This document shows positions 1 to 64,000 of a stretch of DNA of 64,000 bases, in pieces. Positions within the stretch are counted from its first letter, which is position 1. Every line of letters starts with the position of its first letter. Both the position numbers and the translations under genes were made by a program. The DNA is from Pseudobacteriovorax antillogorgiicola. GTDB lineage: Bacteria > Bdellovibrionota_B > Oligoflexia > Oligoflexales > Oligoflexaceae. The stretch is from contig NZ_FWZT01000007.1 of the NCBI RefSeq assembly GCF_900177345.1, positions 124,001 to 188,000 of the forward strand, read 5' to 3'. The notes under the pieces are model-generated. The model was given only the letters and a program-made list of their open reading frames with translations, was not told the DNA's origin and did not search any database.

Positions 1-5
1 TCCCT

Positions 6-488
6 TCAACGAGGCTTGATTTCGAAAGCGGTGCTGCATAGGTCATGGAGAAGTTGTTTGACAATCATCTCATGGGTCATGACGGACGAGGAATCCATAA
101 TCCAGGATAGTCCTCCTAGAGCATCCATCCTGGCTTCGAAGACGTGCACCCGTTCTCGGTGCTGCCTGAAACCTAAGGTGGATTCTAATATCGCTTCCAT
201 CTTTGCGCCAGACCTTTCTAGACGGATCTGTAGATTCTTGATCATTACCACGAAGCCCTTCATATGGTGCTCCTGATCGCAATAGATCGGCAACAGCTTG
301 AGCCTTTTGGCCTGATCAACGTATTCATTGTAGGTATTCACCGATAAGACCAGATCTTGGTAAATCTCGTTGATCGTGCCAATTACAGCCATTTTATTGT
401 GGGCTTTGATTTCATGGGGATTGTCTAGTTGCCATCGACCGTTTTGAAAACTTGAATGAGCCAGCGTTTTAATCCAAAAAAGATCCAT
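6..488 (-). CDS. hypothetical protein (160 aa)
   Basis: I do not recognise this family. The start is set at the ATG at 488, which has AAGGAG about 6 nt upstream. The longer reading frame up to 563 would run into the end of the upstream gene and has no better start. The product is soluble-looking, rich in helix-forming and charged residues, with no signal peptide or membrane segment. The stop at 6-8 lies inside the window, so the gene is complete. It follows the TPR/barrel gene by 19 nt on the same strand and is probably co-transcribed with it. No function can be assigned. Confidence 0.75.
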   Translation of the reverse strand: MDLFWIKTLAHSSFQNGRWQLDNPHEIKAHNKMAVIGTINEIYQDLVLSVNTYNEYVDQAKRLKLLPIYCDQEHHMKGFVVMIKNLQIRLERSGAKMEAILESTLGFRQHRERVHVFEARMDALGGLSWIMDSSSVMTHEMIVKQLLHDLCSTAFEIKPR

Positions 489-507
489 CAAAAACTCCTT
501 ATCCTTC

Positions 508-2181
508 CTAGAAGCGATACTGAGCACGAAGTTTGGCGACGATCGCTGTCGTATAGGTGGCAAAGTTTTCGGTGATTGCCACTCTTGTTTCGTTCGAGTC
601 GGGTTCGATGCTTTGCACTTTGCGGTCGTGGGTCACGACGCTTGCCTCAGCAGAAAGCCAGTCGGTAAAGACTCCTTTTAATACGAGCCCTCCACCGATG
701 TTGTCCTGCTCAAAGCCAACCACTGGAATCGAGTTCAGGTTGTGAAGGCGGTTACCGCCAAGTTGTTCGTAGTGTCCCCGAGCGCCCATAGCCAACTTGG
801 GAGTAAAGGAGTACATAACTTGACCGTATAAGCGGCCAAGCCAATCAGGGCCATCAGTGGTTGATTGGCTATAGCTGAATTGGGATAGCATTCCTACACC
901 CTTGACGCTCACTTTCTCGCTAACCTTGGCTTCAATAGCGAGAAGCTCGTCGGTGCGCTCCATGTATTGTGCCTGGTCAACATTGACGTTCGTGTACCTT
1001 GCCCTTAAAAGCAGGGAGTAGTTTTGATTTTGCTGACCAAGCTGGAGGTATACGGAAGGAAGCGATGCTGATAACGAGCTGTCCCCATCGCTGACAAGGT
1101 GGATATAGCTGGCACCAAACCCTAGCCAGGAGTTGTTCCCGATGTTCCATTCCGGAGCGAGGTCGAGATGGGCTCTTGCGATGGTAGAAGCTTGGGTTCT
1201 GTTAATCAGAAGCGTTTCGATCTCATGGTCGTAGTCTTCAGTGATGGCAAGCGAGGATTCACTGGTACTCCCAGACTGCGCCCTAAGGCCAAGTGAAGTG
1301 TGAAAGTGACTTGGGTTTGGGGTCTCGCTACTACCCAAAGGGATGTCGTAACCTACTTGACCATCGACACCTAGCCATGTCTGGCTCGTGGATACGGATC
1401 GAACCCCAGAGAAGTCTTGCTCCTGAGAGTCGACATCAACGAAGCCACTCACCTGGTTATTAGCAATCAAAAAGCCGGGGCTGACATAAGAGGGGGGCTT
1501 GGGTGTCTTGGGGGAGATTGGGCCCGAAGGCTCAGGGGTGGGGGGCCTAGGGTTAGGGCCTGGGTTAGCTTCGTTCAAGTTCTTTCGTTGTTCGGCGAGC
1601 ATCATGTCTTCAGCCTGCTTCTGGAGGGCTTTCTTGCTACGCATCAGTTTGGACGGGAGAACGACAGCCTGATCAAAAAAGCCAACCGCCTCCGGGTACT
1701 TTTTTAGGCGGAGAGCTGAAACTCCGCCGTAATAGCTAGCAAGATCGAGAAGAGGGTGGCCACTTGGCACCCGCTGAAAGGCTTCCAAGGCTCCCTCGTA
1801 GCGACGTCTTCGATAGAAGGTCTGGCCATATTCGAATGAGGTTTCTGGATCGAGGGTACTCAGATCCAGCTGTTTAAATAGTCTATAGGCTTGGCGGTGT
1901 CGCCCGAGCCGGTAAAGGCTCTTGGCAATGTAGATCCTCGATGGCTCGTGGCTTGGGTAAATCTTTAGAATTCTTGAGTAAACTGAAATCGCATCATCAT
2001 ACTTTCGCTGATCGTAGAGGCTTGTCGCTTTCTTGTAGAGTCGTAGCACTCCGCCGGGACGCTTGCGAGTTTTTTTCTGTGCCAAATCGAATGAGGCAGG
2101 CAGTTGGGCCTGATCCACGGCCAGCACAGGAGCGCAGAATAGGCATGCTGCGAGGGTCAGGGCAGTTCTCATTAGCGTCAT
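508..2181 (-). CDS. TPR protein with C-terminal outer-membrane beta-barrel
   Basis: 557 aa. A cleavable signal peptide (residues 1 to ~21, ending near APVLA) is followed by four or five TPR-like helical repeats (~35-195), a Pro-rich linker (~205-235) and a long C-terminal half of alternating polar and aromatic strands ending in Gln-Tyr-Arg-Phe. A terminal Phe is the usual recognition mark for the BAM machinery, so I infer a periplasmic TPR domain tethered to an outer-membrane barrel. The TPR section shares a pattern with the gene at 39074 (a Val-Pro motif, then Leu-Ala-x-Tyr, Gly-Val-Ser, a Lys-rich helix), and the two look like paralogs. Function is unknown; an envelope assembly, secretion or scaffold role is a guess. 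Confidence 0.8.
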   Translation of the reverse strand: MTLMRTALTLAACLFCAPVLAVDQAQLPASFDLAQKKTRKRPGGVLRLYKKATSLYDQRKYDDAISVYSRILKIYPSHEPSRIYIAKSLYRLGRHRQAYRLFKQLDLSTLDPETSFEYGQTFYRRRRYEGALEAFQRVPSGHPLLDLASYYGGVSALRLKKYPEAVGFFDQAVVLPSKLMRSKKALQKQAEDMMLAEQRKNLNEANPGPNPRPPTPEPSGPISPKTPKPPSYVSPGFLIANNQVSGFVDVDSQEQDFSGVRSVSTSQTWLGVDGQVGYDIPLGSSETPNPSHFHTSLGLRAQSGSTSESSLAITEDYDHEIETLLINRTQASTIARAHLDLAPEWNIGNNSWLGFGASYIHLVSDGDSSLSASLPSVYLQLGQQNQNYSLLLRARYTNVNVDQAQYMERTDELLAIEAKVSEKVSVKGVGMLSQFSYSQSTTDGPDWLGRLYGQVMYSFTPKLAMGARGHYEQLGGNRLHNLNSIPVVGFEQDNIGGGLVLKGVFTDWLSAEASVVTHDRKVQSIEPDSNETRVAITENFATYTTAIVAKLRAQYRF

Positions 2182-2481
2182 CGTCGATAAACCTAGTCGG
2201 TAGAGTTGGCTTGTGACTTTTATTATACCATTTTGCTATGGTAGGTGCGAAGCTATGCCAATAAGGATGGGGTCTGATGGGAAAATCTAAGTTATTTTAG
2301 ATGGTTCTGGAATTGATCCTCCAAAACCCCTGTGCTACACTAAAATCTAGTTTATCATGACATCTGCACCCAACTACTGGCATTCTTGATGATTCATTCT
2401 GAAAGTATAAATCTAGGATTGACTAGAGATTATAGCTTTATTAGAAGGATCTTTCCTATTTTCATATCAGGAGTCTAAAGT
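2182..2481. other. intergenic region upstream of rpoZ
   Basis: This 300-nt gap separates the divergent TPR-barrel gene and rpoZ. It holds the candidate extended -10 promoter listed separately and an AT-rich leader of about 130 nt. A 29-codon frame (2389-2478) ends three bases before rpoZ, but it has no ribosome site. No RNA gene was seen. Confidence 0.5.
2313..2341 (+). promoter_or_regulatory. candidate sigma-70 promoter of rpoZ
   Basis: TTGATC (2313-2318), a 17-nt spacer and TACACT (2336-2341). The TGC just before the -10 makes it an extended -10 element. Both hexamers match consensus at four of six positions. It lies about 140 nt before the rpoZ start. This is inferred from sequence only. 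Confidence 0.4.
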
Positions 2482-2739
2482 ATGGCCCGCGTTTCAATTG
2501 AAGATTGTTTAGAGCACATCGAAAACCGCTTCGCATTGGTCTCTGTGGCATCGCACAGAACTCGCCAATTGATGGAAGGAAAGGCTCCTCTGGTTAAGAC
2601 AAAAAATAAGGAAGCTGTCACGGCATTGCGTGAGATTGCCGAAGGGCTCGTTTTGGCATCTGCGGACTCTGAGACCCAAAAAGTTGCGCCTGAAATGCAG
2701 GCAAATCCTCTTGAGGCAGTTCTGTCGTCTGAAAGCTAG
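2482..2739 (+). CDS. rpoZ: DNA-directed RNA polymerase omega subunit
   Basis: 85 aa, normal length for omega. The N-terminal MARVSIEDCLEHIENRFALV and the following S-V-A-S-H-R-T-R-Q-L stretch match the conserved omega helix that clamps the beta-prime C-terminus, helping core polymerase assembly and, in many bacteria, ppGpp sensing. The ribosome site AGGAGTC precedes the ATG. It is flanked by unrelated genes rather than the common gmk-rpoZ-spoT arrangement; no gmk or spoT is visible nearby. The C-terminal ~25 residues are variable, as in other omegas. Confidence 0.93.
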   Translation: MARVSIEDCLEHIENRFALVSVASHRTRQLMEGKAPLVKTKNKEAVTALREIAEGLVLASADSETQKVAPEMQANPLEAVLSSES

Positions 2740-2804
2740 CGGCACAACAATACGTAACCCAAAATTCGATCATCTGAAGCCAGGGTTTTTCGGATTTTGA
2801 AGGG

Positions 2805-2845
2805 AAGGCTGTGTAACAGAAATGTTAGACGGCCTTTTGGCTTTT
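2805..2845 (+). terminator. weak terminator-like hairpin after rpoZ
   Basis: AAGGC (2805-2809) pairs with GCCTT (2832-2836) across a large loop and is followed by a T-rich run. It sits between the convergent ends of rpoZ and the minus-strand gene at 2854. The stem is short, so confidence is low. Confidence 0.35.
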
Positions 2846-2853
2846 CTTAAAAC

Positions 2854-3213
2854 TTAGCCTTCAGCTACGGCTGCACCAATGATGAACAAGCTGATCATCC
2901 GGTCCATCACTTCATCGCGGTTGAGCAGGCCTTTTCGAAACCAAGGCTGGCGTTGGATATCGGTCCATAAGCTGGCACCGATCACATCGGTGACGACCTC
3001 AGCAAGAGTGTCGCGGAAATCTAGATAGTCCCAAGCCATCTCATTATCCTGTTGCCGCGCGTTGAGATAGTGCTGTTGGAAAACATCGTAACTAAGCTGG
3101 CAGTGAGAATAGATAAAGCCACGAATATAATCGTCTAGAAAAGTCTTGTTCTTTTCCAGGAACAATTTTTTCCGCTGTTGTTTATATTCAGTTAGATCCA
3201 CAATCCGTGACAT
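2854..3213 (-). CDS. hypothetical helical protein (119 aa)
   Basis: Not recognised. It is a compact, almost entirely helical product with no signal peptide or membrane segment and with aromatic and charged residues scattered through it (for example DYIRGFIYSH near residue 28 and a Trp-rich stretch near 95). It has its own promoter region, divergent from the gene pair at 3420. No function can be proposed. Confidence 0.7.
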   Translation of the reverse strand: MSRIVDLTEYKQQRKKLFLEKNKTFLDDYIRGFIYSHCQLSYDVFQQHYLNARQQDNEMAWDYLDFRDTLAEVVTDVIGASLWTDIQRQPWFRKGLLNRDEVMDRMISLFIIGAAVAEG

Positions 3214-3405
3214 AATTCACCTGACCATTAGTTGGGACTTCATCTCCCTAAATTCAAGATCGCTATCGGCTGATTTTCTCCTTTTCTTAAGGAATGAGTC
3301 TGGAGCTAGGCTGTGGATTCTGCCTATCTGCACTAGGAAAATAATGGTTATTTCAGCGGCTTGTGTCCGTTTCCAGCAGTGTTAGGATAAACGTAGAGTT
3401 ATGGC

Positions 3406-3414
3406 AAGAGGAGG
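3406..3414 (+). promoter_or_regulatory. ribosome binding site deciding a TTG start
   Basis: AAGAGGAGG lies 5 nt before TTG at 3420. This is far better than anything before the GTG at 3363, so the gene is called from the TTG. Confidence 0.65.
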
Positions 3415-3419
3415 TCACG

Positions 3420-3791
3420 TTGCGATTTCAACCTGGAGACATGGTCTTTACAAGAGATGGTCGACCAGCGGTTGTAGTGGGTCGTAAAGATACTGGTCAT
3501 GTCAAGCTTGAGCGTAAAGGAGAGGCCTTTGAAAAAACTCGGCACTTTGGCTTTGCTAACGGGCTCACGCCGAAGGTTCGAACAGAGTATGAAAAGGTCG
3601 TAAGAGAGGCAAGGCAAGAAGAAGCTCCAGAAAAAAGGGTCAGCAAGATTAAGGCCAAAGTTGATGAAATTGGTCTCGATCCTAAAAACTGGGTTCTTCG
3701 GCGGTATCTTGAAGGCGAGATGTCGTTCATCATGAATTCCGAGAATGTTCATCCCACAACGTTCGTGCTGGATGAAAAGACGATTCTTTAG
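3420..3791 (+). CDS. hypothetical protein, first of two tandem paralogs
   Basis: 123 aa from a TTG start; an upstream GTG at 3363 would add 19 residues with no ribosome site. The N-terminal ~50 residues look like a small beta domain of KOW or CarD-like character (FQPGDMVF, then R-x-A-V-V-V-G-R-K, then G-H-V-K-L). The rest is a charged helical region with DPKN and RRYL motifs. The same order of motifs appears in the next gene (Gly-Asp-x-Val; Val-Val-Val-x-x-Lys; Gly-Leu-x-x-Lys; Asp-Pro-x-Asn; Tyr-Leu-x4-Ser), so the two look like diverged duplicates. They are 11 nt apart and co-transcribed. A nucleic-acid or RNA polymerase-binding role is only a guess. Confidence 0.7.
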   Translation: MRFQPGDMVFTRDGRPAVVVGRKDTGHVKLERKGEAFEKTRHFGFANGLTPKVRTEYEKVVREARQEEAPEKRVSKIKAKVDEIGLDPKNWVLRRYLEGEMSFIMNSENVHPTTFVLDEKTIL

Positions 3792-3802
3792 AAGGGGGTA
3801 AT

Positions 3803-4198
3803 ATGGCTAGCATCGGAGATTTAGTTCCAAAGGCGGGCATCTATACCAACCCAGGTGTAGTGGTAGAAAAAAAGGAAGATGGAACGGTCGTTATCGATAC
3901 CGAGCCGATGACGTTACACAAGTATCATCGCTACACAAACACAACGGGTTTAAGTGAAAAAGAAAAGAATACCTTCAATCAAATCCTCGATAGCATCTAT
4001 CAAAATGAAGATGACGTTGAGAAGATCAATGGGATTCAAAAAAATATTGACCGGCTCAAAGTTGATCCGAGCAATTCAAAAATCGTTCAGTACTTGCGAA
4101 ATCAGCAGTCTCACCTGATTCGGAAGGCCAAAGATCTGCCGAGAACCTACAATTGGGATGCGTCTGCTATTCGCGCCTTGCCTAAAGACAAGGTATAG
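3803..4198 (+). CDS. hypothetical protein, second of two tandem paralogs
   Basis: 131 aa, ATG with a GAAGGGGGT ribosome site. It has the same order of features as the preceding gene: IGDLV near the start, a PGVVVEKKEDGTVV beta segment, GLSEKEK, a long helix, then DPSN and YLRNQQS. Identity looks low, but spacing and motif order agree. There is no signal peptide or membrane segment. It converges on the TPR gene at 4205 with only a few bases between the stops. The family is not recognised. Confidence 0.75.
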   Translation: MASIGDLVPKAGIYTNPGVVVEKKEDGTVVIDTEPMTLHKYHRYTNTTGLSEKEKNTFNQILDSIYQNEDDVEKINGIQKNIDRLKVDPSNSKIVQYLRNQQSHLIRKAKDLPRTYNWDASAIRALPKDKV

Positions 4199-4204
4199 CA
4201 CTGG

Positions 4205-5425
4205 CTAAGCAGCCTCGGCAGGATCTCTTAGCTGGTTAAGGAGCTTTTGTGCCTTCTTGTAATTTGGTTCCTTGATCAATGCGAGTTGCAGAAATTGCTG
4301 GGCAGGCTTTGCTCGGCCCCATCGCGAGTAACAGAGGCCGATGTTGTAGAACAGCATGGGGCCTTTGTCTTGCTGGGGCAAGACGTAATGTGCCTTTGTA
4401 TAATGTTCGAGAGCCTTCTCATATTGTGCTTCTCGCACCATTTTTATGCCTTTTTCATTCAGCTTGGATGCAATTTGGTAGGCAATGGATGACTGCGCTA
4501 GCAGTTGTCGACTCTCGTCAAGCTTGCCTTGCTCAAAGCGAATGGTCGCAAGGCCATTGAGAGCTCCTCCGCAGTAGCGGTCTTTGTTAAGTGCCGAACA
4601 AAAATAGTGCTCAGCTTTAACGTTGTCATTCATGGATAAGTGAATCTCGCCCATCCGCACCAGGCGAGCGACGTTATTTTTATTACGAGCCTGCATTTGC
4701 TTCAACATTCCAAGGGCTTTCTGATACTTGCCTTCATCACAGTACAATTCGACCATAGCTTCCCGTGAAGGGGAATAGTTGGGGTTGATATCGAGGGCTT
4801 TTTGCCAATGGCGGCTGGCATCAAGGCTCCGCCCCAGGCGATAGTGGTAGAGTCCTAATGCGTGAAAGTAACGCTCGGAGCTGTGCTGATCGAGTGATCC
4901 AACTCGATGGAGATAGCCCTCGACCTTTCTAATGTGATCGTCAGAGGTCTTTTGGTTCAGGGCTTTCAAGCTTAAAAATAGCTTGCGCCAGACTTTCTGG
5001 TGCTTACACGAGCTACTAGGGTCTCTAAAGAAGTATGCCTTCAAATCCTGGTATGAGTTGCGAATATCGAATTGATTATTTCGAAGAGTAACGACATTGT
5101 GGATTTTAAGCTCTTCCAGATAGACTCGGTCTTCTGGAGAAGGGTCGGAGCAGATCACAATCAGCCGGTCCTCTAGTTCAAACTTGGGAGACACAGCAAG
5201 AAGCTCTTCTACGATCGCGCCGCCGTGACGAAAGCGAGATTCCCAATGGATCAGGATCTTTGGGCTTTCCCCGATACGGGACCAGCTCTTTCGGACAGAA
5301 ACATCAGATGATAGATGAATGTAAGGGATTTTATGGATGTCCAGGAAATGCGATGTGGTGTTCCAAACCCAGCTTGATTGATCGCAGATAAAAACGCATT
5401 CGTTAAACGCTTGAATCTTATTCAT
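4205..5425 (-). CDS. pseudo-receiver domain protein with TPR repeats
   Basis: 406 aa. The N-terminal ~135 residues follow the receiver fold pattern (VFICDQ in strand 1, KILIHWES in strand 3, LIVICSD in strand 4, NVVTLRNN in strand 5). However, His-Trp replaces the phosphoacceptor Asp and the Lys-Pro of strand 5 is missing, so it should not be phosphorylated in the standard way. Residues ~180-400 form about six TPR repeats. The plan matches the intact receiver-TPR protein at 44336, which suggests a diverged paralog acting as an unphosphorylated or ligand-gated scaffold. It is soluble, and its gene lies downstream of a perfect AT dyad at 5481-5507. Confidence 0.75.
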   Translation of the reverse strand: MNKIQAFNECVFICDQSSWVWNTTSHFLDIHKIPYIHLSSDVSVRKSWSRIGESPKILIHWESRFRHGGAIVEELLAVSPKFELEDRLIVICSDPSPEDRVYLEELKIHNVVTLRNNQFDIRNSYQDLKAYFFRDPSSSCKHQKVWRKLFLSLKALNQKTSDDHIRKVEGYLHRVGSLDQHSSERYFHALGLYHYRLGRSLDASRHWQKALDINPNYSPSREAMVELYCDEGKYQKALGMLKQMQARNKNNVARLVRMGEIHLSMNDNVKAEHYFCSALNKDRYCGGALNGLATIRFEQGKLDESRQLLAQSSIAYQIASKLNEKGIKMVREAQYEKALEHYTKAHYVLPQQDKGPMLFYNIGLCYSRWGRAKPAQQFLQLALIKEPNYKKAQKLLNQLRDPAEAA

Positions 5426-5480
5426 AAGGTTCCCTCTAGCTCGTTCAAGGAGACTATCGACGGGCCCTTAGATAAATTAA

Positions 5481-5507
5481 AATATTATTTATTTACTAAA
5501 TAATATT
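5481..5507. repeat. perfect 11-bp AT-only inverted repeat
   Basis: AATATTATTTA (5481-5491), a 5-nt loop and TAAATAATATT (5497-5507), followed at once by the palindrome AAGCGCTT (5508-5515). It lies between the end of the metalloprotease gene and the start of the pseudo-receiver gene. It has no GC and no T-run, so it is a poor terminator. A protein-binding dyad at the promoter of the 4205-5425 gene is the likelier reading. Confidence 0.55.
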
Positions 5508-5551
5508 AAGCGCTTACTCAGCAGTTACGCGAACCCTTGACCAGCCAGTCA

Positions 5552-7741
5552 CTAAATTCGCTGGGCGTGCCAAGTCGCTTCTTCCTGAAAGAGCTTGCTC
5601 ACGTCCTTGGCCCCCGGATGGGCGAAGTTGAGAGCGCCCTCAAAGGTGCTGGCAGCGAGCTCGTAAAGCTTGGCCTCCATGAGGCGACCACCTAAGGTCT
5701 TATGCCATTCAAACTTGATATTTTCCGATAAATCATGAGGAATAGTCATGCTCACCAGATTACGAAGCTCGTCCTCACTGATGCGGATCGGTCTTCTGAT
5801 TCTTAGATAGTGGTACAGCCAGTGATCAAATGGTTTCAGCTTTTTAAAGGAGCTAAACCCAGCGAGATAGTCGCGGATGTCCTTCTGTGGAAGGTTTGTA
5901 TCGGAAGCAATAAGCAGGCGAAGCTCAAGTTGCCGAGCTGCTGAGAAGCCGACAAAAGATGACTCTTGAAAGTTTTCCAGATGTTTTAGCAGTTCATCAT
6001 CAGACTTGGCATCTCCAAGCCAAGCATGAAGATCAGCAACCAATTGGGCAAGCCAATAGTCTTCTAGAAAGCGAATCTTGGCGACGTCAAGCTCCTGCTC
6101 TGAGATAAACTGGCGAACAGACTTCTGATCGTTCGAGCGAATCATTTCTTTTACCCGCCGAAGTTTGATCGAATAAGTAACCCTTTGATTCTTAGGTTCA
6201 AGGGCCAAGCGCCAATCCCAGTAAGTGTCGTGGCTCCAAGAGGCTGGCCAACGCCAGCTTGGAAAAATCTCTTTGTTCTTGAATTGTCTTAGAAGGGCCT
6301 TGCTATGAGGGCAGGTGTCCTGTAATACGCCAGGATATCGAAACAGGGCCTCTGAGTATTGACCTGAGTATCGCTGATGTTGGTCTTGAGATTTGATGTG
6401 GCTTAACCAGTCTTCAATGACTGCCCGAGGAGCCTTGTCAATGACATCGGTCCAAGGCTTGCCGGCATAAATTTTAGCGACGCTTTCATAGCCATAGCGC
6501 TTTAAGAGATATCGAATGAGGGATCCCGCGGTTCGGTAGGCTCGTGCTCCGGACTCTGTCCAGAACAGTGGGCTAAACAGCCTCTCGACGTCAGGTAACT
6601 TATTTTGCTTCAGTAACGTAAAAACACTTCCATCGAGGCTTATGCTGCGCTCCTGAGGGGCAAGAGCCACAGCAAAGCCTTCTGTGAATGCCATGTTCGG
6701 ATGAAAACCCAAGCCATAGAAGGCTTGGTCTGATGCCATCGCATGCACCAGCTCGTGGCGTAAAGTGGGGTGAGGCCAGCTGCTGAGGTTGATGTGGATC
6801 GACGGAGTGATCACATCGGTGATATCTGTTCCGCCGCCGCCGAAAATGAGTTTTTTATCTTGCTGAGAACGATAGACGAACACGTAAACGTGGGGAGCTG
6901 ATGGAAAATACTGCCTCAAATCTTGGGTGTGGAAAAGGCTTTGTTGGTGGATCGATTGAACCATCTCCCTTTGCCTACTATTTAGTTCTGCAGGGAAGTG
7001 AAGGCTATGGTGGGGGCCTTCCATGATTTGAGGAAGGTCTCGCTTGAGGGCACCTAGGCCGTGACCTTGGCTGGGAAACTGCTCGAAGCTAATATTGATG
7101 CTCGCTATAAGAGCTAGAAGAGAGAGAGTTATTTTTTTATCGATCTTGGTAGCACACAGGCTCCAGGCGATAAGTCCCATGGCACCATGGAGGCTCCGTT
7201 TGACGATGATCCCCGCATCGATGGGAAGCCACGTGTCGTAAATAGGGCCATGGAAAACTCCATATAGCAGGCTGGTGCTTCGTTTTTGGGGAAGATACCA
7301 AATTTCCCAAAGGGGCCAAACGATCGTGCAAAGACCTAAGGCCAGGTAGAGAATGATTTTCTGACGGCTTTTCATCCCCTGGCATTGTTCGAAAATCGAG
7401 AGGAAGCCCCAATGTACAAACCATGCAGGCACAGTTACAAGCAGCAACCAAAGCGCGATTTCCCTTGGTTCACAGAGGCAGGCCTGCACCAAGCGCCACG
7501 TGAAAGCTGGTAGGAGCATCACGAAAAGGCCAGTGAGCACCGTCCATGGAGGAGCTGCAAGAAGCCATTGCCGGGACTTGGGCCAAAGCCCCCCGAGCCA
7601 CGCTATGACGCCTAACAAGAGGCAGAGGCTCATCGCATATTCGTATTCAAGATTGCGATTGATAGAGATTAGGAAAGGAAACAAGCCTAAGCCCAGATAA
7701 CACAGATGCTGGAGCATTAGGCGCAAGGTGATGGAATTCAT
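5552..7741 (-). CDS. polytopic membrane protein with zinc metalloprotease (HExxH) domain
   Basis: 729 aa. About six hydrophobic segments fill the first ~225 residues. A soluble domain follows with HELVHA (~residue 330) and FTEGFA about 24 residues later, the two zinc-ligand motifs of a gluzincin (peptidase MA-like) active site, so His, His and Glu ligands plus the catalytic Glu are all present. The C-terminal ~280 residues are helical and TPR-like. The ATG overlaps the stop of the 7738 gene by 4 nt, so the two are translationally coupled. The substrate is unknown; a membrane-anchored protease facing the periplasm is inferred. No close named family is recognised. Confidence 0.75.
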   Translation of the reverse strand: MNSITLRLMLQHLCYLGLGLFPFLISINRNLEYEYAMSLCLLLGVIAWLGGLWPKSRQWLLAAPPWTVLTGLFVMLLPAFTWRLVQACLCEPREIALWLLLVTVPAWFVHWGFLSIFEQCQGMKSRQKIILYLALGLCTIVWPLWEIWYLPQKRSTSLLYGVFHGPIYDTWLPIDAGIIVKRSLHGAMGLIAWSLCATKIDKKITLSLLALIASINISFEQFPSQGHGLGALKRDLPQIMEGPHHSLHFPAELNSRQREMVQSIHQQSLFHTQDLRQYFPSAPHVYVFVYRSQQDKKLIFGGGGTDITDVITPSIHINLSSWPHPTLRHELVHAMASDQAFYGLGFHPNMAFTEGFAVALAPQERSISLDGSVFTLLKQNKLPDVERLFSPLFWTESGARAYRTAGSLIRYLLKRYGYESVAKIYAGKPWTDVIDKAPRAVIEDWLSHIKSQDQHQRYSGQYSEALFRYPGVLQDTCPHSKALLRQFKNKEIFPSWRWPASWSHDTYWDWRLALEPKNQRVTYSIKLRRVKEMIRSNDQKSVRQFISEQELDVAKIRFLEDYWLAQLVADLHAWLGDAKSDDELLKHLENFQESSFVGFSAARQLELRLLIASDTNLPQKDIRDYLAGFSSFKKLKPFDHWLYHYLRIRRPIRISEDELRNLVSMTIPHDLSENIKFEWHKTLGGRLMEAKLYELAASTFEGALNFAHPGAKDVSKLFQEEATWHAQRI

Positions 7742-8178
7742 AGAGTCTCAAAAAAAGATCGCTTCCGGCTGCCTTGGGGGCAAAGCGCGGCAAGCTTTCT
7801 CCTGTTTTTTTGAATGTTAAACGCAAAGTCAGGGTTTCGAAAGCTGGCTTTCGAGTCTGACAAGCTTATATAAGCATGTTCCAGGCTCTTGAACAAATCC
7901 GTAATTCTCCATGTGAGTAAACACTCACCGGGAGCCAGAGCAATGTTGCCATTGCCACGGCTGGCTTCGAAATCAAGAAAGTGATCCAGAGTCTCCTCAC
8001 AGCCGAGCAACTCCACCACAAGCTTGAGTTGACTCAGCTTGTGATCGATGATTGCTGCGGTTTCGGACTTGTAAACACTGGCTCGGTAATAGTTGAGCTG
8101 TTGGAAAATATCAGACTGAATATCCCGGCAAAGTTCCACGAGCTCCTGAGCAATATCAAAATTGTCAAATCTAGCCAT
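7738..8178 (-). CDS. hypothetical protein coupled to the membrane metalloprotease
   Basis: 146 aa, ATG with a good ribosome site (AGAGGGG, 6 nt spacing). It is helical and soluble, with no signal peptide or transmembrane segment, and ends in a basic tail. It is not recognised. Its stop overlaps the metalloprotease start (ATGA), so the two products are probably made in fixed ratio and may interact. Confidence 0.75.
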   Translation of the reverse strand: MARFDNFDIAQELVELCRDIQSDIFQQLNYYRASVYKSETAAIIDHKLSQLKLVVELLGCEETLDHFLDFEASRGNGNIALAPGECLLTWRITDLFKSLEHAYISLSDSKASFRNPDFAFNIQKNRRKLAALCPQGSRKRSFFETL

Positions 8179-8371
8179 GCTGCCCCCTCTAGCTGCATGA
8201 TGCGTAAAATTGGCTTAACGATCTAATGGTATTGTACCAGGGGTCCCGTAATCGCTGTCAAATCCTTGCCAGTAAAGGACTTTGGGGGATTTGATATAGG
8301 ATGCTAAAAAACATCAGTCCTTCTTGGTCCTTGCAAGAACCAAGAAATGAAGATGAAAGTGTCCCGCGATA

Positions 8372-8986
8372 TTATTCTTGGGCATCATTCCATGACATGC
8401 GAACTTTGGCATCAGGATTGGTAATAAGCAGTACTTTGGCAGATTGGTTGACCAATTGTTGCGTCGAGGAGCCGCCAGCAGGGCTATCGAAGATGACAAG
8501 ATATTCTTGGGTCCAGAGGTTGACAGCGGGGAAGTAGGCCTTCCATCGCTCTTTGCGGGAAAGCTTTTTGACAAGAACTGGGGAGTAACTTTGATCCCCT
8601 TCTTTTAGAATGATATTCCAAAGGTTTTGATCCCTGAGGTCCTCGCGCTCATCGTTGGCGACGTAAAGCGAAATAAAAAACCCAGTTTTTGCCGAGGCTT
8701 CAGAAAGAATAGGTGTAGGATCTTCAAATAAGGTCTTATGCCGATCTGCGATCGCCTGGCGAAAGTCAGCAGACAGGTGTGTTGCATGTATGACGTATTT
8801 GGTTTCGAAGTTCTCAATCACCTCGTACTGATTGGTAGCCTCGTGATAAACGTCATCATAGCGGATGTCTTCAGCGATGGACGGGTTGATCTCAACCTCT
8901 TCGTCCAGGCTTGTCAGGCATGAGCTGAGGCTGAGCCCTAAAAGAATGGCAAATGATAGCCTAGATCGTAACCTGGTTGCGGCCAT
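8372..8986 (-). CDS. predicted lipoprotein
   Basis: 204 aa from the ATG at 8986. A basic n-region and hydrophobic stretch are followed by a lipobox ending LSLSSC (Cys ~22), and acidic residues follow the Cys. Two more upstream starts are possible (9019 and 9070), but they would place a long tail before the signal peptide. The mature part is mixed alpha/beta and not recognised. The start lies inside the 3' end of the FHA-GGDEF gene (26-nt overlap), so the two are an operon and are probably translationally coupled. Confidence 0.75.
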   Translation of the reverse strand: MAATRLRSRLSFAILLGLSLSSCLTSLDEEVEINPSIAEDIRYDDVYHEATNQYEVIENFETKYVIHATHLSADFRQAIADRHKTLFEDPTPILSEASAKTGFFISLYVANDEREDLRDQNLWNIILKEGDQSYSPVLVKKLSRKERWKAYFPAVNLWTQEYLVIFDSPAGGSSTQQLVNQSAKVLLITNPDAKVRMSWNDAQE

Positions 8987-9842
8987 TGGTTTTTGATTGA
9001 TAGAGTTTCTTATCAGCATCTTCGAGCAAATCCTTCGGTGACGACATACTGGGGTTGAGCTGGGAAACACCTAGAGAAATCGTTTGCTTGATCGCATGAC
9101 CTTCGGTCTCAAACGAATGAGACTCGCAGGTGGTACGAATCCGTTCTGCAAGTTCGTACGCGGTTTTCGCATCTGTCGCAGGCAAGAGGATGACAAACTC
9201 CTCGCCTCCAAAGCGGCAAAATATATCGTCCTTGCGGATAATTGATTTCACGAGATTTGCAGCTTCTTTCAAGATGAAATCACCCACATTATGCCCGTAG
9301 GTATCATTGACTTTCTTAAAGAAATCTAAGTCGAAGTAGATTAGTGACAGGGGGCGGCTGTAGGTGCGACTGAATTTAAATTCAGATTCCAAGGCTTCAA
9401 TCAGATATTTCTTATTGAATGTCTGGGTACCGCCATCAATGGTTGCCATGCGATAGATCTTATCATGGAAAACATTTTCAACATTACCTTGAGCGAAGAA
9501 CTTGAACACAATGTTGCCTAGGCGGATAATATCGCCATCTCGGAGGGAGTATGCTGTGGAGATCTTCTCATCATTGACATAGGTGCCATTGGAACTACCC
9601 AGATCGGCTATTGATATAGAGTCTCCGACAGCCGTGCATTGGGCGTGATTTCGCGACACACTCTGCTCATTGATCACGATCTGAACATTGGGTGAACGGC
9701 CGACGACCATTTCTTTTTGGTCCAGCACGTAGCGCTTACCTAAATTAGTTCCGCTATACTGAACGAAACACGCGGGAGACTTTTTCGGTGGATTGAATAT
9801 ACTAGCACCGGGGTCTGCGATAACGGTCTTATCATCAGCCAT
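8961..9842 (-). CDS. FHA domain-GGDEF diguanylate cyclase
   Basis: 293 aa, cytoplasmic. An FHA phosphothreonine-binding domain (~25-115) shows the GRS, SVSRNHAQ and LGSSNGTYVN signatures. A GGDEF domain (~130-290) follows with DLDFFKKVND, FCRFGGEEF as active-site loop and RKDD five residues before it, matching the RxxD inhibitory site. It should therefore make c-di-GMP and be product-inhibited. The architecture equals that of Bdellovibrio DgcB, in which the FHA domain couples a phosphorylation signal to c-di-GMP. A Ser/Thr kinase, a PP2C phosphatase and a PilZ receptor occur elsewhere in this window, but a link is inference. Confidence 0.92.
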   Translation of the reverse strand: MADDKTVIADPGASIFNPPKKSPACFVQYSGTNLGKRYVLDQKEMVVGRSPNVQIVINEQSVSRNHAQCTAVGDSISIADLGSSNGTYVNDEKISTAYSLRDGDIIRLGNIVFKFFAQGNVENVFHDKIYRMATIDGGTQTFNKKYLIEALESEFKFSRTYSRPLSLIYFDLDFFKKVNDTYGHNVGDFILKEAANLVKSIIRKDDIFCRFGGEEFVILLPATDAKTAYELAERIRTTCESHSFETEGHAIKQTISLGVSQLNPSMSSPKDLLEDADKKLYQSKTNGRNQVTI

Positions 9843-9985
9843 CTTGCTCTTTCACCCGTTCGTTAGTTGTCTTTGATTGTTATCTTTTCAGAGGATACCA
9901 TTTTGCCCTGGTCACTGCAATCGCTTGCGTGCCGGAAAGCCTTTTTATCCAATTCCCTTGTAAGTCCTAGTTATTTGCTACATAC

Positions 9986-10072
9986 CTAAAAGACAACCGT
10001 CTTTTTAGAGATTTAATTGCAAGGGCTACCTCAGAGAGGTATAGAGAGTCTATTGAGAAGAGCGAATCGCTC
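9986..10072 (+). promoter_or_regulatory. ugd leader with three consecutive short hairpins
   Basis: Hairpin 1: CTAAAAGAC / GTCTTTTTAG (9986-10009, one bulged T). Hairpin 2: TACCTC-AGA-GAGGTA (10027-10041). Hairpin 3: GAGCGA-A-TCGCTC (10060-10072). The ribosome site AAAGGA and the ugd ATG follow at once. The stems are short, but all three fall in order just before the gene. A leader-RNA role is inferred. Confidence 0.4.
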
Positions 10073-10086
10073 AGAAAGGAAGTTTC

Positions 10087-11427
10087 ATGCGCGTTGTAAT
10101 GGTTGGTACTGGCTATGTTGGCTTGGTTTCCGGAACTTGTTTGTCGGAAGTTGGTCATAATGTCGCATGTGTGGACCTGAATGAGGAAAAAATCAAGCTC
10201 CTCAAGGACGGCACCTCGCCAATCTACGAACCAGGGTTGGAAAACCTCATCCGGCGCAACATGGAGCACGACCGGCTTACATTTACCACCAGGATCAGCG
10301 AAGTTTTAGGTAACGCTGATGTAGCATTTATTGCGGTTGGTACCCCTGAGGGGGAAGACGGCTCGGCAGACGTTCGCTATGTGGAAGCCGTAGCTGAATC
10401 CATCGGCAAGCTGGTTGAGCGTAATCTCATGGTTGTTGTGAAATCGACGGTTCCCGTGGGAACTTGCGATCTGGTTGAGGAAACGATTCAGAAGCAGCTG
10501 GCCCAGCGTCAGTCAAATGTGAAAGTTACTGTCGCTTCTAATCCAGAGTTTTTGAAAGAAGGTGATGCCATTGGCGACTTTATGAAGCCTGATCGCATTA
10601 TCGTTGGCCTAAACGATCCAGAAGGCCAGGCTGTTTTTAGAGACCTCTACGGACCGTTTGTACTTGATGATCAAGGCAAGCTCCTGTTTATGGATCGCCG
10701 ATCGAGTGAGCTAACAAAATACGGCGCGAACTCGATGCTCGCGACACGTATCTCTTTTATGAACGAGCTATCCCTTCTATGTGAAAGACTGGGTGCGGAT
10801 ATCGATAAGGTTCGCCAGGGAATTGGCACTGACCCTCGCATTGGCAAAAAGTTCCTTTATGCTGGCCCTGGGTATGGCGGCTCATGCTTCCCGAAAGATG
10901 TAGCAGCACTTCTTAAGACGGGAGAAAAGAACGCGGTCGAACTCGAAGTCCTTAACGCAGTAACCCGAGCGAACGTTGCCCAGAAGAATCGAGCTGCAGA
11001 TAAGATTATTGCCCACTTCAAAGACTTGAACGGCAAGCGAATCGCCGTGTGGGGGCTTGCATTTAAGCCCGGCACCGACGATGTTCGAGAAGCGCCTGCA
11101 AAAACCATCATTCAAAAACTTTTGGATCAAGGTGCCTATGTGGTTGCCCATGACCCCCAGGGGCAAGGTAATTTTGCGCGGGAGTTTGGTGATCATGAGC
11201 GACTTGTTTATGCGGACTCATCTTACGAAGCTCTCCGAGGTGCGGATGCGATGGTGCTTGTTACCGAGTGGAGCGAGTATCGGCGTCCCAACTGGGATAA
11301 GGCAGCTGATATGATGGCTGGCAAAGTTGTTTTCGATCTGCGCAATCAGTACCAATCACAGGAATTACACGATCGCGGCTACCACTACGAATGTATGGGG
11401 CGCCCCGATTCTAAACTTCTATCGTAG
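10087..11427 (+). CDS. ugd: UDP-glucose 6-dehydrogenase
   Basis: 446 aa, full length for the UDP-glucose/GDP-mannose dehydrogenase family. The N-terminal Rossmann motif is VGTGYVG. The catalytic Cys loop is GYGGSCFPKD (~residue 260), with the conserved EAPA segment in the C-terminal nucleotide domain. It oxidises UDP-glucose to UDP-glucuronate with two NAD+, for envelope or exopolysaccharide sugars. It lies alone rather than in a polysaccharide cluster. The ribosome site AAAGGA precedes the ATG, and the leader is structured. Confidence 0.95.
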   Translation: MRVVMVGTGYVGLVSGTCLSEVGHNVACVDLNEEKIKLLKDGTSPIYEPGLENLIRRNMEHDRLTFTTRISEVLGNADVAFIAVGTPEGEDGSADVRYVEAVAESIGKLVERNLMVVVKSTVPVGTCDLVEETIQKQLAQRQSNVKVTVASNPEFLKEGDAIGDFMKPDRIIVGLNDPEGQAVFRDLYGPFVLDDQGKLLFMDRRSSELTKYGANSMLATRISFMNELSLLCERLGADIDKVRQGIGTDPRIGKKFLYAGPGYGGSCFPKDVAALLKTGEKNAVELEVLNAVTRANVAQKNRAADKIIAHFKDLNGKRIAVWGLAFKPGTDDVREAPAKTIIQKLLDQGAYVVAHDPQGQGNFAREFGDHERLVYADSSYEALRGADAMVLVTEWSEYRRPNWDKAADMMAGKVVFDLRNQYQSQELHDRGYHYECMGRPDSKLLS

Positions 11428-11431
11428 ACCA

Positions 11432-11453
11432 AAAGGGGCCTTGATGGCCCTTG
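11432..11453 (+). terminator. weak terminator-like hairpin after ugd
   Basis: AAGGGGCC and GGCCCTT enclose a 5-nt loop, followed by a short, broken T-run. It lies in the 42 nt between ugd and the SCO-like gene. Partial read-through is likely, since the downstream gene is close. Confidence 0.35.
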
Positions 11454-11469
11454 TTCCAGAAAGGACGCT

Positions 11470-12129
11470 ATGAAGTCTCGTCACAGCAAAGCTCTTAAGG
11501 TATCTCTTCTTGTGTTGGTTCTTGGCTCATTGCCCATCCTCTATCTTGCAAAGCAATACCAGGAAAATGTTGTCCTCGATGTCACTAAGTTTGGCGTCGT
11601 TCCAAACTTCCAGATGATGTTCGAAAACAACCCTAAAGGGATGACTCATTTCGATACAGAGCGACATAGCACCGTCGTTTTGCTCACTGAAGATGGTTGT
11701 CAGGCGACGTGTCCCGAGCTTGTGACACAAATGCAGCAAATTAGAGATTACTACGATCAAAACCTAAAAGGTGATGTGACCGACCCAAATACACCCCTAT
11801 CGGTACGATTTGTGGTGCAGTCGAAGGGCGGTTATGAAGGCTTTCCATCAGATTGGGACCATGCCTTAATGGATGAGGAAACAGCCTTTCTGGTTCCTGA
11901 CGTAAAAAAAGATGGGCCATTTCCAGCCTTCGTTCTCATTGATGACGCCAGTTTTTACAGGGGTTTTGTCCCTAGCAATGATCCCATGCTTCTTGAAAAG
12001 CTCAGCACCGAGCTAACGAGGATGACCTCCAGCCAGTTTTTGATGCACTATGTAACCAAACAGACTTTAATGTGGAATAAAGTCAAGGGGCGTGATCTGA
12101 AGAACGAGGACGCTAGCTCAAAGATGTAG
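11470..12129 (+). CDS. SCO1/SenC-like thioredoxin-fold protein, membrane-anchored
   Basis: 219 aa. An N-terminal hydrophobic segment (~9-28) acts as signal anchor. A thioredoxin-like domain follows with GCQATCPEL (~residue 76), matching the CxxxCP copper/redox motif of SCO proteins, and an FYRGFV stretch near the C-terminus resembling the late SCO motif. SCO proteins deliver copper to, or reduce, the CuA site of cytochrome oxidase. Identity is low, the usual downstream metal-binding His is not obvious, and no cytochrome oxidase gene is nearby. It precedes a disulfide oxidoreductase gene on the same strand. Confidence 0.55.
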   Translation: MKSRHSKALKVSLLVLVLGSLPILYLAKQYQENVVLDVTKFGVVPNFQMMFENNPKGMTHFDTERHSTVVLLTEDGCQATCPELVTQMQQIRDYYDQNLKGDVTDPNTPLSVRFVVQSKGGYEGFPSDWDHALMDEETAFLVPDVKKDGPFPAFVLIDDASFYRGFVPSNDPMLLEKLSTELTRMTSSQFLMHYVTKQTLMWNKVKGRDLKNEDASSKM

Positions 12130-12209
12130 CTGCTCCCAGGCAAGCCAAACTTGTCGTATTGACGTGGAATGGGCACCTGTTGCCCCTTGCCGCAGCACTC
12201 AAGCCCCTA

Positions 12210-12218
12210 TGTTATAGT
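12210..12218 (+). promoter_or_regulatory. candidate extended -10 promoter
   Basis: TGT followed by TATAGT (12213-12218, five of six consensus bases), 33 nt before the flavoprotein ATG at 12251. No -35 at ideal spacing is seen; TTGCCG lies 20 nt upstream. Extended -10 elements often act without one. Confidence 0.4.
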
Positions 12219-12250
12219 AGATGAAACTGTTGATCATGTGAGGTCTTGGG

Positions 12251-13684
12251 ATGAGTGATACGTATAATCTTGTTGTTATTGGCGCCGGTTCAGGGGGCTT
12301 GATCAGCTCCTTAATTGGGGCAGCTGTAAAGGCTAAAGTTGCTCTCATTGAAAAAAATAAGATGGGTGGTGACTGTCTTAATTATGGCTGTGTACCCTCG
12401 AAGGCCATCATTAAATCTGCGCGATTTGTTCAAGAAATCAAACGACACAAAGACTACGGGATAAAAGAAGCAAGCTTCGAACTTGATTTTTCTGAAGTGA
12501 TGGAGCGAGTCCAAGACAAGATCAAACGGATTGAGCCTCACGATAGTGTGGAGCGCTATACCAGTTTGGGAGTTGAGTGCTTCCAGGGTGAAGCTGAGAT
12601 CATTGATGCTCATACGGTGAAAGTGGGCGACAAGGTTCTCAAGACGAAGAATATTGTTCTTGCAATGGGTGCCTCGCCGTTCGTGCCGCCGATCAAAAAT
12701 ATTGATTCCGTTGAGTACCTAACTTCAGAAAATCTGTGGGACATTCGTGAATTGCCCAAGCGTCTTGTGATCTTGGGTGGTGGGCCGATTGGCTGTGAAA
12801 TGGCACAAGCCTTCAATCGGCTCGGTTCCGAGGTGACCCAAGTTGAGATGGCTGATCGCATTCTGCCCCGAGAAGACGATGATATTGCGAAATTCGTGAT
12901 TGATCGCATGAGAGAGGAAGGGGTTCAGATTCTACACAAAACCGCAGCAAAAGAAGTCACTCAAGAGAATGGCGAGAATCTACTTCTCTGTGATGCACCG
13001 GGCGGTCAGAAGAAGATTCCCTTTGATAAAATACTCATCGCAGTGGGTCGAAAAGCGAATACCCAAGGAGTTGATTGGCAAAGGCTTGGGATTGATTTAA
13101 ACCCCAACGGTACCATCAAAGTCGATGAATACCTTCGGTCTACCAAAAAGAACATTTACGCCTGTGGTGATATCGCCGGACCTTATCAGTTTACCCATGT
13201 GGCTTCTCATCAAGCCTGGTATTGCTCGGTCAACGCCCTATTTTCTCCGTTTAAAAAGTTTAAAGTGGATTACCGGGTGATTTCTTGGGTGACCTTTACC
13301 GACCCTGAGATTGCCCAAGTAGGGATGAACGAAAAGGCCGCGAAAGAGGCGGGCGTCCCCTACGAAGTTTACACCTATGACATGACCGAATTGGACCGTG
13401 CGATCACAGAGTCAGAAGACTACGGAATGATCAAAGTTCTTACCAAACCGGGAACCGATAAAATCATCGGGGCGACGATTGTCTCTCACCTCGCTGGTGA
13501 ATTGATTGGCGAGTTTGTGACAGCCATGAAGTATAATATCGGACTCAATAAGATCCTAGGCACCATTCACGCTTATCCTACGTTTATCGAAGCCAACAAA
13601 GGGGTCGCTGGTGTCTGGAAGAGAGCTACAGCTCCTCAATGGGCGCTATCAATTCTCGAAAAGTTTCATAAGATGCGTCGGTAA
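12251..13684 (+). CDS. class I pyridine nucleotide-disulfide oxidoreductase (mercuric reductase-like)
   Basis: 477 aa. FAD motif GAGSGG near the start; redox pair in GGDCLNYGCVPSK (~38-50); NAD(P) motif LGGGPIGCEMA; second FAD motif ACGDIAGP; C-terminal His-Pro-Glu active site IHAYPTFIEA. It has no N-terminal HMA domain and no C-terminal vicinal Cys pair, so true mercuric reductase activity is unlikely. Proteins of this shape are often annotated 'mercuric reductase family' or dihydrolipoyl dehydrogenase-like, with unknown substrate. No E1/E2 genes accompany it. Confidence 0.85.
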   Translation: MSDTYNLVVIGAGSGGLISSLIGAAVKAKVALIEKNKMGGDCLNYGCVPSKAIIKSARFVQEIKRHKDYGIKEASFELDFSEVMERVQDKIKRIEPHDSVERYTSLGVECFQGEAEIIDAHTVKVGDKVLKTKNIVLAMGASPFVPPIKNIDSVEYLTSENLWDIRELPKRLVILGGGPIGCEMAQAFNRLGSEVTQVEMADRILPREDDDIAKFVIDRMREEGVQILHKTAAKEVTQENGENLLLCDAPGGQKKIPFDKILIAVGRKANTQGVDWQRLGIDLNPNGTIKVDEYLRSTKKNIYACGDIAGPYQFTHVASHQAWYCSVNALFSPFKKFKVDYRVISWVTFTDPEIAQVGMNEKAAKEAGVPYEVYTYDMTELDRAITESEDYGMIKVLTKPGTDKIIGATIVSHLAGELIGEFVTAMKYNIGLNKILGTIHAYPTFIEANKGVAGVWKRATAPQWALSILEKFHKMRR

Positions 13685-13734
13685 GGGTTTGCTTTGTTGG
13701 CATGACACACTAGGGCATCGCTTTCTTGAACTTG

Positions 13735-13779
13735 AAAAACCGGGGACCCAGAGATGGGTCGAGAGCCCGGTTTTTTTTT
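13735..13779 (+). terminator. rho-independent terminator
   Basis: AACCGGG (13738-13744) pairs with CCCGGTT (13766-13772), with inner ACCC/GGGT pairs, followed by a run of nine T. It ends the flavoprotein transcript. Confidence 0.85.
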
Positions 13780-13813
13780 GATATAAGGAAAGTTCACTGA
13801 CGATGAGGAGTTC

Positions 13814-15076
13814 ATGGAGCTTTTACTTGGCCTTTGTTTAGGCATCTTGCTTAGTTTGTGCGTCTTTTTGATATATTTGAGGCGAAAGGATCAAGCCATT
13901 GCAATGCTCCAGCAGGAGCGGGACAGCCTCGATGCGGAGCTTGTTGTGGAAAAAAAACTCCACGAAGAGCGCAAGGCTATGTTTGCCTCTTTGGAAGAGC
14001 GCCTGAATCAATCGTTTAAATCCATATCGAGCGATGTTTTAAGCAACAGCAACCGCGGCTTTATGCAGCTGGCTGAGTCTGTGCTTTCTAAATATGAAGA
14101 AAAAGCGGTGCAGCGCTTTGATAATAAAGAAGATGCCATCGGGAAGCTCATTGAACCGATCCATAAGTCCCTCGATCATTTTAACGATCATGTCCATGCT
14201 ATCGAAAAGCAACGAATGGTTGCCTACCAAAGTGTCAAGGAGCAGATCGATTCTCTAAAAGATGCCCATCAGTCATTGATGACAGAAACCAGTCGCCTCG
14301 CTGGTGCGTTAAAGTCTCCGACAGCCCGAGGCCGGTGGGGTGAGGTGCAGCTTAGAAGAGTTGTAGAGCTAGCAGGGATGCTGGCTCACTGCGATTTTAT
14401 GGAGCAGGCATCCTTGGATGCGGACCAAAAACGCCTCCGGCCTGATATGCTGGTTCAGCTACCGGGAGAAAGGCTTATCGCCGTCGATGCGAAAGTGCCT
14501 TTGCAAGCCTATCTGGAAGCGATGGAGGAACAGGACTACGATCGCCGCAAAGCTTACTTGAGCAAGCATGCTCAGCAGGTGAAGCGTCAGATCATGGATC
14601 TCTCTAAGAAGTCCTATTGGTCTGCTTTTGAAGGCTCTCCAGAATTTGTCATTCTGTTTCTGCCTGGAGAATCGTTCTTTGCAGCAGCGCTGGAAGCAGA
14701 TTCCAGTTTGATTGAACTTGGCGCTGAGCAAAGGGTAGTGGTCGCTACGCCGACGACTTTGATTGCCCTCCTGAGGACGGTAGCCTTGGCCTGGCGTCAG
14801 GAGACTCTTGCGGCCAATTCCAAGCATATTGCTCGCTTGGGTAAAGATCTACATCAAAGGGTCTGCGACTTTTCTTATCATATGGCCGACATGGGTAAAC
14901 ATCTGAAGAACAGTGTCGGTTCTTACAATAAAGCTGTGGGTACCTTGGAAACGCGGCTGCTAGTAACGACTCGCAAATTTAAGAGCTTGGGAATTGAAGA
15001 GGGGAAGAAAGAGGCAGCTGAAGTTCTGCCTTTGGATGTGGATACGCGTCCCCTCACTGATCCGTCTCTATTCTGA
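13814..15076 (+). CDS. rmuC: DNA recombination protein RmuC
   Basis: 420 aa. An N-terminal transmembrane anchor (~3-23) is followed by a long coiled coil (~25-150) and the RmuC nuclease-like core (~160-365). The core carries the typical TARGRWGEVQLRRVVELAGM, RLRPDMLVQLPG and VDAKVPLQAY segments. RmuC belongs to the PD-(D/E)xK-like nuclease group and limits inversion at short repeats. Its last 9 nt overlap, tail to tail, the end of xseB. Another DNA-repair exonuclease (xseAB) thus lies beside it on the opposite strand. Confidence 0.93.
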   Translation: MELLLGLCLGILLSLCVFLIYLRRKDQAIAMLQQERDSLDAELVVEKKLHEERKAMFASLEERLNQSFKSISSDVLSNSNRGFMQLAESVLSKYEEKAVQRFDNKEDAIGKLIEPIHKSLDHFNDHVHAIEKQRMVAYQSVKEQIDSLKDAHQSLMTETSRLAGALKSPTARGRWGEVQLRRVVELAGMLAHCDFMEQASLDADQKRLRPDMLVQLPGERLIAVDAKVPLQAYLEAMEEQDYDRRKAYLSKHAQQVKRQIMDLSKKSYWSAFEGSPEFVILFLPGESFFAAALEADSSLIELGAEQRVVVATPTTLIALLRTVALAWRQETLAANSKHIARLGKDLHQRVCDFSYHMADMGKHLKNSVGSYNKAVGTLETRLLVTTRKFKSLGIEEGKKEAAEVLPLDVDTRPLTDPSLF

Positions 15077-15271
15077 GCCATCATACTTAGCGTGTAGGTC
15101 TTCGACTTTGGCTTTGGTTTGCTGTAGACGGTCACGCATGAGCTGGATAAGTTCGTAGCCTCGCTCGACCTTGTTGACCATTTGGTCTAGGTCTAGGTCT
15201 GGTGAGGACATCTCTTTGACGATGCCTTCTACCTCTTCAAGCATGGTTTGATACTTCAAAGATTCTTTCAT
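15068..15271 (-). CDS. xseB: exodeoxyribonuclease VII small subunit
   Basis: 67 aa from the ATG at 15271, 4 nt after the xseA stop. The TTG at 15292 would overlap xseA and is not needed. It shows the YQTMLEEVEGIV opening and the LDLDQMVNKVERG helix of XseB, which wraps the large subunit's coiled coil. Length and placement after xseA are typical. AAGGA precedes the start at 11 nt. Confidence 0.9.
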   Translation of the reverse strand: MKESLKYQTMLEEVEGIVKEMSSPDLDLDQMVNKVERGYELIQLMRDRLQQTKAKVEDLHAKYDGSE

Positions 15272-15275
15272 AATT

Positions 15276-16979
15276 CTATATGTCCTTTTCAATGGATTGA
15301 ATAGTCAGATGCAGCCTGCCATCGAGCAGCCTGGTTTGGAGCGGCTGGCTCTGGTCGAGGTCAGAGATGCGTTTAATTTGCTTTTGGTTTTGAACGAGCT
15401 GAGTCCAGCCTTGTTTGAGCCAAGGCGTGGGGTCCTTGGCTACCATAAACGTATAATGTTGCTGGAGCATTTGCTCTTGGCGATTGATCGAGTCGAAAGC
15501 CTTGATCTTGAGCTTGCCCTGACTTTGATCGATACCCCTCTCTAGGGTGTTTATATAGCTGTTAATGCGCTCTCGCAGCGAAAATCGCACTTGCTGAGCA
15601 AACTGCTGATGACGCGCTACATGCTTTTGGCTCAACATGGCCAGTGAGCGAGCCTGCTGGTTGAGCTTGGCCTCCACGCTTTGGGTCGAGCGGTGGTACT
15701 GAGCCTGGATTTGGCTTGACATATAGGTGATATGTTCCGACATCTGGCTCAGATAGCCTTGGCTAAAGGAGCGCAGCGATTCTGAAAGCTGGATCTGCTG
15801 CTGGGCTTTTTGATTCAGGATCTCTGTGGCAAGACCGAGAAGCCGTTGGGAGCCTTGTTGCAGTCGTTCATTGGCTGTAGCAAAGCACGATAGGATAAAG
15901 TCTGCGGCCGCTGTCGGAGTCTTTTCCCGCCTAAATGCAATTTCCTCAGCGATACAAATATCATCGTGGTGACCAATAGCTGCAACAATAGGGGTGTCGC
16001 TATGGGCAACGGCCATAGCGATACCACGATCATCGAACCACCTTAGATCAGCGTTACTGCCGCCTCCGCGGGTGATGACAATGTAGTCACAGCTCATCTG
16101 CTCCAGGCGTTTTATCCCTTGGATAACCGCCTCAACAGTTTTCTCGCCCTGCATTTGAGATGGGATAAAGGCAACCTGGCCAGGGAATCCGTAGGCTCGC
16201 AATTGGTCGAGAAAATCGCTTTTGGCTCGGGAACCTTCTGCACTGAGGAGGCCTATCTTAAATGGAAATATGGAGCCTTCTAGCTGTTTGTTCTTGCGAT
16301 CAAGGCCTTGGCTTCGGAGCTCCTTAAGAAGCTTCTCCCTGGCGAGCGCTAGAGCGCCTTTGGTGAAGTTAGGATCGATGTCCAGAATGTTGAGGCTAAT
16401 GGAACCGCGATCCTTGTAAAAACCCACCTGGACCAAAGCCCTAATCTTCATGCCCTCCTGAAGTATATCATCGAGGGACTCTTTGAGCTTGCGGTTGAGG
16501 GCCTCTTGAGTGGAACGCCATAGAGTAGCATTCACGGTCATAGTTGCAGATTTAGAAGCGCCTTCTTTAAAGTCAGCGAGCTGCAAATAGGTACCGGTGT
16601 GCCGCCTGCTCAGGCTTTGGATCTCGCCTATCACCCATTCAGCTCTAGGAAAGCCCTGTTGTATGTGAAGATGGACCCGGGTCATCAGCTCGGAAATAGA
16701 TAAACCGTCTACCTTAACAGAGCCCGGTTCGTCAGCCGAAACAGGAGCTTTTGGCTGTGGCTGTTTGTTCTGGTGAGGGCTTTGGATTTTAAGTGGGCCT
16801 CCCCCGACACGCTTGCAAAGGGCCTTGATTTCAGTCAAAGCGGCGTCGTTGATAGGGATCGCCCAAACCTTGTCGCCACCTTGGAAGCGTCCACCGCAGG
16901 ATTTTATAATGTCTTTGTATGGGTAAGTCTTACCAGAAACTATAATTATATCATCGACTTGTCTGTAGTAGATCGCCAA
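15276..16979 (-). CDS. xseA: exodeoxyribonuclease VII large subunit with extra N-terminal domain
   Basis: 567 aa, about 110 longer than typical XseA. Residues ~95-185 are the OB-fold (SISELMTRVH, EWVIGEIQSLSRR). The catalytic core carries TRGGGSNADLRWFDD, AIGHHDD and TPTAAA, where most homologs have GHETD. A long coiled coil follows to the C-terminus. Residues 1-~60 form an unusual small domain with VSGKTYPYKD, CGGRF and KVWAIP, like the single-domain modules that carry a Lys/Gly-Gly-Arg-Phe/Trp-x-x-Pro pattern. It degrades ssDNA to oligonucleotides together with XseB encoded downstream. Confidence 0.92.
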   Translation of the reverse strand: MAIYYRQVDDIIIVSGKTYPYKDIIKSCGGRFQGGDKVWAIPINDAALTEIKALCKRVGGGPLKIQSPHQNKQPQPKAPVSADEPGSVKVDGLSISELMTRVHLHIQQGFPRAEWVIGEIQSLSRRHTGTYLQLADFKEGASKSATMTVNATLWRSTQEALNRKLKESLDDILQEGMKIRALVQVGFYKDRGSISLNILDIDPNFTKGALALAREKLLKELRSQGLDRKNKQLEGSIFPFKIGLLSAEGSRAKSDFLDQLRAYGFPGQVAFIPSQMQGEKTVEAVIQGIKRLEQMSCDYIVITRGGGSNADLRWFDDRGIAMAVAHSDTPIVAAIGHHDDICIAEEIAFRREKTPTAAADFILSCFATANERLQQGSQRLLGLATEILNQKAQQQIQLSESLRSFSQGYLSQMSEHITYMSSQIQAQYHRSTQSVEAKLNQQARSLAMLSQKHVARHQQFAQQVRFSLRERINSYINTLERGIDQSQGKLKIKAFDSINRQEQMLQQHYTFMVAKDPTPWLKQGWTQLVQNQKQIKRISDLDQSQPLQTRLLDGRLHLTIQSIEKDI

Positions 16980-17106
16980 CTTTGCCTCCTATGGAGCCCA
17001 GGCTAACCTTTGGCTTGGGGCTTGTCAACGACAGCCGTTCCTAGCTGGTCTTTCCAGAGGTTTCCCCTTAGAATGGAGGCAGACAATGCCAAGAGGAGCA
17101 ATTGCA

Positions 17107-17529
17107 ATGGATCAGCAAGACCTAAAAGACTTCATCCGCGAACTTATAATTGAAGAGTTTAGCCCTGAGCCCGTCGAGCTTGCTCAAAAATGGCAGGGTG
17201 GCTCGATTCTTTTGCAGCCAGGTAACGAGACTCAGGGGAAAGAAATTCCCATGGACGTATTTTTGCGCAAGGTTCTTGCGGTACGAGATGCTCTTCGAGT
17301 TTTGGAGCAGAAGCTAAATGGTAGCGGTAGCCTGACAGCGGAAGAAAAAGCCTCCTTTCATGGTTATATCACCAAGGCCTATGGTGCTCTGACCACCTTT
17401 AATGTGCTTTTTAAAGACGGTAAAGATAAGTTTGTCGGCTCCGGCGGCGGAGGTAAGGGGGCAGCCGGAAAAAAAGAAAAGATGACATTGACGGAGGCAA
17501 AGGCTAAGTTGGGACTCAATGAGTACTGA
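17107..17529 (+). CDS. hypothetical protein upstream of dynamin-like GTPase
   Basis: 140 aa from the ATG at 17107, 8 nt after AGAGGAG; the earlier ATG at 17086 lacks a site. A helical body (~1-105) is followed by a Gly-rich linker (~113-122) and a short basic helix TLTEAKAKLGL at the C-terminus, which resembles HeH/SAP-type tails. No signal peptide. It ends 13 nt before the GTPase gene and is surely co-transcribed. The family is not recognised; a partner of the GTPase is plausible. Confidence 0.75.
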   Translation: MDQQDLKDFIRELIIEEFSPEPVELAQKWQGGSILLQPGNETQGKEIPMDVFLRKVLAVRDALRVLEQKLNGSGSLTAEEKASFHGYITKAYGALTTFNVLFKDGKDKFVGSGGGGKGAAGKKEKMTLTEAKAKLGLNEY

Positions 17530-17542
17530 TTGAGCGGAACCC

Positions 17543-18931
17543 ATGAACTACAAAGAAAATTACTACGAATCTCTCCGGCGCGAGCTGGTGGCTGTGGTCG
17601 AGCAAAAGATGAGCCCTGTGGCGCTCAAGTATGGCTATAGCCAAACAGGGCTGGAAGAGAAGATTAAATGGCGACCCGTTGTCCTGCTCCTTGGAAACTA
17701 TTCATCAGGGAAGTCGACGCTGATCAACGAACTCCTGGGGCAGCCCGTTCAAAAAACGGGCCAGGCACCTACTGATGATTCCTTCACGGTCATCACATAT
17801 AATGAGGACGATGAGCGCGAGGATCGTGACGGTATGGTGCTGCTCAACGATCCCGAGTTTCCATTTTCATCACTTAAAAAACAAGGCAAACGCTTTGCTT
17901 CGCACTTCAAGCTAAAAAAGGTCAAGTCTCCATTTTTAGAAAGCCTAGCTTTGATTGATACTCCTGGGATGCTCGACAGTGTTTCAGAACGGGATCGCGG
18001 CTATGACTATCAGGAAGTCATCGGCGAATTTGCAAACATTGCCGACTTGATTTTGATTCTTTTCGATCCTCATAAGGCGGGAACTATCAGAGAAACTTAC
18101 GAGAGTCTTAGGAAGACAATTCCTAAGTCTACCTATGAAGATCGGGTTTTATTTGTTCTAAACCGGGTGGATGAGTGTGAAAACCTCAACGATCTGCTTC
18201 GCGTTTATGGGACTTTATGCTGGAATCTATCTCAGATGACGGGGCGAAAGGATATTCCCCACATTCACTTCACCTACTCCAGTGAGAACGCGAATCCACC
18301 AGAGTTTCTAGGGTTGTTGCAAAACCAAAGAGCCGAGCTGAAACAGAATATTTTGAAAGCTCCCAAACACCGCCTTGATCATCTTGCAACCTATATTGAA
18401 GATCACAGTGAAAAGCTGAGCCACTTTTTAGAAGCAATCATTCAGTACGGGCGCAAGAAGAGGTTGCTCATGCTTCAACTAACTCTCCTTGGCTTATTGG
18501 TTTCGGGGTTGTTTGGAGGGTTGGTTTTTTGGTTGCTTTCCTCGTCTGATTTGAGCGCGAGTCTATCTCGGGAAGCCATCCCGTTTTTAGGATCAGGGGC
18601 AGCCTTGGTAAGCTTGATTGCATGGGTTGTGGTCGTGGAAATGTTCTTTGTGAAGCGTTTCTATCGAGCAACCTTAGCTGATCCAGAGGACTTAACGCCG
18701 CTCTATGATCAACATCGTCGGGATAATTGGGAGCGGGTTGAAGACAGGGTCAAGGCTTACTTAGAAAAGTCACGGGGGAAAGTCTCGCTTTTTGCCTTGC
18801 AACGTGATTTTCGCAGCATCCGGCGCTCAGCAAAAAAAGCGGCCAAGGATGTACGGGCTGCCTTAACGGAGTATAATGGTCTTAAGGCCAATGGTGAAAC
18901 ATTGGTTCTAAGCTCCTCCGATGAGACTTGA
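17543..18931 (+). CDS. dynamin/EHD-like GTPase with two membrane segments
   Basis: 462 aa. Walker A GNYSSGKST (~51-59), switch II DTPGM (~137) and a G4-like NRVD (~210) mark a dynamin-superfamily GTPase domain (~1-270). A helical segment, then two hydrophobic spans (~312-334, ~345-370), then a charged helical tail follow. Membrane-bound bacterial dynamin-like proteins remodel or tether membranes. It is preceded by a small helical gene and overlapped by the EEP gene. The G4 motif is NRVD rather than NKxD. Confidence 0.85.
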   Translation: MNYKENYYESLRRELVAVVEQKMSPVALKYGYSQTGLEEKIKWRPVVLLLGNYSSGKSTLINELLGQPVQKTGQAPTDDSFTVITYNEDDEREDRDGMVLLNDPEFPFSSLKKQGKRFASHFKLKKVKSPFLESLALIDTPGMLDSVSERDRGYDYQEVIGEFANIADLILILFDPHKAGTIRETYESLRKTIPKSTYEDRVLFVLNRVDECENLNDLLRVYGTLCWNLSQMTGRKDIPHIHFTYSSENANPPEFLGLLQNQRAELKQNILKAPKHRLDHLATYIEDHSEKLSHFLEAIIQYGRKKRLLMLQLTLLGLLVSGLFGGLVFWLLSSSDLSASLSREAIPFLGSGAALVSLIAWVVVVEMFFVKRFYRATLADPEDLTPLYDQHRRDNWERVEDRVKAYLEKSRGKVSLFALQRDFRSIRRSAKKAAKDVRAALTEYNGLKANGETLVLSSSDET

Positions 18932-19905
18932 GAGGTAAGAGACTCTTGCTTTGGTTTGTACAGCTTGCTGGCTTGCTTCACCGCAAGCTACCAGTGTTTG
19001 CTGGGAGTCTTGCCCTTTTGGTCATGACCCTCCTCGGTCAGGGAGGACGCTACCATTGGTTCCTAGATCTATTCAGTCATTTCGCAACGCAGTATTTCAT
19101 CCTATCCATACTAGCAATAGGCTTATTGCTGGCCAAAGGGCGTCGCGGGCAAGCTGTCTTGCCAGCATCGACCGCATGCCTGATCTTGGTCTTTTGGTGG
19201 GTAGGAGAGAGACGGTTTGTAAGAACAGCTGATACCGAGGGATCGAAGCTTTCAGTTTTAGCCATTAACGTCCTTGGAAGAAATCACGACTCGGAAAGTG
19301 TTCGTGACTTGATTCAGAAGCAGGATGCTGATCTCGTGATGATGGTCGAGATCAACCATCGTTGGGACAGAGAAACGACGTCATTGGCTAGCATCTACCC
19401 CTATCGCTTCACTCATCTGCGCAGTGATAACTTTGGCTTTAAAGTGCTTAGTAAGCATAAGATTAGTAACAAGGAAGTTTTGCACCACAGCCATCTCAAG
19501 CTGCCTAGTGCTAAATTTAAATTGGAGTGGCAAGGCCGCGAGCTTCTTATTCTGGGAGCCCACACCATGCCTGCGATGAGTCACAGTCATTGGCTAGCGC
19601 GCAACCAGCATCTTGAAAGTCTGGCTGAAGAGTTGAGGCAGGCAGAAGTTCCCGCAATTTTGGTGGGGGATCTGAATATCACCCCATGGTCGCCGGTCTT
19701 TCAAAACATATTCCAAGGCTTTAGTTTCGATTTTACCGAAGCTCTGCAAACACCTACCTGGCCAGATTTTATGCCTTTATTATGGATCCCTATTGATCTC
19801 TTAGTCGCAACACCCGAGGTATCTTGGGTCAGCCGGAGGATTGCCGAGCCATCGGACATTGGCTCAGACCACCGGCCTGCATATCATGTGATTAAGGTGC
19901 CGTAA
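18928..19905 (+). CDS. membrane-anchored endonuclease/exonuclease/phosphatase family protein
   Basis: 325 aa. Three hydrophobic segments lie in the first ~95 residues, followed by an EEP (DNase I-like) domain with MMVEINHRWD, GDLNITPWSP and a closing SDHRP motif, which carry the metal and catalytic residues. Such membrane-linked EEP proteins act on phosphoesters in the periplasm, and the substrate here is unknown. The start is a TTG overlapping the GTPase stop; a second TTG at 18946 has a better ribosome site (AGAGG, 10 nt), so the true start may be six codons later. Confidence 0.82.
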   Translation: MRGKRLLLWFVQLAGLLHRKLPVFAGSLALLVMTLLGQGGRYHWFLDLFSHFATQYFILSILAIGLLLAKGRRGQAVLPASTACLILVFWWVGERRFVRTADTEGSKLSVLAINVLGRNHDSESVRDLIQKQDADLVMMVEINHRWDRETTSLASIYPYRFTHLRSDNFGFKVLSKHKISNKEVLHHSHLKLPSAKFKLEWQGRELLILGAHTMPAMSHSHWLARNQHLESLAEELRQAEVPAILVGDLNITPWSPVFQNIFQGFSFDFTEALQTPTWPDFMPLLWIPIDLLVATPEVSWVSRRIAEPSDIGSDHRPAYHVIKVP

Positions 19906-19909
19906 AGGC

Positions 19910-20593
19910 CTAGTATCGATCTGTGTGAATCTGGCGATCGTTGATGCCACTATCCGAGAGACTTGTCTTGGCAGCTTGAACCATGTCTGGTGGGCCACAA
20001 AGGAAGTAGTGTTGATCTAGTGCCACGTATTGATCGAGATCAGATAGAGCGTGACCCTGCCCTACAGAAGGACCTTTTTGGTCCGCATAGACCTTGAGTG
20101 TAAAATGAGGATGTTGAGAACTTAATGTTAAGAAGTCTTCGAGGTAAGGCACCTCCTCTGGGCTCTGGCAACCATAAAGCAAGGTAGTGGCCTGTTGAGT
20201 TCGTGGCAAGCGCCAGCGGATCATAGAGCGAAGAGGTGTGATTCCAGATCCCCCAGCGATAAACACGGCTGCAACGTCGTGATCGGGGATCGCAAATCGT
20301 CCTGCTGCTGGCGAAATATCAAGGGTGTCTCCGGCCTTTAGGTTCTTGATGGCCTGGGCGGTATCGGGGTCTCCGGCATGAGATACACACAGCTCTAATG
20401 TTTGATCGTCGCGAGGTTCTGAGGCGATGGAATAGGGTCGTGTGATAACGGTCTCACCGACCTTATAGTGAGCCATGCAGTACTGGCCAGGGTTTTGGAG
20501 ATACGAAGACGGTGTCTTCAGTTCTAATAGAGTGTACGGGCCTAGCTCAGCTTTCGAACTAATGGTGGCGATGATAGTCTGTTTTTCTGTCAC
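19910..20593 (-). CDS. ferredoxin-NADP reductase-type flavin oxidoreductase
   Basis: 227 aa. FAD-binding RPYSIAS (~residue 52), NAD(P)-binding GGSGITPLRS (~115) and CGPPDM (~200) are the three signatures of the FNR family. It is a minimal two-domain module with no 2Fe-2S or globin domain, so it must pass electrons to a separate partner. It converges with the EEP gene, with about 4 nt between the stops. The physiological acceptor is unknown. Confidence 0.88.
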   Translation of the reverse strand: MTEKQTIIATISSKAELGPYTLLELKTPSSYLQNPGQYCMAHYKVGETVITRPYSIASEPRDDQTLELCVSHAGDPDTAQAIKNLKAGDTLDISPAAGRFAIPDHDVAAVFIAGGSGITPLRSMIRWRLPRTQQATTLLYGCQSPEEVPYLEDFLTLSSQHPHFTLKVYADQKGPSVGQGHALSDLDQYVALDQHYFLCGPPDMVQAAKTSLSDSGINDRQIHTDRY

Positions 20594-20659
20594 AAAAGCC
20601 TCATATTGCAGGTTTCACGAGGCTTCATGGATAGCATAAAAGGCATGGGTCGGCTAATT

Positions 20660-21250
20660 CTAAAACATTCGGTTGTCCAGGCTGAAGGTGAGCATGGCTT
20701 CGTTGCTAGCAAAATTTTTACCGCTAACCGACTGCCCCCAGTAGGTCTCTGGCGCGCGACTAAGAAAGCTAAGTTCCCGCCTCACAAGGACAAGAGAGAA
20801 AAAACTGGTAAGCTGAATGTTCAAGCCGAAGTCATAGCTAGCCCGTGCTGACTCGTTTTGCTGTACCAAGCTCTGCCACTGATTGTAGCCCAAAGCCACA
20901 CGCATAAAAGGAGAAAACATGTATTCCTGAAAGGGAGCAACTCTCATGTTAGCATCAACCCCGTAGTGTAGATCCTGGGCTCCATCGCTTAGAGAGTCTT
21001 GACGAAAGTACTGGAATGATTGCCCCACTTGGAAAAAGGAGCTTAGATGTTGGTAGAAAGCCAGTTGCGTTCCGAAACCCACAGGAGTCATATGAATCCC
21101 AATGTCTGCTTCAAAAGTGACAGCCAGTGGCGGGCTGATCGGTTCCTGCCAATATAGTTCGTCTTCGCTTAGCTCTTGGCTGTCGATACCAGAGGATATT
21201 TGAGACAAGCTACAGCAAAGGCAAGCTAGGGTGAATCGAATTGCACGCAT
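20660..21250 (-). CDS. predicted outer-membrane protein
   Basis: 196 aa from the ATG at 21250, 7 nt after GGAGG. A signal peptide (~1-21) precedes a beta-strand-rich region with alternating aromatic residues, ending in Asn-Arg-Met-Phe. A small 8- to 10-strand barrel is inferred. Not recognised beyond that. It shares orientation with the FNR gene downstream, 66 nt away. Confidence 0.7.
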   Translation of the reverse strand: MRAIRFTLACLCCSLSQISSGIDSQELSEDELYWQEPISPPLAVTFEADIGIHMTPVGFGTQLAFYQHLSSFFQVGQSFQYFRQDSLSDGAQDLHYGVDANMRVAPFQEYMFSPFMRVALGYNQWQSLVQQNESARASYDFGLNIQLTSFFSLVLVRRELSFLSRAPETYWGQSVSGKNFASNEAMLTFSLDNRMF

Positions 21251-21427
21251 CTGGGGGCCCTCCAAACTCCTTCGTCTAGGTGCTATTATAACGCCATTTT
21301 GTCGGTAAATGGGAGAAAAGTTCATCATTCTTGCTACCAGGTGGGATATCACTCAGTAGCATTTTTCTTGGTCCTCAAGTATAAACAGCGATTGACTATG
21401 TATATATCTCGTTTGAAGGAGTAGGAC

Positions 21428-22423
21428 ATGACAGTACGGGTCGGAATAAATGGTTTTGGTCGCATTGGGCGAGTCGTTATGAGAGCGGCCCTTCGTCAGG
21501 GTGATGTTGAAGTGGCTCATATCAACGACCTAACAGACACAAAAACCCTCGCTCACCTTCTGAAATACGATTCTGTGCACGGTGTTCTTGATGCAGATGT
21601 AACAGCAAAAGATGGTGCTATCATTGTCAATGGCAAGGAAATCACTGTGTCTGCCGTACGCGACCCAAAAGAGCTCCCTTGGTCAGAAAAAAATATCGAT
21701 CTTGTGCTTGAGTGCACAGGTTTATTCACCAAAAGAGAGGACGCTGAGCGTCATATCGCTGCAGGAGCCAAGAAGGTACTTATCTCGGCTCCGGCGAAAG
21801 GTGAAGATGTGACTGTTGTCTACGGTGTGAACCACGACAAACTTACCTCGGAACACACTATCGTTTCCAACGGTAGCTGCACCACCAACTGTCTTGCTCC
21901 TGTTGCTAAAGTTCTGAACGACAACTGGGGTATCCAGTACGGCCAGATGACAACTGTTCACGCTTACACCAACGATCAGAAGGTATTAGACCTCCCTCAT
22001 AAAGACCTTCGTCGTGCCCGCGCTGCTGGTTTGAGTATGATCCCAACCTCAACTGGTGCCGCAAAAGCGATCAGTTTGGTTCTTCCGGAGCTTTCTGGAA
22101 AGTTAAGCGGAATGGCAGTTCGAGTTCCTACTGCGAACGTCTCCCTAGTTGATTTGACGGTTCATCTGGAGAAAGAAACTTCTGTTGAAGATGTGAACAA
22201 GGCTTTGAAAGAGGCTGCTGAGGGCCCACTAAAGGGTGTTCTTGCATTCAGCGATGAGCCTCTTGTCTCCATCGACTACAACGGCACCACCGTATCAAGC
22301 ACTGTTGATGGGCTTAGCACGATCGTATCCGACGGGAAGATGGTGAAGGTTCTATCTTGGTACGATAATGAGTCAGGCTTCAGCAACCGGATGCTTGACG
22401 TTGCGCGCTTGATGGCAAAGTAG
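21428..22423 (+). CDS. gapA: glyceraldehyde-3-phosphate dehydrogenase (type I)
   Basis: 331 aa, usual length. NAD-binding NGFGRIGR, the catalytic Cys in SNGSCTTNC (~150), the conserved HAYTNDQ, and RRARAAGLSMIPT phosphate-binding region are all present. The position after the first Gly-rich loop is Asn-Asp (INDLTD), as in NAD-specific enzymes. It oxidises glyceraldehyde-3-phosphate to 1,3-bisphosphoglycerate. It stands alone, without pgk or tpi, and has GAAGGAG before the ATG. Confidence 0.96.
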   Translation: MTVRVGINGFGRIGRVVMRAALRQGDVEVAHINDLTDTKTLAHLLKYDSVHGVLDADVTAKDGAIIVNGKEITVSAVRDPKELPWSEKNIDLVLECTGLFTKREDAERHIAAGAKKVLISAPAKGEDVTVVYGVNHDKLTSEHTIVSNGSCTTNCLAPVAKVLNDNWGIQYGQMTTVHAYTNDQKVLDLPHKDLRRARAAGLSMIPTSTGAAKAISLVLPELSGKLSGMAVRVPTANVSLVDLTVHLEKETSVEDVNKALKEAAEGPLKGVLAFSDEPLVSIDYNGTTVSSTVDGLSTIVSDGKMVKVLSWYDNESGFSNRMLDVARLMAK

Positions 22424-22449
22424 GCTAGAAAACAGTACAGCATGAATAG

Positions 22450-22485
22450 TTCAGAAGCCGTTCCCTTCGGGAGCAGGCTTCTGAA
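22450..22485 (+). terminator. strong hairpin after gapA
   Basis: TTCAGAAGCC pairs with GGCTTCTGAA, enclosing a second stem TCCC-TTC-GGGA. The outer stem is perfect over 10 bp. No T-run follows, so it may act as a 3' stabilising or processing hairpin, or as a factor-dependent terminator. Confidence 0.55.
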
Positions 22486-22548
22486 TTGGGTTCCCAAAGC
22501 AGGCAGGAAACTGCTACTCTATGGGTTATGTGTATTGATTGATCCAAG

Positions 22549-22615
22549 CCATTATGGTAAACCATGGCGCCTGCCATAGAAAGCGACTCATGGCTTTCCA
22601 CGGCACCCATAATGG
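22549..22615 (+). promoter_or_regulatory. structured leader of pentapeptide gene, with two alternative folds
   Basis: An outer pair CCATTATGG (22549-22557) / CCATAATGG (22607-22615) encloses two competing inner folds. Fold A has ATGGC (22564-22568) / GCCAT (22573-22577) together with GAAAGC / GCTTTC. Fold B has GCC (22573-22575) + GAAAGC paired to GCTTTC (22593-22598) + GGC (22602-22604). The region ends 24 nt before the ATG. No known riboswitch is recognised. Confidence 0.4.
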
Positions 22616-22639
22616 TGGTTATTTTCCCAAGGGGTTCCC

Positions 22640-23050
22640 ATGAGCAAAGGTTCCGACAATTTAGTGACTCTCACCCGGAAAGAGGTTCTTGAACTACTTG
22701 CTGAGACCAAAGATCTTAGCGGCAAGGATATGAGGAAAGCTAATCTGATCAAGATAGATTTCTCCGGTTGCGATCTGAGAGATGCTAACTTTTCGTATGC
22801 AAATTTGAAGGATGCTAACTTCAGAGATGCTGATATGAGAGGAACGTCTCTCTGGAGTGCAAACTTAGAAGGTGCAGACTTCACGGGCTCTAATCTAGAA
22901 GACGCTGACCTCGATTATTCCAAGCTAAGAGGGGCTATCCTCTACCGGGCGAATATTCGAAGGGCTTCTTTGCCTATCGAGCTGATCCCTCGTGAGGATA
23001 TCATGGCCTCAGTAGAGACAGGCTGCAAGGTTGGCGTAAAGCGCTTCTAA
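22640..23050 (+). CDS. pentapeptide-repeat protein
   Basis: 136 aa. Residues ~27-108 hold about 15 consecutive A(D/N)LXX-type repeats (for example DLRDA, NLKDA, NLEGA, DLDYS), which fold as a right-handed quadrilateral beta-helix. The N-terminal ~25 residues are a short helix. No signal peptide. Pentapeptide proteins range from DNA-gyrase mimics to scaffolds, and nothing here picks one. AGGGG lies 5 nt before the ATG, behind the structured leader. Confidence 0.88.
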   Translation: MSKGSDNLVTLTRKEVLELLAETKDLSGKDMRKANLIKIDFSGCDLRDANFSYANLKDANFRDADMRGTSLWSANLEGADFTGSNLEDADLDYSKLRGAILYRANIRRASLPIELIPREDIMASVETGCKVGVKRF

Positions 23051-23079
23051 AATCGCCTTTATAATCTGCATACTGGAGG

Positions 23080-23110
23080 AACGAGACCTGCTTCTGCGCG
23101 TCTCGTTTTC
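23080..23110 (+). terminator. terminator after pentapeptide gene
   Basis: AACGAGAC (23080-23087) pairs with GTCTCGTT (23100-23107), followed by TTC. The stem is clean, but the T-run is short. Confidence 0.55.
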
Positions 23111-23145
23111 TGTGTTAGGTGCGACATTCGTGCTGAATCGGGCTT

Positions 23146-23844
23146 CTATGCTGCCTCTAAGTAGTTGCGAAGGCGCTCAGCATCCGAACTACCTTCTTGG
23201 TTATCTATATCACTTTTGATTTGGCTTACATTGCTAGCTGCGGTAGCCGTTCCATCCTCGGCGGTGTAGCTTGCTAACGCATTTTCCGCACCCACAATGC
23301 TGTTGATAATGTCTGAGGCGTTGGACTCACTGAGGTTAGCAGCTAGTTCGTCTGAAGATAAGACTCCGTCGCCATCGGTATCCAGTGCTTTGGTTTGCAT
23401 TGTCATCAAGGATGTGTAAAACATCGATGCCTTGAACTGGTCTGCAGCAATTTGCTCTGCTAGGGGAATGCTATCCATCAAGGCGACAGCTTCTTGCATG
23501 AGCACGATGTTTTCGTTGCTCGCATCAGGAACCACATCAAATAAACCAACGATGCTCGCGATGCCTCCCGAACTCGCCATGGATAGGGCAAAATCCATGG
23601 TATCTACTCCAGCTTGTTGAGCTTTGGCTGATGCTAGTAGAGACGTATACTGATAGTTGTTGGGTTCGTCTTGTAGAGCTGTCTCTAAAATACTAATGGC
23701 CTTGCTGTAGTTCTGGTCATCCAGAGCGCGTGATGCTTCCTCCGCAGTATCTTTCGAGCTTTCAATCTGCTCAAACGTGTTTGTGCCGCAGCTAACAGCA
23801 AAAACAAAATGTAAAACAACCATAGAACTTAATCGAATTCTCAT
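23146..23844 (-). CDS. lipoprotein with TPR-like helices and EF-hand motif
   Basis: 232 aa. A signal peptide ends in the lipobox FAVSC (Cys ~19). A TPR-like helical pair (~25-80) follows, then an EF-hand loop DTDGDGVLSSDE (~155-166) with calcium ligands at positions 1, 3, 5 and 12. The C-terminal ~50 residues are helical. Its ATG overlaps the stop of the barrel gene at 23841 (4 nt). A calcium-dependent periplasmic partner of the barrel is inferred; the family is not recognised. Confidence 0.8.
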   Translation of the reverse strand: MRIRLSSMVVLHFVFAVSCGTNTFEQIESSKDTAEEASRALDDQNYSKAISILETALQDEPNNYQYTSLLASAKAQQAGVDTMDFALSMASSGGIASIVGLFDVVPDASNENIVLMQEAVALMDSIPLAEQIAADQFKASMFYTSLMTMQTKALDTDGDGVLSSDELAANLSESNASDIINSIVGAENALASYTAEDGTATAASNVSQIKSDIDNQEGSSDAERLRNYLEAA

Positions 23845-24938
23845 ATTCCTGTCACCAATCTTAGATAGAGACGGGTATCTCCGCGACTTCCAGCGAAGGA
23901 CCCCATTTCCTGGGTGTAGACCCCGATATCGGTGCGGAACACCACTGCGTCGACGAACGCTCCCACTCCGGGGTATCCTTGGTTGATTCCAAATGTCATT
24001 CCAAAAAAGTTTGCGAAACTAAGTTCGCCACCGATATGAGTTTTCAGTAGAAAATTGTCGCTTACTTGGTTGCTTAAGTCTCGGACATCAAGAAAGAACT
24101 TGAGTCGGCTCAATTTCGTCCCTGTATCGATCGCAGCACCTGCATTGATGGTTTGTGGCAGGCTTCGATCATTGACACCTTCAGTGTCACTGATAAGCTT
24201 GAGGCCACCGACGTTCTCGATGGTTAGGCCTAGGCTGAACGGTGAACGGCCGTCCCACTGGAGCATCATGCCCAGGTCTGCCCCTAAACCCGAGTAAGTG
24301 CTCTGATTAGCTGAGTCACCTAGCTGATCGGAGATGTTCGACGAGTCGATGACGTTAACCGACACTTCAGAATAGGTTTGTGCCACATATTTGATTGTTG
24401 TTCCGACGAGCAAGAATTGATTGAAAAAGCCTTCAGCCATGCTGAAAGTACCTGCAACATTCGTGGTGGAGTCGGCATCGAGAACCTCAACGGCACGGTT
24501 TTCTGGAGATTTATAGAGAAGGACATTGTTCGCGCTGCTCACCATGGCTCCCAGAGCTGCTCGTCGGAAAACAATTCCGCTAAAGTTATTAAGTTCCACG
24601 TGCTGGTTTTTGCCAACGTGCTCTCGCAAAGTTGATGCGGAATTATCTTCTTCGACCAGATACTTTCTGGCCAAATCTTTGGTGTCGTTAGAAATAACAA
24701 GTGTGGGAGAGGCAAATACGGTTTCTTTGTAAAGGCCTTTGCCCCGTGCGAGCCCCGCGGGATTATAGAATATCGCTTCGTGATCGTCTGCTGCCGCAAT
24801 CCCTGTATCACCGCGACCCAAGTAATAAGCGCTGCGGTAAATACGCGAGCCCTCAATCTCCGAGGCCCAAACTTGTTGGGCTTCTAGGAGGCTAAGAACT
24901 CCAAATAATAGCCATGTGCACTCTCTTTTGTTCACCAT
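23841..24938 (-). CDS. outer-membrane beta-barrel, UPF0164/TraF-PorV-like
   Basis: 365 aa from the ATG at 24938, 5 nt after AGAAGG; an upstream TTG at 24956 has no site. A signal peptide is followed by the typical GIAAADDHEAIFYNPAGLA segment of FadL-like/UPF0164 proteins, then many amphipathic strands. Similar barrels include PorV, the conjugative-transfer TraF-like family and FadL relatives. Substrate is unknown. The EF-hand lipoprotein gene is translationally coupled downstream. Confidence 0.82.
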   Translation of the reverse strand: MVNKRECTWLLFGVLSLLEAQQVWASEIEGSRIYRSAYYLGRGDTGIAAADDHEAIFYNPAGLARGKGLYKETVFASPTLVISNDTKDLARKYLVEEDNSASTLREHVGKNQHVELNNFSGIVFRRAALGAMVSSANNVLLYKSPENRAVEVLDADSTTNVAGTFSMAEGFFNQFLLVGTTIKYVAQTYSEVSVNVIDSSNISDQLGDSANQSTYSGLGADLGMMLQWDGRSPFSLGLTIENVGGLKLISDTEGVNDRSLPQTINAGAAIDTGTKLSRLKFFLDVRDLSNQVSDNFLLKTHIGGELSFANFFGMTFGINQGYPGVGAFVDAVVFRTDIGVYTQEMGSFAGSRGDTRLYLRLVTGI

Positions 24939-25441
24939 GAAAACCTTCTTTGGCAACTGCTAAAGGCAGGATCGGTAAAGAGCGCAAGATATTAAAAAAT
25001 AATTCAGGAATGATAGAGAATCTTAGTATTATCAGGATTTTAGAGGAGAATACAGGGGGGGCCTGTGAGGGTCCCCCAGCTCTAACCACCTAAGGTGAAG
25101 TGTAATTCTGTGATGAAATCATTGGATTAGACAGTACATGCGGCAAACAGATTGCCAAAACGAGAAAGGACAAGAAAAGTTGCGGTGGCAGAGCATTTTC
25201 TTCATTTTCGATCATCCCATTTACAGTATTACAAAACCCTAAAAGCGGGAGAAAACTGGATCGAATCGAGTGATTCAGGATGACAGAAGAGTTAAATATA
25301 TCTAAACCAAGCTGTTGTCAATATTACAAATACCTTTTTCTTTCCTTTATAAACAATGTTATGTCTTTGCCAAACGGCCAGTTATATTGGATTTTCTGGA
25401 AAACGTCAGAGAGTCAAGATACTTAAGGTGGGCCTACACGC
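24939..25441. other. long AT-rich gap with a candidate minus-strand promoter
   Basis: About 500 nt between two minus-strand genes with no convincing ORF. On the minus strand TTGACA (25316-25321) and TATATT (25295-25300), 15 nt apart, could start a transcript with a leader of about 350 nt before the barrel gene. A GC-rich GGGGG/CCCCC stem near 25055-25077 lies in that leader. No terminator was seen for the helicase gene. Confidence 0.35.
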
Positions 25442-27835
25442 TCAGTGTGGGCTTGGTGGTGGCTGAGTTTTTTTTTCGTTTTTTTCAAGTTCTTCTCGCC
25501 GCAGCGATGGTGTTAGTGGTTCTTTCAATATTTCATTTCGTACCAGTAAAGCAGACGAACTAAGATTGGGAATCTTTGCTTGAGAAAGCGACTGTAAGTA
25601 CGTTGCGGTGCGATACATTATGGCGACAAGGTCTCCTTCGGCAAACTTTTCGTGGCAGACTTTCTGCCGAAGTGCTTGCCACGAGCAGCCTTTGAGCCAT
25701 TCACTCACGATGTAACCTGCAGCCGGATTGAAGTCTCGAAGAACAGGGTAGTCTCTGCGACTATTGGGTGGATCGTAGAGTTCTTCGAAAAGCTCAATAG
25801 GGTAGAATGCTTCAAGGCGCCTCTCAATCATTTTTTTGTCAAAAGGAAATCGATAGTCTTCTGGGCAAGTAGGCTCCTTAAATCGCGCAAGACTTAAGGC
25901 AGCCATGAGCTCTGCTGCAGCGAGCAAACGCTCTTCTGAAAGGTTGCCTTCTGAAATCATCGTTGCTACGAGAAGGCCGCCTCCTTGAGGAAAAAAGCGA
26001 GCGATGCGACCCAAGTTCGTAAGTGTTTCCTCGTCGTTGAGGCAGTTTAGTTGGTGCAGGTGCACATGAAGTGCTGCCAGTGAGGACTGGTGCTTGGTCA
26101 CAAGAAAGTGATGACATGGGTTTTGAAACGTGCATGTCGTACAATCTGAAAGCTCCTCCTTTTGATACTTTGCCCACGCAAACGCTGGCGATTTACAGGG
26201 TAAGTCGTCGCTCTTCAAATGTTTCCTGAGTGGGTTGATCCTGATGAGCTTAAAGTTGAGCCCACGATGAGCAAATCCCATGAAGCTTTTCTCATAAAAT
26301 GACTCCATATCCCGCAAGCGATAGCCGCGGCCAATAAGTCCTAAGAAGGTTGTGGGATCATTTTTCAATCGAGACTGACACTCTTCCCTTTTGGTAGAGC
26401 CTAGCTTGTAAAAGGATTGAACCGATGGCCAAAGGCTGTAGCCGACGGCATCGCGCCCTCGGCGACCGGCTCGGCCCAACATTTGTAAAACCTCTGACAC
26501 ACTATACTGAGTGAAGCCTCCTTCCCCAGGTCGCCGATAATCTGAAATCACCGTTGCGCGAACTGAAAAATTGATGCCGATGGAAAGGCCCATGGTGGCC
26601 GTGCAGAAGCGGAGAGCCCCTTGCTTGACCAATATTTCCACAGCTCGGCGCCCCTGGGGTGCGATCCCTGAATGATGGTAGCCAATGCCATACATGATAA
26701 GCATTTTTCTTAGGTTGGCCTTCATAAAGCGCGTTGGCTCGTCCACCTCGCATTCGGTTTCTAGGAGAGTCTTGATGCGTAAGGACTCAGACTTTGGGAG
26801 TGGCTCCAGGACTTTGCAGAGTTCCATGGCCATGGTCTCGCAGGCTAGCCTTTGCCCGGAATAGACGATACAAGGTGTCAGCTGCATTGCCTCGACCGAC
26901 CGTAGGCGCCGAGCTACTTCCTTTTGCTCCAACGGAAACCTTGAGATTTTACTCTGACTCGCCGGTGCAAGCTTTTTGACTTCGTCAGCTAGGAGCCATT
27001 GTTCGCGAAAGTAAACCAAGGCTTCTAGTGGCACTGGACGTACTTCAGTCCGAATCAGGCGGCAGGTTCTATGAGTTAACGATTGAATCCATGAGCAAAA
27101 TTCTTCGGCATTGTCAACTGAGGCTGACAGGAGGAGTAGCTGGCAGTGAGGTGGGGTAAGGATGATCGCCTCCTCCCAGGCACTGCCGCGGCTAGAGTCC
27201 TGCATGAAGTGATACTCATCAAAGATAACCAATGAGCGGCCCAGGTCAGGCTCAACGCCTAAGAGTGAATTACGATAGGACTCCAAGGTTGCGACAACTA
27301 TGGGAGCATCGAGGTTCTCCTTGATATCGCCAGTGGCGATACCTACCTGGTCGACCCCGAACATATCGCTGAACTCGCGAACCTTATCATTGGAAAGGCT
27401 TTTTACCGGCGTGGTATATGACGCTCGAAATGAACTTCGCTGGATATTGAGTTTAAAAAACTCTTCCACCACCCGAGTCTTGCCTGCAGTCGTGGGAGCA
27501 TCGACGACAACATGCTCACCATTTAGCAAGGACTCAAGAGCCTCTTGCTGCCAGGGGTCCATGGGTGGGTTTTCAGGCTTTGGGGTGTGGCGTATGTGTT
27601 CAGTCCGAACTTGCCAGTGTTGGAGGCGATCCTCAGTCTTTTGCCGAGCTTTCTTCGTTTGCTCGTAGTCTGCATGGCTCAGCTCTCGAACCCCAGCTGC
27701 CGCAGGGCGTACCGATTTCTTAGACTGTTGTCGTAAAATGGATTCCTGGCGATGTTGGCTAGATTTGCCTTTGCCTTTGCCCCTCCGGCGCCGGGAACTT
27801 GACTTCGATGATGACGGACGTTTGCTACGACTCAT
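25442..27835 (-). CDS. Ski2-like DExH RNA helicase
   Basis: 797 aa. A strongly basic, Ser/Lys/Arg-rich N-terminal tail (~1-45) precedes Walker A APTTAGKT (~120), motif II DEYH, motif III SAS, motif VI GRAGRRGRD and the YHHSGI segment typical of Ski2/Mtr4/HelY helicases. The C-terminal third has a Cys cluster, CTTCTFQNPC, that could bind zinc or an Fe-S cluster. It should be an ATP-dependent 3'-5' RNA helicase. Its start overlaps coaE by 11 nt, so the two are co-transcribed. Confidence 0.9.
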   Translation of the reverse strand: MSRSKRPSSSKSSSRRRRGKGKGKSSQHRQESILRQQSKKSVRPAAAGVRELSHADYEQTKKARQKTEDRLQHWQVRTEHIRHTPKPENPPMDPWQQEALESLLNGEHVVVDAPTTAGKTRVVEEFFKLNIQRSSFRASYTTPVKSLSNDKVREFSDMFGVDQVGIATGDIKENLDAPIVVATLESYRNSLLGVEPDLGRSLVIFDEYHFMQDSSRGSAWEEAIILTPPHCQLLLLSASVDNAEEFCSWIQSLTHRTCRLIRTEVRPVPLEALVYFREQWLLADEVKKLAPASQSKISRFPLEQKEVARRLRSVEAMQLTPCIVYSGQRLACETMAMELCKVLEPLPKSESLRIKTLLETECEVDEPTRFMKANLRKMLIMYGIGYHHSGIAPQGRRAVEILVKQGALRFCTATMGLSIGINFSVRATVISDYRRPGEGGFTQYSVSEVLQMLGRAGRRGRDAVGYSLWPSVQSFYKLGSTKREECQSRLKNDPTTFLGLIGRGYRLRDMESFYEKSFMGFAHRGLNFKLIRINPLRKHLKSDDLPCKSPAFAWAKYQKEELSDCTTCTFQNPCHHFLVTKHQSSLAALHVHLHQLNCLNDEETLTNLGRIARFFPQGGGLLVATMISEGNLSEERLLAAAELMAALSLARFKEPTCPEDYRFPFDKKMIERRLEAFYPIELFEELYDPPNSRRDYPVLRDFNPAAGYIVSEWLKGCSWQALRQKVCHEKFAEGDLVAIMYRTATYLQSLSQAKIPNLSSSALLVRNEILKEPLTPSLRREELEKNEKKTQPPPSPH

Positions 27836-28460
27836 GATTTTGCCTTTTAAGTCCTTGGAGATATGTCTTTACATTTTCTGTTAGTTCTTCCATTGGAAGG
27901 TCCGTATCTATTGCAAGGCCTGCCTTTGCGACTTTGTCAGCAACAGGCAATTGAGCAGCAATCATTTTTTCGGCATCTGACTGAGAACAACTATCACGTG
28001 TCATCAACCGTTTCATTTGAATATCATGGGGGCAGTGGGCGACCCATACATCATGAAATTGATGCTCACGTCCGATTTCGAAAATCAAAGCGGCTTCATA
28101 AAACCAGATCTTGGGAGATGATGTGATACCGGCCTCTGTAAGAGCGACTAAGCCGGCTTGGTGAATGAGAGGGTGAGTAATGGCTTCAAGGCGGCTTCGC
28201 GCGTTAGGGTCAGAGGCGATGACACGTCTCATCTCGGCTCTCCTGAGCTGTCCGTCTGCGTCAATCAGTTCGTGGCCAAAGCTTGCTGCAATTTGTTTCA
28301 GGCCAGGGCTCCCTGGTGCAACGACCTGTCGAGCGAGTTGGTCAGCATCGACTACGAGGTAGCCCTGGTCACGAATGACCCCAGCCACAGTTGATTTACC
28401 ACAGGCGATTCCACCGGTTAGTGCGATGCCGTACTGCTTGCATAAGTCTTGATAATCCAT
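27825..28460 (-). CDS. coaE: dephospho-CoA kinase
   Basis: 211 aa. P-loop TGGIACGKST (~15-24), VVDADQLARQVV and the ITHPLIH motif identify CoaE, which phosphorylates dephospho-CoA in the last step of coenzyme A synthesis. Length is normal. It overlaps the helicase gene and sits 15-25 nt downstream of a short palindrome (28485-28499). Confidence 0.95.
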   Translation of the reverse strand: MDYQDLCKQYGIALTGGIACGKSTVAGVIRDQGYLVVDADQLARQVVAPGSPGLKQIAASFGHELIDADGQLRRAEMRRVIASDPNARSRLEAITHPLIHQAGLVALTEAGITSSPKIWFYEAALIFEIGREHQFHDVWVAHCPHDIQMKRLMTRDSCSQSDAEKMIAAQLPVADKVAKAGLAIDTDLPMEELTENVKTYLQGLKRQNHES

Positions 28461-28534
28461 GAGATTTCCCAGTGGTGAGCGACGAGGCTAGACTAGCCTA
28501 TTTTTGGTCGCAGGCGAAGCGCTAAGCAGCTAGA

Positions 28535-29854
28535 TTAGAAGCGTATGCGATAATGAAGAGCTAAATCGAAGCCCTTTTTTCCCGGCAAGATGGTCCATTG
28601 AAGTGGTGTTTCCCTCGCGATCTGGTTTGTCAATGCAAATGGCGACGAGGGGGAGTGGTTCGAGACTGATGATGAAGAGCTACTGTAACTGGCTGCTAAA
28701 ATCGCTTGGGTAATGCCACCTACCCAGAGAACACCAAAACCGGTAAGGAGAACAACCTGTTTGTCTTCTTCAGCCTTAATCAAGGTCTGGGCGTTGTCGC
28801 GATACTCTCGCACCAAGTCAGGGTCTAGGCTTCCTTCTTGGTTGGCCCGATTGATGGTCTCACTGGCTTCAGCATAGAGATCGTCTGCTTCCTGAACCGA
28901 AAGCGCATAGGCAACAAGTGTGGCGATTTGTCCACCTCCTAGTGCTGCTCCAAGTAGATTGTCACCGTTTTGAAACTGACCGACACCGAAGGGAAAGAAT
29001 GTCAAAATGTTGATTTTCTTGCTGTGCCGGGAGCTGCTTGATACCTGGCGCCGGCCGCTAGGCTGAGCTCGCTCAATCTGATCTTGTGGCGCTGGAACAG
29101 GAACCGCAACCTGAGAGGAGTAACCCTGAGCCTGAGGTGCCGGAGCGAGCACTGATTGACTAGAAGCAGGTGCTATTCCAGGTCTTGGCGAGCTAGAAAA
29201 GTTTCGCGTTGACTCTTCGACCGCAAGGTCTTTCTCCTCGGGTATGATGAGCACTGGTTGCTTGGGTTTAGAGTTTTTATCGATTTTGCTGAGCCGAACG
29301 ACATAGACATTTTCTTCTTTGGGGTAAACGTTTAAACGGAGAGATTTGCGCTCAAACCCTTTGGCGCGGATTTCAATGTCCAAAACTCCAGCCTTGCTAC
29401 GAAAAGGCTTTCCTAGTACACCGACCCGTTTGCCGCGACGGTATACGAAACCTCGATTGGTATTGGCTTTGACAAGAACCTTAGCAGGTCGTTGAGCTGC
29501 GAGTACCTCGGCCTTAAGTTCTTTATACATGTCGTACATGCTTTCATCTAGAAGCTCCTTTTTTCGAACGCGAAGATTGGGGTAGATCTGGAGTGCTTTC
29601 TTAAGGTTCTTCCGGGCTAAGTCCTTCTTGCCTTGCATATAACGAGATATAGCTAAAAACTTCAGAATGCGTACTTGAGTTGAACGTTTGCGCTCGTTTT
29701 TTAGTGCCTTCACCAGCGCGATCTCTGCACCACGAAAGTCGCCTTTTTTATACTTGCTAACACCAATAGCCAAGGTGCGACCGTCAGCTGGTTGGCTTAC
29801 GACTTGAGCCAGGGCAATGATCATTATGAGGATATGATACTTGAATCCATTCAC
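28535..29854 (-). CDS. TPR-PEGA-like membrane protein partner of the Ser/Thr kinase
   Basis: 439 aa. A signal peptide (~1-25), a TPR-like helical domain (~30-120), a PEGA-like beta-sandwich (~125-190), a Pro/Ser-rich linker, then FFPFGVGQFQNGDNLLGAALGGGQ, a DUF5683-like turn that opens a pair of hydrophobic segments (~290-375). It ends in Tyr-Arg-Ile-Arg-Phe. Only 2 nt separate it from the kinase stop, so it is its operon partner. It probably binds cell-envelope components and passes information to or from the kinase; this is inference. Confidence 0.78.
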   Translation of the reverse strand: MNGFKYHILIMIIALAQVVSQPADGRTLAIGVSKYKKGDFRGAEIALVKALKNERKRSTQVRILKFLAISRYMQGKKDLARKNLKKALQIYPNLRVRKKELLDESMYDMYKELKAEVLAAQRPAKVLVKANTNRGFVYRRGKRVGVLGKPFRSKAGVLDIEIRAKGFERKSLRLNVYPKEENVYVVRLSKIDKNSKPKQPVLIIPEEKDLAVEESTRNFSSSPRPGIAPASSQSVLAPAPQAQGYSSQVAVPVPAPQDQIERAQPSGRRQVSSSSRHSKKINILTFFPFGVGQFQNGDNLLGAALGGGQIATLVAYALSVQEADDLYAEASETINRANQEGSLDPDLVREYRDNAQTLIKAEEDKQVVLLTGFGVLWVGGITQAILAASYSSSSSSVSNHSPSSPFALTNQIARETPLQWTILPGKKGFDLALHYRIRF

Positions 29855-29856
29855 CC

Positions 29857-32085
29857 TTACTTAAACCTTGCATTAAAAGTGATCGCATCGGTGTTCTCAT
29901 TGAGGTCAATCATTCGCTCGATACGCTCGGAGCCATGAGTCGCGGTGATGCGATAGCTACCAGGGGTAAGCTCAATGGTGGAGTTTTTCTTTGCCATATT
30001 GATGGTTCGTTTCGAACCATCACCTGAGAGAGCTTCAAGTTCAACTTTGGTTGGTAGCTTGTTGGTCTGAACGTTGAGCGTCACCTGCTTGCTACCTTTT
30101 TGAAGAATAAAATTAAGGTTGACGGTTTGTTCTGGGGATACTGTCACTCTTTCAGTCATATTGTCATAACCCCTGCGCTTGAGCGTTAGGGTGTAGGTTC
30201 CAGGCTCTAGAACGATGCCCTTGCGGACGACGCTTTTATCGTTTGTCGTGCCAAACATTTGATTGTTGATATAGATCTCAGCAGCTGGAAGGCTGGTAAT
30301 GCGAACCCGTCCAGGGCCTGTAGCCACAGGCTGGATATTCGGTTCGATGGAAGCTGTCGCTGGATCGCTCAGTTTTGCCGGATCTGCTTGGTTTGGGCTT
30401 TCTTCAATGGTTGGCGACTTGTTATTAACAGCTTCCGTTTCAGGGGGCACTTCAGCATCGGCACCCTGAGGGGTAGACTTTTGAACGGTTACATTTTTAG
30501 GCCGAGAGCTAGGTTTTGTTCTTATTGCGGCACGAGATGTTTTTTTGTTCTCTGTTTTAGGTCGCCGGTTATTGAGTCTAGGGTTGGGGTTTCGGTCGTC
30601 ATCCTCTTCGAAGGCAGGGTCATCGCTGTTGTCTGATAGGCGGCTCAGCCTAGGTTTCTTAGTATTATTCTTCGCGACCTCAGTGATGTCCTGTCGCTTC
30701 ACCTTTTGGTTTGCTCGTCGGTTCTTCAAGACCAAGCCACCAAAAATAACCCCAGTTATCAAACACGCGGTTAACAGCATCCCCCAAAAGCCACCACCAC
30801 TCTTTTGCTTTGGAACAACAACCTGAACAACGGGAGGACTGCGACGCTTGGTGCTAGAGCGTGATCGAACGGTTTGAGCGCGGTTACCTGCAGGCCTCGC
30901 CTGAGGGTGATGACGGGTCAAGTCTGGGGGAGCTGACTGTCGCTGCGTCTGCCGATGTCTTTGAGCGTCGTTGGCATTGTGCCCTGCAAATGGCTCACCC
31001 TGTTGGGGAGGAACAATCGCGGAAGGGGCTTGAGTCTGCATTTTTTGGCGCTGGGCAGAGCGACTTGCAGGGGCTGCCTGCTGATGATTGGTTCTGGTTT
31101 GGGATCGTGTTGGTTGTCCCTGGTTTGAAGATGCTTGTCGAGGCTGACGGTTGCTAGTCGTGCGGGATTGGTTCCGGCGGCTACGACTGGCAGCCACGCG
31201 CTCAAAAAAGTGCTTTGGATCTTTAAAAAACTCTCGCAAGGCATGAGGGCTGCTTTTAATTCCCTGTTCAGACAAAAACTTATCGAGAACCTTACCGTAG
31301 CTGACAATGTTTGGATGACGTTTATTGCGATCACCCTGCAGACTTTGAACGATCAGCTGATCAATTTCATAGGGCAGGTCTTGGATAAGTTGGTGAGGAG
31401 GAGTGTACTTGCCAATCATGATTTTATTGATCACATCCGCAGTATTACTTCCCACATATGGTAATGTGCCAGTGAGAATCTCATAAAAAAGAACATTTAA
31501 GCTATAAATATCAGTACGAACATCAACCTTGATCCCCTTGATTTGTTCGGGAGACATGTAGCTAGGAGAGCCCATAAATGTTCCCGTTTGGGTCGCCTTC
31601 TGGCTGGCTGCAACCTTAGCGATACCAAAATCCATCAACTTAATCACTCCGGAGTCGAGCACCATGATGTTCTCAGGCTTGATATCCCGGTGGACAATCC
31701 CGTTCTGATGAACTTCCTCAAGGGCGCTGCAAATCTCGCGAGCCATGAGGGCCGCAATAATCGGGTGCAAGCGATTGCCCTGAAACCGCTGGACGTATTC
31801 AGATAGGTCGACTCCATAAAGAATTTCAGCAACGATCCATAACTGTTCGGAATCATTGCCAGAAAAGTCGTAGACTTTGATGATATTGGGATGGTCGATG
31901 CCAGAAATAGACTTTGCTTCTTGATGAAATCGTTGGCGAATATCTTCGTTGCGAGCGAGATGAGCATGGAGAACCTTGACTGCTACCCGGCGATCTAGCT
32001 TTTCATCGATAGCGGCGTAAACTGAGGCCATCCCGCCTTCACCAATGAGGCTCTTGATCCGGTAGCGATTTCCTATAAGCTGCAT
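29857..32085 (-). CDS. Ser/Thr protein kinase with C-terminal PEGA domain
   Basis: 742 aa from the ATG at 32085. The kinase domain (~1-265) has GEGGMASVY, VAVK, HRDIKPEN, DFG and SPEQ motifs, so it should be active. Subdomain IX reads DIYSLN where most kinases have a Gly at the last position. A Gln/Arg/Ser-rich linker, one transmembrane span (~430-452), a charged linker and an extracytoplasmic PEGA domain (~592-662) with EPGTYTLTLKRRGYD follow. This is the PknB-like sensor plan with an envelope-facing PEGA module. The transcript before it is closed by the terminator at 32229-32264, so it has its own promoter. Confidence 0.92.
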   Translation of the reverse strand: MQLIGNRYRIKSLIGEGGMASVYAAIDEKLDRRVAVKVLHAHLARNEDIRQRFHQEAKSISGIDHPNIIKVYDFSGNDSEQLWIVAEILYGVDLSEYVQRFQGNRLHPIIAALMAREICSALEEVHQNGIVHRDIKPENIMVLDSGVIKLMDFGIAKVAASQKATQTGTFMGSPSYMSPEQIKGIKVDVRTDIYSLNVLFYEILTGTLPYVGSNTADVINKIMIGKYTPPHQLIQDLPYEIDQLIVQSLQGDRNKRHPNIVSYGKVLDKFLSEQGIKSSPHALREFFKDPKHFFERVAASRSRRNQSRTTSNRQPRQASSNQGQPTRSQTRTNHQQAAPASRSAQRQKMQTQAPSAIVPPQQGEPFAGHNANDAQRHRQTQRQSAPPDLTRHHPQARPAGNRAQTVRSRSSTKRRSPPVVQVVVPKQKSGGGFWGMLLTACLITGVIFGGLVLKNRRANQKVKRQDITEVAKNNTKKPRLSRLSDNSDDPAFEEDDDRNPNPRLNNRRPKTENKKTSRAAIRTKPSSRPKNVTVQKSTPQGADAEVPPETEAVNNKSPTIEESPNQADPAKLSDPATASIEPNIQPVATGPGRVRITSLPAAEIYINNQMFGTTNDKSVVRKGIVLEPGTYTLTLKRRGYDNMTERVTVSPEQTVNLNFILQKGSKQVTLNVQTNKLPTKVELEALSGDGSKRTINMAKKNSTIELTPGSYRITATHGSERIERMIDLNENTDAITFNARFK

Positions 32086-32228
32086 TCGCAAAGTAAATGC
32101 CCGTAATTAAATCAAAAATTTAGGGTTTATCTCCTCCCCACGTATCGGCAAGAATGGGAAAAACTTGAATGATATTAGGGAAGAACCTTTGCGGAGCCCG
32201 AATCAGTAGGCCTGGGGGATTGTTGTGG

Positions 32229-32264
32229 AAAATAGGGGGTTTTGGGAGAGTCCAAAATCCCCTA
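32229..32264 (-). terminator. rho-independent terminator (minus strand)
   Basis: On the minus strand a 13-bp stem, TAGGGGATTTTGG with CCAAAACCCCCTA, is followed by four T. One mismatch at most. It starts immediately past the 5'-nucleotidase stop. Confidence 0.8.
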
Positions 32265-32268
32265 ATTC

Positions 32269-33702
32269 TTACAGCTCGTGAGGAAGCTGATCCCGTAACG
32301 ATCGGAACTTTTGGTTTGGCGAATAGAAGCTCAGATTGGTGATCTTTGTACAGTAAAGGCAGGCAAAGGACTCAACTTGCTGAGCAAACCGGCTCATTTC
32401 GAGGCCAGTGTGCATCAGCTCACCCCAAATTGGGTGAAAGGCATCCTCTCGGGCGGCTACCAGACTACGAATCTTCAGGTGCTGCTCCTCAATCTGTTGT
32501 TCCTTTTCTTGAATCATCTTCTGGTTCTCTTCGATACGCCGCTGATATTTAGCCTGTTTCTTATTGTCGCAAAAGCTCATACGCCGCTGCCAAGTGTAAA
32601 TCTGACCCCGAAGATTTTGAACCTCTGAAACCAGCTGGTCTTCTAAAGTAATCTCAGAAAAAATCTGATCCATGCTATTTTGAGTTTGATCGAGGGCATG
32701 GAACTCTTCCTCCAACTCCTCAACCACCAAGAGCGTACGCCAGTTAAAAAGCTCCTTGGACCGCATGATATCGCCGTAGATATGATCGCCGATGTATAGG
32801 ATTTGATCGCCTTTTTGATCGGTGAGTTTTTCGAATAGCTTGGCATTGCCGCCGTGATACAGTCCGCCTCGTGTTAAGGGACCGTTATGCTGCTTTAAGA
32901 GACCGTTTTGATCTACGACTTCGAAAAAGGGGTTTGAGCCTGTGAAAAAATTAGGCTTGCCACCAGATACGATGCTGTAATCAAAGTAATCCTGCCACTT
33001 AGGATAATCTTCTGAGGCTCCGTCTAGTAGATAAGACATCACAGCATGGGTGTAGGTCCAGTCGGAGTTGGTCAGCAAGAATAGCTTCTTGCCGCCTTCG
33101 ATCAGCTTGATCAACGTTCCTGGTAAGTCAGGGTCTTTGACAATGTAGCGATCCAAGTTTTGCAGGACTTCTTCTTTTATGCTGCCATCGCGATGGCTCA
33201 AGTCGATAAACTCACGAAGGTCCGCGTAGACTTCGCGAAACGACTTCTTAATGAGTCCTGGGTGGCGACGCATATAGTCCACAATCTCTGTGAATAGCTG
33301 TACTTCACTGAGTGCAAAGAAGGTGTCTACAGAAAGAAATGAATCGGCCTTGTAGCCTTGAGCGTTGTAGAGCTGGTGGCGCTCTGACTTCTCCAGCTTG
33401 GTATGGCCATGATAGGCGATTTTCACATACTTATGGCTATCGACTTTGAGGAGATTACCCTTGCTACGATCTACCAGAAGGCCCCGAATCACAAACTTGG
33501 GATTGAATTTTAAGTCTTTGAGTTCCTCCGGATAACCGGCTTCAATAAATTTCTCAAGGGTCTTATGAAAAGCGAGATTTTCAAAGTTCTCTCGGTGGTA
33601 GCGAGCTAGGGTGTGATCCATATCGAAGCCGATTGAAGTCACAGATCCCATGTTCAGAGATCGATTGACAAAGATCTTCTGAGTTTTATCGAGTTTTTGC
33701 AT
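32269..33702 (-). CDS. HAD-superfamily 5'-nucleotidase (cN-II/HAD-IG type)
   Basis: 477 aa. HAD motifs: FDMDHTL (motif I), LTNSDW (motif II) and YIGDHIYGDI (motif IV). These match the cytosolic purine 5'-nucleotidase/NT5DC family, which removes phosphate from IMP/GMP. A C-terminal coiled coil (~355-410) precedes a short tail with a CLYC pair. It lies downstream of the PilZ gene (8 nt gap) in the TPR-barrel/PilZ/nucleotidase operon. Confidence 0.9.
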   Translation of the reverse strand: MQKLDKTQKIFVNRSLNMGSVTSIGFDMDHTLARYHRENFENLAFHKTLEKFIEAGYPEELKDLKFNPKFVIRGLLVDRSKGNLLKVDSHKYVKIAYHGHTKLEKSERHQLYNAQGYKADSFLSVDTFFALSEVQLFTEIVDYMRRHPGLIKKSFREVYADLREFIDLSHRDGSIKEEVLQNLDRYIVKDPDLPGTLIKLIEGGKKLFLLTNSDWTYTHAVMSYLLDGASEDYPKWQDYFDYSIVSGGKPNFFTGSNPFFEVVDQNGLLKQHNGPLTRGGLYHGGNAKLFEKLTDQKGDQILYIGDHIYGDIMRSKELFNWRTLLVVEELEEEFHALDQTQNSMDQIFSEITLEDQLVSEVQNLRGQIYTWQRRMSFCDNKKQAKYQRRIEENQKMIQEKEQQIEEQHLKIRSLVAAREDAFHPIWGELMHTGLEMSRFAQQVESFACLYCTKITNLSFYSPNQKFRSLRDQLPHEL

Positions 33703-33710
33703 ACTTGATC

Positions 33711-34313
33711 CTAGTTTTGCACTGGAGAATCGAACCGAAGGCCAACCTGGTAGTAGTACTTGCCTCGAAGATCCAGGAAGCGGCGATTGTAGATAACCTC
33801 TCCATCCGCACGATTGTAAATTTCACCGTTGACCAAGATTTTCATATCAGTGAAACGGGTGCCTGGCTCGTATAGCCTGGATTTCATAGGTGACTTGATC
33901 GATATCCCCGTTGTGGAAATGTCCATAACAGATTTTTTTAAAACGGTTTCCTGGTCGAAAGGGTTGATGACCTCAAGAAATACGTCATCCCCTTCGAAGA
34001 AGAAACGCTTTGCTCCACGATTATCTTCAATTTCATTAAGGTTTGCTAAGGGAAAAATAATATGAGCACCATCGCTATGAATATTCGATGTTTCCATACG
34101 AAGCATCTGAACCTGAAGGTAGAACTTTTTAGAAGCTACGACCCGTGAGATATGCTCAGGAGGAACCTTATTGTCCAGAATGAGGTGTTGCCCTTCCACA
34201 GACAAGATCGTCGTTTGAAAGACCACATCAACATCATCAGTTGACAAAAAAATGGGGGTCTTACTTTGCGCTGTTTCCTTTAGGGTATCGAGAGTCGTCT
34301 GGTTTGTAATCAT
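33711..34313 (-). CDS. PilZ-domain c-di-GMP receptor
   Basis: 200 aa. The N-terminal ~95 residues form a YcgR-N-like beta domain. The PilZ domain follows with RGAKR (RxxxR motif) and DISTTGISI ((D/N)xSxxG motif), both needed for c-di-GMP binding. It is a stand-alone effector. It lies between the TPR-barrel gene (1 nt gap) and the nucleotidase gene. The FHA-GGDEF enzyme at 8961 may supply its ligand. Confidence 0.9.
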   Translation of the reverse strand: MITNQTTLDTLKETAQSKTPIFLSTDDVDVVFQTTILSVEGQHLILDNKVPPEHISRVVASKKFYLQVQMLRMETSNIHSDGAHIIFPLANLNEIEDNRGAKRFFFEGDDVFLEVINPFDQETVLKKSVMDISTTGISIKSPMKSRLYEPGTRFTDMKILVNGEIYNRADGEVIYNRRFLDLRGKYYYQVGLRFDSPVQN

Positions 34314-34314
34314 C

Positions 34315-36066
34315 CTAAAAGGCCTCTCTTCGATTCAACGATCCTTCGTAATAATTGAGGTACTGCGAGCCACGCTCGACAGAGGGAAATGCAAGGGTAT
34401 ATTGGAAATATACCTCATATCGCTGCTCGTCATAAACTTTTAATTGCTCATTGGTATGGTTTTTCAGCCCTGCGTAGGCGGACCAAGCGTCGTGAGGCGA
34501 AGGCCTGAGGGTGATACCTGCCTGTAGCCAAAGGCCCTGGTCGGTGCGAGGACATGTGACACCTTCCACTGAGATACTTGCACCTTCTCCGAATTCACAT
34601 GAGCCACTTTTAATTTGATCGTAGATATAGTCGTCTTGATAGTAGGAGCCTTTCAATAAGAAATGCCACTCAGGGGTAAGGCGGTACTTTGCACTCACAT
34701 ATAAGCCAAAGCGTTCGTACTCGTCCCAGTAGTTGTTCGTCAGGAGTCTATACTGGTATAGCTCGCTGTAGAAAGTTAACGTTTTTGAAAGATAAAGGCC
34801 ATTATATCCCAGGCCAAAACTTACAAATGGATCTTTTGAAGAAAAAAAGCTGTAAGTTTGCTTGGAATTGGCGTCTTGCTCTAGATCGATGGTCTTATTG
34901 AGAGTCAGATAGAATTTTAGTTGGTGCTTATTGGATATGCGCCAGGCCATCCACGGAATCACACTTGATTCTTGAGAGACATCGATCGCTTGTCTGATCT
35001 CTGGCCTTTCTGGAGCGGGGTAGAGACTTGAGCCCGAGCGGGTGACTTGAATATGGCCGTAGAGACCTAGGTCCCACTTTGGAGCGATGGCAGTGACCAC
35101 TTCACCAAACAGTTTATGATGCCTTTCCTGAAGGTCTGGTCGGTATGGAAAGTAGTTGAAGTCACTTAAATCTTCGAAATAGACTGCGATTCGCTCTGAA
35201 TTCGTGAACCAATCTTGAACGTAGATATAGCCCAAAGTGATGGCAGTATCTTCTCTTTGAATAGGCCCTAAACCAAATCCAGCGAGTAGATTGATAGCGG
35301 TTTCTTCAAAGCCAGCACCGGTTTCCACCACTGGCATCTGGTCTTGAATTGCCGGGTTTGAGCGCGTGCCCGTCGCATAGTCTGCTCCAGCCTGAAAGAT
35401 CCAAAAGTGCGGTTTATCGTACAGGGAAAGACGGTGATTTGTGAACTGAGAGACTTGATACTGCCTTCGTTGGGTATAGGAAAGTGGGATGTATTGCCCT
35501 TGCTTGACTTTCGCTAGTAAGTCTTTCATAGCGCTTTGATAACTACCGTCCGGAAACTGCTTCAAGTAACGTTTCGCCCAGTAGCGGGTTCTTTTGAAAT
35601 TTCGCTCGTCGTACTCCATACCAGCCAGTTCGATCATGGCGAGGGCACCAAAAGGGTCTTTGAAGTTTGCAGCGAAAACGAGATATCGCCGGGCGCGATT
35701 GGGTTGCCCAAGAGCATCGTAGCCAATCCCCTGATAGTACATGTTTTGGCTTTGATTTTTAGTATGGGGGTTGGCTTTTCGTAGAGCCTTGAGCGAGCGA
35801 CGGACCTGACCCACATGATAGTAGGACGCTCCTAGCAGCGACCACACCTCAAAATCCTTTGGATTTGAGCGCAGATGTTTGCGATAATAGTCTAAAGCGA
35901 GACTGTAGTTTTTATTGATAAATTCTTTATTACCCTGTTCAATGAGACTTTGTCCAAACAATAGGCTGGGACTTATCGCCACGGAGCAGAGGCACATTAC
36001 GACAAGGAAACACAATACGACCGGCGCACGACTCTTCCATTGCCTAATATCTGGGATCGGTATCAT
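34315..36066 (-). CDS. TPR protein with C-terminal outer-membrane beta-barrel (second copy)
   Basis: 583 aa from the ATG at 36066. Earlier starts at 36090 (ATG) and 36117 (TTG) exist and none has a clean ribosome site. A long signal segment (~12-37), TPR repeats (~40-180), then a long strand-rich barrel ending in Arg-Glu-Ala-Phe. The plan matches 508-2181 and 39074-40888. Its start codon abuts the TTG of the divergent DUF429-like gene, so promoters must overlap coding sequence. A periplasmic-facing TPR on an outer-membrane barrel is inferred. Confidence 0.78.
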   Translation of the reverse strand: MIPIPDIRQWKSRAPVVLCFLVVMCLCSVAISPSLLFGQSLIEQGNKEFINKNYSLALDYYRKHLRSNPKDFEVWSLLGASYYHVGQVRRSLKALRKANPHTKNQSQNMYYQGIGYDALGQPNRARRYLVFAANFKDPFGALAMIELAGMEYDERNFKRTRYWAKRYLKQFPDGSYQSAMKDLLAKVKQGQYIPLSYTQRRQYQVSQFTNHRLSLYDKPHFWIFQAGADYATGTRSNPAIQDQMPVVETGAGFEETAINLLAGFGLGPIQREDTAITLGYIYVQDWFTNSERIAVYFEDLSDFNYFPYRPDLQERHHKLFGEVVTAIAPKWDLGLYGHIQVTRSGSSLYPAPERPEIRQAIDVSQESSVIPWMAWRISNKHQLKFYLTLNKTIDLEQDANSKQTYSFFSSKDPFVSFGLGYNGLYLSKTLTFYSELYQYRLLTNNYWDEYERFGLYVSAKYRLTPEWHFLLKGSYYQDDYIYDQIKSGSCEFGEGASISVEGVTCPRTDQGLWLQAGITLRPSPHDAWSAYAGLKNHTNEQLKVYDEQRYEVYFQYTLAFPSVERGSQYLNYYEGSLNRREAF

Positions 36067-36896
36067 TGAGCGAAAGTAGTCTCCAAACATACGCAGGTAT
36101 TCATCTGTCTGGGCCAAATGCCCATAAAACTTCAGTTGTGATAATGACAGGGGGTCTGAGGGATGGCAACCTAAAGATTACGCATGTATTCGACAAGATT
36201 GGCGCTATCGGCGGGCTGTTCTCGGACGAACGATTGCTAGACATATTGAAGGCAACGAAGCCCGAATATGTATTTGTCGACTGCCCTGTAACCGAGCCAC
36301 CATGCGTTCGCTGCACGAGGCCAGCATGTCCCGGTGTTGATGCCTGTGATGATCTTGGCGTTGCCTTCATGCAGTCAATCGTCAGTAACAATGGCCGCGG
36401 TCGTCGTCGTAAACGCCCAATTAATCCACAGACCCAAAGAGTTTGGGACGTCAGGCGCTGGGCCGCAGATCCAGCGCATTTGCAGGAGCCTAGTTATAGC
36501 GCAAATATGGCTCCACTGGTAGTGCGGGCCAAAACTCTCCAGCGACGTATCCACTCGTGGCGACCCAACATGAAGCTGCGGGAAACCTCGGTGCCGCTGT
36601 CACTGCGACAATTAGCAAGTCAGCTAGCTCTGCCACAGGAGTGGGCTATGGGCTACGGATCGTTCGGCATTGGCAGAAAAAATCGGTCGCTTATTTTCGA
36701 AGCATTGCATCAGCGGAAGTGGGTTCAGCTGAATCATGCCGAAGAGGTCATAGCCAGTGCCGAGAACTTTCATGCCTTTGTTTGTGGCGTTATTTCTTGT
36801 CTATTTTTTGAGAACCGTGTGACCCAGGCGAGCAACGAGTTCGAAGAAGACCAAGGGTGGGTCTACCTACCGGACTTGTCGGAATCACAAGAATAG
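36066..36896 (+). CDS. DUF429-like (RNase H-fold) protein with Cys cluster
   Basis: 276 aa, from TTG. The opening YAGIHLSGP and the following EYVFVDCPVTEP resemble the metal-binding strands of DUF429, a predicted RNase H-like nuclease family. A Cys cluster follows (CVRCTRPACPG and another Cys, ~residues 80-93). The TTG at 36066 is needed because the next ATG (36144) would delete the first strand. It is divergent from the TPR-barrel gene. Activity is not established. Confidence 0.65.
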   Translation: MSESSLQTYAGIHLSGPNAHKTSVVIMTGGLRDGNLKITHVFDKIGAIGGLFSDERLLDILKATKPEYVFVDCPVTEPPCVRCTRPACPGVDACDDLGVAFMQSIVSNNGRGRRRKRPINPQTQRVWDVRRWAADPAHLQEPSYSANMAPLVVRAKTLQRRIHSWRPNMKLRETSVPLSLRQLASQLALPQEWAMGYGSFGIGRKNRSLIFEALHQRKWVQLNHAEEVIASAENFHAFVCGVISCLFFENRVTQASNEFEEDQGWVYLPDLSESQE

Positions 36897-37004
36897 CCAA
36901 ATTAAAATCTCTTCTTGGTGCCTTACCGCGCGTAGGAATGATTCATTTCTTAGAGTCAGCTAAGGCTCTTGCCGTTGGTTCCGATGATAGTTTTAGAAGA
37001 ATCC

Positions 37005-37010
37005 AAGGAG
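37005..37010 (+). promoter_or_regulatory. ribosome binding site deciding the PP2C TTG start
   Basis: AAGGAG, 7 nt before TTG at 37018. This is the only well-placed site, and the protein then starts with the conserved first PP2C strand. Confidence 0.75.
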
Positions 37011-37017
37011 TCTCCCT

Positions 37018-37749
37018 TTGCGAATCGTCATCTACGGTAAGACAGATATTGGTCGCACCCGAAAAAACAACCAAGATAGCCTTTATGTCAGTTCTGAACA
37101 TGGCTTGGTGGTCGTTGCTGATGGAATCGGTGGTCGTAAGGGAGGAGAGGTTGCTTCTAAGATGGCCGTCGATGGCATGAAGCAGGCCTACCTTTCCTGT
37201 GACAGTTTGCGTCACGAGGAAGTCTCACCCTTCTTGATCAAGAGCATCGATAAAGTCAACCAGTCCATCATCAAACACGGCAAAAAACATAGCGAAGTAG
37301 AAGGTTTGGCAACGACCCTTAACTGTCTTTTGTTTGTTGGTGAGAAAGCCTACATTTGCCATCTCGGTGATAGTCGAACCTACCTTTACTATAAGGCGAA
37401 CATGTGGCAGCTGACATTCGACCACAACATTGAAAACTATGTAGAACGGGGATGGCTTCCTGATGAAACTCTGATGAATAATTCAAAGCCAGGAGCTTTG
37501 GTTCGTGCTCTGGGCTTGGCCGAAGAGTGTGATGTTGATATTTACGAGATCAATCTCAAACCTGGTGAGATCTTGATCACTTGCTCTGACGGCCTTACGT
37601 CGATGGTGAGTGACAGCGAAATTCGAAAAATCGTACAGGCAAATTCCCATCAATTACATCATTTACCAAAGCTCCTTGTGGACACAGCAAATAGAAACGG
37701 TGGGCAGGACAATATTACAGTGGCTATTTCAGGAGTGCTAAGAGACTGA
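37018..37749 (+). CDS. PP2C-family Ser/Thr protein phosphatase
   Basis: 243 aa, from TTG. Metal-binding motifs NQDS, VADGIGGRKGGE, GDSRTY, SDGL and GGQDNIT are all present, so it should be an active Mg/Mn-dependent phosphatase of the PrpC/Stp type. It is the natural opponent of the Ser/Thr kinase at 29857, although the two are about 5 kb apart on opposite strands. It ends inside the ATG of the next gene (1-nt overlap) and is translationally coupled to it. Confidence 0.93.
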   Translation: MRIVIYGKTDIGRTRKNNQDSLYVSSEHGLVVVADGIGGRKGGEVASKMAVDGMKQAYLSCDSLRHEEVSPFLIKSIDKVNQSIIKHGKKHSEVEGLATTLNCLLFVGEKAYICHLGDSRTYLYYKANMWQLTFDHNIENYVERGWLPDETLMNNSKPGALVRALGLAEECDVDIYEINLKPGEILITCSDGLTSMVSDSEIRKIVQANSHQLHHLPKLLVDTANRNGGQDNITVAISGVLRD

Positions 37750-39059
37750 TGTCAGACAAGCTCTATCTCATTCGCGTGGATATGGAACGCTTCATCGGCC
37801 CGGTGACCTTAAAAGAGGTTCGCGATTCCTATCGACGCATGGAGTTTGGCCTACAGGATGAAATCGCCTCTAGCAACAAACCTTGGGTCGCTTTTGACGA
37901 CCTAGAGCGAGTCAATCGCATTTATCCAGAGCTAGCAAACCTGATCAAGAAAGAAATGCTGTCCGGCTGGGGAAGTACGGAGCCAGAGCCTCGCACCATA
38001 CCAGGTGCAGAAAGTCTTGATTCGATTCATCGTCGAAGTCTGTCGCTTTTGATCAAATCGATTTTATTTTTGGTCGTCGCAGCGTTGATTTTCTTAGGGG
38101 TCTATGTGGTGCGCGAGAAAAAAGTTCACCAATTGAAAATGCTCTTTCAAGACCCTACGTTCGCACAGGCTCTTTTTTATTATGGCGAAAGCTACAATCC
38201 AACGTTTGAAGCATTTATGGATCGACATCGGGTTGATATCAATCGCGCCTTGAAGAAAAGGCGCTCCTACCTATTGTGGATACCCTATGTTCGTGCCGTA
38301 TCTTTTGCAAAAAATGGTAGCTGGGAAGGGCTTTCAGCAAAGAAGCTGAGGGGCAAGGATGCTCACTTTTCGCCTCTCGACTGCTCCTTAGATGCTTGGA
38401 AAGACCGCTGGCAAAAAAGCAGAAATCAGTGGACAGATTTTTTAGAAGGGAAGTCACTGCCTCAGCAGGATTGGGCAAAAGTCTTGCTTTGGGACCCACG
38501 CTGGATTGGTCAGAGAGTTCGTCATCCCTATTGGATCGAGCCACGCAACTATTATGAGGCTTGTTTAAAGATGGCTGTTAAGTCTTTAGAAACCTCCACT
38601 GATGCTGAATCCGACCTTGAAACGAAAGTGGTGTTATCAAGGCTAAAATGGAATCTCAACCATATCGACGAACTTAGCATGCTCGGTGAAGAAGAAGAAT
38701 ATCAAATGTCCGGCAGCCTTTGGGTGCTGAGCTGCATCGAAAGTTCCGCAGATTCTGAAGCGGTAGCACAGTGCAGCGAAAGCATGAGCTTTGGCCGAGA
38801 TTGGAAACGTCTAATAGGGGAAAGGCAAAGGCTGCGAGAAGCACGGCTTATGCTTGCGAATAACTCGTCCCTCCAAGGGCAGAAGTTAGAAGACTTTAAA
38901 AGTAGCATTCAGAATGTGCCACAGCGAGGCTTTACTACGAAGTTTGACTATCGAGAAGAGATTAAGTTTTTCCAACTGATCATCCAGAACGAAGGAAAGC
39001 TTGAGCAAGCGGAAGTCAAGATGAGGGAGCGGAGCCCGAGTCTTCGCTTTCTACATTAG
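37749..39059 (+). CDS. single-pass membrane protein with GYF-like N-terminus
   Basis: 436 aa. The N-terminal ~65 residues (YLIRVDMERFIGPVTLKEV, then a W-V-A-F near residue 47) resemble a GYF-2-type domain. One transmembrane span lies at ~101-121, followed by a ~310-residue soluble domain, rich in Trp and charged residues, which I do not recognise. Directly coupled to the PP2C gene and followed 14 nt later by a TPR-barrel gene, so it may tie the phosphatase to the envelope. Confidence 0.72.
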   Translation: MSDKLYLIRVDMERFIGPVTLKEVRDSYRRMEFGLQDEIASSNKPWVAFDDLERVNRIYPELANLIKKEMLSGWGSTEPEPRTIPGAESLDSIHRRSLSLLIKSILFLVVAALIFLGVYVVREKKVHQLKMLFQDPTFAQALFYYGESYNPTFEAFMDRHRVDINRALKKRRSYLLWIPYVRAVSFAKNGSWEGLSAKKLRGKDAHFSPLDCSLDAWKDRWQKSRNQWTDFLEGKSLPQQDWAKVLLWDPRWIGQRVRHPYWIEPRNYYEACLKMAVKSLETSTDAESDLETKVVLSRLKWNLNHIDELSMLGEEEEYQMSGSLWVLSCIESSADSEAVAQCSESMSFGRDWKRLIGERQRLREARLMLANNSSLQGQKLEDFKSSIQNVPQRGFTTKFDYREEIKFFQLIIQNEGKLEQAEVKMRERSPSLRFLH

Positions 39060-39073
39060 CTTCGGAGGAGTCG

Positions 39074-40888
39074 ATGGCAAGGCTTTTATTCTTAATCAGC
39101 CTGCTAAGCATGCCCGTCCTTGGCCAAACGTTTGATCAACGATTTCGTCAGGCTCAATCATATTATGACAATCAGCAATATCGCAAGGCTGGCAAGGTGC
39201 TGGTGCCACTGATCCGGGAGTTTCCAAACCGAAGTTCAGCTTTAGAGTTGTTGGCCCTCGTCTACTTTCAGCGTGGTAAGTTTAGCCAGGCGCGAGATGT
39301 TTTTGATCGGATGAACTATCGTGAGTTGAGTCGCGATGCGGGCTACGCTTGGGGCGCTAGCTATTATGCTGCGAAGCAGTGGAAAAAGGCGGTCTATGGC
39401 TTTAAGAAAGTACCACGAAAAAGCCCTTACCGACCATTGGCAGCCTACTTCCTTGGAGTTAGTTATTTTCGAATGAAACGCTGGTATCCTGCCAAGAAGT
39501 TTCTCCTGAGGGCAGATGATGATAAACTCCTGCCGATTATGAAGCGCAATAAGGCTCGGATGCTGGTAGCCATTAAAAAGCGCCGAAACGAAGAGCTGCG
39601 AAGCATCATCAGTTCATCAGGTACCGGAGTCGCAAGCCCTGGTAGTGGGCCGAAAGCCATGGTGATTCAACCCACACCTCCGCCTCAAAAATTTGTCTTC
39701 CAAGATAAGGCAGCTGAATTGACTGAACCGGAGTCGCGATCGCTTTCCGTAAAGGCAGATCTGCGTCTCAATCAATTGAGTCGGACCATGGAAAACCATG
39801 GTTTTGTAAATGAAACCTTGGATGTGATCGCCCATCGTGAATCTTTAGAGCTGGGACTTATGTCTAGTTTTGGTCGAGATCAGCAAAGCACCTTCGGCTT
39901 GCGGGCTAAATTAGGATATGGTGAGGTTTCATTTGATTCGACGGCTTCGTCTTTTATTACTTTGGAACAGACCACAGGCTCGTTTATCAGGACGGAAAAA
40001 ACGAGCCTATCCGAGGCTTATCTAAGTGGCTGGCTAGAGCCTTATTTAAGCTGGAGTCTCACCCCTATGACGCATGTTCAAATATCAGCCTACATTGAAG
40101 AACACGGGCCTCAGAGCGATGATGGGGTGGTTTGGTCGAATCGATTTGCTGACCTATCATTCCAGCTAAATAAGAATGCCCTTGAATTTACGTTCAACCT
40201 ATTAGGAGGTGAGCGCACCGACGAGGGCTTGGGTACGCAAACTGTGGAAACCAGCTTCGGAGCTGGCTTGGCTTGGGAAGGAGAGCCATTTAACATCGCA
40301 GCTGACGCTATGATAACAAACCGGGTGGGTGATATTTATGTGTCGAGCAATCCATATCGCTGGCTCTTAAGTGATCTTGGCTTGGAAGCGATGAATGGCT
40401 ATGGGGAGTTGCAATCATTTGGCATGCGCCTCGGTTTAAACTTTGGTGACTTAGAAACCCAAATTCGAGCCCGGATATTGAATCGAAACAAGCCGAATGG
40501 AATCGTTACCCGGCCGCGGCAAACAGATTTCATCGATACCTATGGAACAGGGGTTGATCGCGTTGAAGCGGTCTTATCCTATCCAGTTTTTGAGGGGGTT
40601 TCTCTTTTTGGTAGTGGTGGCTTCCAGGCTATCACTGGCTATGTGGATGACATCACCTTAGAAGGTAGTGAAACACCAAATTACTATGAGGCTGATGCGG
40701 AGCAAACCAATAGCGCGTTTGGCGCCATTGCACAGCCTTTTGAGTGGCTTAGCCTAAATGCCAAGCTTGGCTTTCACACCACCGTCTATCGGCCCCGCAA
40801 CTTCAGCCTTAATGATGCTTTTCGTCAAGAAAATCCTGATTTCTCCACCTACTCAAGTTTCTATTTAAACGTCTTTTATGAATTTTGA
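39074..40888 (+). CDS. TPR protein with C-terminal outer-membrane beta-barrel (third copy)
   Basis: 604 aa, ATG with GGAGGAG. Signal peptide (~1-17), TPR repeats (~20-185), Pro-rich linker (~195-210), then a strand-rich barrel ending FYLNVFYEF. The TPR part resembles 508-2181 closely in order and in a V-P-x-x-(S/H)-P then Leu-Ala-x-Tyr pattern. It is co-transcribed with the PP2C and GYF-like genes. Its last 13 nt overlap, tail to tail, the PDZ/S41-like gene. Confidence 0.82.
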   Translation: MARLLFLISLLSMPVLGQTFDQRFRQAQSYYDNQQYRKAGKVLVPLIREFPNRSSALELLALVYFQRGKFSQARDVFDRMNYRELSRDAGYAWGASYYAAKQWKKAVYGFKKVPRKSPYRPLAAYFLGVSYFRMKRWYPAKKFLLRADDDKLLPIMKRNKARMLVAIKKRRNEELRSIISSSGTGVASPGSGPKAMVIQPTPPPQKFVFQDKAAELTEPESRSLSVKADLRLNQLSRTMENHGFVNETLDVIAHRESLELGLMSSFGRDQQSTFGLRAKLGYGEVSFDSTASSFITLEQTTGSFIRTEKTSLSEAYLSGWLEPYLSWSLTPMTHVQISAYIEEHGPQSDDGVVWSNRFADLSFQLNKNALEFTFNLLGGERTDEGLGTQTVETSFGAGLAWEGEPFNIAADAMITNRVGDIYVSSNPYRWLLSDLGLEAMNGYGELQSFGMRLGLNFGDLETQIRARILNRNKPNGIVTRPRQTDFIDTYGTGVDRVEAVLSYPVFEGVSLFGSGGFQAITGYVDDITLEGSETPNYYEADAEQTNSAFGAIAQPFEWLSLNAKLGFHTTVYRPRNFSLNDAFRQENPDFSTYSSFYLNVFYEF

Positions 40889-41925
40889 TCTTTGATCCAA
40901 GAGAGTGCTCCTTGCAGAAGTTGGTCGTTGCCCTCGCTAAATAGTAGGCCATCTTTCAGGATATGATCAGGCTGGAAACCCGCTTGCACGACCTTGCGCT
41001 CCGGAATCAATAAAATCAATCCAGAAGATAGCACCTGCGCGCTCCGATTCGCCCACTGACCTGCTGTAAGTTCACCAATTGTAAACGTCTGCGGACGCTT
41101 TTCCTTAATTCGTGCGAGCAAGCGTTCGGCTCCCTGTCGTGTCCGATGATTGCTCAACAGGTAAATAGGGGTATCCTTCAGTGGGCTAGCGAGCAAGTTG
41201 CTCAGGGCTTGATCTTCGTCGTCACACGAACTGTCCCGAAGATCGATGATAACGCTTTGGGAGCGACTTCGGCTGCGGTCAAGGTGATTTTTTAGAATCG
41301 GACTGCTGGATGACGAGCAGTCAATGAGATGAAGATAGCTTGCGCTATGTTTCTTGTTGAGGGGGATAACAGTTTCGCTAGCCAAGGTCCACTGTGTAAG
41401 CAATTGATCAGGGCTCGGGGCAAAGCTTAGGGAGACTTTGAGTGCTTGGTCCAACGGTGACTTTTTCACCATGAGGGTCAGGGATTGTAGCTTTGCACTG
41501 GCGAAAGGAATATCTTGATCCAGTCGATCCCCACGACGCAAGCCAAGCTTGGCCGCCGGGGACTTAGGAACTACGTATTTGACATAGAAGTAACGCCCTT
41601 TGCGCTCGGTAATCACGCCGGAATAATACGGGCTTTGCATCTGGCTATGCTGTTCCGTAATCAGGTTGCCTTGAGGGACAAGACTCGGGCCTGCAATACC
41701 GCCCGCTGCTAGAGCAAGGTTGATGCTCGTGACCAGCTTTGATTGATCAAACTTTTCTTTTCCTTGAATGGCTTCAAGCTTCTTTAGGTTCTCCTGCCAC
41801 GGCGACAAGTCTTTCACCGAGGACTGGGATAGTTGCTGCCGCACCTCTTGGATCAGGTTTTTTGGAGCTTGTCCTAGGCATATATTGGCGATAATGACGT
41901 AACAGGTGACTACGATTCGTTGCAT
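40876..41925 (-). CDS. PDZ/S41-like protein with lost catalytic residues
   Basis: 349 aa. Signal peptide (~1-18), PDZ-like segment with VVPKSPAAKLGLRRGD (~118-133), then an S41 (C-terminal processing protease) fold pattern with VIIDLRDSS and GELTAGQW. The nucleophile Ser block (normally Ser-Ala-x-Glu) reads Gln-Gly-Ala-Glu, and the catalytic Lys block (G-E-x-T-x-G-K) reads Gln at the Lys position. It is therefore probably a pseudoprotease acting as a periplasmic binding or scaffold protein. Confidence 0.68.
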   Translation of the reverse strand: MQRIVVTCYVIIANICLGQAPKNLIQEVRQQLSQSSVKDLSPWQENLKKLEAIQGKEKFDQSKLVTSINLALAAGGIAGPSLVPQGNLITEQHSQMQSPYYSGVITERKGRYFYVKYVVPKSPAAKLGLRRGDRLDQDIPFASAKLQSLTLMVKKSPLDQALKVSLSFAPSPDQLLTQWTLASETVIPLNKKHSASYLHLIDCSSSSSPILKNHLDRSRSRSQSVIIDLRDSSCDDEDQALSNLLASPLKDTPIYLLSNHRTRQGAERLLARIKEKRPQTFTIGELTAGQWANRSAQVLSSGLILLIPERKVVQAGFQPDHILKDGLLFSEGNDQLLQGALSWIKDQNS

Positions 41926-42018
41926 ATCTTTCCTCCTTGGGCCTTAAAACTAAGTGATTTTTGAGTAAAAAACTATTAAGACAATCGGGTCTGTGTAAAA
42001 TCGAGAGTATGAGGGATT

Positions 42019-42660
42019 ATGGAACACAAAGAATCACCTGAAGAGAGCTTTAACCAGGCTCAATTACTGAAGAATTCAAGTATGTTCTACCTCTGTATTG
42101 GCGCTGTCGGTTTGATGGTTTCTTATTTTCATCACGACAATATGGCAAGATCTTGGGCCCTGTCGAGCCCTGACTATGCCAATTGGGAAGTAATCTCTCT
42201 TGGGTTGTTAACAGCTGGCGTTCTTGCTGTAATGGCGTATCTATTTGAAGACTTTTTCCCAAGCTACCGTGCCTTGAAGCGTGTTATGGTTGGCCTAATG
42301 GGCAGGATGACTTGGCCTGGGGCGATTTATCTAGCTTTGCTATCCGCTGTGTCCGAGGAGATTTTATTTCGGACCGCGATCCAGCCCTCAGCAGGAGTAG
42401 TTCTCACAGCAGCATTATTTGCAGTTTTACACCTAGGTCCCGCCCAACAGTTTGGGGTTTGGGCGCTGATTGCCTTTTTAAGTGGCCTAGTATTCGGTTG
42501 GACTTACGAGGCAACTGGCTTGATTCTACCCTCTTTAATCGGCCATATTCTTGTGAATCTGATCTCATTTTGGCGATTCCGAATCTCCTTTCAAAAAGCT
42601 AAAAAACGGGCTGAGAAAAAAGAGGGCCTAAGCCCCGATGCTCCACGAGGTGTTAAGTGA
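42019..42660 (+). CDS. CPBP-family intramembrane metalloprotease
   Basis: 213 aa, with about five hydrophobic segments. The three CPBP (CAAX/ABI) motifs are present: SEEILFR, FAVLHLG and GHILVNL, giving the glutamate and histidine ligands of an intramembrane protease. Substrate unknown. Its stop overlaps the GTG start of trmL by 4 nt. Confidence 0.9.
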   Translation: MEHKESPEESFNQAQLLKNSSMFYLCIGAVGLMVSYFHHDNMARSWALSSPDYANWEVISLGLLTAGVLAVMAYLFEDFFPSYRALKRVMVGLMGRMTWPGAIYLALLSAVSEEILFRTAIQPSAGVVLTAALFAVLHLGPAQQFGVWALIAFLSGLVFGWTYEATGLILPSLIGHILVNLISFWRFRISFQKAKKRAEKKEGLSPDAPRGVK

Positions 42661-43121
42661 GACAAGGACATCCGCAAATCTGCCTATTTCAGCCGGAAAT
42701 TCCACAGAATACCGGCAATATAGGGCGGTTGGCAGCTGCTACCGCATGCCGTTTACATCTAGTGAAACCTTTTGGGTTTTCCATGAGCGATAAAAACTTG
42801 CGGCGACCCGGGCTTGACTACTGGCCATGTCTGGACTTGGAAATTCACGATCAGTTTGAGTCGGTTTATAGGCAGTGTCATGGTAAGGTAGCCTTTTTTA
42901 CAAAGTTTGCTGATGCAGATTACACTCAGGTTCCGGAAGATACGGAGCTACTGGTTTTCGGGCAAGAAACATCGGGTCTTCCAGAATCCTTTCATGAGAC
43001 TTATGCTCACCAGCTTTACCGGATTCCCATGTTTCATCCGGAGGTGAGAAGCTTGAATCTATCCAACGCAGTCTCGATAATTGTATACGACCAATTGCGC
43101 AAGCGTGGTCTTCTTCACTAG
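42657..43121 (+). CDS. trmL: tRNA (cytidine(34)-2'-O)-methyltransferase
   Basis: 154 aa, GTG start. SPOUT signatures FQPEIPQNTGNIGRLA, FGQETSGLP and RSLNLSNAVSI mark the TrmL (YibK) enzymes. It 2'-O-methylates the wobble base of tRNA-Leu. Coupled by a 4-nt overlap to the CPBP gene and 9 nt ahead of hisC. Confidence 0.94.
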   Translation: MRQGHPQICLFQPEIPQNTGNIGRLAAATACRLHLVKPFGFSMSDKNLRRPGLDYWPCLDLEIHDQFESVYRQCHGKVAFFTKFADADYTQVPEDTELLVFGQETSGLPESFHETYAHQLYRIPMFHPEVRSLNLSNAVSIIVYDQLRKRGLLH

Positions 43122-43130
43122 GAGAATCCT

Positions 43131-44240
43131 ATGAGTCAAGAAAAAATTACCCCTAAGACACCAGATCAAACGTGGCTCGAAAGCTACTTTTATCCAACCC
43201 TACTAGAAGCAAAAGCCTATAAGATCGATACTCCAGTGGTTGATGTGAAGCTCGACCAAAATGAGAGCCCTTGGGATTGGCCACAGCACTTGAAGAAGAA
43301 AATATTAGATCGCGTTGCGGAGAAACCTTGGAATCGCTATCCAGAACCCATAGGAGAGGAACTGCACCAACGACTTTCTGATTATGTTGGTGTTCCAGCA
43401 AACTGCCTGCTCACCAGCCCTGGTTCGAATATGATGATCCCCCTGGTGTTTGATGCGATGGCCAAAAGCCTGTCTGGCAAAGTGGTGGTAGCGAGACCTT
43501 CATTTGCCTTGTTTGAAATGCACTGCAACTACGCCGGGATTCCCTACGAAACATGGGATCTTGACGAGAACTTTGAGTATCAGCTCGATCGTCTGCCTGA
43601 GCTTCCCGATGGTTCGTTTGTTGTCTTTGCGAGCCCAAACAATCCAACGGGAACAAGTATCTCCCCTGAAATGCTTGAAACCATGCTTGCTCAGAACCCG
43701 AAAACCATGTTCTTAGCTGATGAAGCTTACTATGAGTTCAACGATCAGCCTTATACCCACCTGATGGCGAAATATAGCAATCTCATGATCCTAAGAACAA
43801 TGTCCAAAACTATGGGGGCTGCTGGCGTGCGCTTAGGCTACCTCATGGCACCTGCGGCAATTATCGAGCAAGTTAAGAAGCTTCGCCTACCATATTTGCT
43901 CAATCATTTTTCAATGGAGGCGGCGAAAATCATCTTGAGTGACGATGAGATGCAGGCCTTTGTGAAGAAGAATATTGAGAACGCCGTTAGCGAAAGAGAT
44001 CGGATCTATCAAGCTCTTTCAAAGAAAGCTGCTGATGGTGGCTTCCGTGTTTTTAACTCCAAAGCGAACTTTTTGTTGTTGCAATGGCTGCAAGCGGACG
44101 CCTGTGATAAGGCTTATCGGCACCTAATAGAGAAGGGTATTCTGGTTAGAAATATGAGCAAGGGCCCTGGCTTAGCAGGCTGCTTGCGAGTCAGCATCGG
44201 CACCCAGGAAGAAAATGATCGACTAATCGCTGTATTCTAA
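43131..44240 (+). CDS. hisC: histidinol-phosphate aminotransferase
   Basis: 369 aa. PLP enzyme of class I/II: LDQNESPW opening, SPNNPTGT, DEAYYEF and the PLP Lys in RTMSKTMGAAGVRLGY. HisC converts imidazole-acetol phosphate to histidinol phosphate. No other his gene is in the window, so it may also act on aromatic amino acids; the assignment is by family, not context. Confidence 0.88.
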   Translation: MSQEKITPKTPDQTWLESYFYPTLLEAKAYKIDTPVVDVKLDQNESPWDWPQHLKKKILDRVAEKPWNRYPEPIGEELHQRLSDYVGVPANCLLTSPGSNMMIPLVFDAMAKSLSGKVVVARPSFALFEMHCNYAGIPYETWDLDENFEYQLDRLPELPDGSFVVFASPNNPTGTSISPEMLETMLAQNPKTMFLADEAYYEFNDQPYTHLMAKYSNLMILRTMSKTMGAAGVRLGYLMAPAAIIEQVKKLRLPYLLNHFSMEAAKIILSDDEMQAFVKKNIENAVSERDRIYQALSKKAADGGFRVFNSKANFLLLQWLQADACDKAYRHLIEKGILVRNMSKGPGLAGCLRVSIGTQEENDRLIAVF

Positions 44241-44298
44241 GGACCTTAGAGAGCCTCTGAGCATATAGTTTCTTGATTCCTAAAGGATACAGAATCTT

Positions 44299-44328
44299 CC
44301 TCCGAATAAAATCCATGTAGTTCGGAGG
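44299..44328 (+). promoter_or_regulatory. hairpin that hides the ribosome site of the receiver-TPR gene
   Basis: CCTCCGAA (44299-44306) pairs perfectly with TTCGGAGG (44321-44328) across a 14-nt loop. GGAGG is the Shine-Dalgarno sequence for the ATG at 44336. Pairing would block ribosome entry. Confidence 0.6.
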
Positions 44329-44335
44329 ATGACAT

Positions 44336-45577
44336 ATGGCTGAAGTCAGGGACTTAGCTAAAAAATTTGGTCTAAGTATTCCTACCCAAGTGGATCAGGA
44401 GGATATCGTCTGTCTGGTCGAAGATCAGACGGATATGCGCCTCATTGTAGCCCACCATCTGAACAAAATCGGCTTTAAAAACATCAAACAGTTCACCAAT
44501 GGTCATGAAGCGCTGGATTGGTTGAAAAACAGCAATACAGCTAAGATTTCAGTTACGATATGCGATCATGAAATGCCGATTATGAACGGTTTTGACTTCC
44601 TAGCTGAACTCAAAGCCGATCCCGACTTGGTCCGCGGTCCTTTCGCTATTACCATCGATAATCCCAGTCGAGCGAAAATCATGTTGGCCACCGAAAATGG
44701 GGTGGATGGTGTGCTTGTGAAACCGTTTACCCTGAAGGATATTCTACCCAAACTTCGTCAGGCATTTAAGGTGTTCCATAATCCTGGCAATCCCGAACTA
44801 CTTTATGAAAATGCCAAAGGCGAGTTGAGGCAAGGCAACTTGGAAAAGGCTGAGCACGTCTACAAAAGCCTTATGGATGTCACCTCAAAAGCAGCCCGAC
44901 CCTTGGTTGGTTTAGCCCAAGTAGCGGTACGCAAGGACGATTTCACCAGGGCCGAAGCCCTATTAAAATCTGCTGAGGAGCGTAACGATCACTACGTCCA
45001 TCTATATGTGGAGCGGGGTGAGTTGTTTTCCAAGCAGAATCGTGTGGAAGAAGCTATTGGAGAATTTAAGCGAGCAATCCAACTATCGCCACTCAACCCA
45101 ATCCGATACGAGCGCGCTGCTCAGCTTTTATTTAAACTAGATAAGCACCAGGAAGCGATTGATATACTTAATATCGCCATTCAAAATGAGCTATCATTTC
45201 CCGCACTGCATCACTACTTGAGCCAAGGGTACTACGTCCTTAAAGAATACAAGAAAGCAATCCGCCATATCCGTTCAGCTCTAAGTGTTGAGCCTGAAAA
45301 TGTGGTATACCTGAATCAACTTGGTATTTCCTACAAGGAGTCAGAAGAGCCAGAGGCAGCCCTGAAGACGTACAATCAAATCATCAAGCTCGATCCTGAA
45401 AACAAGGCAGCTCTCTATAATAAGGCCATCTTAATGAAGGTTAAGGGTAATCTCGATGAGGCCATCAAGGTCTTAGACCGCTGTTTGACAAAGCACCCTA
45501 ACTTCAAGCAAGCTAAGGACAAGTACGATGAGTACAGGGCTGAGAAGGAAGAGCAGAAGAAGGAACAAGCAAGCTGA
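44336..45577 (+). CDS. response regulator with TPR repeats
   Basis: 413 aa. A receiver domain (~20-145) has the acidic patch VEDQ, phosphoacceptor Asp in TICDHEMPIMNG, the ITID segment and LVKPF, so it looks functional. Residues ~155-400 form about seven TPR repeats. No DNA-binding output is present, so it should act by protein contacts. Its translation is likely controlled by a hairpin over its ribosome site. The stop overlaps sixA by 1 nt. Confidence 0.9.
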   Translation: MAEVRDLAKKFGLSIPTQVDQEDIVCLVEDQTDMRLIVAHHLNKIGFKNIKQFTNGHEALDWLKNSNTAKISVTICDHEMPIMNGFDFLAELKADPDLVRGPFAITIDNPSRAKIMLATENGVDGVLVKPFTLKDILPKLRQAFKVFHNPGNPELLYENAKGELRQGNLEKAEHVYKSLMDVTSKAARPLVGLAQVAVRKDDFTRAEALLKSAEERNDHYVHLYVERGELFSKQNRVEEAIGEFKRAIQLSPLNPIRYERAAQLLFKLDKHQEAIDILNIAIQNELSFPALHHYLSQGYYVLKEYKKAIRHIRSALSVEPENVVYLNQLGISYKESEEPEAALKTYNQIIKLDPENKAALYNKAILMKVKGNLDEAIKVLDRCLTKHPNFKQAKDKYDEYRAEKEEQKKEQAS

Positions 45578-46071
45578 TGAAAACCATCATTCTCCTAAGG
45601 CATGGAGAAGCCGAATCCCCCGGAAAATTTGAAGATCATGAACGTCCTCTAACGGCAAGAGGTCACAGCCAAGCTCAGTTTATTGGCCAAGCACTCCAAA
45701 GCCGCGGGCTGATTCCTGACGGCGTGATTGTCAGCGATGCCAAACGAACTGTTGAAACCTATAAAAATGTCAAGGATGTAATGGAGCTGAATCCCCGACA
45801 GGAGGTGGTGTCCAGCCGCTTTTATCTTGCTGGTGTCGATCGTATTTTTGAAGAGATGGCTGCCATAGAGGATGACATCAATACAGTTCTATTAATTGGC
45901 CATAATCCTGGCTGGAGTGAAGCCATTGGAGTCTACACTGGTGAATATGAAAGTTTAGGAACTGGCGAAGCGGGTCTCATGAACATCGAGCAAGGGCCTT
46001 GGCTAGAATTGCTTGGGCGAAGCTACCAATGGCAGCTAAAAGAAAAGCTTGGCGCTAGCATAACGAGATGA
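45577..46071 (+). CDS. sixA: SixA-type phosphohistidine phosphatase
   Basis: 164 aa. RHGEAE at the N-terminus and IGHNPG near residue 108 are the two His-phosphatase motifs. SixA-type enzymes remove phosphate from phosphohistidine in phosphorelay or PTS proteins. Translational coupling to a receiver-TPR gene (ATG over the stop) suggests that it acts on the histidine kinase or phosphotransfer protein feeding that regulator; this is inference. Confidence 0.9.
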   Translation: MKTIILLRHGEAESPGKFEDHERPLTARGHSQAQFIGQALQSRGLIPDGVIVSDAKRTVETYKNVKDVMELNPRQEVVSSRFYLAGVDRIFEEMAAIEDDINTVLLIGHNPGWSEAIGVYTGEYESLGTGEAGLMNIEQGPWLELLGRSYQWQLKEKLGASITR

Positions 46072-46126
46072 GCCAATTAAACTAAAATTATACTTCCATG
46101 AATAACTATCCTGCTGATCGCTCAAT

Positions 46127-46774
46127 TCACTCCGATTTGAAGCGAGCCTCGATATCCTGATGATGGTTTGTCAGATGGTTGATCACTGATCGCACCATTT
46201 CTTCGGTGAATATGTGCTGTGTTTGCTCGTTGTAATACTCGGGCATCATCGAACAAGCCTTGCCATAAAGAGTTGTGTGGACAAACATCGCATCATGAGC
46301 CAAGAGTTTGAGTAAGGTTTGGGCTCCCCATTCAGCTGCCGATGGGCCAATATCAGGAATTTCCCGTTGGAAGACATCCTTTAGTACCTGCTGTCCGGGA
46401 GGTCCCATCTCTTCGAAGCTATCGTAAACCGTTTCCACGATCTCTGAGTACTCGCCCTGTAAAAACAGGGCGAAGCCATTGCGAAATTCATCTGAATGCT
46501 TGGCGTAAACATCGCGAATGGATATGGCGAATTCGAAGGCATTGATTTTGCCATCATTGAGAGCCTCGACTTCTTTGTTAAAGAGAAGCTTCGCACGGAT
46601 TAAAATGGCCGCAAAAAGCCCCTCTTTATTCTTAAAATGGTAGTTCACCGCAGCAAGGTTCACACCAGCCTCTTTGGCTATCTCACGGATGGACACCCCG
46701 TGAAAGCCGCTTGTAGCAAATAGCTGACAGGCTGTATCAATGATCTTCTCTTTGGTATCTGCGGGTTTTGTCAT
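46127..46774 (-). CDS. TetR-family transcriptional regulator
   Basis: 215 aa. The N-terminal helix-turn-helix (~10-57) has the TetR pattern with LFATSGFHGVSIREIA and VNYHFKNKEGLF. The C-terminal ligand-binding helices follow, with a CecR-like length. It is the last gene of the TolC-RND-TetR operon, so it is probably a feedback repressor acting at the dyads before the first gene. Confidence 0.9.
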   Translation of the reverse strand: MTKPADTKEKIIDTACQLFATSGFHGVSIREIAKEAGVNLAAVNYHFKNKEGLFAAILIRAKLLFNKEVEALNDGKINAFEFAISIRDVYAKHSDEFRNGFALFLQGEYSEIVETVYDSFEEMGPPGQQVLKDVFQREIPDIGPSAAEWGAQTLLKLLAHDAMFVHTTLYGKACSMMPEYYNEQTQHIFTEEMVRSVINHLTNHHQDIEARFKSE

Positions 46775-46826
46775 AAGCTTCCTTTTCTTCCAGTTTTCGA
46801 TGGCTTCAAGCAGCTACGGCATCTCG

Positions 46827-49800
46827 TTAGTCTTGAGCCTTGCTGGTTTCTGCCGTTAGAATACCAAGCCCGTTAGTGTCATTGGATTCATTTTGGTTTT
46901 TCATACTAGATTTGCCCATCTTAGCCCGTTTTAGGCGCGAAGTCATCCTCTTCACAGCTCCAGAGGCGTCTTCTAGTATCCCATAAGCGCAAGGCACCCA
47001 TACGAGGGTCAAAACAGTGCCGCTGGTGAGACCCCAGGCCATCGCCAAAGTCATGGGAATCAGTATCGCATCACTTCCGCCGATGCCATAAGCAGTTGGT
47101 AAGAGTCCAGATATGGTGGTCAAGGAACTCACAACCACGGCTCTCAGGCGTAGTCCAGAGGACTTTACCAGAACCTCGTCCATCGTGAGACCATTATCTT
47201 CTTGTTTGAGGTCTTCAATAAACGAAATGAGCACGATTCCTGAGTTGACGATAATTCCTCCTAAGCCAATGATGCCAATGAGTGCCAGAAAGCTGATAGG
47301 GCGATCATGGAGGTAGAAGGCGATCGAGAAGCCAACCAAACCCAAAGGTATGGTGGTCATGATGATCAGAGGCCTCAAGTAGGATCGGAACAAGAATACC
47401 AACAGAGCAAAGATCCCAATCAAAGACAGGATCAAGGCATCAAATAGGCTAGCAAGAGACTCGTTAGTACTCTCTTCTTCTCCGCCAAATACAATGGAAG
47501 TGTCGGGATAGGTTTCTTGTAGTTTATTGAATGCCTGAGTGAAGATCTGATTGGCCTTCAGCGCAGTGATGACAGCCTCATCCACATCCGCAGTGATGGT
47601 TTTAGCGCGTTGAAAATCAAAGCGATTGATCTGCGGTTTGCCAGCCTCCTCGCGAAATTTTGCCACCTGACTCAGAGGAATGAGATAGCCCCGAGGGTCC
47701 ATGATTTTAATCTTGTTAAGGTCTTTGATATCAGCCCGGTATTCAGGTGCGAGTTCTACAAGGATATCGACCTCTCTGTTTTTTAAGTCGACGTTGGACA
47801 CCCGGCTGCCGGAAACCGAACTTCGAACGATATTCCCGATACTTTGCACGGTGAGCCCTAGGCGGCTGGCCACCTCTTCATTGATGTCCAAATAGACCCG
47901 GTTATCGCCATAGATGTCGTTGACTTCGACGTTCTTAATACCAGGCTCAGAGTTTAGAGTTTCAATAATACTATTGGTGACCGTTTCCAATGTTTCAGGG
48001 TTTGATGATCGAATCGTACCGTTAACAGCCTTACCAACGGGTGGGCCATTGGCCAGTGCCTCGTAGCTAATGGCAGCATCAGTCGGTACCGAAACTTTTT
48101 CCAAGTCTAAACGGAAGCTGTTACTATCGATGTTGTTCTTAGCAAACTCATCCACAGAGATTCTGAAGAACCCGACATTATCACCGCTCTTTGCCTGGGG
48201 GTCACCTGGCGCTGTTTGAGAGACCCCAGCTTGAGCGACAATCGACGTGATATGATCGCCCATTTCATCATTGATGTTTTTGGTAAGAGTAGCCATCTTA
48301 CGCTCGGTTTCCAGGAGCGGTGTTCCCTTGGGTAGCTCGAACCTGCCGATGTATACTTCAGTCTGTTCCGACGGAAAGAGTACAAATTTATTCATGCCAA
48401 ACATCATGTAAAATGAGCCGATCATCAGGCCACTGAATATAGTAGCGGTGATATAACGATGATGTATCACCCAAGCCATCATCCTTTCGAAAGGTTCAAT
48501 CACACCTCGTTGGAACCAATCGCTTTTTTCCTGCTTCTGGTCTTCGTCAACAATATTCTGATCCGAATTTTCAACCAAGCGCATGGGTAGAAAGAAAAAG
48601 CTCTCAATCAAGCTAGCAACCAAGGCAATTGTGACGACCACAGGGATCCATTTGATGAACTGACCCATAATACCCCGGGTGACCAGCATCGGTAGGAATG
48701 CTGCAATCGTTGTGAACGCCGTCGCCGAAATGGGGAGCCAGAGCTTACTAATAGAGGTTAAGGCTGCCTTCCGAGAGCCCATACCGTCCTTCCGTAAACG
48801 AGCGTAGTTCTCACTGATGACAACGCTGTTGTCGACGAGCATACCCAAGGCGATGACAAGGGCGAGGATCGTGATCGCATTGAGATTCATTCCAAAGACA
48901 GGCATGAAACCAAAAGTCGCTAATACAGCAATCGGCAGCGATAAACTCGCCATAATTCCGACCCGACCTGGCAGAAAAATAAGCAGAAATACAACCACGA
49001 GCACAAGGCCAGACACAGCATTCGACGTCAGTACCTCCAGCCTGTTCTTAACTTTCTCTGCCTCGTTATTATAGACTTTGAATTGATACTCGGGATAGGA
49101 ACTTCGAAATTTCTCAATGGTGCTATCGATGCTTTCAACCAGGGCGAGCGTATCCGCTCCTGATTTTTTGGTGACGATTAACAAAGTTGCTTCTTGACCA
49201 TTATGAAGGGCACGAATCGTTGGATCTTCCTCGGCATCAATAACCTGGGCCACATCTTTGAGCAAGATCTTCTGCCCCGAGAAGTTTGATCGAATAACAA
49301 TGTTTTCGAGGTTTTTGACGTTTTCGATCTTACCTTCCAGCCGAAGCAGTTTCTGCTGGTTTTGGTTCTTGAGGAGCCCGCCAGGGATGTTGATATTTTT
49401 TTCCTGAATTTTTTGAATGACTTCGTTGACGCCAACGTGATTGTCTTCCAGTTTTGCCGGATCGAGTTGAACTCGAAACTGTCGCTCTTGGTGGGCGGTT
49501 AATCTCACATTGAGAACTGATTTGTTGTTTTCGATCGCTTCTTGGAGCTGTTCGGCAATGAGGTCACGCTTCCGGTCAGTGTTTGGGCCGACAATGGCGA
49601 GGTCGATGACCGGGAATTCTTCTGACTTAAGTTCTAAGAATCGTGGGCGATCTCTCAGATCAGGAGGCAAGTCTGATACCCGATCCACAGAACGTTGCAG
49701 ATCGGCCATGACTTCCTTGACATTGACATTGTCTATATCAAGGCGGACAAAGATGGTGCTTTCCCCTGCTTGGCTTACCGAGCGAACGTCTTTAAGCCCA

Positions 49801-50024
49801 GAAACGGAACGAATTTCATCTTCAATAGGCTTCGTGATTCTAGTTTCCATTTCCTCAGCAGAAGCACCATCATAACGAGTTGTGATTGTTGCTGAGGCAA
49901 AGTCTACGGCGGGATAAGATTCTGAATTTAGATCCTTTAGTCCCCCAAGCCCAAAGACCACCACCAAAGCGGTTAGAATCAAAGTGAATTTGTAATTGTC
50001 TAAGAAAAACTTCGATAGATTCAT
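46827..50024 (-). CDS. RND-family efflux transporter
   Basis: 1065 aa, normal for an RND pump. It shows 12 transmembrane spans, two large periplasmic loops, GMLVDNSVVISENY in TM4 and a GGIIVNSGIVL segment in TM10. This is the inner-membrane proton-driven pump of a tripartite system. The flanking genes are TolC-type and TetR, with no membrane-fusion (adaptor) gene visible. Substrates cannot be told from sequence. Confidence 0.93.
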   Translation of the reverse strand: MNLSKFFLDNYKFTLILTALVVVFGLGGLKDLNSESYPAVDFASATITTRYDGASAEEMETRITKPIEDEIRSVSGLKDVRSVSQAGESTIFVRLDIDNVNVKEVMADLQRSVDRVSDLPPDLRDRPRFLELKSEEFPVIDLAIVGPNTDRKRDLIAEQLQEAIENNKSVLNVRLTAHQERQFRVQLDPAKLEDNHVGVNEVIQKIQEKNINIPGGLLKNQNQQKLLRLEGKIENVKNLENIVIRSNFSGQKILLKDVAQVIDAEEDPTIRALHNGQEATLLIVTKKSGADTLALVESIDSTIEKFRSSYPEYQFKVYNNEAEKVKNRLEVLTSNAVSGLVLVVVFLLIFLPGRVGIMASLSLPIAVLATFGFMPVFGMNLNAITILALVIALGMLVDNSVVISENYARLRKDGMGSRKAALTSISKLWLPISATAFTTIAAFLPMLVTRGIMGQFIKWIPVVVTIALVASLIESFFFLPMRLVENSDQNIVDEDQKQEKSDWFQRGVIEPFERMMAWVIHHRYITATIFSGLMIGSFYMMFGMNKFVLFPSEQTEVYIGRFELPKGTPLLETERKMATLTKNINDEMGDHITSIVAQAGVSQTAPGDPQAKSGDNVGFFRISVDEFAKNNIDSNSFRLDLEKVSVPTDAAISYEALANGPPVGKAVNGTIRSSNPETLETVTNSIIETLNSEPGIKNVEVNDIYGDNRVYLDINEEVASRLGLTVQSIGNIVRSSVSGSRVSNVDLKNREVDILVELAPEYRADIKDLNKIKIMDPRGYLIPLSQVAKFREEAGKPQINRFDFQRAKTITADVDEAVITALKANQIFTQAFNKLQETYPDTSIVFGGEEESTNESLASLFDALILSLIGIFALLVFLFRSYLRPLIIMTTIPLGLVGFSIAFYLHDRPISFLALIGIIGLGGIIVNSGIVLISFIEDLKQEDNGLTMDEVLVKSSGLRLRAVVVSSLTTISGLLPTAYGIGGSDAILIPMTLAMAWGLTSGTVLTLVWVPCAYGILEDASGAVKRMTSRLKRAKMGKSSMKNQNESNDTNGLGILTAETSKAQD

Positions 50025-50033
50025 AGCATCCTC

Positions 50034-51485
50034 TTATGCATTCAAGGGGCAAGGGGTTTGGTTGAAGGTACGGAGGTAGTCGAGAAGTGTATTGACTACC
50101 AGTAGGTAAGCATCCACCTCTTTCAACTGACTATCCTGTAAAGAGTCTTGTTCATTAATCAACTCCATAATTGAGATTCTCGCTTGTCGATACTGTTTCT
50201 CGATAGCTATGGAGCTCTTCTTAAGGAGTTGGGTATTGCGCTTTTGATGTTCTATGGTTTCATAGAGAATTTTAATTTGTGGGCCGATGCTCTGTTTTTG
50301 AGCAGCTAATTGAGCGACTAGTTTTTGGCGCTCGGCTTGATAGACTGATTCTTCAAGACTCAAGCGAGCGAGTTTACTTCGAGTTTTGCTCTGATCAAGA
50401 GGCATGGTCAGAGATAAAGCTATGGAGAAGCCATTGATCGGTTGATCGTAGACATTTTTAAAGGATTCGTCATAGGCATCGGCACGACCGAGAACTGTAT
50501 ACGCTCCCGTGAGTGATAGATCTATGTCATCGTAAGTTTCCGTAATGGTGCGATCCAGCCGATGCTGCTTGTCGAGCAGTGCGAGTGATTCTTTATACAT
50601 AGTATCGGCAAGAGGGTCCCGGTCCCGGCTTTGGATACTGACGGTACACTGCATCACGTCAGCTACAATCTTATCGAGTTTTACACTTTTTAATGCGATA
50701 TCATGAGACCCTAGCTCAGGAAGTAGAGTTTTGAGTTGTTGCTCCAGTTGGGTTCTTTGGAATGCGAGAGCCTTGACCACATTTTCACGAGATACCACCT
50801 GAGCCCTCAGTCGGGCGACATCAGCGACATCAGCTACAGAAGAGCGATAGCGTCGCTCTGTTTCCGCGAGTTGGCGCTTAGCACCTTTTAAGAGCCCTTT
50901 GGCTAATCCTTGTGATTGCTCATTGGCAACAAGAGCCCAGTAAATCTTTCGAAGTTCGAACTCGAAGGATTTTTGTTGGATCTGTGCTTCAATATCGTTG
51001 CGTTGTTGTTCAGCAAACGCTCGCTCTACCTCAGCTTGATCGAGACTTCCTAGAAAGTTTTTCCATAGATCCATGGTGAGGCTTGCTTCGAAATTGGTGC
51101 TGGTGAAGTCTTTTAGCAATCCATCTGTGGTACTGCGTTGATCATTACTTACAGCGAGTTTCGAGCTGAAGCCCTTACCGAGATTGGATTGAATTCCAAC
51201 CGAAACCGTTTTGGTTGGTCCAAAGACCACGGCCCCTGGGTAAAGGGCCTGCTCGTTGGTGTCGGTGTAATTCGCGCTCGAAACAAGATTCGTGCTGTAG
51301 CGCTCATGGCTGAGAGTCGATTGCAGGCGCCCTTGCTTTCGAAGAGCTTCAATCTGCTTGCCCGTGGGGTTCTGTTTGCGAGCTAAAGTAATGATATCAC
51401 TCTCAGAAAGCTCCATGGGAGCAGCCCAGGAGGGCGTCACAGAGAGAGCGATCACGGCCGTTATTAAGTATCTTATCGGGTTCAT
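50034..51485 (-). CDS. TolC-family outer-membrane channel protein
   Basis: 483 aa from the ATG at 51485, 8 nt after GGA; ATG 51497 and TTG 51506 are alternatives. Signal peptide (~1-22), then two OEP repeats of long coiled helices and beta strands. It is a trimeric outer-membrane exit duct for the RND pump encoded 9 nt downstream. Confidence 0.9.
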   Translation of the reverse strand: MNPIRYLITAVIALSVTPSWAAPMELSESDIITLARKQNPTGKQIEALRKQGRLQSTLSHERYSTNLVSSANYTDTNEQALYPGAVVFGPTKTVSVGIQSNLGKGFSSKLAVSNDQRSTTDGLLKDFTSTNFEASLTMDLWKNFLGSLDQAEVERAFAEQQRNDIEAQIQQKSFEFELRKIYWALVANEQSQGLAKGLLKGAKRQLAETERRYRSSVADVADVARLRAQVVSRENVVKALAFQRTQLEQQLKTLLPELGSHDIALKSVKLDKIVADVMQCTVSIQSRDRDPLADTMYKESLALLDKQHRLDRTITETYDDIDLSLTGAYTVLGRADAYDESFKNVYDQPINGFSIALSLTMPLDQSKTRSKLARLSLEESVYQAERQKLVAQLAAQKQSIGPQIKILYETIEHQKRNTQLLKKSSIAIEKQYRQARISIMELINEQDSLQDSQLKEVDAYLLVVNTLLDYLRTFNQTPCPLNA

Positions 51486-51504
51486 AGGAATTTCCATTTG
51501 ATTC

Positions 51505-51516
51505 AAACGTTCGTTT
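51505..51516. promoter_or_regulatory. TetR-like operator dyad 1
   Basis: AAACG-TT-CGTTT, a perfect 5+5 dyad with 2-nt centre, directly before the TolC start codons. It shares ATTCAAACGTTCGT with the second site. Confidence 0.5.
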
Positions 51517-51566
51517 CATACAGTCGTATTGTTAATCCATTTATCGGCAAGTGCAAGGAGAAGTTA

Positions 51567-51586
51567 ATTCAAACGTTCGTATTAAT
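51567..51586. promoter_or_regulatory. TetR-like operator dyad 2
   Basis: ATTCAAACGTTCGTATTAAT repeats the first 14 nt of dyad 1 with a less perfect right arm. Centre-to-centre distance is 66 bp. Between the two lies a possible promoter, TTGCAC with a TAACAAT-like -10, on the minus strand. Confidence 0.45.
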
Positions 51587-51737
51587 TATAAGTAGCTGTG
51601 TGTAAAGGAGAAATAAAGATAAAAAACTGTTGCAGTGAGTTTCGAGGTGGGCTGAATAAATGTATTTATTAGCTCATAAAGATTATTTTGCTGTGACGAG
51701 ACGCAGCGGGAGCGCGAGGCTGCTCCCCTATAGACTG

Positions 51738-52649
51738 TTACTTTGCAACTACAACAGATCGAATTTGCCAACGTGGTTTTATGAGTTCATCCGCAGCAAC
51801 TTTGTAAGCGAAAGCGATGACAATAGACTGCCCTTCGAAGCCTTCCAAAGAAAAGCGTTGAGATACCTTTTCTTTGCTGAATGTCTCCTCACTGATCGGC
51901 AGCGATGATGCGATATCAAATGTTTCCCAAGTAGCTGTCGCAAAGTCGCCATCATAGTCAGCAGATACCTTCACCTGAAGCATGTCAGTCATTTTTTCAA
52001 GGTCAGTGCCATATGCAATGACATTGGTAAAGGCGAAGAATGGGTTAGCGATACCTGCAAGGTCGATGGCTGGGGAAATCAACCAGGTCTCAACGAGTTC
52101 ATCACTACCAAATGCTGAGGCCTGAGCGAAGTTTACACCCTGAAAAGAGCTAAGCTGCCACTTGGCCAAGCCAGAGAGGTTCTTAACTTCAAAGTTGCCA
52201 TGCCCTTCGCTGAAGTCTTCTGAAAAAATTTCGGAGTCTTTGCTAACCAAAATAGGGTTGATGTAGAGATCTGAAAGGCTAGTCCCGTCGACTTCACAGA
52301 TATGAAGATCGATCCTGTTTTTTCCTGGCGCGATTTCGAAGGTATTATTATTGGTACGATAGATTTCAGAACAGAACCGGCTTGAAAAAAGGGTTGTGTT
52401 GTTTGCGTCAAGGTAGTCTAGTTCGATTTTGTACTCACCAGGATTCAGTTGAGCGTCAATGGAGCCACTACCACGGAACTCAAACGTTTCTTGAGCTGTA
52501 CTAGCAGTTAAGTAGAATTTGGAATAATCTGCGTCGATTTCAGCCAGGTCAATGGATGCGAGGTTTGAACTTGTTTCCTGCTGCTTTTCCGTTGCGCAGC
52601 CATTAAGCATCAGAATGGTCGAGACAAATAGTCCTGAGAAAGTTTTCAT
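51738..52649 (-). CDS. choice-of-anchor J lipoprotein
   Basis: 303 aa. Signal peptide with lipobox MLNGC (Cys ~18). A beta-rich mature protein has an FSEDFSEGHGNF opening (~145), then WQLSSFQG, ASAFG and TWLISPAIDLAG, typical of choice-of-anchor J (MAM-like) domains. It is probably a surface or periplasmic binding protein. It has its own promoter region upstream and no clear operon partner. Confidence 0.78.
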   Translation of the reverse strand: MKTFSGLFVSTILMLNGCATEKQQETSSNLASIDLAEIDADYSKFYLTASTAQETFEFRGSGSIDAQLNPGEYKIELDYLDANNTTLFSSRFCSEIYRTNNNTFEIAPGKNRIDLHICEVDGTSLSDLYINPILVSKDSEIFSEDFSEGHGNFEVKNLSGLAKWQLSSFQGVNFAQASAFGSDELVETWLISPAIDLAGIANPFFAFTNVIAYGTDLEKMTDMLQVKVSADYDGDFATATWETFDIASSLPISEETFSKEKVSQRFSLEGFEGQSIVIAFAYKVAADELIKPRWQIRSVVVAK

Positions 52650-52742
52650 TGGAAATCCTTGTTTTAGTTTTCAATAAATAGCTAACGATCGACTCTCGTA
52701 TCGAAGAAATATTGCAATATGGGGAACGATAACCTGACGCGG

Positions 52743-53393
52743 CTACGCGATGCCTTCTGTAAGTTGATTTGACTCTCTTGCACGCAACCTAGAAACCTTT
52801 ACGAGCTTGATCTTAGCACTCAACGTTACAGCTGTTGGAATGAGGGTTGGGGTTAAGGCGATGGCCATCCAGACTGTATCAAGAACTCGACTGGAAAAAC
52901 TTGGGTCGAATGATCGATGAGAGAAAAACTGGAGGCCTGCGAGTAGAGCTATGGCTGCCAAGACATGGTTGAACAGTCCAAATGTTATTTTGGCAAGCGT
53001 CTCGCTGCGGGGCGATATTATTGGGAGACCAGGATGGCGAACTGAACCATAAATGTAGAGGCGTAAAAAAGGCACTCCTAAAATAGCAACGACCGATGCT
53101 AAAACTTGTGACCCCGTGAAGATTAAAAAGTCATCTGTAATCAAACCAACGCTTGTACGAAGCTCTCTACCTGACAAATAGTCGAATAAAAGTATGGCTA
53201 GAGGCCCTAGCATTAGAGTTGCTGGGAAAAACCATCTCGGCAGACGTTGTGGATCACTCTTATTGAGTGCCCAAAGCCATCGTCTAATTTTCGCTTGATC
53301 TTCAGTCGAAAAGCTCTCGATCCAATCCAAAGTGGCACTCCCCCTGCTGTTAACTCGAACCTCGCCATATGGGGAACGAGGTACGGGTCTCAT
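52743..53393 (-). CDS. hypothetical membrane protein with about four transmembrane segments
   Basis: 216 aa from the ATG at 53393, 1 nt after the FNR stop. Earlier starts (53420, 53459) would overlap the FNR gene and have no better site. An N-terminal soluble ~60 residues are followed by four hydrophobic segments (~58-78, ~95-115, ~133-153, ~167-190). Not recognised. Its tight placement behind a stand-alone FNR suggests it is the electron acceptor or anchor for that reductase. Confidence 0.7.
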   Translation of the reverse strand: MRPVPRSPYGEVRVNSRGSATLDWIESFSTEDQAKIRRWLWALNKSDPQRLPRWFFPATLMLGPLAILLFDYLSGRELRTSVGLITDDFLIFTGSQVLASVVAILGVPFLRLYIYGSVRHPGLPIISPRSETLAKITFGLFNHVLAAIALLAGLQFFSHRSFDPSFSSRVLDTVWMAIALTPTLIPTAVTLSAKIKLVKVSRLRARESNQLTEGIA

Positions 53394-53394
53394 G

Positions 53395-54147
53395 CTAAAA
53401 AAACGACTCTGTTTGGGCATGTTCCTTCTCGACACCCTTGCTGATGGCATGCTCCACAACCATGGTCATCAAAGCTTCGGGGCCACAAGTCAAAAAGGTT
53501 GTATTGTCGTACTGACCATCCACTGCTTTATCTAACATCTCGGTGCTTGGGCGACCGTACCAAAAACCCTCAGCTTGGGCATCTTCCCGAGTCAGCGTTG
53601 TGATGACCTTAATTCCAGGTTTATTTTGGAGGCTTTCGAGTACATCCCAACAGATCAAATCTTTTTTGGAACGGTAGGCGACTAACAAAGTCATCGTTTC
53701 TGGGGCACCATCGGTTCCGAGACAGTCCGCATACTCCCTAAGAATGCTAATAAATGGTGTGACACCACTTCCTGCGCCGACCATGACAAGGTTTTTGTGG
53801 CACTTTTCAGGATTAAAAACGAAGCGACCAATAGGTCCACGAGCTTTCAGAATATCGCCCTCTTTAAGCTCGTCGCACATCCAGTTGCTGATCAAACCAC
53901 CTTCGACCCGCTTTATGGTGCATGCTGAAAATGCCTTTTCACAAGGAGAGCTGGACATGGTGTAAGAGCGAACGATGGGCTTGTCTGAAATTCCATCGTA
54001 GCGAAATGTCAGATACTGTCCGGCAATATAATCGAAAGCATGCTCGTTATCATCAGCATCTATGAAATAGAAGGTCTTTGTGTCCCAGGTTTCCTCGGTG
54101 ATCTTCGCAATCTTAAGGTTCATCCAGCCTTTTTTTCGTCGCATCAT
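53395..54147 (-). CDS. FNR-family flavin reductase module
   Basis: 250 aa. FAD motif RSYTMSSSP (~60), NAD(P) motif GAGSGVTPF (~121) and CGPEALM (~220). It lacks the C-terminal 2Fe-2S domain seen in related phenylacetate and HCR reductases. The ATG at 54147 has AAGGA 5 nt before it; 54144 is an alternative. Followed at once by a four-pass membrane protein gene. Confidence 0.88.
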   Translation of the reverse strand: MMRRKKGWMNLKIAKITEETWDTKTFYFIDADDNEHAFDYIAGQYLTFRYDGISDKPIVRSYTMSSSPCEKAFSACTIKRVEGGLISNWMCDELKEGDILKARGPIGRFVFNPEKCHKNLVMVGAGSGVTPFISILREYADCLGTDGAPETMTLLVAYRSKKDLICWDVLESLQNKPGIKVITTLTREDAQAEGFWYGRPSTEMLDKAVDGQYDNTTFLTCGPEALMTMVVEHAISKGVEKEHAQTESFF

Positions 54148-54286
54148 GGGTTTCCTTTGTTGGTGTGCGGGTGTGAACCACGTTCAAGCACCCCACTATA
54201 GCGAAAGGCTTTCGGGCCAGCAATGGCGAAGAGAGCTAGCCTCTAGGGCTAGGCAACCTTCGGGAATGGCAACGGGACAAGAGGGG

Positions 54287-55297
54287 TTAAGGTAGGATAG
54301 GAAAGAAGTCGAGAGGGACCGCTAAAGTCTTGGTCGTCTTCTCTTCGATAGACAACGTCCAAGGTTCACCGTTGCGATTGTAGAAATAGGCTAGCTCACC
54401 AGTGTCATAATAACCGTTGCCATCGCTATCTAGAAAGACGAAGAGATAGTATCGGCCAAGGTCAATGCTTGGGCTTAAGAATTGAGCCTTGCCTTGTTGG
54501 CCTATGATAAGGAATTCTTTACTCTCCATGATGAACTGTTTTGCTGCTAGCTGGTCAATGTTGGCATTGTCGTGGAGTTGAATGACCAGTCGACGATTCT
54601 GCTCGATCATTGCCTCTTCAGGCATCGAGATGTTCAGCCTCATCTTGCCATTGTAGTCGATTTGACCGTTAGGGTCTTCGAAAAGCCGATTAATATGTAT
54701 ATGAACCATGGGTGCCATGTCATAAGGTTTGATTAAGACTCTCTCCGGCTGGGAGATTGCGCCAAAAATCCCGTAAGCATCCCCTACGGGGTCCATACCC
54801 TGTAACGCTGGAGGGAGTGCCTGATCGGGGCGATTGCTAAGGTAGGCACGAAAATAGTATTCGCCTGGTTCTAGGAACATCTCTTCTCGCGATGTTGAGT
54901 GCGGGAACGTGGCATCGAAGCTACTTATCCTTAGTGTCGACTGAGCGGCCCCTGCGAAATCAGGGTTGTTATAGGCTTCAATCCAAAGAGTCGCTCTTGG
55001 GCCTAGATCTTCCGCAAGTTGATAGTGAGCCATCACCCCTACTGTTTGGCAGGACTCTGAGCTACAGTTTGGCTTCCAGGAATAGTCTTGTCCGGACTTG
55101 TTAGGTTTTTTTCCGCAATAATCATAAGGGGAATCACTCCTGCATTCGTCGAATTCGTAGTTATTGGAATCCGGCCAAAAATAGATATGGCCGTCATAAT
55201 GTTCTGGCTCGTCTTCGACAATGAAGGCACAGGCATTGCTGAGCAAGGCAAGAATTACGACAGAAAGACTGATAGTGGTATAACGAAGGTTGATCAT
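54287..55297 (-). CDS. lipoprotein with EF-hand motif
   Basis: 336 aa from the ATG at 55297, with GGAGGAGA a few nt upstream. The lipobox ends LSNAC (Cys ~23), followed by acidic residues. The mature domain is beta-rich with several Cys near the N-terminus (~50-80). DSDGNGYYDTGE (~297-308) is a calcium-type loop near the C-terminus. Not recognised as a family. It has a divergent promoter region with secDF. Confidence 0.75.
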   Translation of the reverse strand: MINLRYTTISLSVVILALLSNACAFIVEDEPEHYDGHIYFWPDSNNYEFDECRSDSPYDYCGKKPNKSGQDYSWKPNCSSESCQTVGVMAHYQLAEDLGPRATLWIEAYNNPDFAGAAQSTLRISSFDATFPHSTSREEMFLEPGEYYFRAYLSNRPDQALPPALQGMDPVGDAYGIFGAISQPERVLIKPYDMAPMVHIHINRLFEDPNGQIDYNGKMRLNISMPEEAMIEQNRRLVIQLHDNANIDQLAAKQFIMESKEFLIIGQQGKAQFLSPSIDLGRYYLFVFLDSDGNGYYDTGELAYFYNRNGEPWTLSIEEKTTKTLAVPLDFFPILP

Positions 55298-55643
55298 GGC
55301 TCTCCTCCATAAGCTTCGCATGTGTGTGTCGGCAGAGCTTTTGCGAAGACTGTGCCAAAGGAAGTGCTGTTGGTTTTCTGAGGGTTCGAGGCCTAAGGCC
55401 ATTGATTTATAGGAAATTCTCTGCAAGACTTGGGGCACACATCTGTTATTTCTAAGATACAGCTGCTTGTATTTGCCATGCTCTCGGCGAGGGTTTTCAA
55501 TTAGGACATCATGAAACGATTGACATACTTAATCATAGATAACATAAAAAAGTGCTGAAAGTTCTTAGCAGTCGGGGTATCTGTTTACGATCATCCCGTT
55601 GCGGTGACTGAGTTTAATAGTTGTTAAATGGAGTGACTCCAGA
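55298..55643. other. divergent promoter region between lipoprotein and secDF
   Basis: 345 nt without a convincing ORF. It holds the lipoprotein ribosome site at its left end and the secDF promoter at 55520-55548. Nothing else was seen. Confidence 0.5.
55520..55548 (+). promoter_or_regulatory. candidate secDF promoter
   Basis: TTGACA (perfect -35), 17-nt spacer, CATAAA as -10 (four of six), about 95 nt before the ATG. Confidence 0.55.
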
Positions 55644-58340
55644 ATGAAATCGATCCGTTCCCGTGTAGCCTTAATCGTTGCACTAACCTTGGGAGCAATC
55701 TACTACATCTCCCCCACATTGATTTATTTTTCCCAGGATAAAGACGTACGTAACGATCAAGAAGCGCTGGATCAGGCAATTCCGAATTGGTTGCCAAAAA
55801 AGCATATCAAGCTCGGCCTCGACTTGCAGGGTGGTGTGCAGTTAGTGCTTGGGGTCGATACAGAAGTTGCGATCGATAACAAACTCAGCCGCGTGGGTAC
55901 TGAAATTACTCGCTGGGCTAATGAAGAAAAAAAGCAAGTGAAGGAAGCTTTTGCTTTGAAAGGCAAGCAAACCCTTCGCGTTGTTCTTGAAGAAAATGTG
56001 AGCCGTGGTGAATTCAAAGGCGACCTTGCCGAGGAGTTCCCTGGACTTGAGCAGGTTGAGCGAGATGGTCAGCAGATTGACTTTAAATACAGCGAAGCAC
56101 AGCTGACGCGAATCCGTAAGGCGGCCCTTGAGCAGGCGGAACGAGTGGTTCGCAACCGTGTCGATAAGTGGGGTGTTTCTGAGCCTTCCATCAACCGCCG
56201 TGCAGATGGTTCGGTCTTGGTTCAGCTGCCTGGCTTTAAAGATCCTAGCCGTGCTCGTGAGTTGCTTGGCCGAACTGCACAGCTCAAGTTTAAGATGCTC
56301 GACGAGGAATTCAAAGGTTTCGAAAGCCTCGTCAATAAGCTACCTGAAGGCGTAACCTTTGAGCGCCGTGGTAACAAGCGTGCCATCGCTCTGATTTCTG
56401 AAGATAAGCAAGCTATCGTCGACTTAACGAAGGGGCTGGTTCCTGAAGGTCGCGAACTGCTGTTTGAAGAGACCAGTATCGCAGCAGGTAAGAAGACTCG
56501 TTATACAGGCCAAGTTTTGAAAGCTGCCACGGAGCTCAGTGGTGAGGATGTTCTTGATGCCAATGTAACTTACGATCCGAACTCTCTTGATAACCGACCT
56601 GCTGTATCTCTTAAATTTACAGCCGTTGGTGGTAAGCGTTTTGCTGATGTCACAGGTGCTAATGTTGGCAACCGTATGGCTATCGTTTTGGATAATGTGA
56701 TCGTTTCTGATCCAGTGATCCAGGGGCGTATCGCCGGTGGGGTTGCTCAGATTACGCTTGGTTCTGATAAAGGGCGTCAGGAAATCCAGGAAGAAGCGCA
56801 AGAGTTATCTTTGATCCTTCGTTCTGGTGCGCTACCCGCTCCTATTACTATTCTTGAGGAACGGCAAGTTGGTGCGACTCTTGGTCCAGAGTTGGCAAAT
56901 CAAGGGGTCACATCTGTGCTTGTTGGTCTTGTGCTGGTCTTGATCTTTATGGTTATCTACTATCGCCGTCCGGGTATGCTATCGTCGATTGCACTCGTGC
57001 TAAATGGTGTTTTCCTCTTGGCGCTGATGGCAAGCTTTGGTTTTGCCCTTACGTTGCCGGGTTTTGCAGGTTTCGTTCTGACTTTAGGTATGGCAGTTGA
57101 TGCGAACGTACTGATCAATGAGAGGATTCGTCAGGAGCTGAGAGAAGGTCGCGTTGCTAAGAAGGCTGTAGAAAACGGCTTCGGAAAAGTATTCTGGACG
57201 ATTATTGACGCGAACGTAACCACCTTGATTGCCGCCTTCGTTCTTTTAGAGACTAATTCGGCTGGCCCTATCAAAGGTTTCTCAGTTGCCTTGATCCTCG
57301 GTCTCCTAGTATCCATGTTCACATCGTTGTTTGTGACCAAGGCACTATTCGAGTTCGCTATCGATCGCAATCTATCTGACAAGAAAATTCGGGCTTGGTT
57401 GGGTGCTCCGAAAGAGGGTTCTCAAGTGAAGTCTAGTATCGACTTCCTCCGATTCGGAAAAATGGCTGCATCTATCGGACTCGCTGTGGTTGTTGGTGTT
57501 TTTGCAGTTGGTGGTGCCAAAGGGATGAATTGGTCAGTCGACTTTGCAGGTGGTACCGAGCTTGAGCTTCTATTCGATAAGGCAGTTGATGCCCAGAATA
57601 TCCGTTCTTCACTCGAAGCAGCAGGCGTACCTTCACCAACTCTTCAGGAGGTTGGTGGCCAAGACAAGCACTATCTCGTTCGCTTCGAGAGCTTAGAAGG
57701 CGGTGATAATCTAAAAGCCTCGGAGGCGGTCCAAGATATCCGTGCGAAGCTTCTGGCTGATCTGAAGGACTTCGGCCCAGATCTTCAGCGCGTTGACTTC
57801 GTTGGGCCTCTGATTGGTAAGGAGCTTCGAAAGCAAGGAATTCTTTCTGTTGCCCTCGCGATCTTAGGCGTTCTGGTTTATATTGGCTTGCGTTTCGACA
57901 TGCGCTTCGGCCCAGGTGCGGTATACAAAATGTTGCAGGATGTATTCGTCATCCTTGGCTTCTACTTGTTCTTCCAGCGTTCCTTCGACTTGACATCGGT
58001 CGCGGCACTTCTCACCGTAGTGGGTTACTCGGTGAACGACACCATCGTCATCTACGATAGGATTCGTGAGAATTTAACTCTGAACCCAAGACGTAAGCTT
58101 TATGAGAACATCAATATTTCTCTAAACGAAACTCTCACCAGAACTATCAATACCTCGATCACAACGATCGTTGCCTTGATTGGTATCCTGTTATTTGGCA
58201 CAGCTCAGATCTGGAACTTTGCAGCGGCGATGGCCATTGGTGTGTTGGCAGCTACTCTGTCATCAACCTTTATCGCCACCTCGTTCATTCTGTGGTCTGA
58301 AAAGTGGAGGAAGTCGCGCGCGGCAGCTGCTTCCGCATAG
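55644..58340 (+). CDS. secDF: SecD-SecF fusion protein translocase subunit
   Basis: 898 aa, the two usually separate proteins joined in one chain. The SecD part (~1-590) has LGLDLQGGVQLVLGV (the D-x-Q-G-G motif), the P1 periplasmic head and six transmembrane spans. The SecF part (~600-898) begins near WSVDFAGGTELEL and has a second set of six spans. SecDF uses proton motive force to help late steps of Sec export. The ribosome site and promoter are clear. Stand-alone gene, without yajC visible upstream. Confidence 0.95.
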   Translation: MKSIRSRVALIVALTLGAIYYISPTLIYFSQDKDVRNDQEALDQAIPNWLPKKHIKLGLDLQGGVQLVLGVDTEVAIDNKLSRVGTEITRWANEEKKQVKEAFALKGKQTLRVVLEENVSRGEFKGDLAEEFPGLEQVERDGQQIDFKYSEAQLTRIRKAALEQAERVVRNRVDKWGVSEPSINRRADGSVLVQLPGFKDPSRARELLGRTAQLKFKMLDEEFKGFESLVNKLPEGVTFERRGNKRAIALISEDKQAIVDLTKGLVPEGRELLFEETSIAAGKKTRYTGQVLKAATELSGEDVLDANVTYDPNSLDNRPAVSLKFTAVGGKRFADVTGANVGNRMAIVLDNVIVSDPVIQGRIAGGVAQITLGSDKGRQEIQEEAQELSLILRSGALPAPITILEERQVGATLGPELANQGVTSVLVGLVLVLIFMVIYYRRPGMLSSIALVLNGVFLLALMASFGFALTLPGFAGFVLTLGMAVDANVLINERIRQELREGRVAKKAVENGFGKVFWTIIDANVTTLIAAFVLLETNSAGPIKGFSVALILGLLVSMFTSLFVTKALFEFAIDRNLSDKKIRAWLGAPKEGSQVKSSIDFLRFGKMAASIGLAVVVGVFAVGGAKGMNWSVDFAGGTELELLFDKAVDAQNIRSSLEAAGVPSPTLQEVGGQDKHYLVRFESLEGGDNLKASEAVQDIRAKLLADLKDFGPDLQRVDFVGPLIGKELRKQGILSVALAILGVLVYIGLRFDMRFGPGAVYKMLQDVFVILGFYLFFQRSFDLTSVAALLTVVGYSVNDTIVIYDRIRENLTLNPRRKLYENINISLNETLTRTINTSITTIVALIGILLFGTAQIWNFAAAMAIGVLAATLSSTFIATSFILWSEKWRKSRAAAASA

Positions 58341-58402
58341 GTTGCTAGCAATCTAAATGGATTCTTAGCCCTGGATATCCGGCAATATTCAGGGACGACA
58401 CG

Positions 58403-58440
58403 AAAAAGCTCAGAAGCTGTGGAAGGCTTCTGAGCTTTTT
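58403..58440. terminator. strong bidirectional terminator
   Basis: AAAAAGCTCAGAAGC pairs with GCTTCTGAGCTTTTT, with a 9- to 10-nt loop. The A-run and T-run on either side let it work on both strands, closing secDF and the gene at 58461. Confidence 0.9.
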
Positions 58441-58460
58441 GAGGGTATAGGATGGAATTG

Positions 58461-58826
58461 CTAAAGCAGTTCCATATCAGTAATCGAGCTTCCAGAGAGA
58501 GCGTCTGAGTACTGAAAGTCTTTCGTAGGAATCACGTCATTCGTACGGTTTGATGATTTGAATGTCCCTTGATAGATGGAGCACTCAATATAGTCAAAAA
58601 CTTTCGGGAAAGGGTGGTGGAGACATTCTTGTTGATTTGCCATGTCAACCTTCACTGGCACAGCTTTCTTCGCCCCCTTACGCTGGGGTTTCTTTGCATC
58701 GAATCCCCCCTCTTCCATCAAAGCTTGCTTGATGGCTAAACCGCATAAGCTTCTAAATTCGATACTCTTCTGATCGTCTGCAAGTTGACCATGTCGAACA
58801 AGATGTGGACAGCGTTTACAAAGCAT
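58461..58826 (-). CDS. hypothetical small Cys-rich protein
   Basis: 121 aa from the ATG at 58826, 7 nt after GGAAGG; an earlier TTG-like start would add 13 residues. Four Cys in a CKRC pair near the N-terminus, a CGL at ~30 and two later single Cys (QECLHH, IECS) suggest a zinc or Fe-S site. No signal peptide. The basic central segment AKKPQRKGAKK is notable. Not recognised. Confidence 0.65.
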   Translation of the reverse strand: MLCKRCPHLVRHGQLADDQKSIEFRSLCGLAIKQALMEEGGFDAKKPQRKGAKKAVPVKVDMANQQECLHHPFPKVFDYIECSIYQGTFKSSNRTNDVIPTKDFQYSDALSGSSITDMELL

Positions 58827-59184
58827 CCTATGCCCTTCCCTGGTAATGTGTGCTGGTCCAGACAATAGGGCCTTATTGGCTCACAGCCAGACAGCAAAGT
58901 ATTAAAATTTTTGGGGTTAAAGTAATCTTAGGGGATGCTTTGACAGGTTTCAATGGTTAATACTTGTCGCTTTCTGGAAAAAGGATTTGATCTCCGAAGG
59001 AAAATACGTGTCTTTGGGAGCAATATTAACTCCTTAGAAAACTTGGCAAAAACGCTGCTCACCCCAAAAAACACTAGATTATTTTCAGCAGACATGTTCG
59101 ACCGGTGGGCCAGGGTTTGATGATGACGATCGGTGACTTGTCTGGTAGAACCTGGCCGGAGAGATCGGCTGCTTTAAAGGGCTT
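58827..59184. other. gap upstream of folC
   Basis: 358 nt. It contains a 55-codon ORF (58953-59120) listed separately and a GGCCAGG (59108-59114) / CCTGGCC (59151-59157) stem. No tRNA or known riboswitch was recognised. Confidence 0.45.
58953..59120 (+). CDS. possible small ORF (55 aa)
   Basis: ATG at 58953 to TGA at 59118-59120, starting MVNTCRFLEKGFDLRRKIR. The product is basic and mixed hydrophilic. The only ribosome-site candidate is ACAGG. Composition could be coding, but 55 codons is short enough to be chance. No function. Confidence 0.25.
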   Translation: MVNTCRFLEKGFDLRRKIRVFGSNINSLENLAKTLLTPKNTRLFSADMFDRWARV

Positions 59185-60534
59185 ATGATGGTGACACTAA
59201 ATTTTGAAGAACTCTTTAGTAAACGTCTCGGGGCTATCAAGCCAGGCTTAGAGCGAATTTCAAGAGCGTACGATTGTCTTGGTCAACCTGCCGAAGGTGC
59301 CTTCAATATCCTGGTCGGTGGTACTAACGGCAAGGGTGGAACCAGTGGCTTTCTCTGGGCATTTTTAGCTCATGGTAGAAAGGCTGGTCTGTTTACTTCG
59401 CCACACTTGAGGTCCTTTGGTGAACGATTTCAGTTGAGCCACGAGCCTCTTGAGGAAAGCCATATTCATGATACTTGGCACGAGCTGAAAGAGCAGCTGG
59501 GCTCGTTCTATGACGAACTCTCCTTTTTTGAATTGGCAACGCTTATAGCCTATGACTGCTTCGCAAAGAAGGGTACTGAATTCAACGTTATGGAAGTTGG
59601 TCTTGGTGGGCGCTGGGATAGCACAAACGTTGTGAATCCAGACTTAGCTATTGTGACGTCGATTTCTAGGGATCATGAAGAGTTTCTAGGGTCAAACTTG
59701 CTTGGTATTGCCAAGGAAAAGTTGGGGATTTGTCGACCTAATGCACCGCTGATCTGGGGCGGTGGTGGTGAAGCCGAAGGAGACCCAGAAGTTGAGAGCT
59801 ATCTGGATAACTTTTGCCTTGAGCACAATATCCCCTTGTTTCGTTGGGAAAAAAGTTTTTCATGCAATGGAAATGAATTTTGGCTCTCGGTCAATGCTAC
59901 TAAAAACCACTATGACTTTCCCTATGGGCTTCGTCGAGCCCCGACCTTTGTAAAGCGCAACTTTACTTTGGCAGCAGTAGCCTATGAACTGATCCGATGC
60001 CACGATCCATCCCTACCTGAGTTGACTCAGGTTTTAGCTTCATTTCCAAGCCCGATGCTACCTTGCCCAAACTCTCTGGTGGGGCGATTTCAGAGGATGA
60101 CCTTGGACGATAAATATGTCATCTTTGATGTTTGTCATAATCCGGATGGTATGAATCAGTTAACACGAAACTTGGAGTTATCTGGTTTGCAGGCTGGAAC
60201 AGCTTTGATATCCATCTTAAAAGACAAAAAGTTCGATGAGATGCTCGATATTGCGAAGGAAACCTTTTCTCAGGTGCTCTTGTTTGGTATCGAACATGAA
60301 CGGGGTTTTTCCCTAGCAGATCTTGCTGCACGCCATCAAGATCTGGCGTACTTCGGCAGGTTCTCCGATGCTTGGGCTTCCATCCCTCAGAGCAATCGGG
60401 CGAGTCCCTTGGTGATCTGTGGGTCCGTGTTGGCAGTAGGAAGGGTGTTTGAGCAGTTTGAGAAAGATCCAAAAGAATTCACGTGTGATCAAGTTTTGCT
60501 GGGTACTTGGGCTAACCCTGAGTCTCCTGACTGA
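59185..60534 (+). CDS. folC: folylpolyglutamate synthase / dihydrofolate synthase
   Basis: 449 aa, normal length. ATP loop GGTNGKGGTS (~45-54), LFTSPHL, EVGLGGRWDSTN and the following SISRDHEEFLG are FolC signatures. It adds glutamate to dihydropteroate and folates. AAAGGG precedes the ATG; the next codon is also ATG. Its last 86 nt overlap the lptD start region in another frame. Confidence 0.93.
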   Translation: MMVTLNFEELFSKRLGAIKPGLERISRAYDCLGQPAEGAFNILVGGTNGKGGTSGFLWAFLAHGRKAGLFTSPHLRSFGERFQLSHEPLEESHIHDTWHELKEQLGSFYDELSFFELATLIAYDCFAKKGTEFNVMEVGLGGRWDSTNVVNPDLAIVTSISRDHEEFLGSNLLGIAKEKLGICRPNAPLIWGGGGEAEGDPEVESYLDNFCLEHNIPLFRWEKSFSCNGNEFWLSVNATKNHYDFPYGLRRAPTFVKRNFTLAAVAYELIRCHDPSLPELTQVLASFPSPMLPCPNSLVGRFQRMTLDDKYVIFDVCHNPDGMNQLTRNLELSGLQAGTALISILKDKKFDEMLDIAKETFSQVLLFGIEHERGFSLADLAARHQDLAYFGRFSDAWASIPQSNRASPLVICGSVLAVGRVFEQFEKDPKEFTCDQVLLGTWANPESPD

Positions 60535-63500
60535 TAGGTCGCTTATAGGACAAGAGCAAAACTTCGACTTAGGGGAAGCCGCCCTTCTCGACTTGCGTGA
60601 TCGTAAAACATTTGATGATGATGAATTTGACCAACTGGGCCTAAGAATGGGTGACCGCTTCCTCTACGATGCCCAGACCATTGGCTTCGATAAGGATGGC
60701 AAGCGATACATCTTTCAAGGTGATGTGGTTCTGATTGGGGGGGCCTCTATCATCACCGCTGATACCATTGAAATTGACTACAGTAAAAAAGAGTTACAAG
60801 CCCGCGGTCACGTAATCATGTTGAGCCGCAATCAGGTGTTTACGGGTACTAAGATCACCATGTACTGGGAAACCAGTGACTTCATCATCGACGACTCGGT
60901 GATGGTGGTGAACGATGGGGCTCGGGCTAAGCAGGTGATCGAGCAGGTCCTAGGCGTTAGCCCAGAGGAGTCTGACTTTGTCGCTGCTAAGGCTCAGTAC
61001 CTGACATCTATTGAAAGCGACAAGCTTGAACTCAGGCAAAGAGTGATTGAAACGATCCAAGACGAAGATGATCTATCCCAAGAGATTGTCGACGACTATG
61101 CACTGCTTCTGGAGAGACAAATCCTCGCCCAAGCCAATATGAATCCATCGTTGGCAAAAAAAGGCGAAAAGAAACGTCGGAGCTACCTCAAGCGCCGCAA
61201 GTATTGGGAGGAGTCTCGGGAAAATGAAGAAGGTCGTGAGCTGCCGCAAAAATACTACCTTAAGATCACGGGTCGAACTATCGAGCGAAAGAATGATAAC
61301 GATTACTTCGCTGATGACGCGATTGTAACCCCTTGCAAGTGCGAGGATGATGAAACTCCGGCCTGGGGCTTTCGGGCTGATCATATCGAGGCCCAAGAAG
61401 AGGGCTATGTGGATCTCTATCACCCGGTTCTTACCATAAAGGGTGTTCCCCTTCTTTATATTCCGTTTCTTAAGGTGCCGTTCAAAACCCAACGCCAATC
61501 TGGTTTTTTGATGCCTGGTTTCCAAACCGGTGATCAGAAAAACGGCTTTGTGTATACCCAGCCGGTATACTTCAACTTAGGTGACGACAAAGATTCCACA
61601 GTGACCTTCGATCTGTACCAGAAGCGAGGGACTCGGCTTGGTGTCGAAGCTCGCTACGAAATTAAAGAGTACAGTGGCTTCGAACTCAATATGGAAACGA
61701 TTCGTGATCGCGCTTGGCTTCAGCAAACAGCCTTGCGGGAAGAGCTTCTGAGCTATCATCGCCAGAACCTAAGCGACATTGATAATATCGAAAACATAGC
61801 TAATTATGGGAATGCCTGTGACACTAGCACACCTGATGGAATCGATACATGCTTGGAGCTAGTTGAAGACAACCTTGCAGCGCCCTCGAATACCTGGAGA
61901 GGCAAACAGGAATGGAATGGCCGATTGTTCCTAAGCCCTGAGCTTTCTCTTGTGAGTCGTGGTAGTCTGGTTTCAGATCATCGCTATGTTGAAGATCTCT
62001 ATTTGCCGGAAGATTATGTGGCTGCATTCTCGACCCGCGCTCAGGCGAATGCCTTCTCAACGGCTAAGGCGAGGCTGAACTATAACCACTCCGACTTCTT
62101 TCTCGGGCTTGGAACAAGCTACGGTGATAATGTTCTATTAGAAAATCAATTTAAGGGCTTTCAAATCCCTGCTCACTTTAAGCTTAATACTCGTTTGTTC
62201 TCCATCAACCCGCAGCAGTACCTAGGAATTCCCATTTATGTAGATCTTGAGGCAGAGAGCTTCCTGATCGATGACAATCAGGGTAGCTTGACCAATCAAG
62301 ACCGAGATTTAGAAACTCTGGGCAACGGCACTTGGCAGAGGGCTAATCTAGGCTTGATCTCGCCCATCGTTCGCGAGGGTATCGTCAGGGTTGATCACTT
62401 CTCCGATTTGGAACTCAGGCGCATTACCCACGAGGGTTTAGAGCAAGACAGCAGCACAATAGAAAGCTGGCGCTCGGGACTCACCGTCAATCTGCCGATT
62501 GACGGTATGGGGCCATTGCCTAGTATCTTCCAAAACGACGATGAGCAAACAAAATACCTACATCACATCATGAACTGGTCGATGACTTATTCCGCACGAC
62601 CTGTGGTGACAAGACGAGGCCTCTATGGAAGCGAGGATACCAATGGCACTCCTCTCGTTTACTTTGCGTCCGATCGAGATTTTCTCACCACCGACGGTCG
62701 CGATGTTAGCTCGGAAGACACGATGATTCCTCACCAAAGGGTAACACTAGCCACGACTCACCGTTGGAAAACCTTTGACAGGGGCTGGCAGGTGATACCA
62801 GGAAAGATTCCAGAAGTGGAAGAGAATAAGGAAAAGATCGAGAGCCTCCATGAGCAGGCTAAACGGGAGCTGTTATTTAGCTTAGATCGACGGATTGGCA
62901 AGGACGAGCGTATCTTTAAAGAGAACGACGACGGGTCCATCGATTGGTATATCAATCGCTATAAACTGCAGGATTCTAATTCGATTGAACCAGTCAATTT
63001 TAGCGCCTCAATGACCTTTGACTTTGAGCAGGAGCGTCTGCGTCAGGATCAAATTCAAGAAAATAAAGACTTGGAACAGCAGGCTTCGGTAGCTAGTGAC
63101 GAGCTAGCAGAGGAGTTGCGTGCCCAGAAAGTTCCTTACTACTCACTGCCTGAGTCATGGAGTGGCCCCTACTTTAGTCTCGGGCTCAACTGGGCTGGCT
63201 ACAACCTGACCACCAGTGTGAACTATAACATATATAAAAGAACCTCGACCTCGACCCGTTTTGATTTATCCTTGCCACCGTTTTGGAAAACCAGCCTGGG
63301 GCTTAGCTACATCTTTGAAAAGAGCCCTGAATTGGAACCAACAACAGGTGATCTTTTGTTCAAGCAAACCAAGACCACGACCATGGGCATATCCACTGGC
63401 TTGATTCCCTACATCTCTACCGGCATCAACTTGGTGCAAAGACAAGTAGAAGGTAACGATAGCCAGTACGGAACATCGGTCAACCTATCCTATACCGATG

Positions 63501-63670
63501 ACTCAGGCTGCTGGGGTTTGCGATTTGTAAGAGAGAAGGATCTCAATGTTGACGAGGCCAACGCCAACTATATTTTGCAGCTATCGGTGATTTTTTTGGG
63601 TAACAGTCGATCTGGTGATCTTTCTCCAGCTTTGGAACGAGAGATTCCAAGATTTACATTTACCCGCTAG
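60449..63670 (+). CDS. lptD: LPS-assembly outer-membrane protein LptD
   Basis: 1073 aa from TTG 60449, or 1061 aa from GTG 60485; neither has a perfect ribosome site, and both lie inside folC. A signal peptide is followed by an OstA/LptA-like beta-jellyroll (~70-150) with FQGDVVLIGGASIITAD. An unusual charged insertion (~157-265) follows, then the core segment with KGVPLLYIPFLKVPFKTQ, LMPGF and a long C-terminal barrel. A second charged insertion lies at ~785-900, and the end is FTFTR. LptD with LptE places LPS in the outer leaflet. Paired Cys near ~292-294 and a single Cys in GCWGLRF differ from the E. coli four-Cys arrangement. Confidence 0.93.
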   Translation: MSSLRKIQKNSRVIKFCWVLGLTLSLLTDRSLIGQEQNFDLGEAALLDLRDRKTFDDDEFDQLGLRMGDRFLYDAQTIGFDKDGKRYIFQGDVVLIGGASIITADTIEIDYSKKELQARGHVIMLSRNQVFTGTKITMYWETSDFIIDDSVMVVNDGARAKQVIEQVLGVSPEESDFVAAKAQYLTSIESDKLELRQRVIETIQDEDDLSQEIVDDYALLLERQILAQANMNPSLAKKGEKKRRSYLKRRKYWEESRENEEGRELPQKYYLKITGRTIERKNDNDYFADDAIVTPCKCEDDETPAWGFRADHIEAQEEGYVDLYHPVLTIKGVPLLYIPFLKVPFKTQRQSGFLMPGFQTGDQKNGFVYTQPVYFNLGDDKDSTVTFDLYQKRGTRLGVEARYEIKEYSGFELNMETIRDRAWLQQTALREELLSYHRQNLSDIDNIENIANYGNACDTSTPDGIDTCLELVEDNLAAPSNTWRGKQEWNGRLFLSPELSLVSRGSLVSDHRYVEDLYLPEDYVAAFSTRAQANAFSTAKARLNYNHSDFFLGLGTSYGDNVLLENQFKGFQIPAHFKLNTRLFSINPQQYLGIPIYVDLEAESFLIDDNQGSLTNQDRDLETLGNGTWQRANLGLISPIVREGIVRVDHFSDLELRRITHEGLEQDSSTIESWRSGLTVNLPIDGMGPLPSIFQNDDEQTKYLHHIMNWSMTYSARPVVTRRGLYGSEDTNGTPLVYFASDRDFLTTDGRDVSSEDTMIPHQRVTLATTHRWKTFDRGWQVIPGKIPEVEENKEKIESLHEQAKRELLFSLDRRIGKDERIFKENDDGSIDWYINRYKLQDSNSIEPVNFSASMTFDFEQERLRQDQIQENKDLEQQASVASDELAEELRAQKVPYYSLPESWSGPYFSLGLNWAGYNLTTSVNYNIYKRTSTSTRFDLSLPPFWKTSLGLSYIFEKSPELEPTTGDLLFKQTKTTTMGISTGLIPYISTGINLVQRQVEGNDSQYGTSVNLSYTDDSGCWGLRFVREKDLNVDEANANYILQLSVIFLGNSRSGDLSPALEREIPRFTFTR

Positions 63671-63694
63671 AAGAATGTTCAAGGGGAGGAAACA

Positions 63695-64000
63695 ATGAAG
63701 CGAATTGCGGCCTTTGATGGGCCTATTAAATTGGATGGATTTAATAACCTCACCAAAGCCTTGAGCTTCAACCTTTATGATTTTTGTGTTGCTCGTAACG
63801 AGAAAGAGCAAGAAGCCTATGTGAAGTATATTTACGATCGCTATAGCGCTAGCCGCATTACAGAAATTCTTAAGGGCATTTGCCAGATCATCGAGGCTAA
63901 TGTTCTCGCTGTTTCCGATCAAGACTATGACCCTTGGGGGGCCTCATCCCTGGTGCTGATGAGTGATATCAAAGGTAGTGGAGTTAGCGAGGTGAATATG
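63695..64000 (+). CDS. speD: S-adenosylmethionine decarboxylase proenzyme (partial, runs off the right edge)
   Basis: 102 codons are visible. The opening LDGFNNLTKALSFNLYDFC and the later QDYDPWGASSLVLMSD match the E. coli-type (class 1A, ~265 aa) SpeD. SpeD supplies decarboxylated SAM for spermidine synthesis. The self-cleavage Ser lies beyond the window. GGAGG precedes the ATG, 24 nt after lptD. Confidence 0.92.
   Translation, partial: MKRIAAFDGPIKLDGFNNLTKALSFNLYDFCVARNEKEQEAYVKYIYDRYSASRITEILKGICQIIEANVLAVSDQDYDPWGASSLVLMSDIKGSGVSEVNM

Follow-up and report, generated by a model that had tools for sequence, protein, structure and literature searches.

A receiver-TPR gene and a SixA-like phosphatase gene lie side by side in the family of Pseudobacteriovorax antillogorgiicola

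The gene pair and its surroundings

We analyzed a 64,000-nucleotide stretch of the Pseudobacteriovorax antillogorgiicola genome (G000, 7.28 Mb), hereafter the window, which corresponds to positions 124,001 to 188,000 of contig NZ_FWZT01000007.1, together with relatives divided into genome groups f1 to f13, of which f1 (7 genomes) is the window's own family. Two adjoining genes on the forward strand of the window are the subject of this report. The first (44336..45577) encodes a 413-aa protein in which a receiver-like domain precedes tetratricopeptide repeats (TPRs), as judged from the open reading frame (ORF) list, matches to PF00072 and to TPR models, an AlphaFold2 model, and orthologues. The second (45577..46071) encodes a 164-aa SixA-like phosphohistidine phosphatase, recognized from matches to PF00300 and TIGR00249 and from alignment with chain 1ujb of Escherichia coli SixA. 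The TGA stop codon of the receiver-TPR gene occupies positions 45575-45577 and the ATG of the SixA-like gene begins at 45577, creating a 1-nt TGATG stop/start overlap (45575..45579, forward strand) that is also present in the relative G003. An earlier model-made reading of the letters and ORF list (the sequence-only reading) had drawn attention to this overlap, which is indeed there. We regard it as ordinary and rejected it as decisive evidence, because overlaps of 1-30 nt occur in 7 of the window's 36 same-strand pairs of neighbouring ORFs (counting ORFs of 100 aa or more), including the CPBP-protease/trmL pair just 5' of the locus, and because a SixA gene of the relative G033 overlaps the stop codon of nuoI in the same manner, by one base (TAATG; L162:3634-4718, contig G033:C46).

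Upstream of the pair and on the same strand lies a block (42019..44240), defined by family matches and synteny, that consists of a CPBP-family protease gene (42019-42660), a trmL-like gene (42657-43121), and a hisC-like gene (43131-44240). A weak terminator-like hairpin was found between hisC and the receiver-TPR gene (44245..44261, forward strand), in a scanned region that contains 5 such hairpins versus 2.1 expected. On the 3' side, the SixA-like gene is followed, on the opposite strand, by a tetR-type gene assigned by family match and by a 1065-aa ORF, taken from the ORF list only, for a putative RND-type transporter. No histidine kinase gene adjoins the pair according to the ORF list and the family matches of its immediate neighbours (hisC-like, trmL-like, and tetR-type), in agreement with the earlier statement that a linked kinase is lacking. 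Farther upstream, the region 37018-40888 and the gene preceding it make up a four-gene block, the last member of which encodes a 604-aa TPR-containing protein; the same gene order is found in G001, and the block was not seen in the stretches examined from G004 and G005.

A degenerate receiver and a SixA-like enzyme

The Response_reg model PF00072 matches residues 25-139 of the 413-aa protein with 57.2 bits (cut-off 30.2), and the family search listed no output domain besides TPR, which bears out the earlier description of a receiver with TPR-only output. The AlphaFold2 model, calculated from an input alignment of 24 sequences including the protein's own, has a mean pLDDT of 93.0 and predicts the strands and helices of a receiver, followed by seven TPR helix pairs (residues 153-386) and a C-terminal helix (391-412). 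The 50 matches listed by a PDB fold search comprised chains with TPR or similar helical repeats, judging by their titles, and no receiver-TPR protein, and gave no pointer to binding partners. The same domain order, a receiver and then TPR repeats only, characterizes VieB of Vibrio cholerae, a comparison made by description: passages of PMC4352251 depict VieB as a receiver with TPRs and without DNA-binding or enzymatic output, encoded together with the kinase VieS and the regulator VieA (VieSAB) and binding VieS, as an inhibitor that blocks autophosphorylation of the kinase. Like VieB, the window protein is without such outputs, and it has the acceptor Asp. In contrast to VieB, it is without the active-site Thr/Ser, and its gene has no adjacent kinase gene and is followed by a phosphatase gene.

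The receiver-like domain (about residues 22-147; 44399..44776, forward strand) was evaluated in a HMMER alignment with CheY and in the columns of the orthologue alignment. In the alignment with CheY, which is ungapped in the region of strand beta4, the conserved Thr/Ser falls on Ile107; the preceding residue, Thr106, is variable among orthologues. The acidic pair E29/D30, the acceptor D77, and K129 are present, and the K-3 position holds Val126. The domain thus lacks the residues of the usual Tyr-Thr switch, having Ile107 and Val126 at these two positions. With Ile107 the domain departs from the five-residue site of a canonical receiver, and with D77 it is distinct from the aspartate-less receivers. 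Passages of PMC12632262 define a pseudo-receiver as a receiver domain in which at least one of the five active-site residues is missing, and by that definition Ile107 makes the window domain a pseudo-receiver, akin to bacterial proteins in which a Pfam receiver is without its Thr/Ser. According to the same source, pseudo-receivers that keep the Asp may function as weak receivers; with D77, E29/D30, and K129 all kept, the residues at hand suggest that the window protein may still be phosphorylated at D77, albeit weakly.

Degeneracy extends throughout the orthologue set. The alignment comprised 26 of 30 loci, leaving out L022, L023, and L024, which have in-frame stops, and the fragment L029, and the full five-residue site is found in 0/26 orthologues. 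The Thr/Ser is lost in 20 of them, the acidic pair is disrupted in 11, and the Asp and the Lys are missing from 10 and 4, respectively. All 16 rows that keep the Asp are without the Thr/Ser, and the Thr/Ser is retained in 6 of the 10 Asp-less rows. Loss of the Asp, which involves 3/3 f11 and 7/7 f12 orthologues and requires two changes on the receiver-TPR tree, makes the aligned members of these groups aspartate-less receivers, unlike the window protein. The left-out L022-L024 are likewise Asp-less. The Asp is retained in L112, which represents the remainder of the gene to which the fragment L029 of the same genome belongs and which carries Met in place of the Thr/Ser. Helix alpha1, alpha4, the beta5-KPF segment, and the linker to TPR1 belong to the best-conserved parts of the protein (mean majority share 0.70-0.78), and the Asp loop to the least conserved stretches (0.43). 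A set of orthologues in which every aligned member is without part of the receiver site bears on the evolution of pseudo-receivers.

The second protein matches PF00300 (His_Phos_1) with 38.2 bits (cut-off 21.7), which places it in branch 1 of the histidine phosphatase superfamily. Its best NCBIfam model is sixA (TIGR00249; 55.1 bits, E 7.3e-15, residues 4-116), and since this score falls below the 74.5-bit equivalog cut-off, "SixA-like" is the safe name. Residues R8, H9, R57, and H109 align with R7, H8, R55, and H108 of E. coli SixA in chain 1ujb, of which R55 and H108 are presumably catalytic, and the RHG motif (R8-H9-G10), the Arg, and the second His are kept in 7/7 f1 members. SixA removes phosphate from phosphohistidine, and the phosphate of a receiver would sit on aspartate; the enzyme is thus not expected to act on the aspartate of the receiver. 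Direct action of SixA on the receiver was rejected for this reason, and none of our results connects the substrate of the enzyme with this receiver. E. coli SixA, covered in passages of PMC6282199, PMC7948535 (for His8), and PMC12934123, belongs to the same superfamily branch with aligned catalytic residues, and the window enzyme differs from it in the sub-equivalog score and in the linkage to a receiver-TPR gene.

Linkage within and beyond the family

A SixA-like gene is located directly 3' of the receiver-TPR gene in 7/7 f1 genomes, spanning three genera; in two of them (G003 and G006), the receiver-TPR gene is represented on the contig by its 3' portion alone. The two genes overlap by 1 nt (a gap of -1 nt) in G000 and G003 and are separated by 2 nt in G001, where the start is TTG, and in G002, where it is ATG. 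The spacing is 25 nt in G004 and varies with the start chosen in G005 (15 or 30 nt) and in G006 (3 or 15 nt). Outside f1, a search with a SixA profile revealed a SixA beside the receiver-TPR orthologue in 0/25 genomes, the flanks of L006-L030 each covering at least 971 nt downstream, with almost no upstream flank in L011 and L029; the small profile used for this neighbour search included two wrong-frame rows (L073 and L079). The profile likewise detected no SixA in the wider stretches L035-L050 and in the named non-family loci, and a class-wide search of 58 genomes added two genomes, neither of which has a SixA. The sequence-only reading had advised searching for the pair in other genomes and had named a lack of linkage in close relatives as the observation that would speak against it: linkage held in every genome of f1 and was absent from the 25 genomes examined in other families.

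Full or fragmentary orthologues of the receiver-TPR protein (about 36% identity or more) are present in 33 of the 56 genomes, among them G014, which has only a short fragment and lay outside the flank search. SixA-like matches were obtained in 18 of these 33 genomes versus 9 of the 23 without a receiver-TPR protein (Fisher p = 0.29), and by this presence count the two do not constitute a co-inherited pair outside f1. Among the 25 non-family genomes, 11 have a SixA-like match (weak in G050, E 8.4e-4, and in G052, E 6.5e-5), which lies on a different contig from the receiver-TPR gene in 11/11; all of these are draft assemblies, in which separate contigs alone are no proof of distance.

On the receiver-TPR tree, which contains 5 of the 7 f1 genomes, a single change accounts for linkage, and the rows of these five genomes cluster together (99/97). 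In a SixA tree built without L073 and L079, all seven proteins of f1 likewise cluster (support 80/88); this tree warns of long branches, that of the window SixA included. Most likely, SixA has stood beside the receiver-TPR gene since about the common ancestor of f1. Among the loci mapped, the gene order CPBP-trmL-hisC-receiver-TPR is found in the window and the 4 further ones of f1, and 5 of 16 from outside the family have it without a SixA at its end (G033 of f7; G021, G031, G034, and G037 of f8). The CPBP, trmL, and hisC genes are probably older neighbours of the receiver-TPR gene than SixA and a separate transcription unit. In the ten loci with the conserved order, the gap from hisC to the receiver-TPR gene is 61-283 nt versus at most 30 nt from the latter to SixA in f1, so that the receiver-TPR and SixA-like genes probably form a unit of their own. 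In G004 and G005, the conserved block runs from an opposite-strand gene before CPBP through SixA, and the genes outside it differ from those of the window on both sides (the contig of G002 is too short to judge); the survival of the adjacency despite these changed outer flanks fits selection for joint expression.

Outside the family, SixA was found next to unrelated genes. We mapped the surroundings of eight unlinked SixA loci, one of them in G041, and assigned the neighbours at the other seven to families by searching one member per neighbour gene cluster and placing the rest by similarity clustering. SixA lies behind nuoF-nuoG-nuoI in G012, G027, and G033, behind an agcS-type amino-acid carrier gene in two genomes (G023 and G035), and just 5' of an esterase gene in two more (G013 and G037). 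The scatter of SixA over several unrelated locations within the order, once with a 1-nt overlap to nuoI, would be expected if it had come to lie 3' of the receiver-TPR gene by chance, with joint expression being of no use. The frequency of overlaps in the window (7/36 pairs) is consistent with such neighbourhood drift, as is the divergence of SixA, which is far greater than that of its neighbour (36% versus 61% identity to the G001 proteins). Gaps of at most 30 nt in 7/7 genomes of three genera, and an adjacency preserved in G004 and G005 where the outer flanks have changed, argue against drift, and we consider it unlikely.

Possible substrates, partners, and role of the pair

As reported in passages of the literature on the E. 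coli enzyme, SixA acts on NPr (PMC7948535, PMC6282199) and on Ndk, with PfkA and, in vitro, ArcB also listed (PMC12934123); its in vivo effect on ArcB signalling is disputed (PMC6282199), and SixA homologues have already been noted in genomes without NPr/HPr (PMC7948535). HPr domains were found in 8 of our 56 genomes, namely, 5/27 with SixA and 3/29 without (p = 0.46), and in 2/7 f1 genomes; the only HPr match found in G000 is inside an EIIA-HPr-EI fusion (L158:2126-4732, contig G000:C19). Thus, in contrast to the E. coli SixA/NPr pair, 22 of the 27 SixA-bearing genomes yielded no HPr domain, and HPr was rejected as a group-wide shared substrate. The distribution of Ndk is uninformative, because it is near-equal in genomes with and without SixA (24/27 versus 25/29). 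HPt domains are present in 27/27 SixA-bearing versus 21/29 other genomes (p = 0.0046), a suggestive co-occurrence that is confounded by ancestry and genome size. HPt proteins and Ndk are accordingly the substrate candidates compatible with the distribution. Little is known about SixA targets outside E. coli, and most SixA-bearing relatives are without an HPr domain, which makes a fixed neighbour a usable lead.

We favour, with a probability of about 55%, the reading that the locus is a two-gene transcription unit in which an older pseudo-receiver-TPR adaptor and a general SixA-type phosphatase each act separately. The adaptor would be no Thr-switched response regulator; instead, it would bind proteins such as kinases or HPt proteins via its receiver-like face and TPR superhelix, as VieB does with VieS, and by this analogy VieB would be the nearest functional model. 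SixA, in turn, would clear phosphohistidine on proteins encoded elsewhere, such as HPt domains, Ndk, or another phosphohistidine protein, and would leave the receiver alone. The pair being side by side in only one family, the locus appears to be an ordinary two-gene unit and no proof of a new signalling circuit; neither the lead on SixA nor the further example of a pseudo-receiver overturns current views.

In three f12 genomes, an HPt gene lies just 2 nt behind the gene of a receiver-TPR paralogue (L153:4226-5847 in G047, L154:4992-6604 in G049, and L155:4472-6084 in G044), and the paralogue receivers have Glu in place of the acceptor Asp. In G000 and G001, another receiver-TPR gene overlaps by 4 nt the gene for a 662-aa protein (L156:4966-8126, contig G000:C16; L160:4454-7596, contig G001:C66). 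The matches listed for the G000 copy of this protein include HPt and HATPase_c but not HisKA. The receivers of all five paralogues are degenerate too. By analogy, receiver-TPR proteins of the class can be coupled to phosphohistidine carriers, which would make a shared relay more plausible. As side observations, the paralogue and HPt genes of G044, G047, and G049 sit within a gene cluster common to all three, and the 662-aa protein of G000 resembles a CheA-like kinase. The G000 genome is also very rich in two-component parts, with at least 78 HPt matches (78 of 104 candidates scored) beside its HisKA matches.

These paralogues offer the best support, by analogy only, for an alternative in which adaptor and phosphatase converge on one target: the adaptor would bind a kinase or HPt protein and SixA would strip phosphohistidine from that same partner, so that one His-Asp relay would be damped twice. 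The linkage in 7/7 f1 genomes, the HPt domains in 27/27 SixA-bearing genomes, and the VieB precedent (as given in passages of PMC4352251) are in line with this possibility, and G000, with 104 HisKA matches (6 of them marked below cut-off), would provide many possible unlinked partners. However, a linked SixA is absent from 25/25 other genomes, SixA went undetected in 15 of the 33 receiver-TPR genomes and elsewhere follows unrelated genes, the common partner is still hypothetical, and the in vivo role of SixA in E. coli ArcB signalling is contested (PMC6282199). We regard a shared target as possible, though clearly less likely than separate action. Slightly less likely again in our view is the proposal of such a two-gene brake on His-Asp relays that became fixed in one family, with other lineages pairing similar receiver-TPR proteins with the HPt protein or kinase itself.

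The sequence-only reading had envisaged a self-tuned phosphorelay, in which a phosphorylated canonical receiver with TPR output would work with SixA and an orphan kinase. The presence of D77, E29/D30, and K129 and the lack of an adjacent kinase gene would suit such a circuit. Against it speak Ile107 and Val126 in place of the switching residues, a full residue set in none of the 26 aligned orthologues, the specificity of SixA for phosphohistidine rather than phosphoaspartate, the separation of the two genes outside f1 (linkage in 0/25 genomes), and the lack of correlation in their presence across the 56 genomes (p = 0.29). We consider this circuit highly improbable and retain the two-gene unit of separately acting adaptor and phosphatase as the preferred reading. 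In the open-licence library searched, we found no paper joining SixA, response regulator, and tetratricopeptide, and none on an Oligoflexus response regulator.

Two minor observations concern SixA itself. A tblastn search of SixA against plasmids returned 38 records, each of less than 60% identity. In addition, G000 carries a second SixA-like gene, encoding a 174-aa protein about 28% identical to the linked copy (L157:3385-3909, contig G000:C3), which groups with the copy of G008, and not with the linked one, on long branches.
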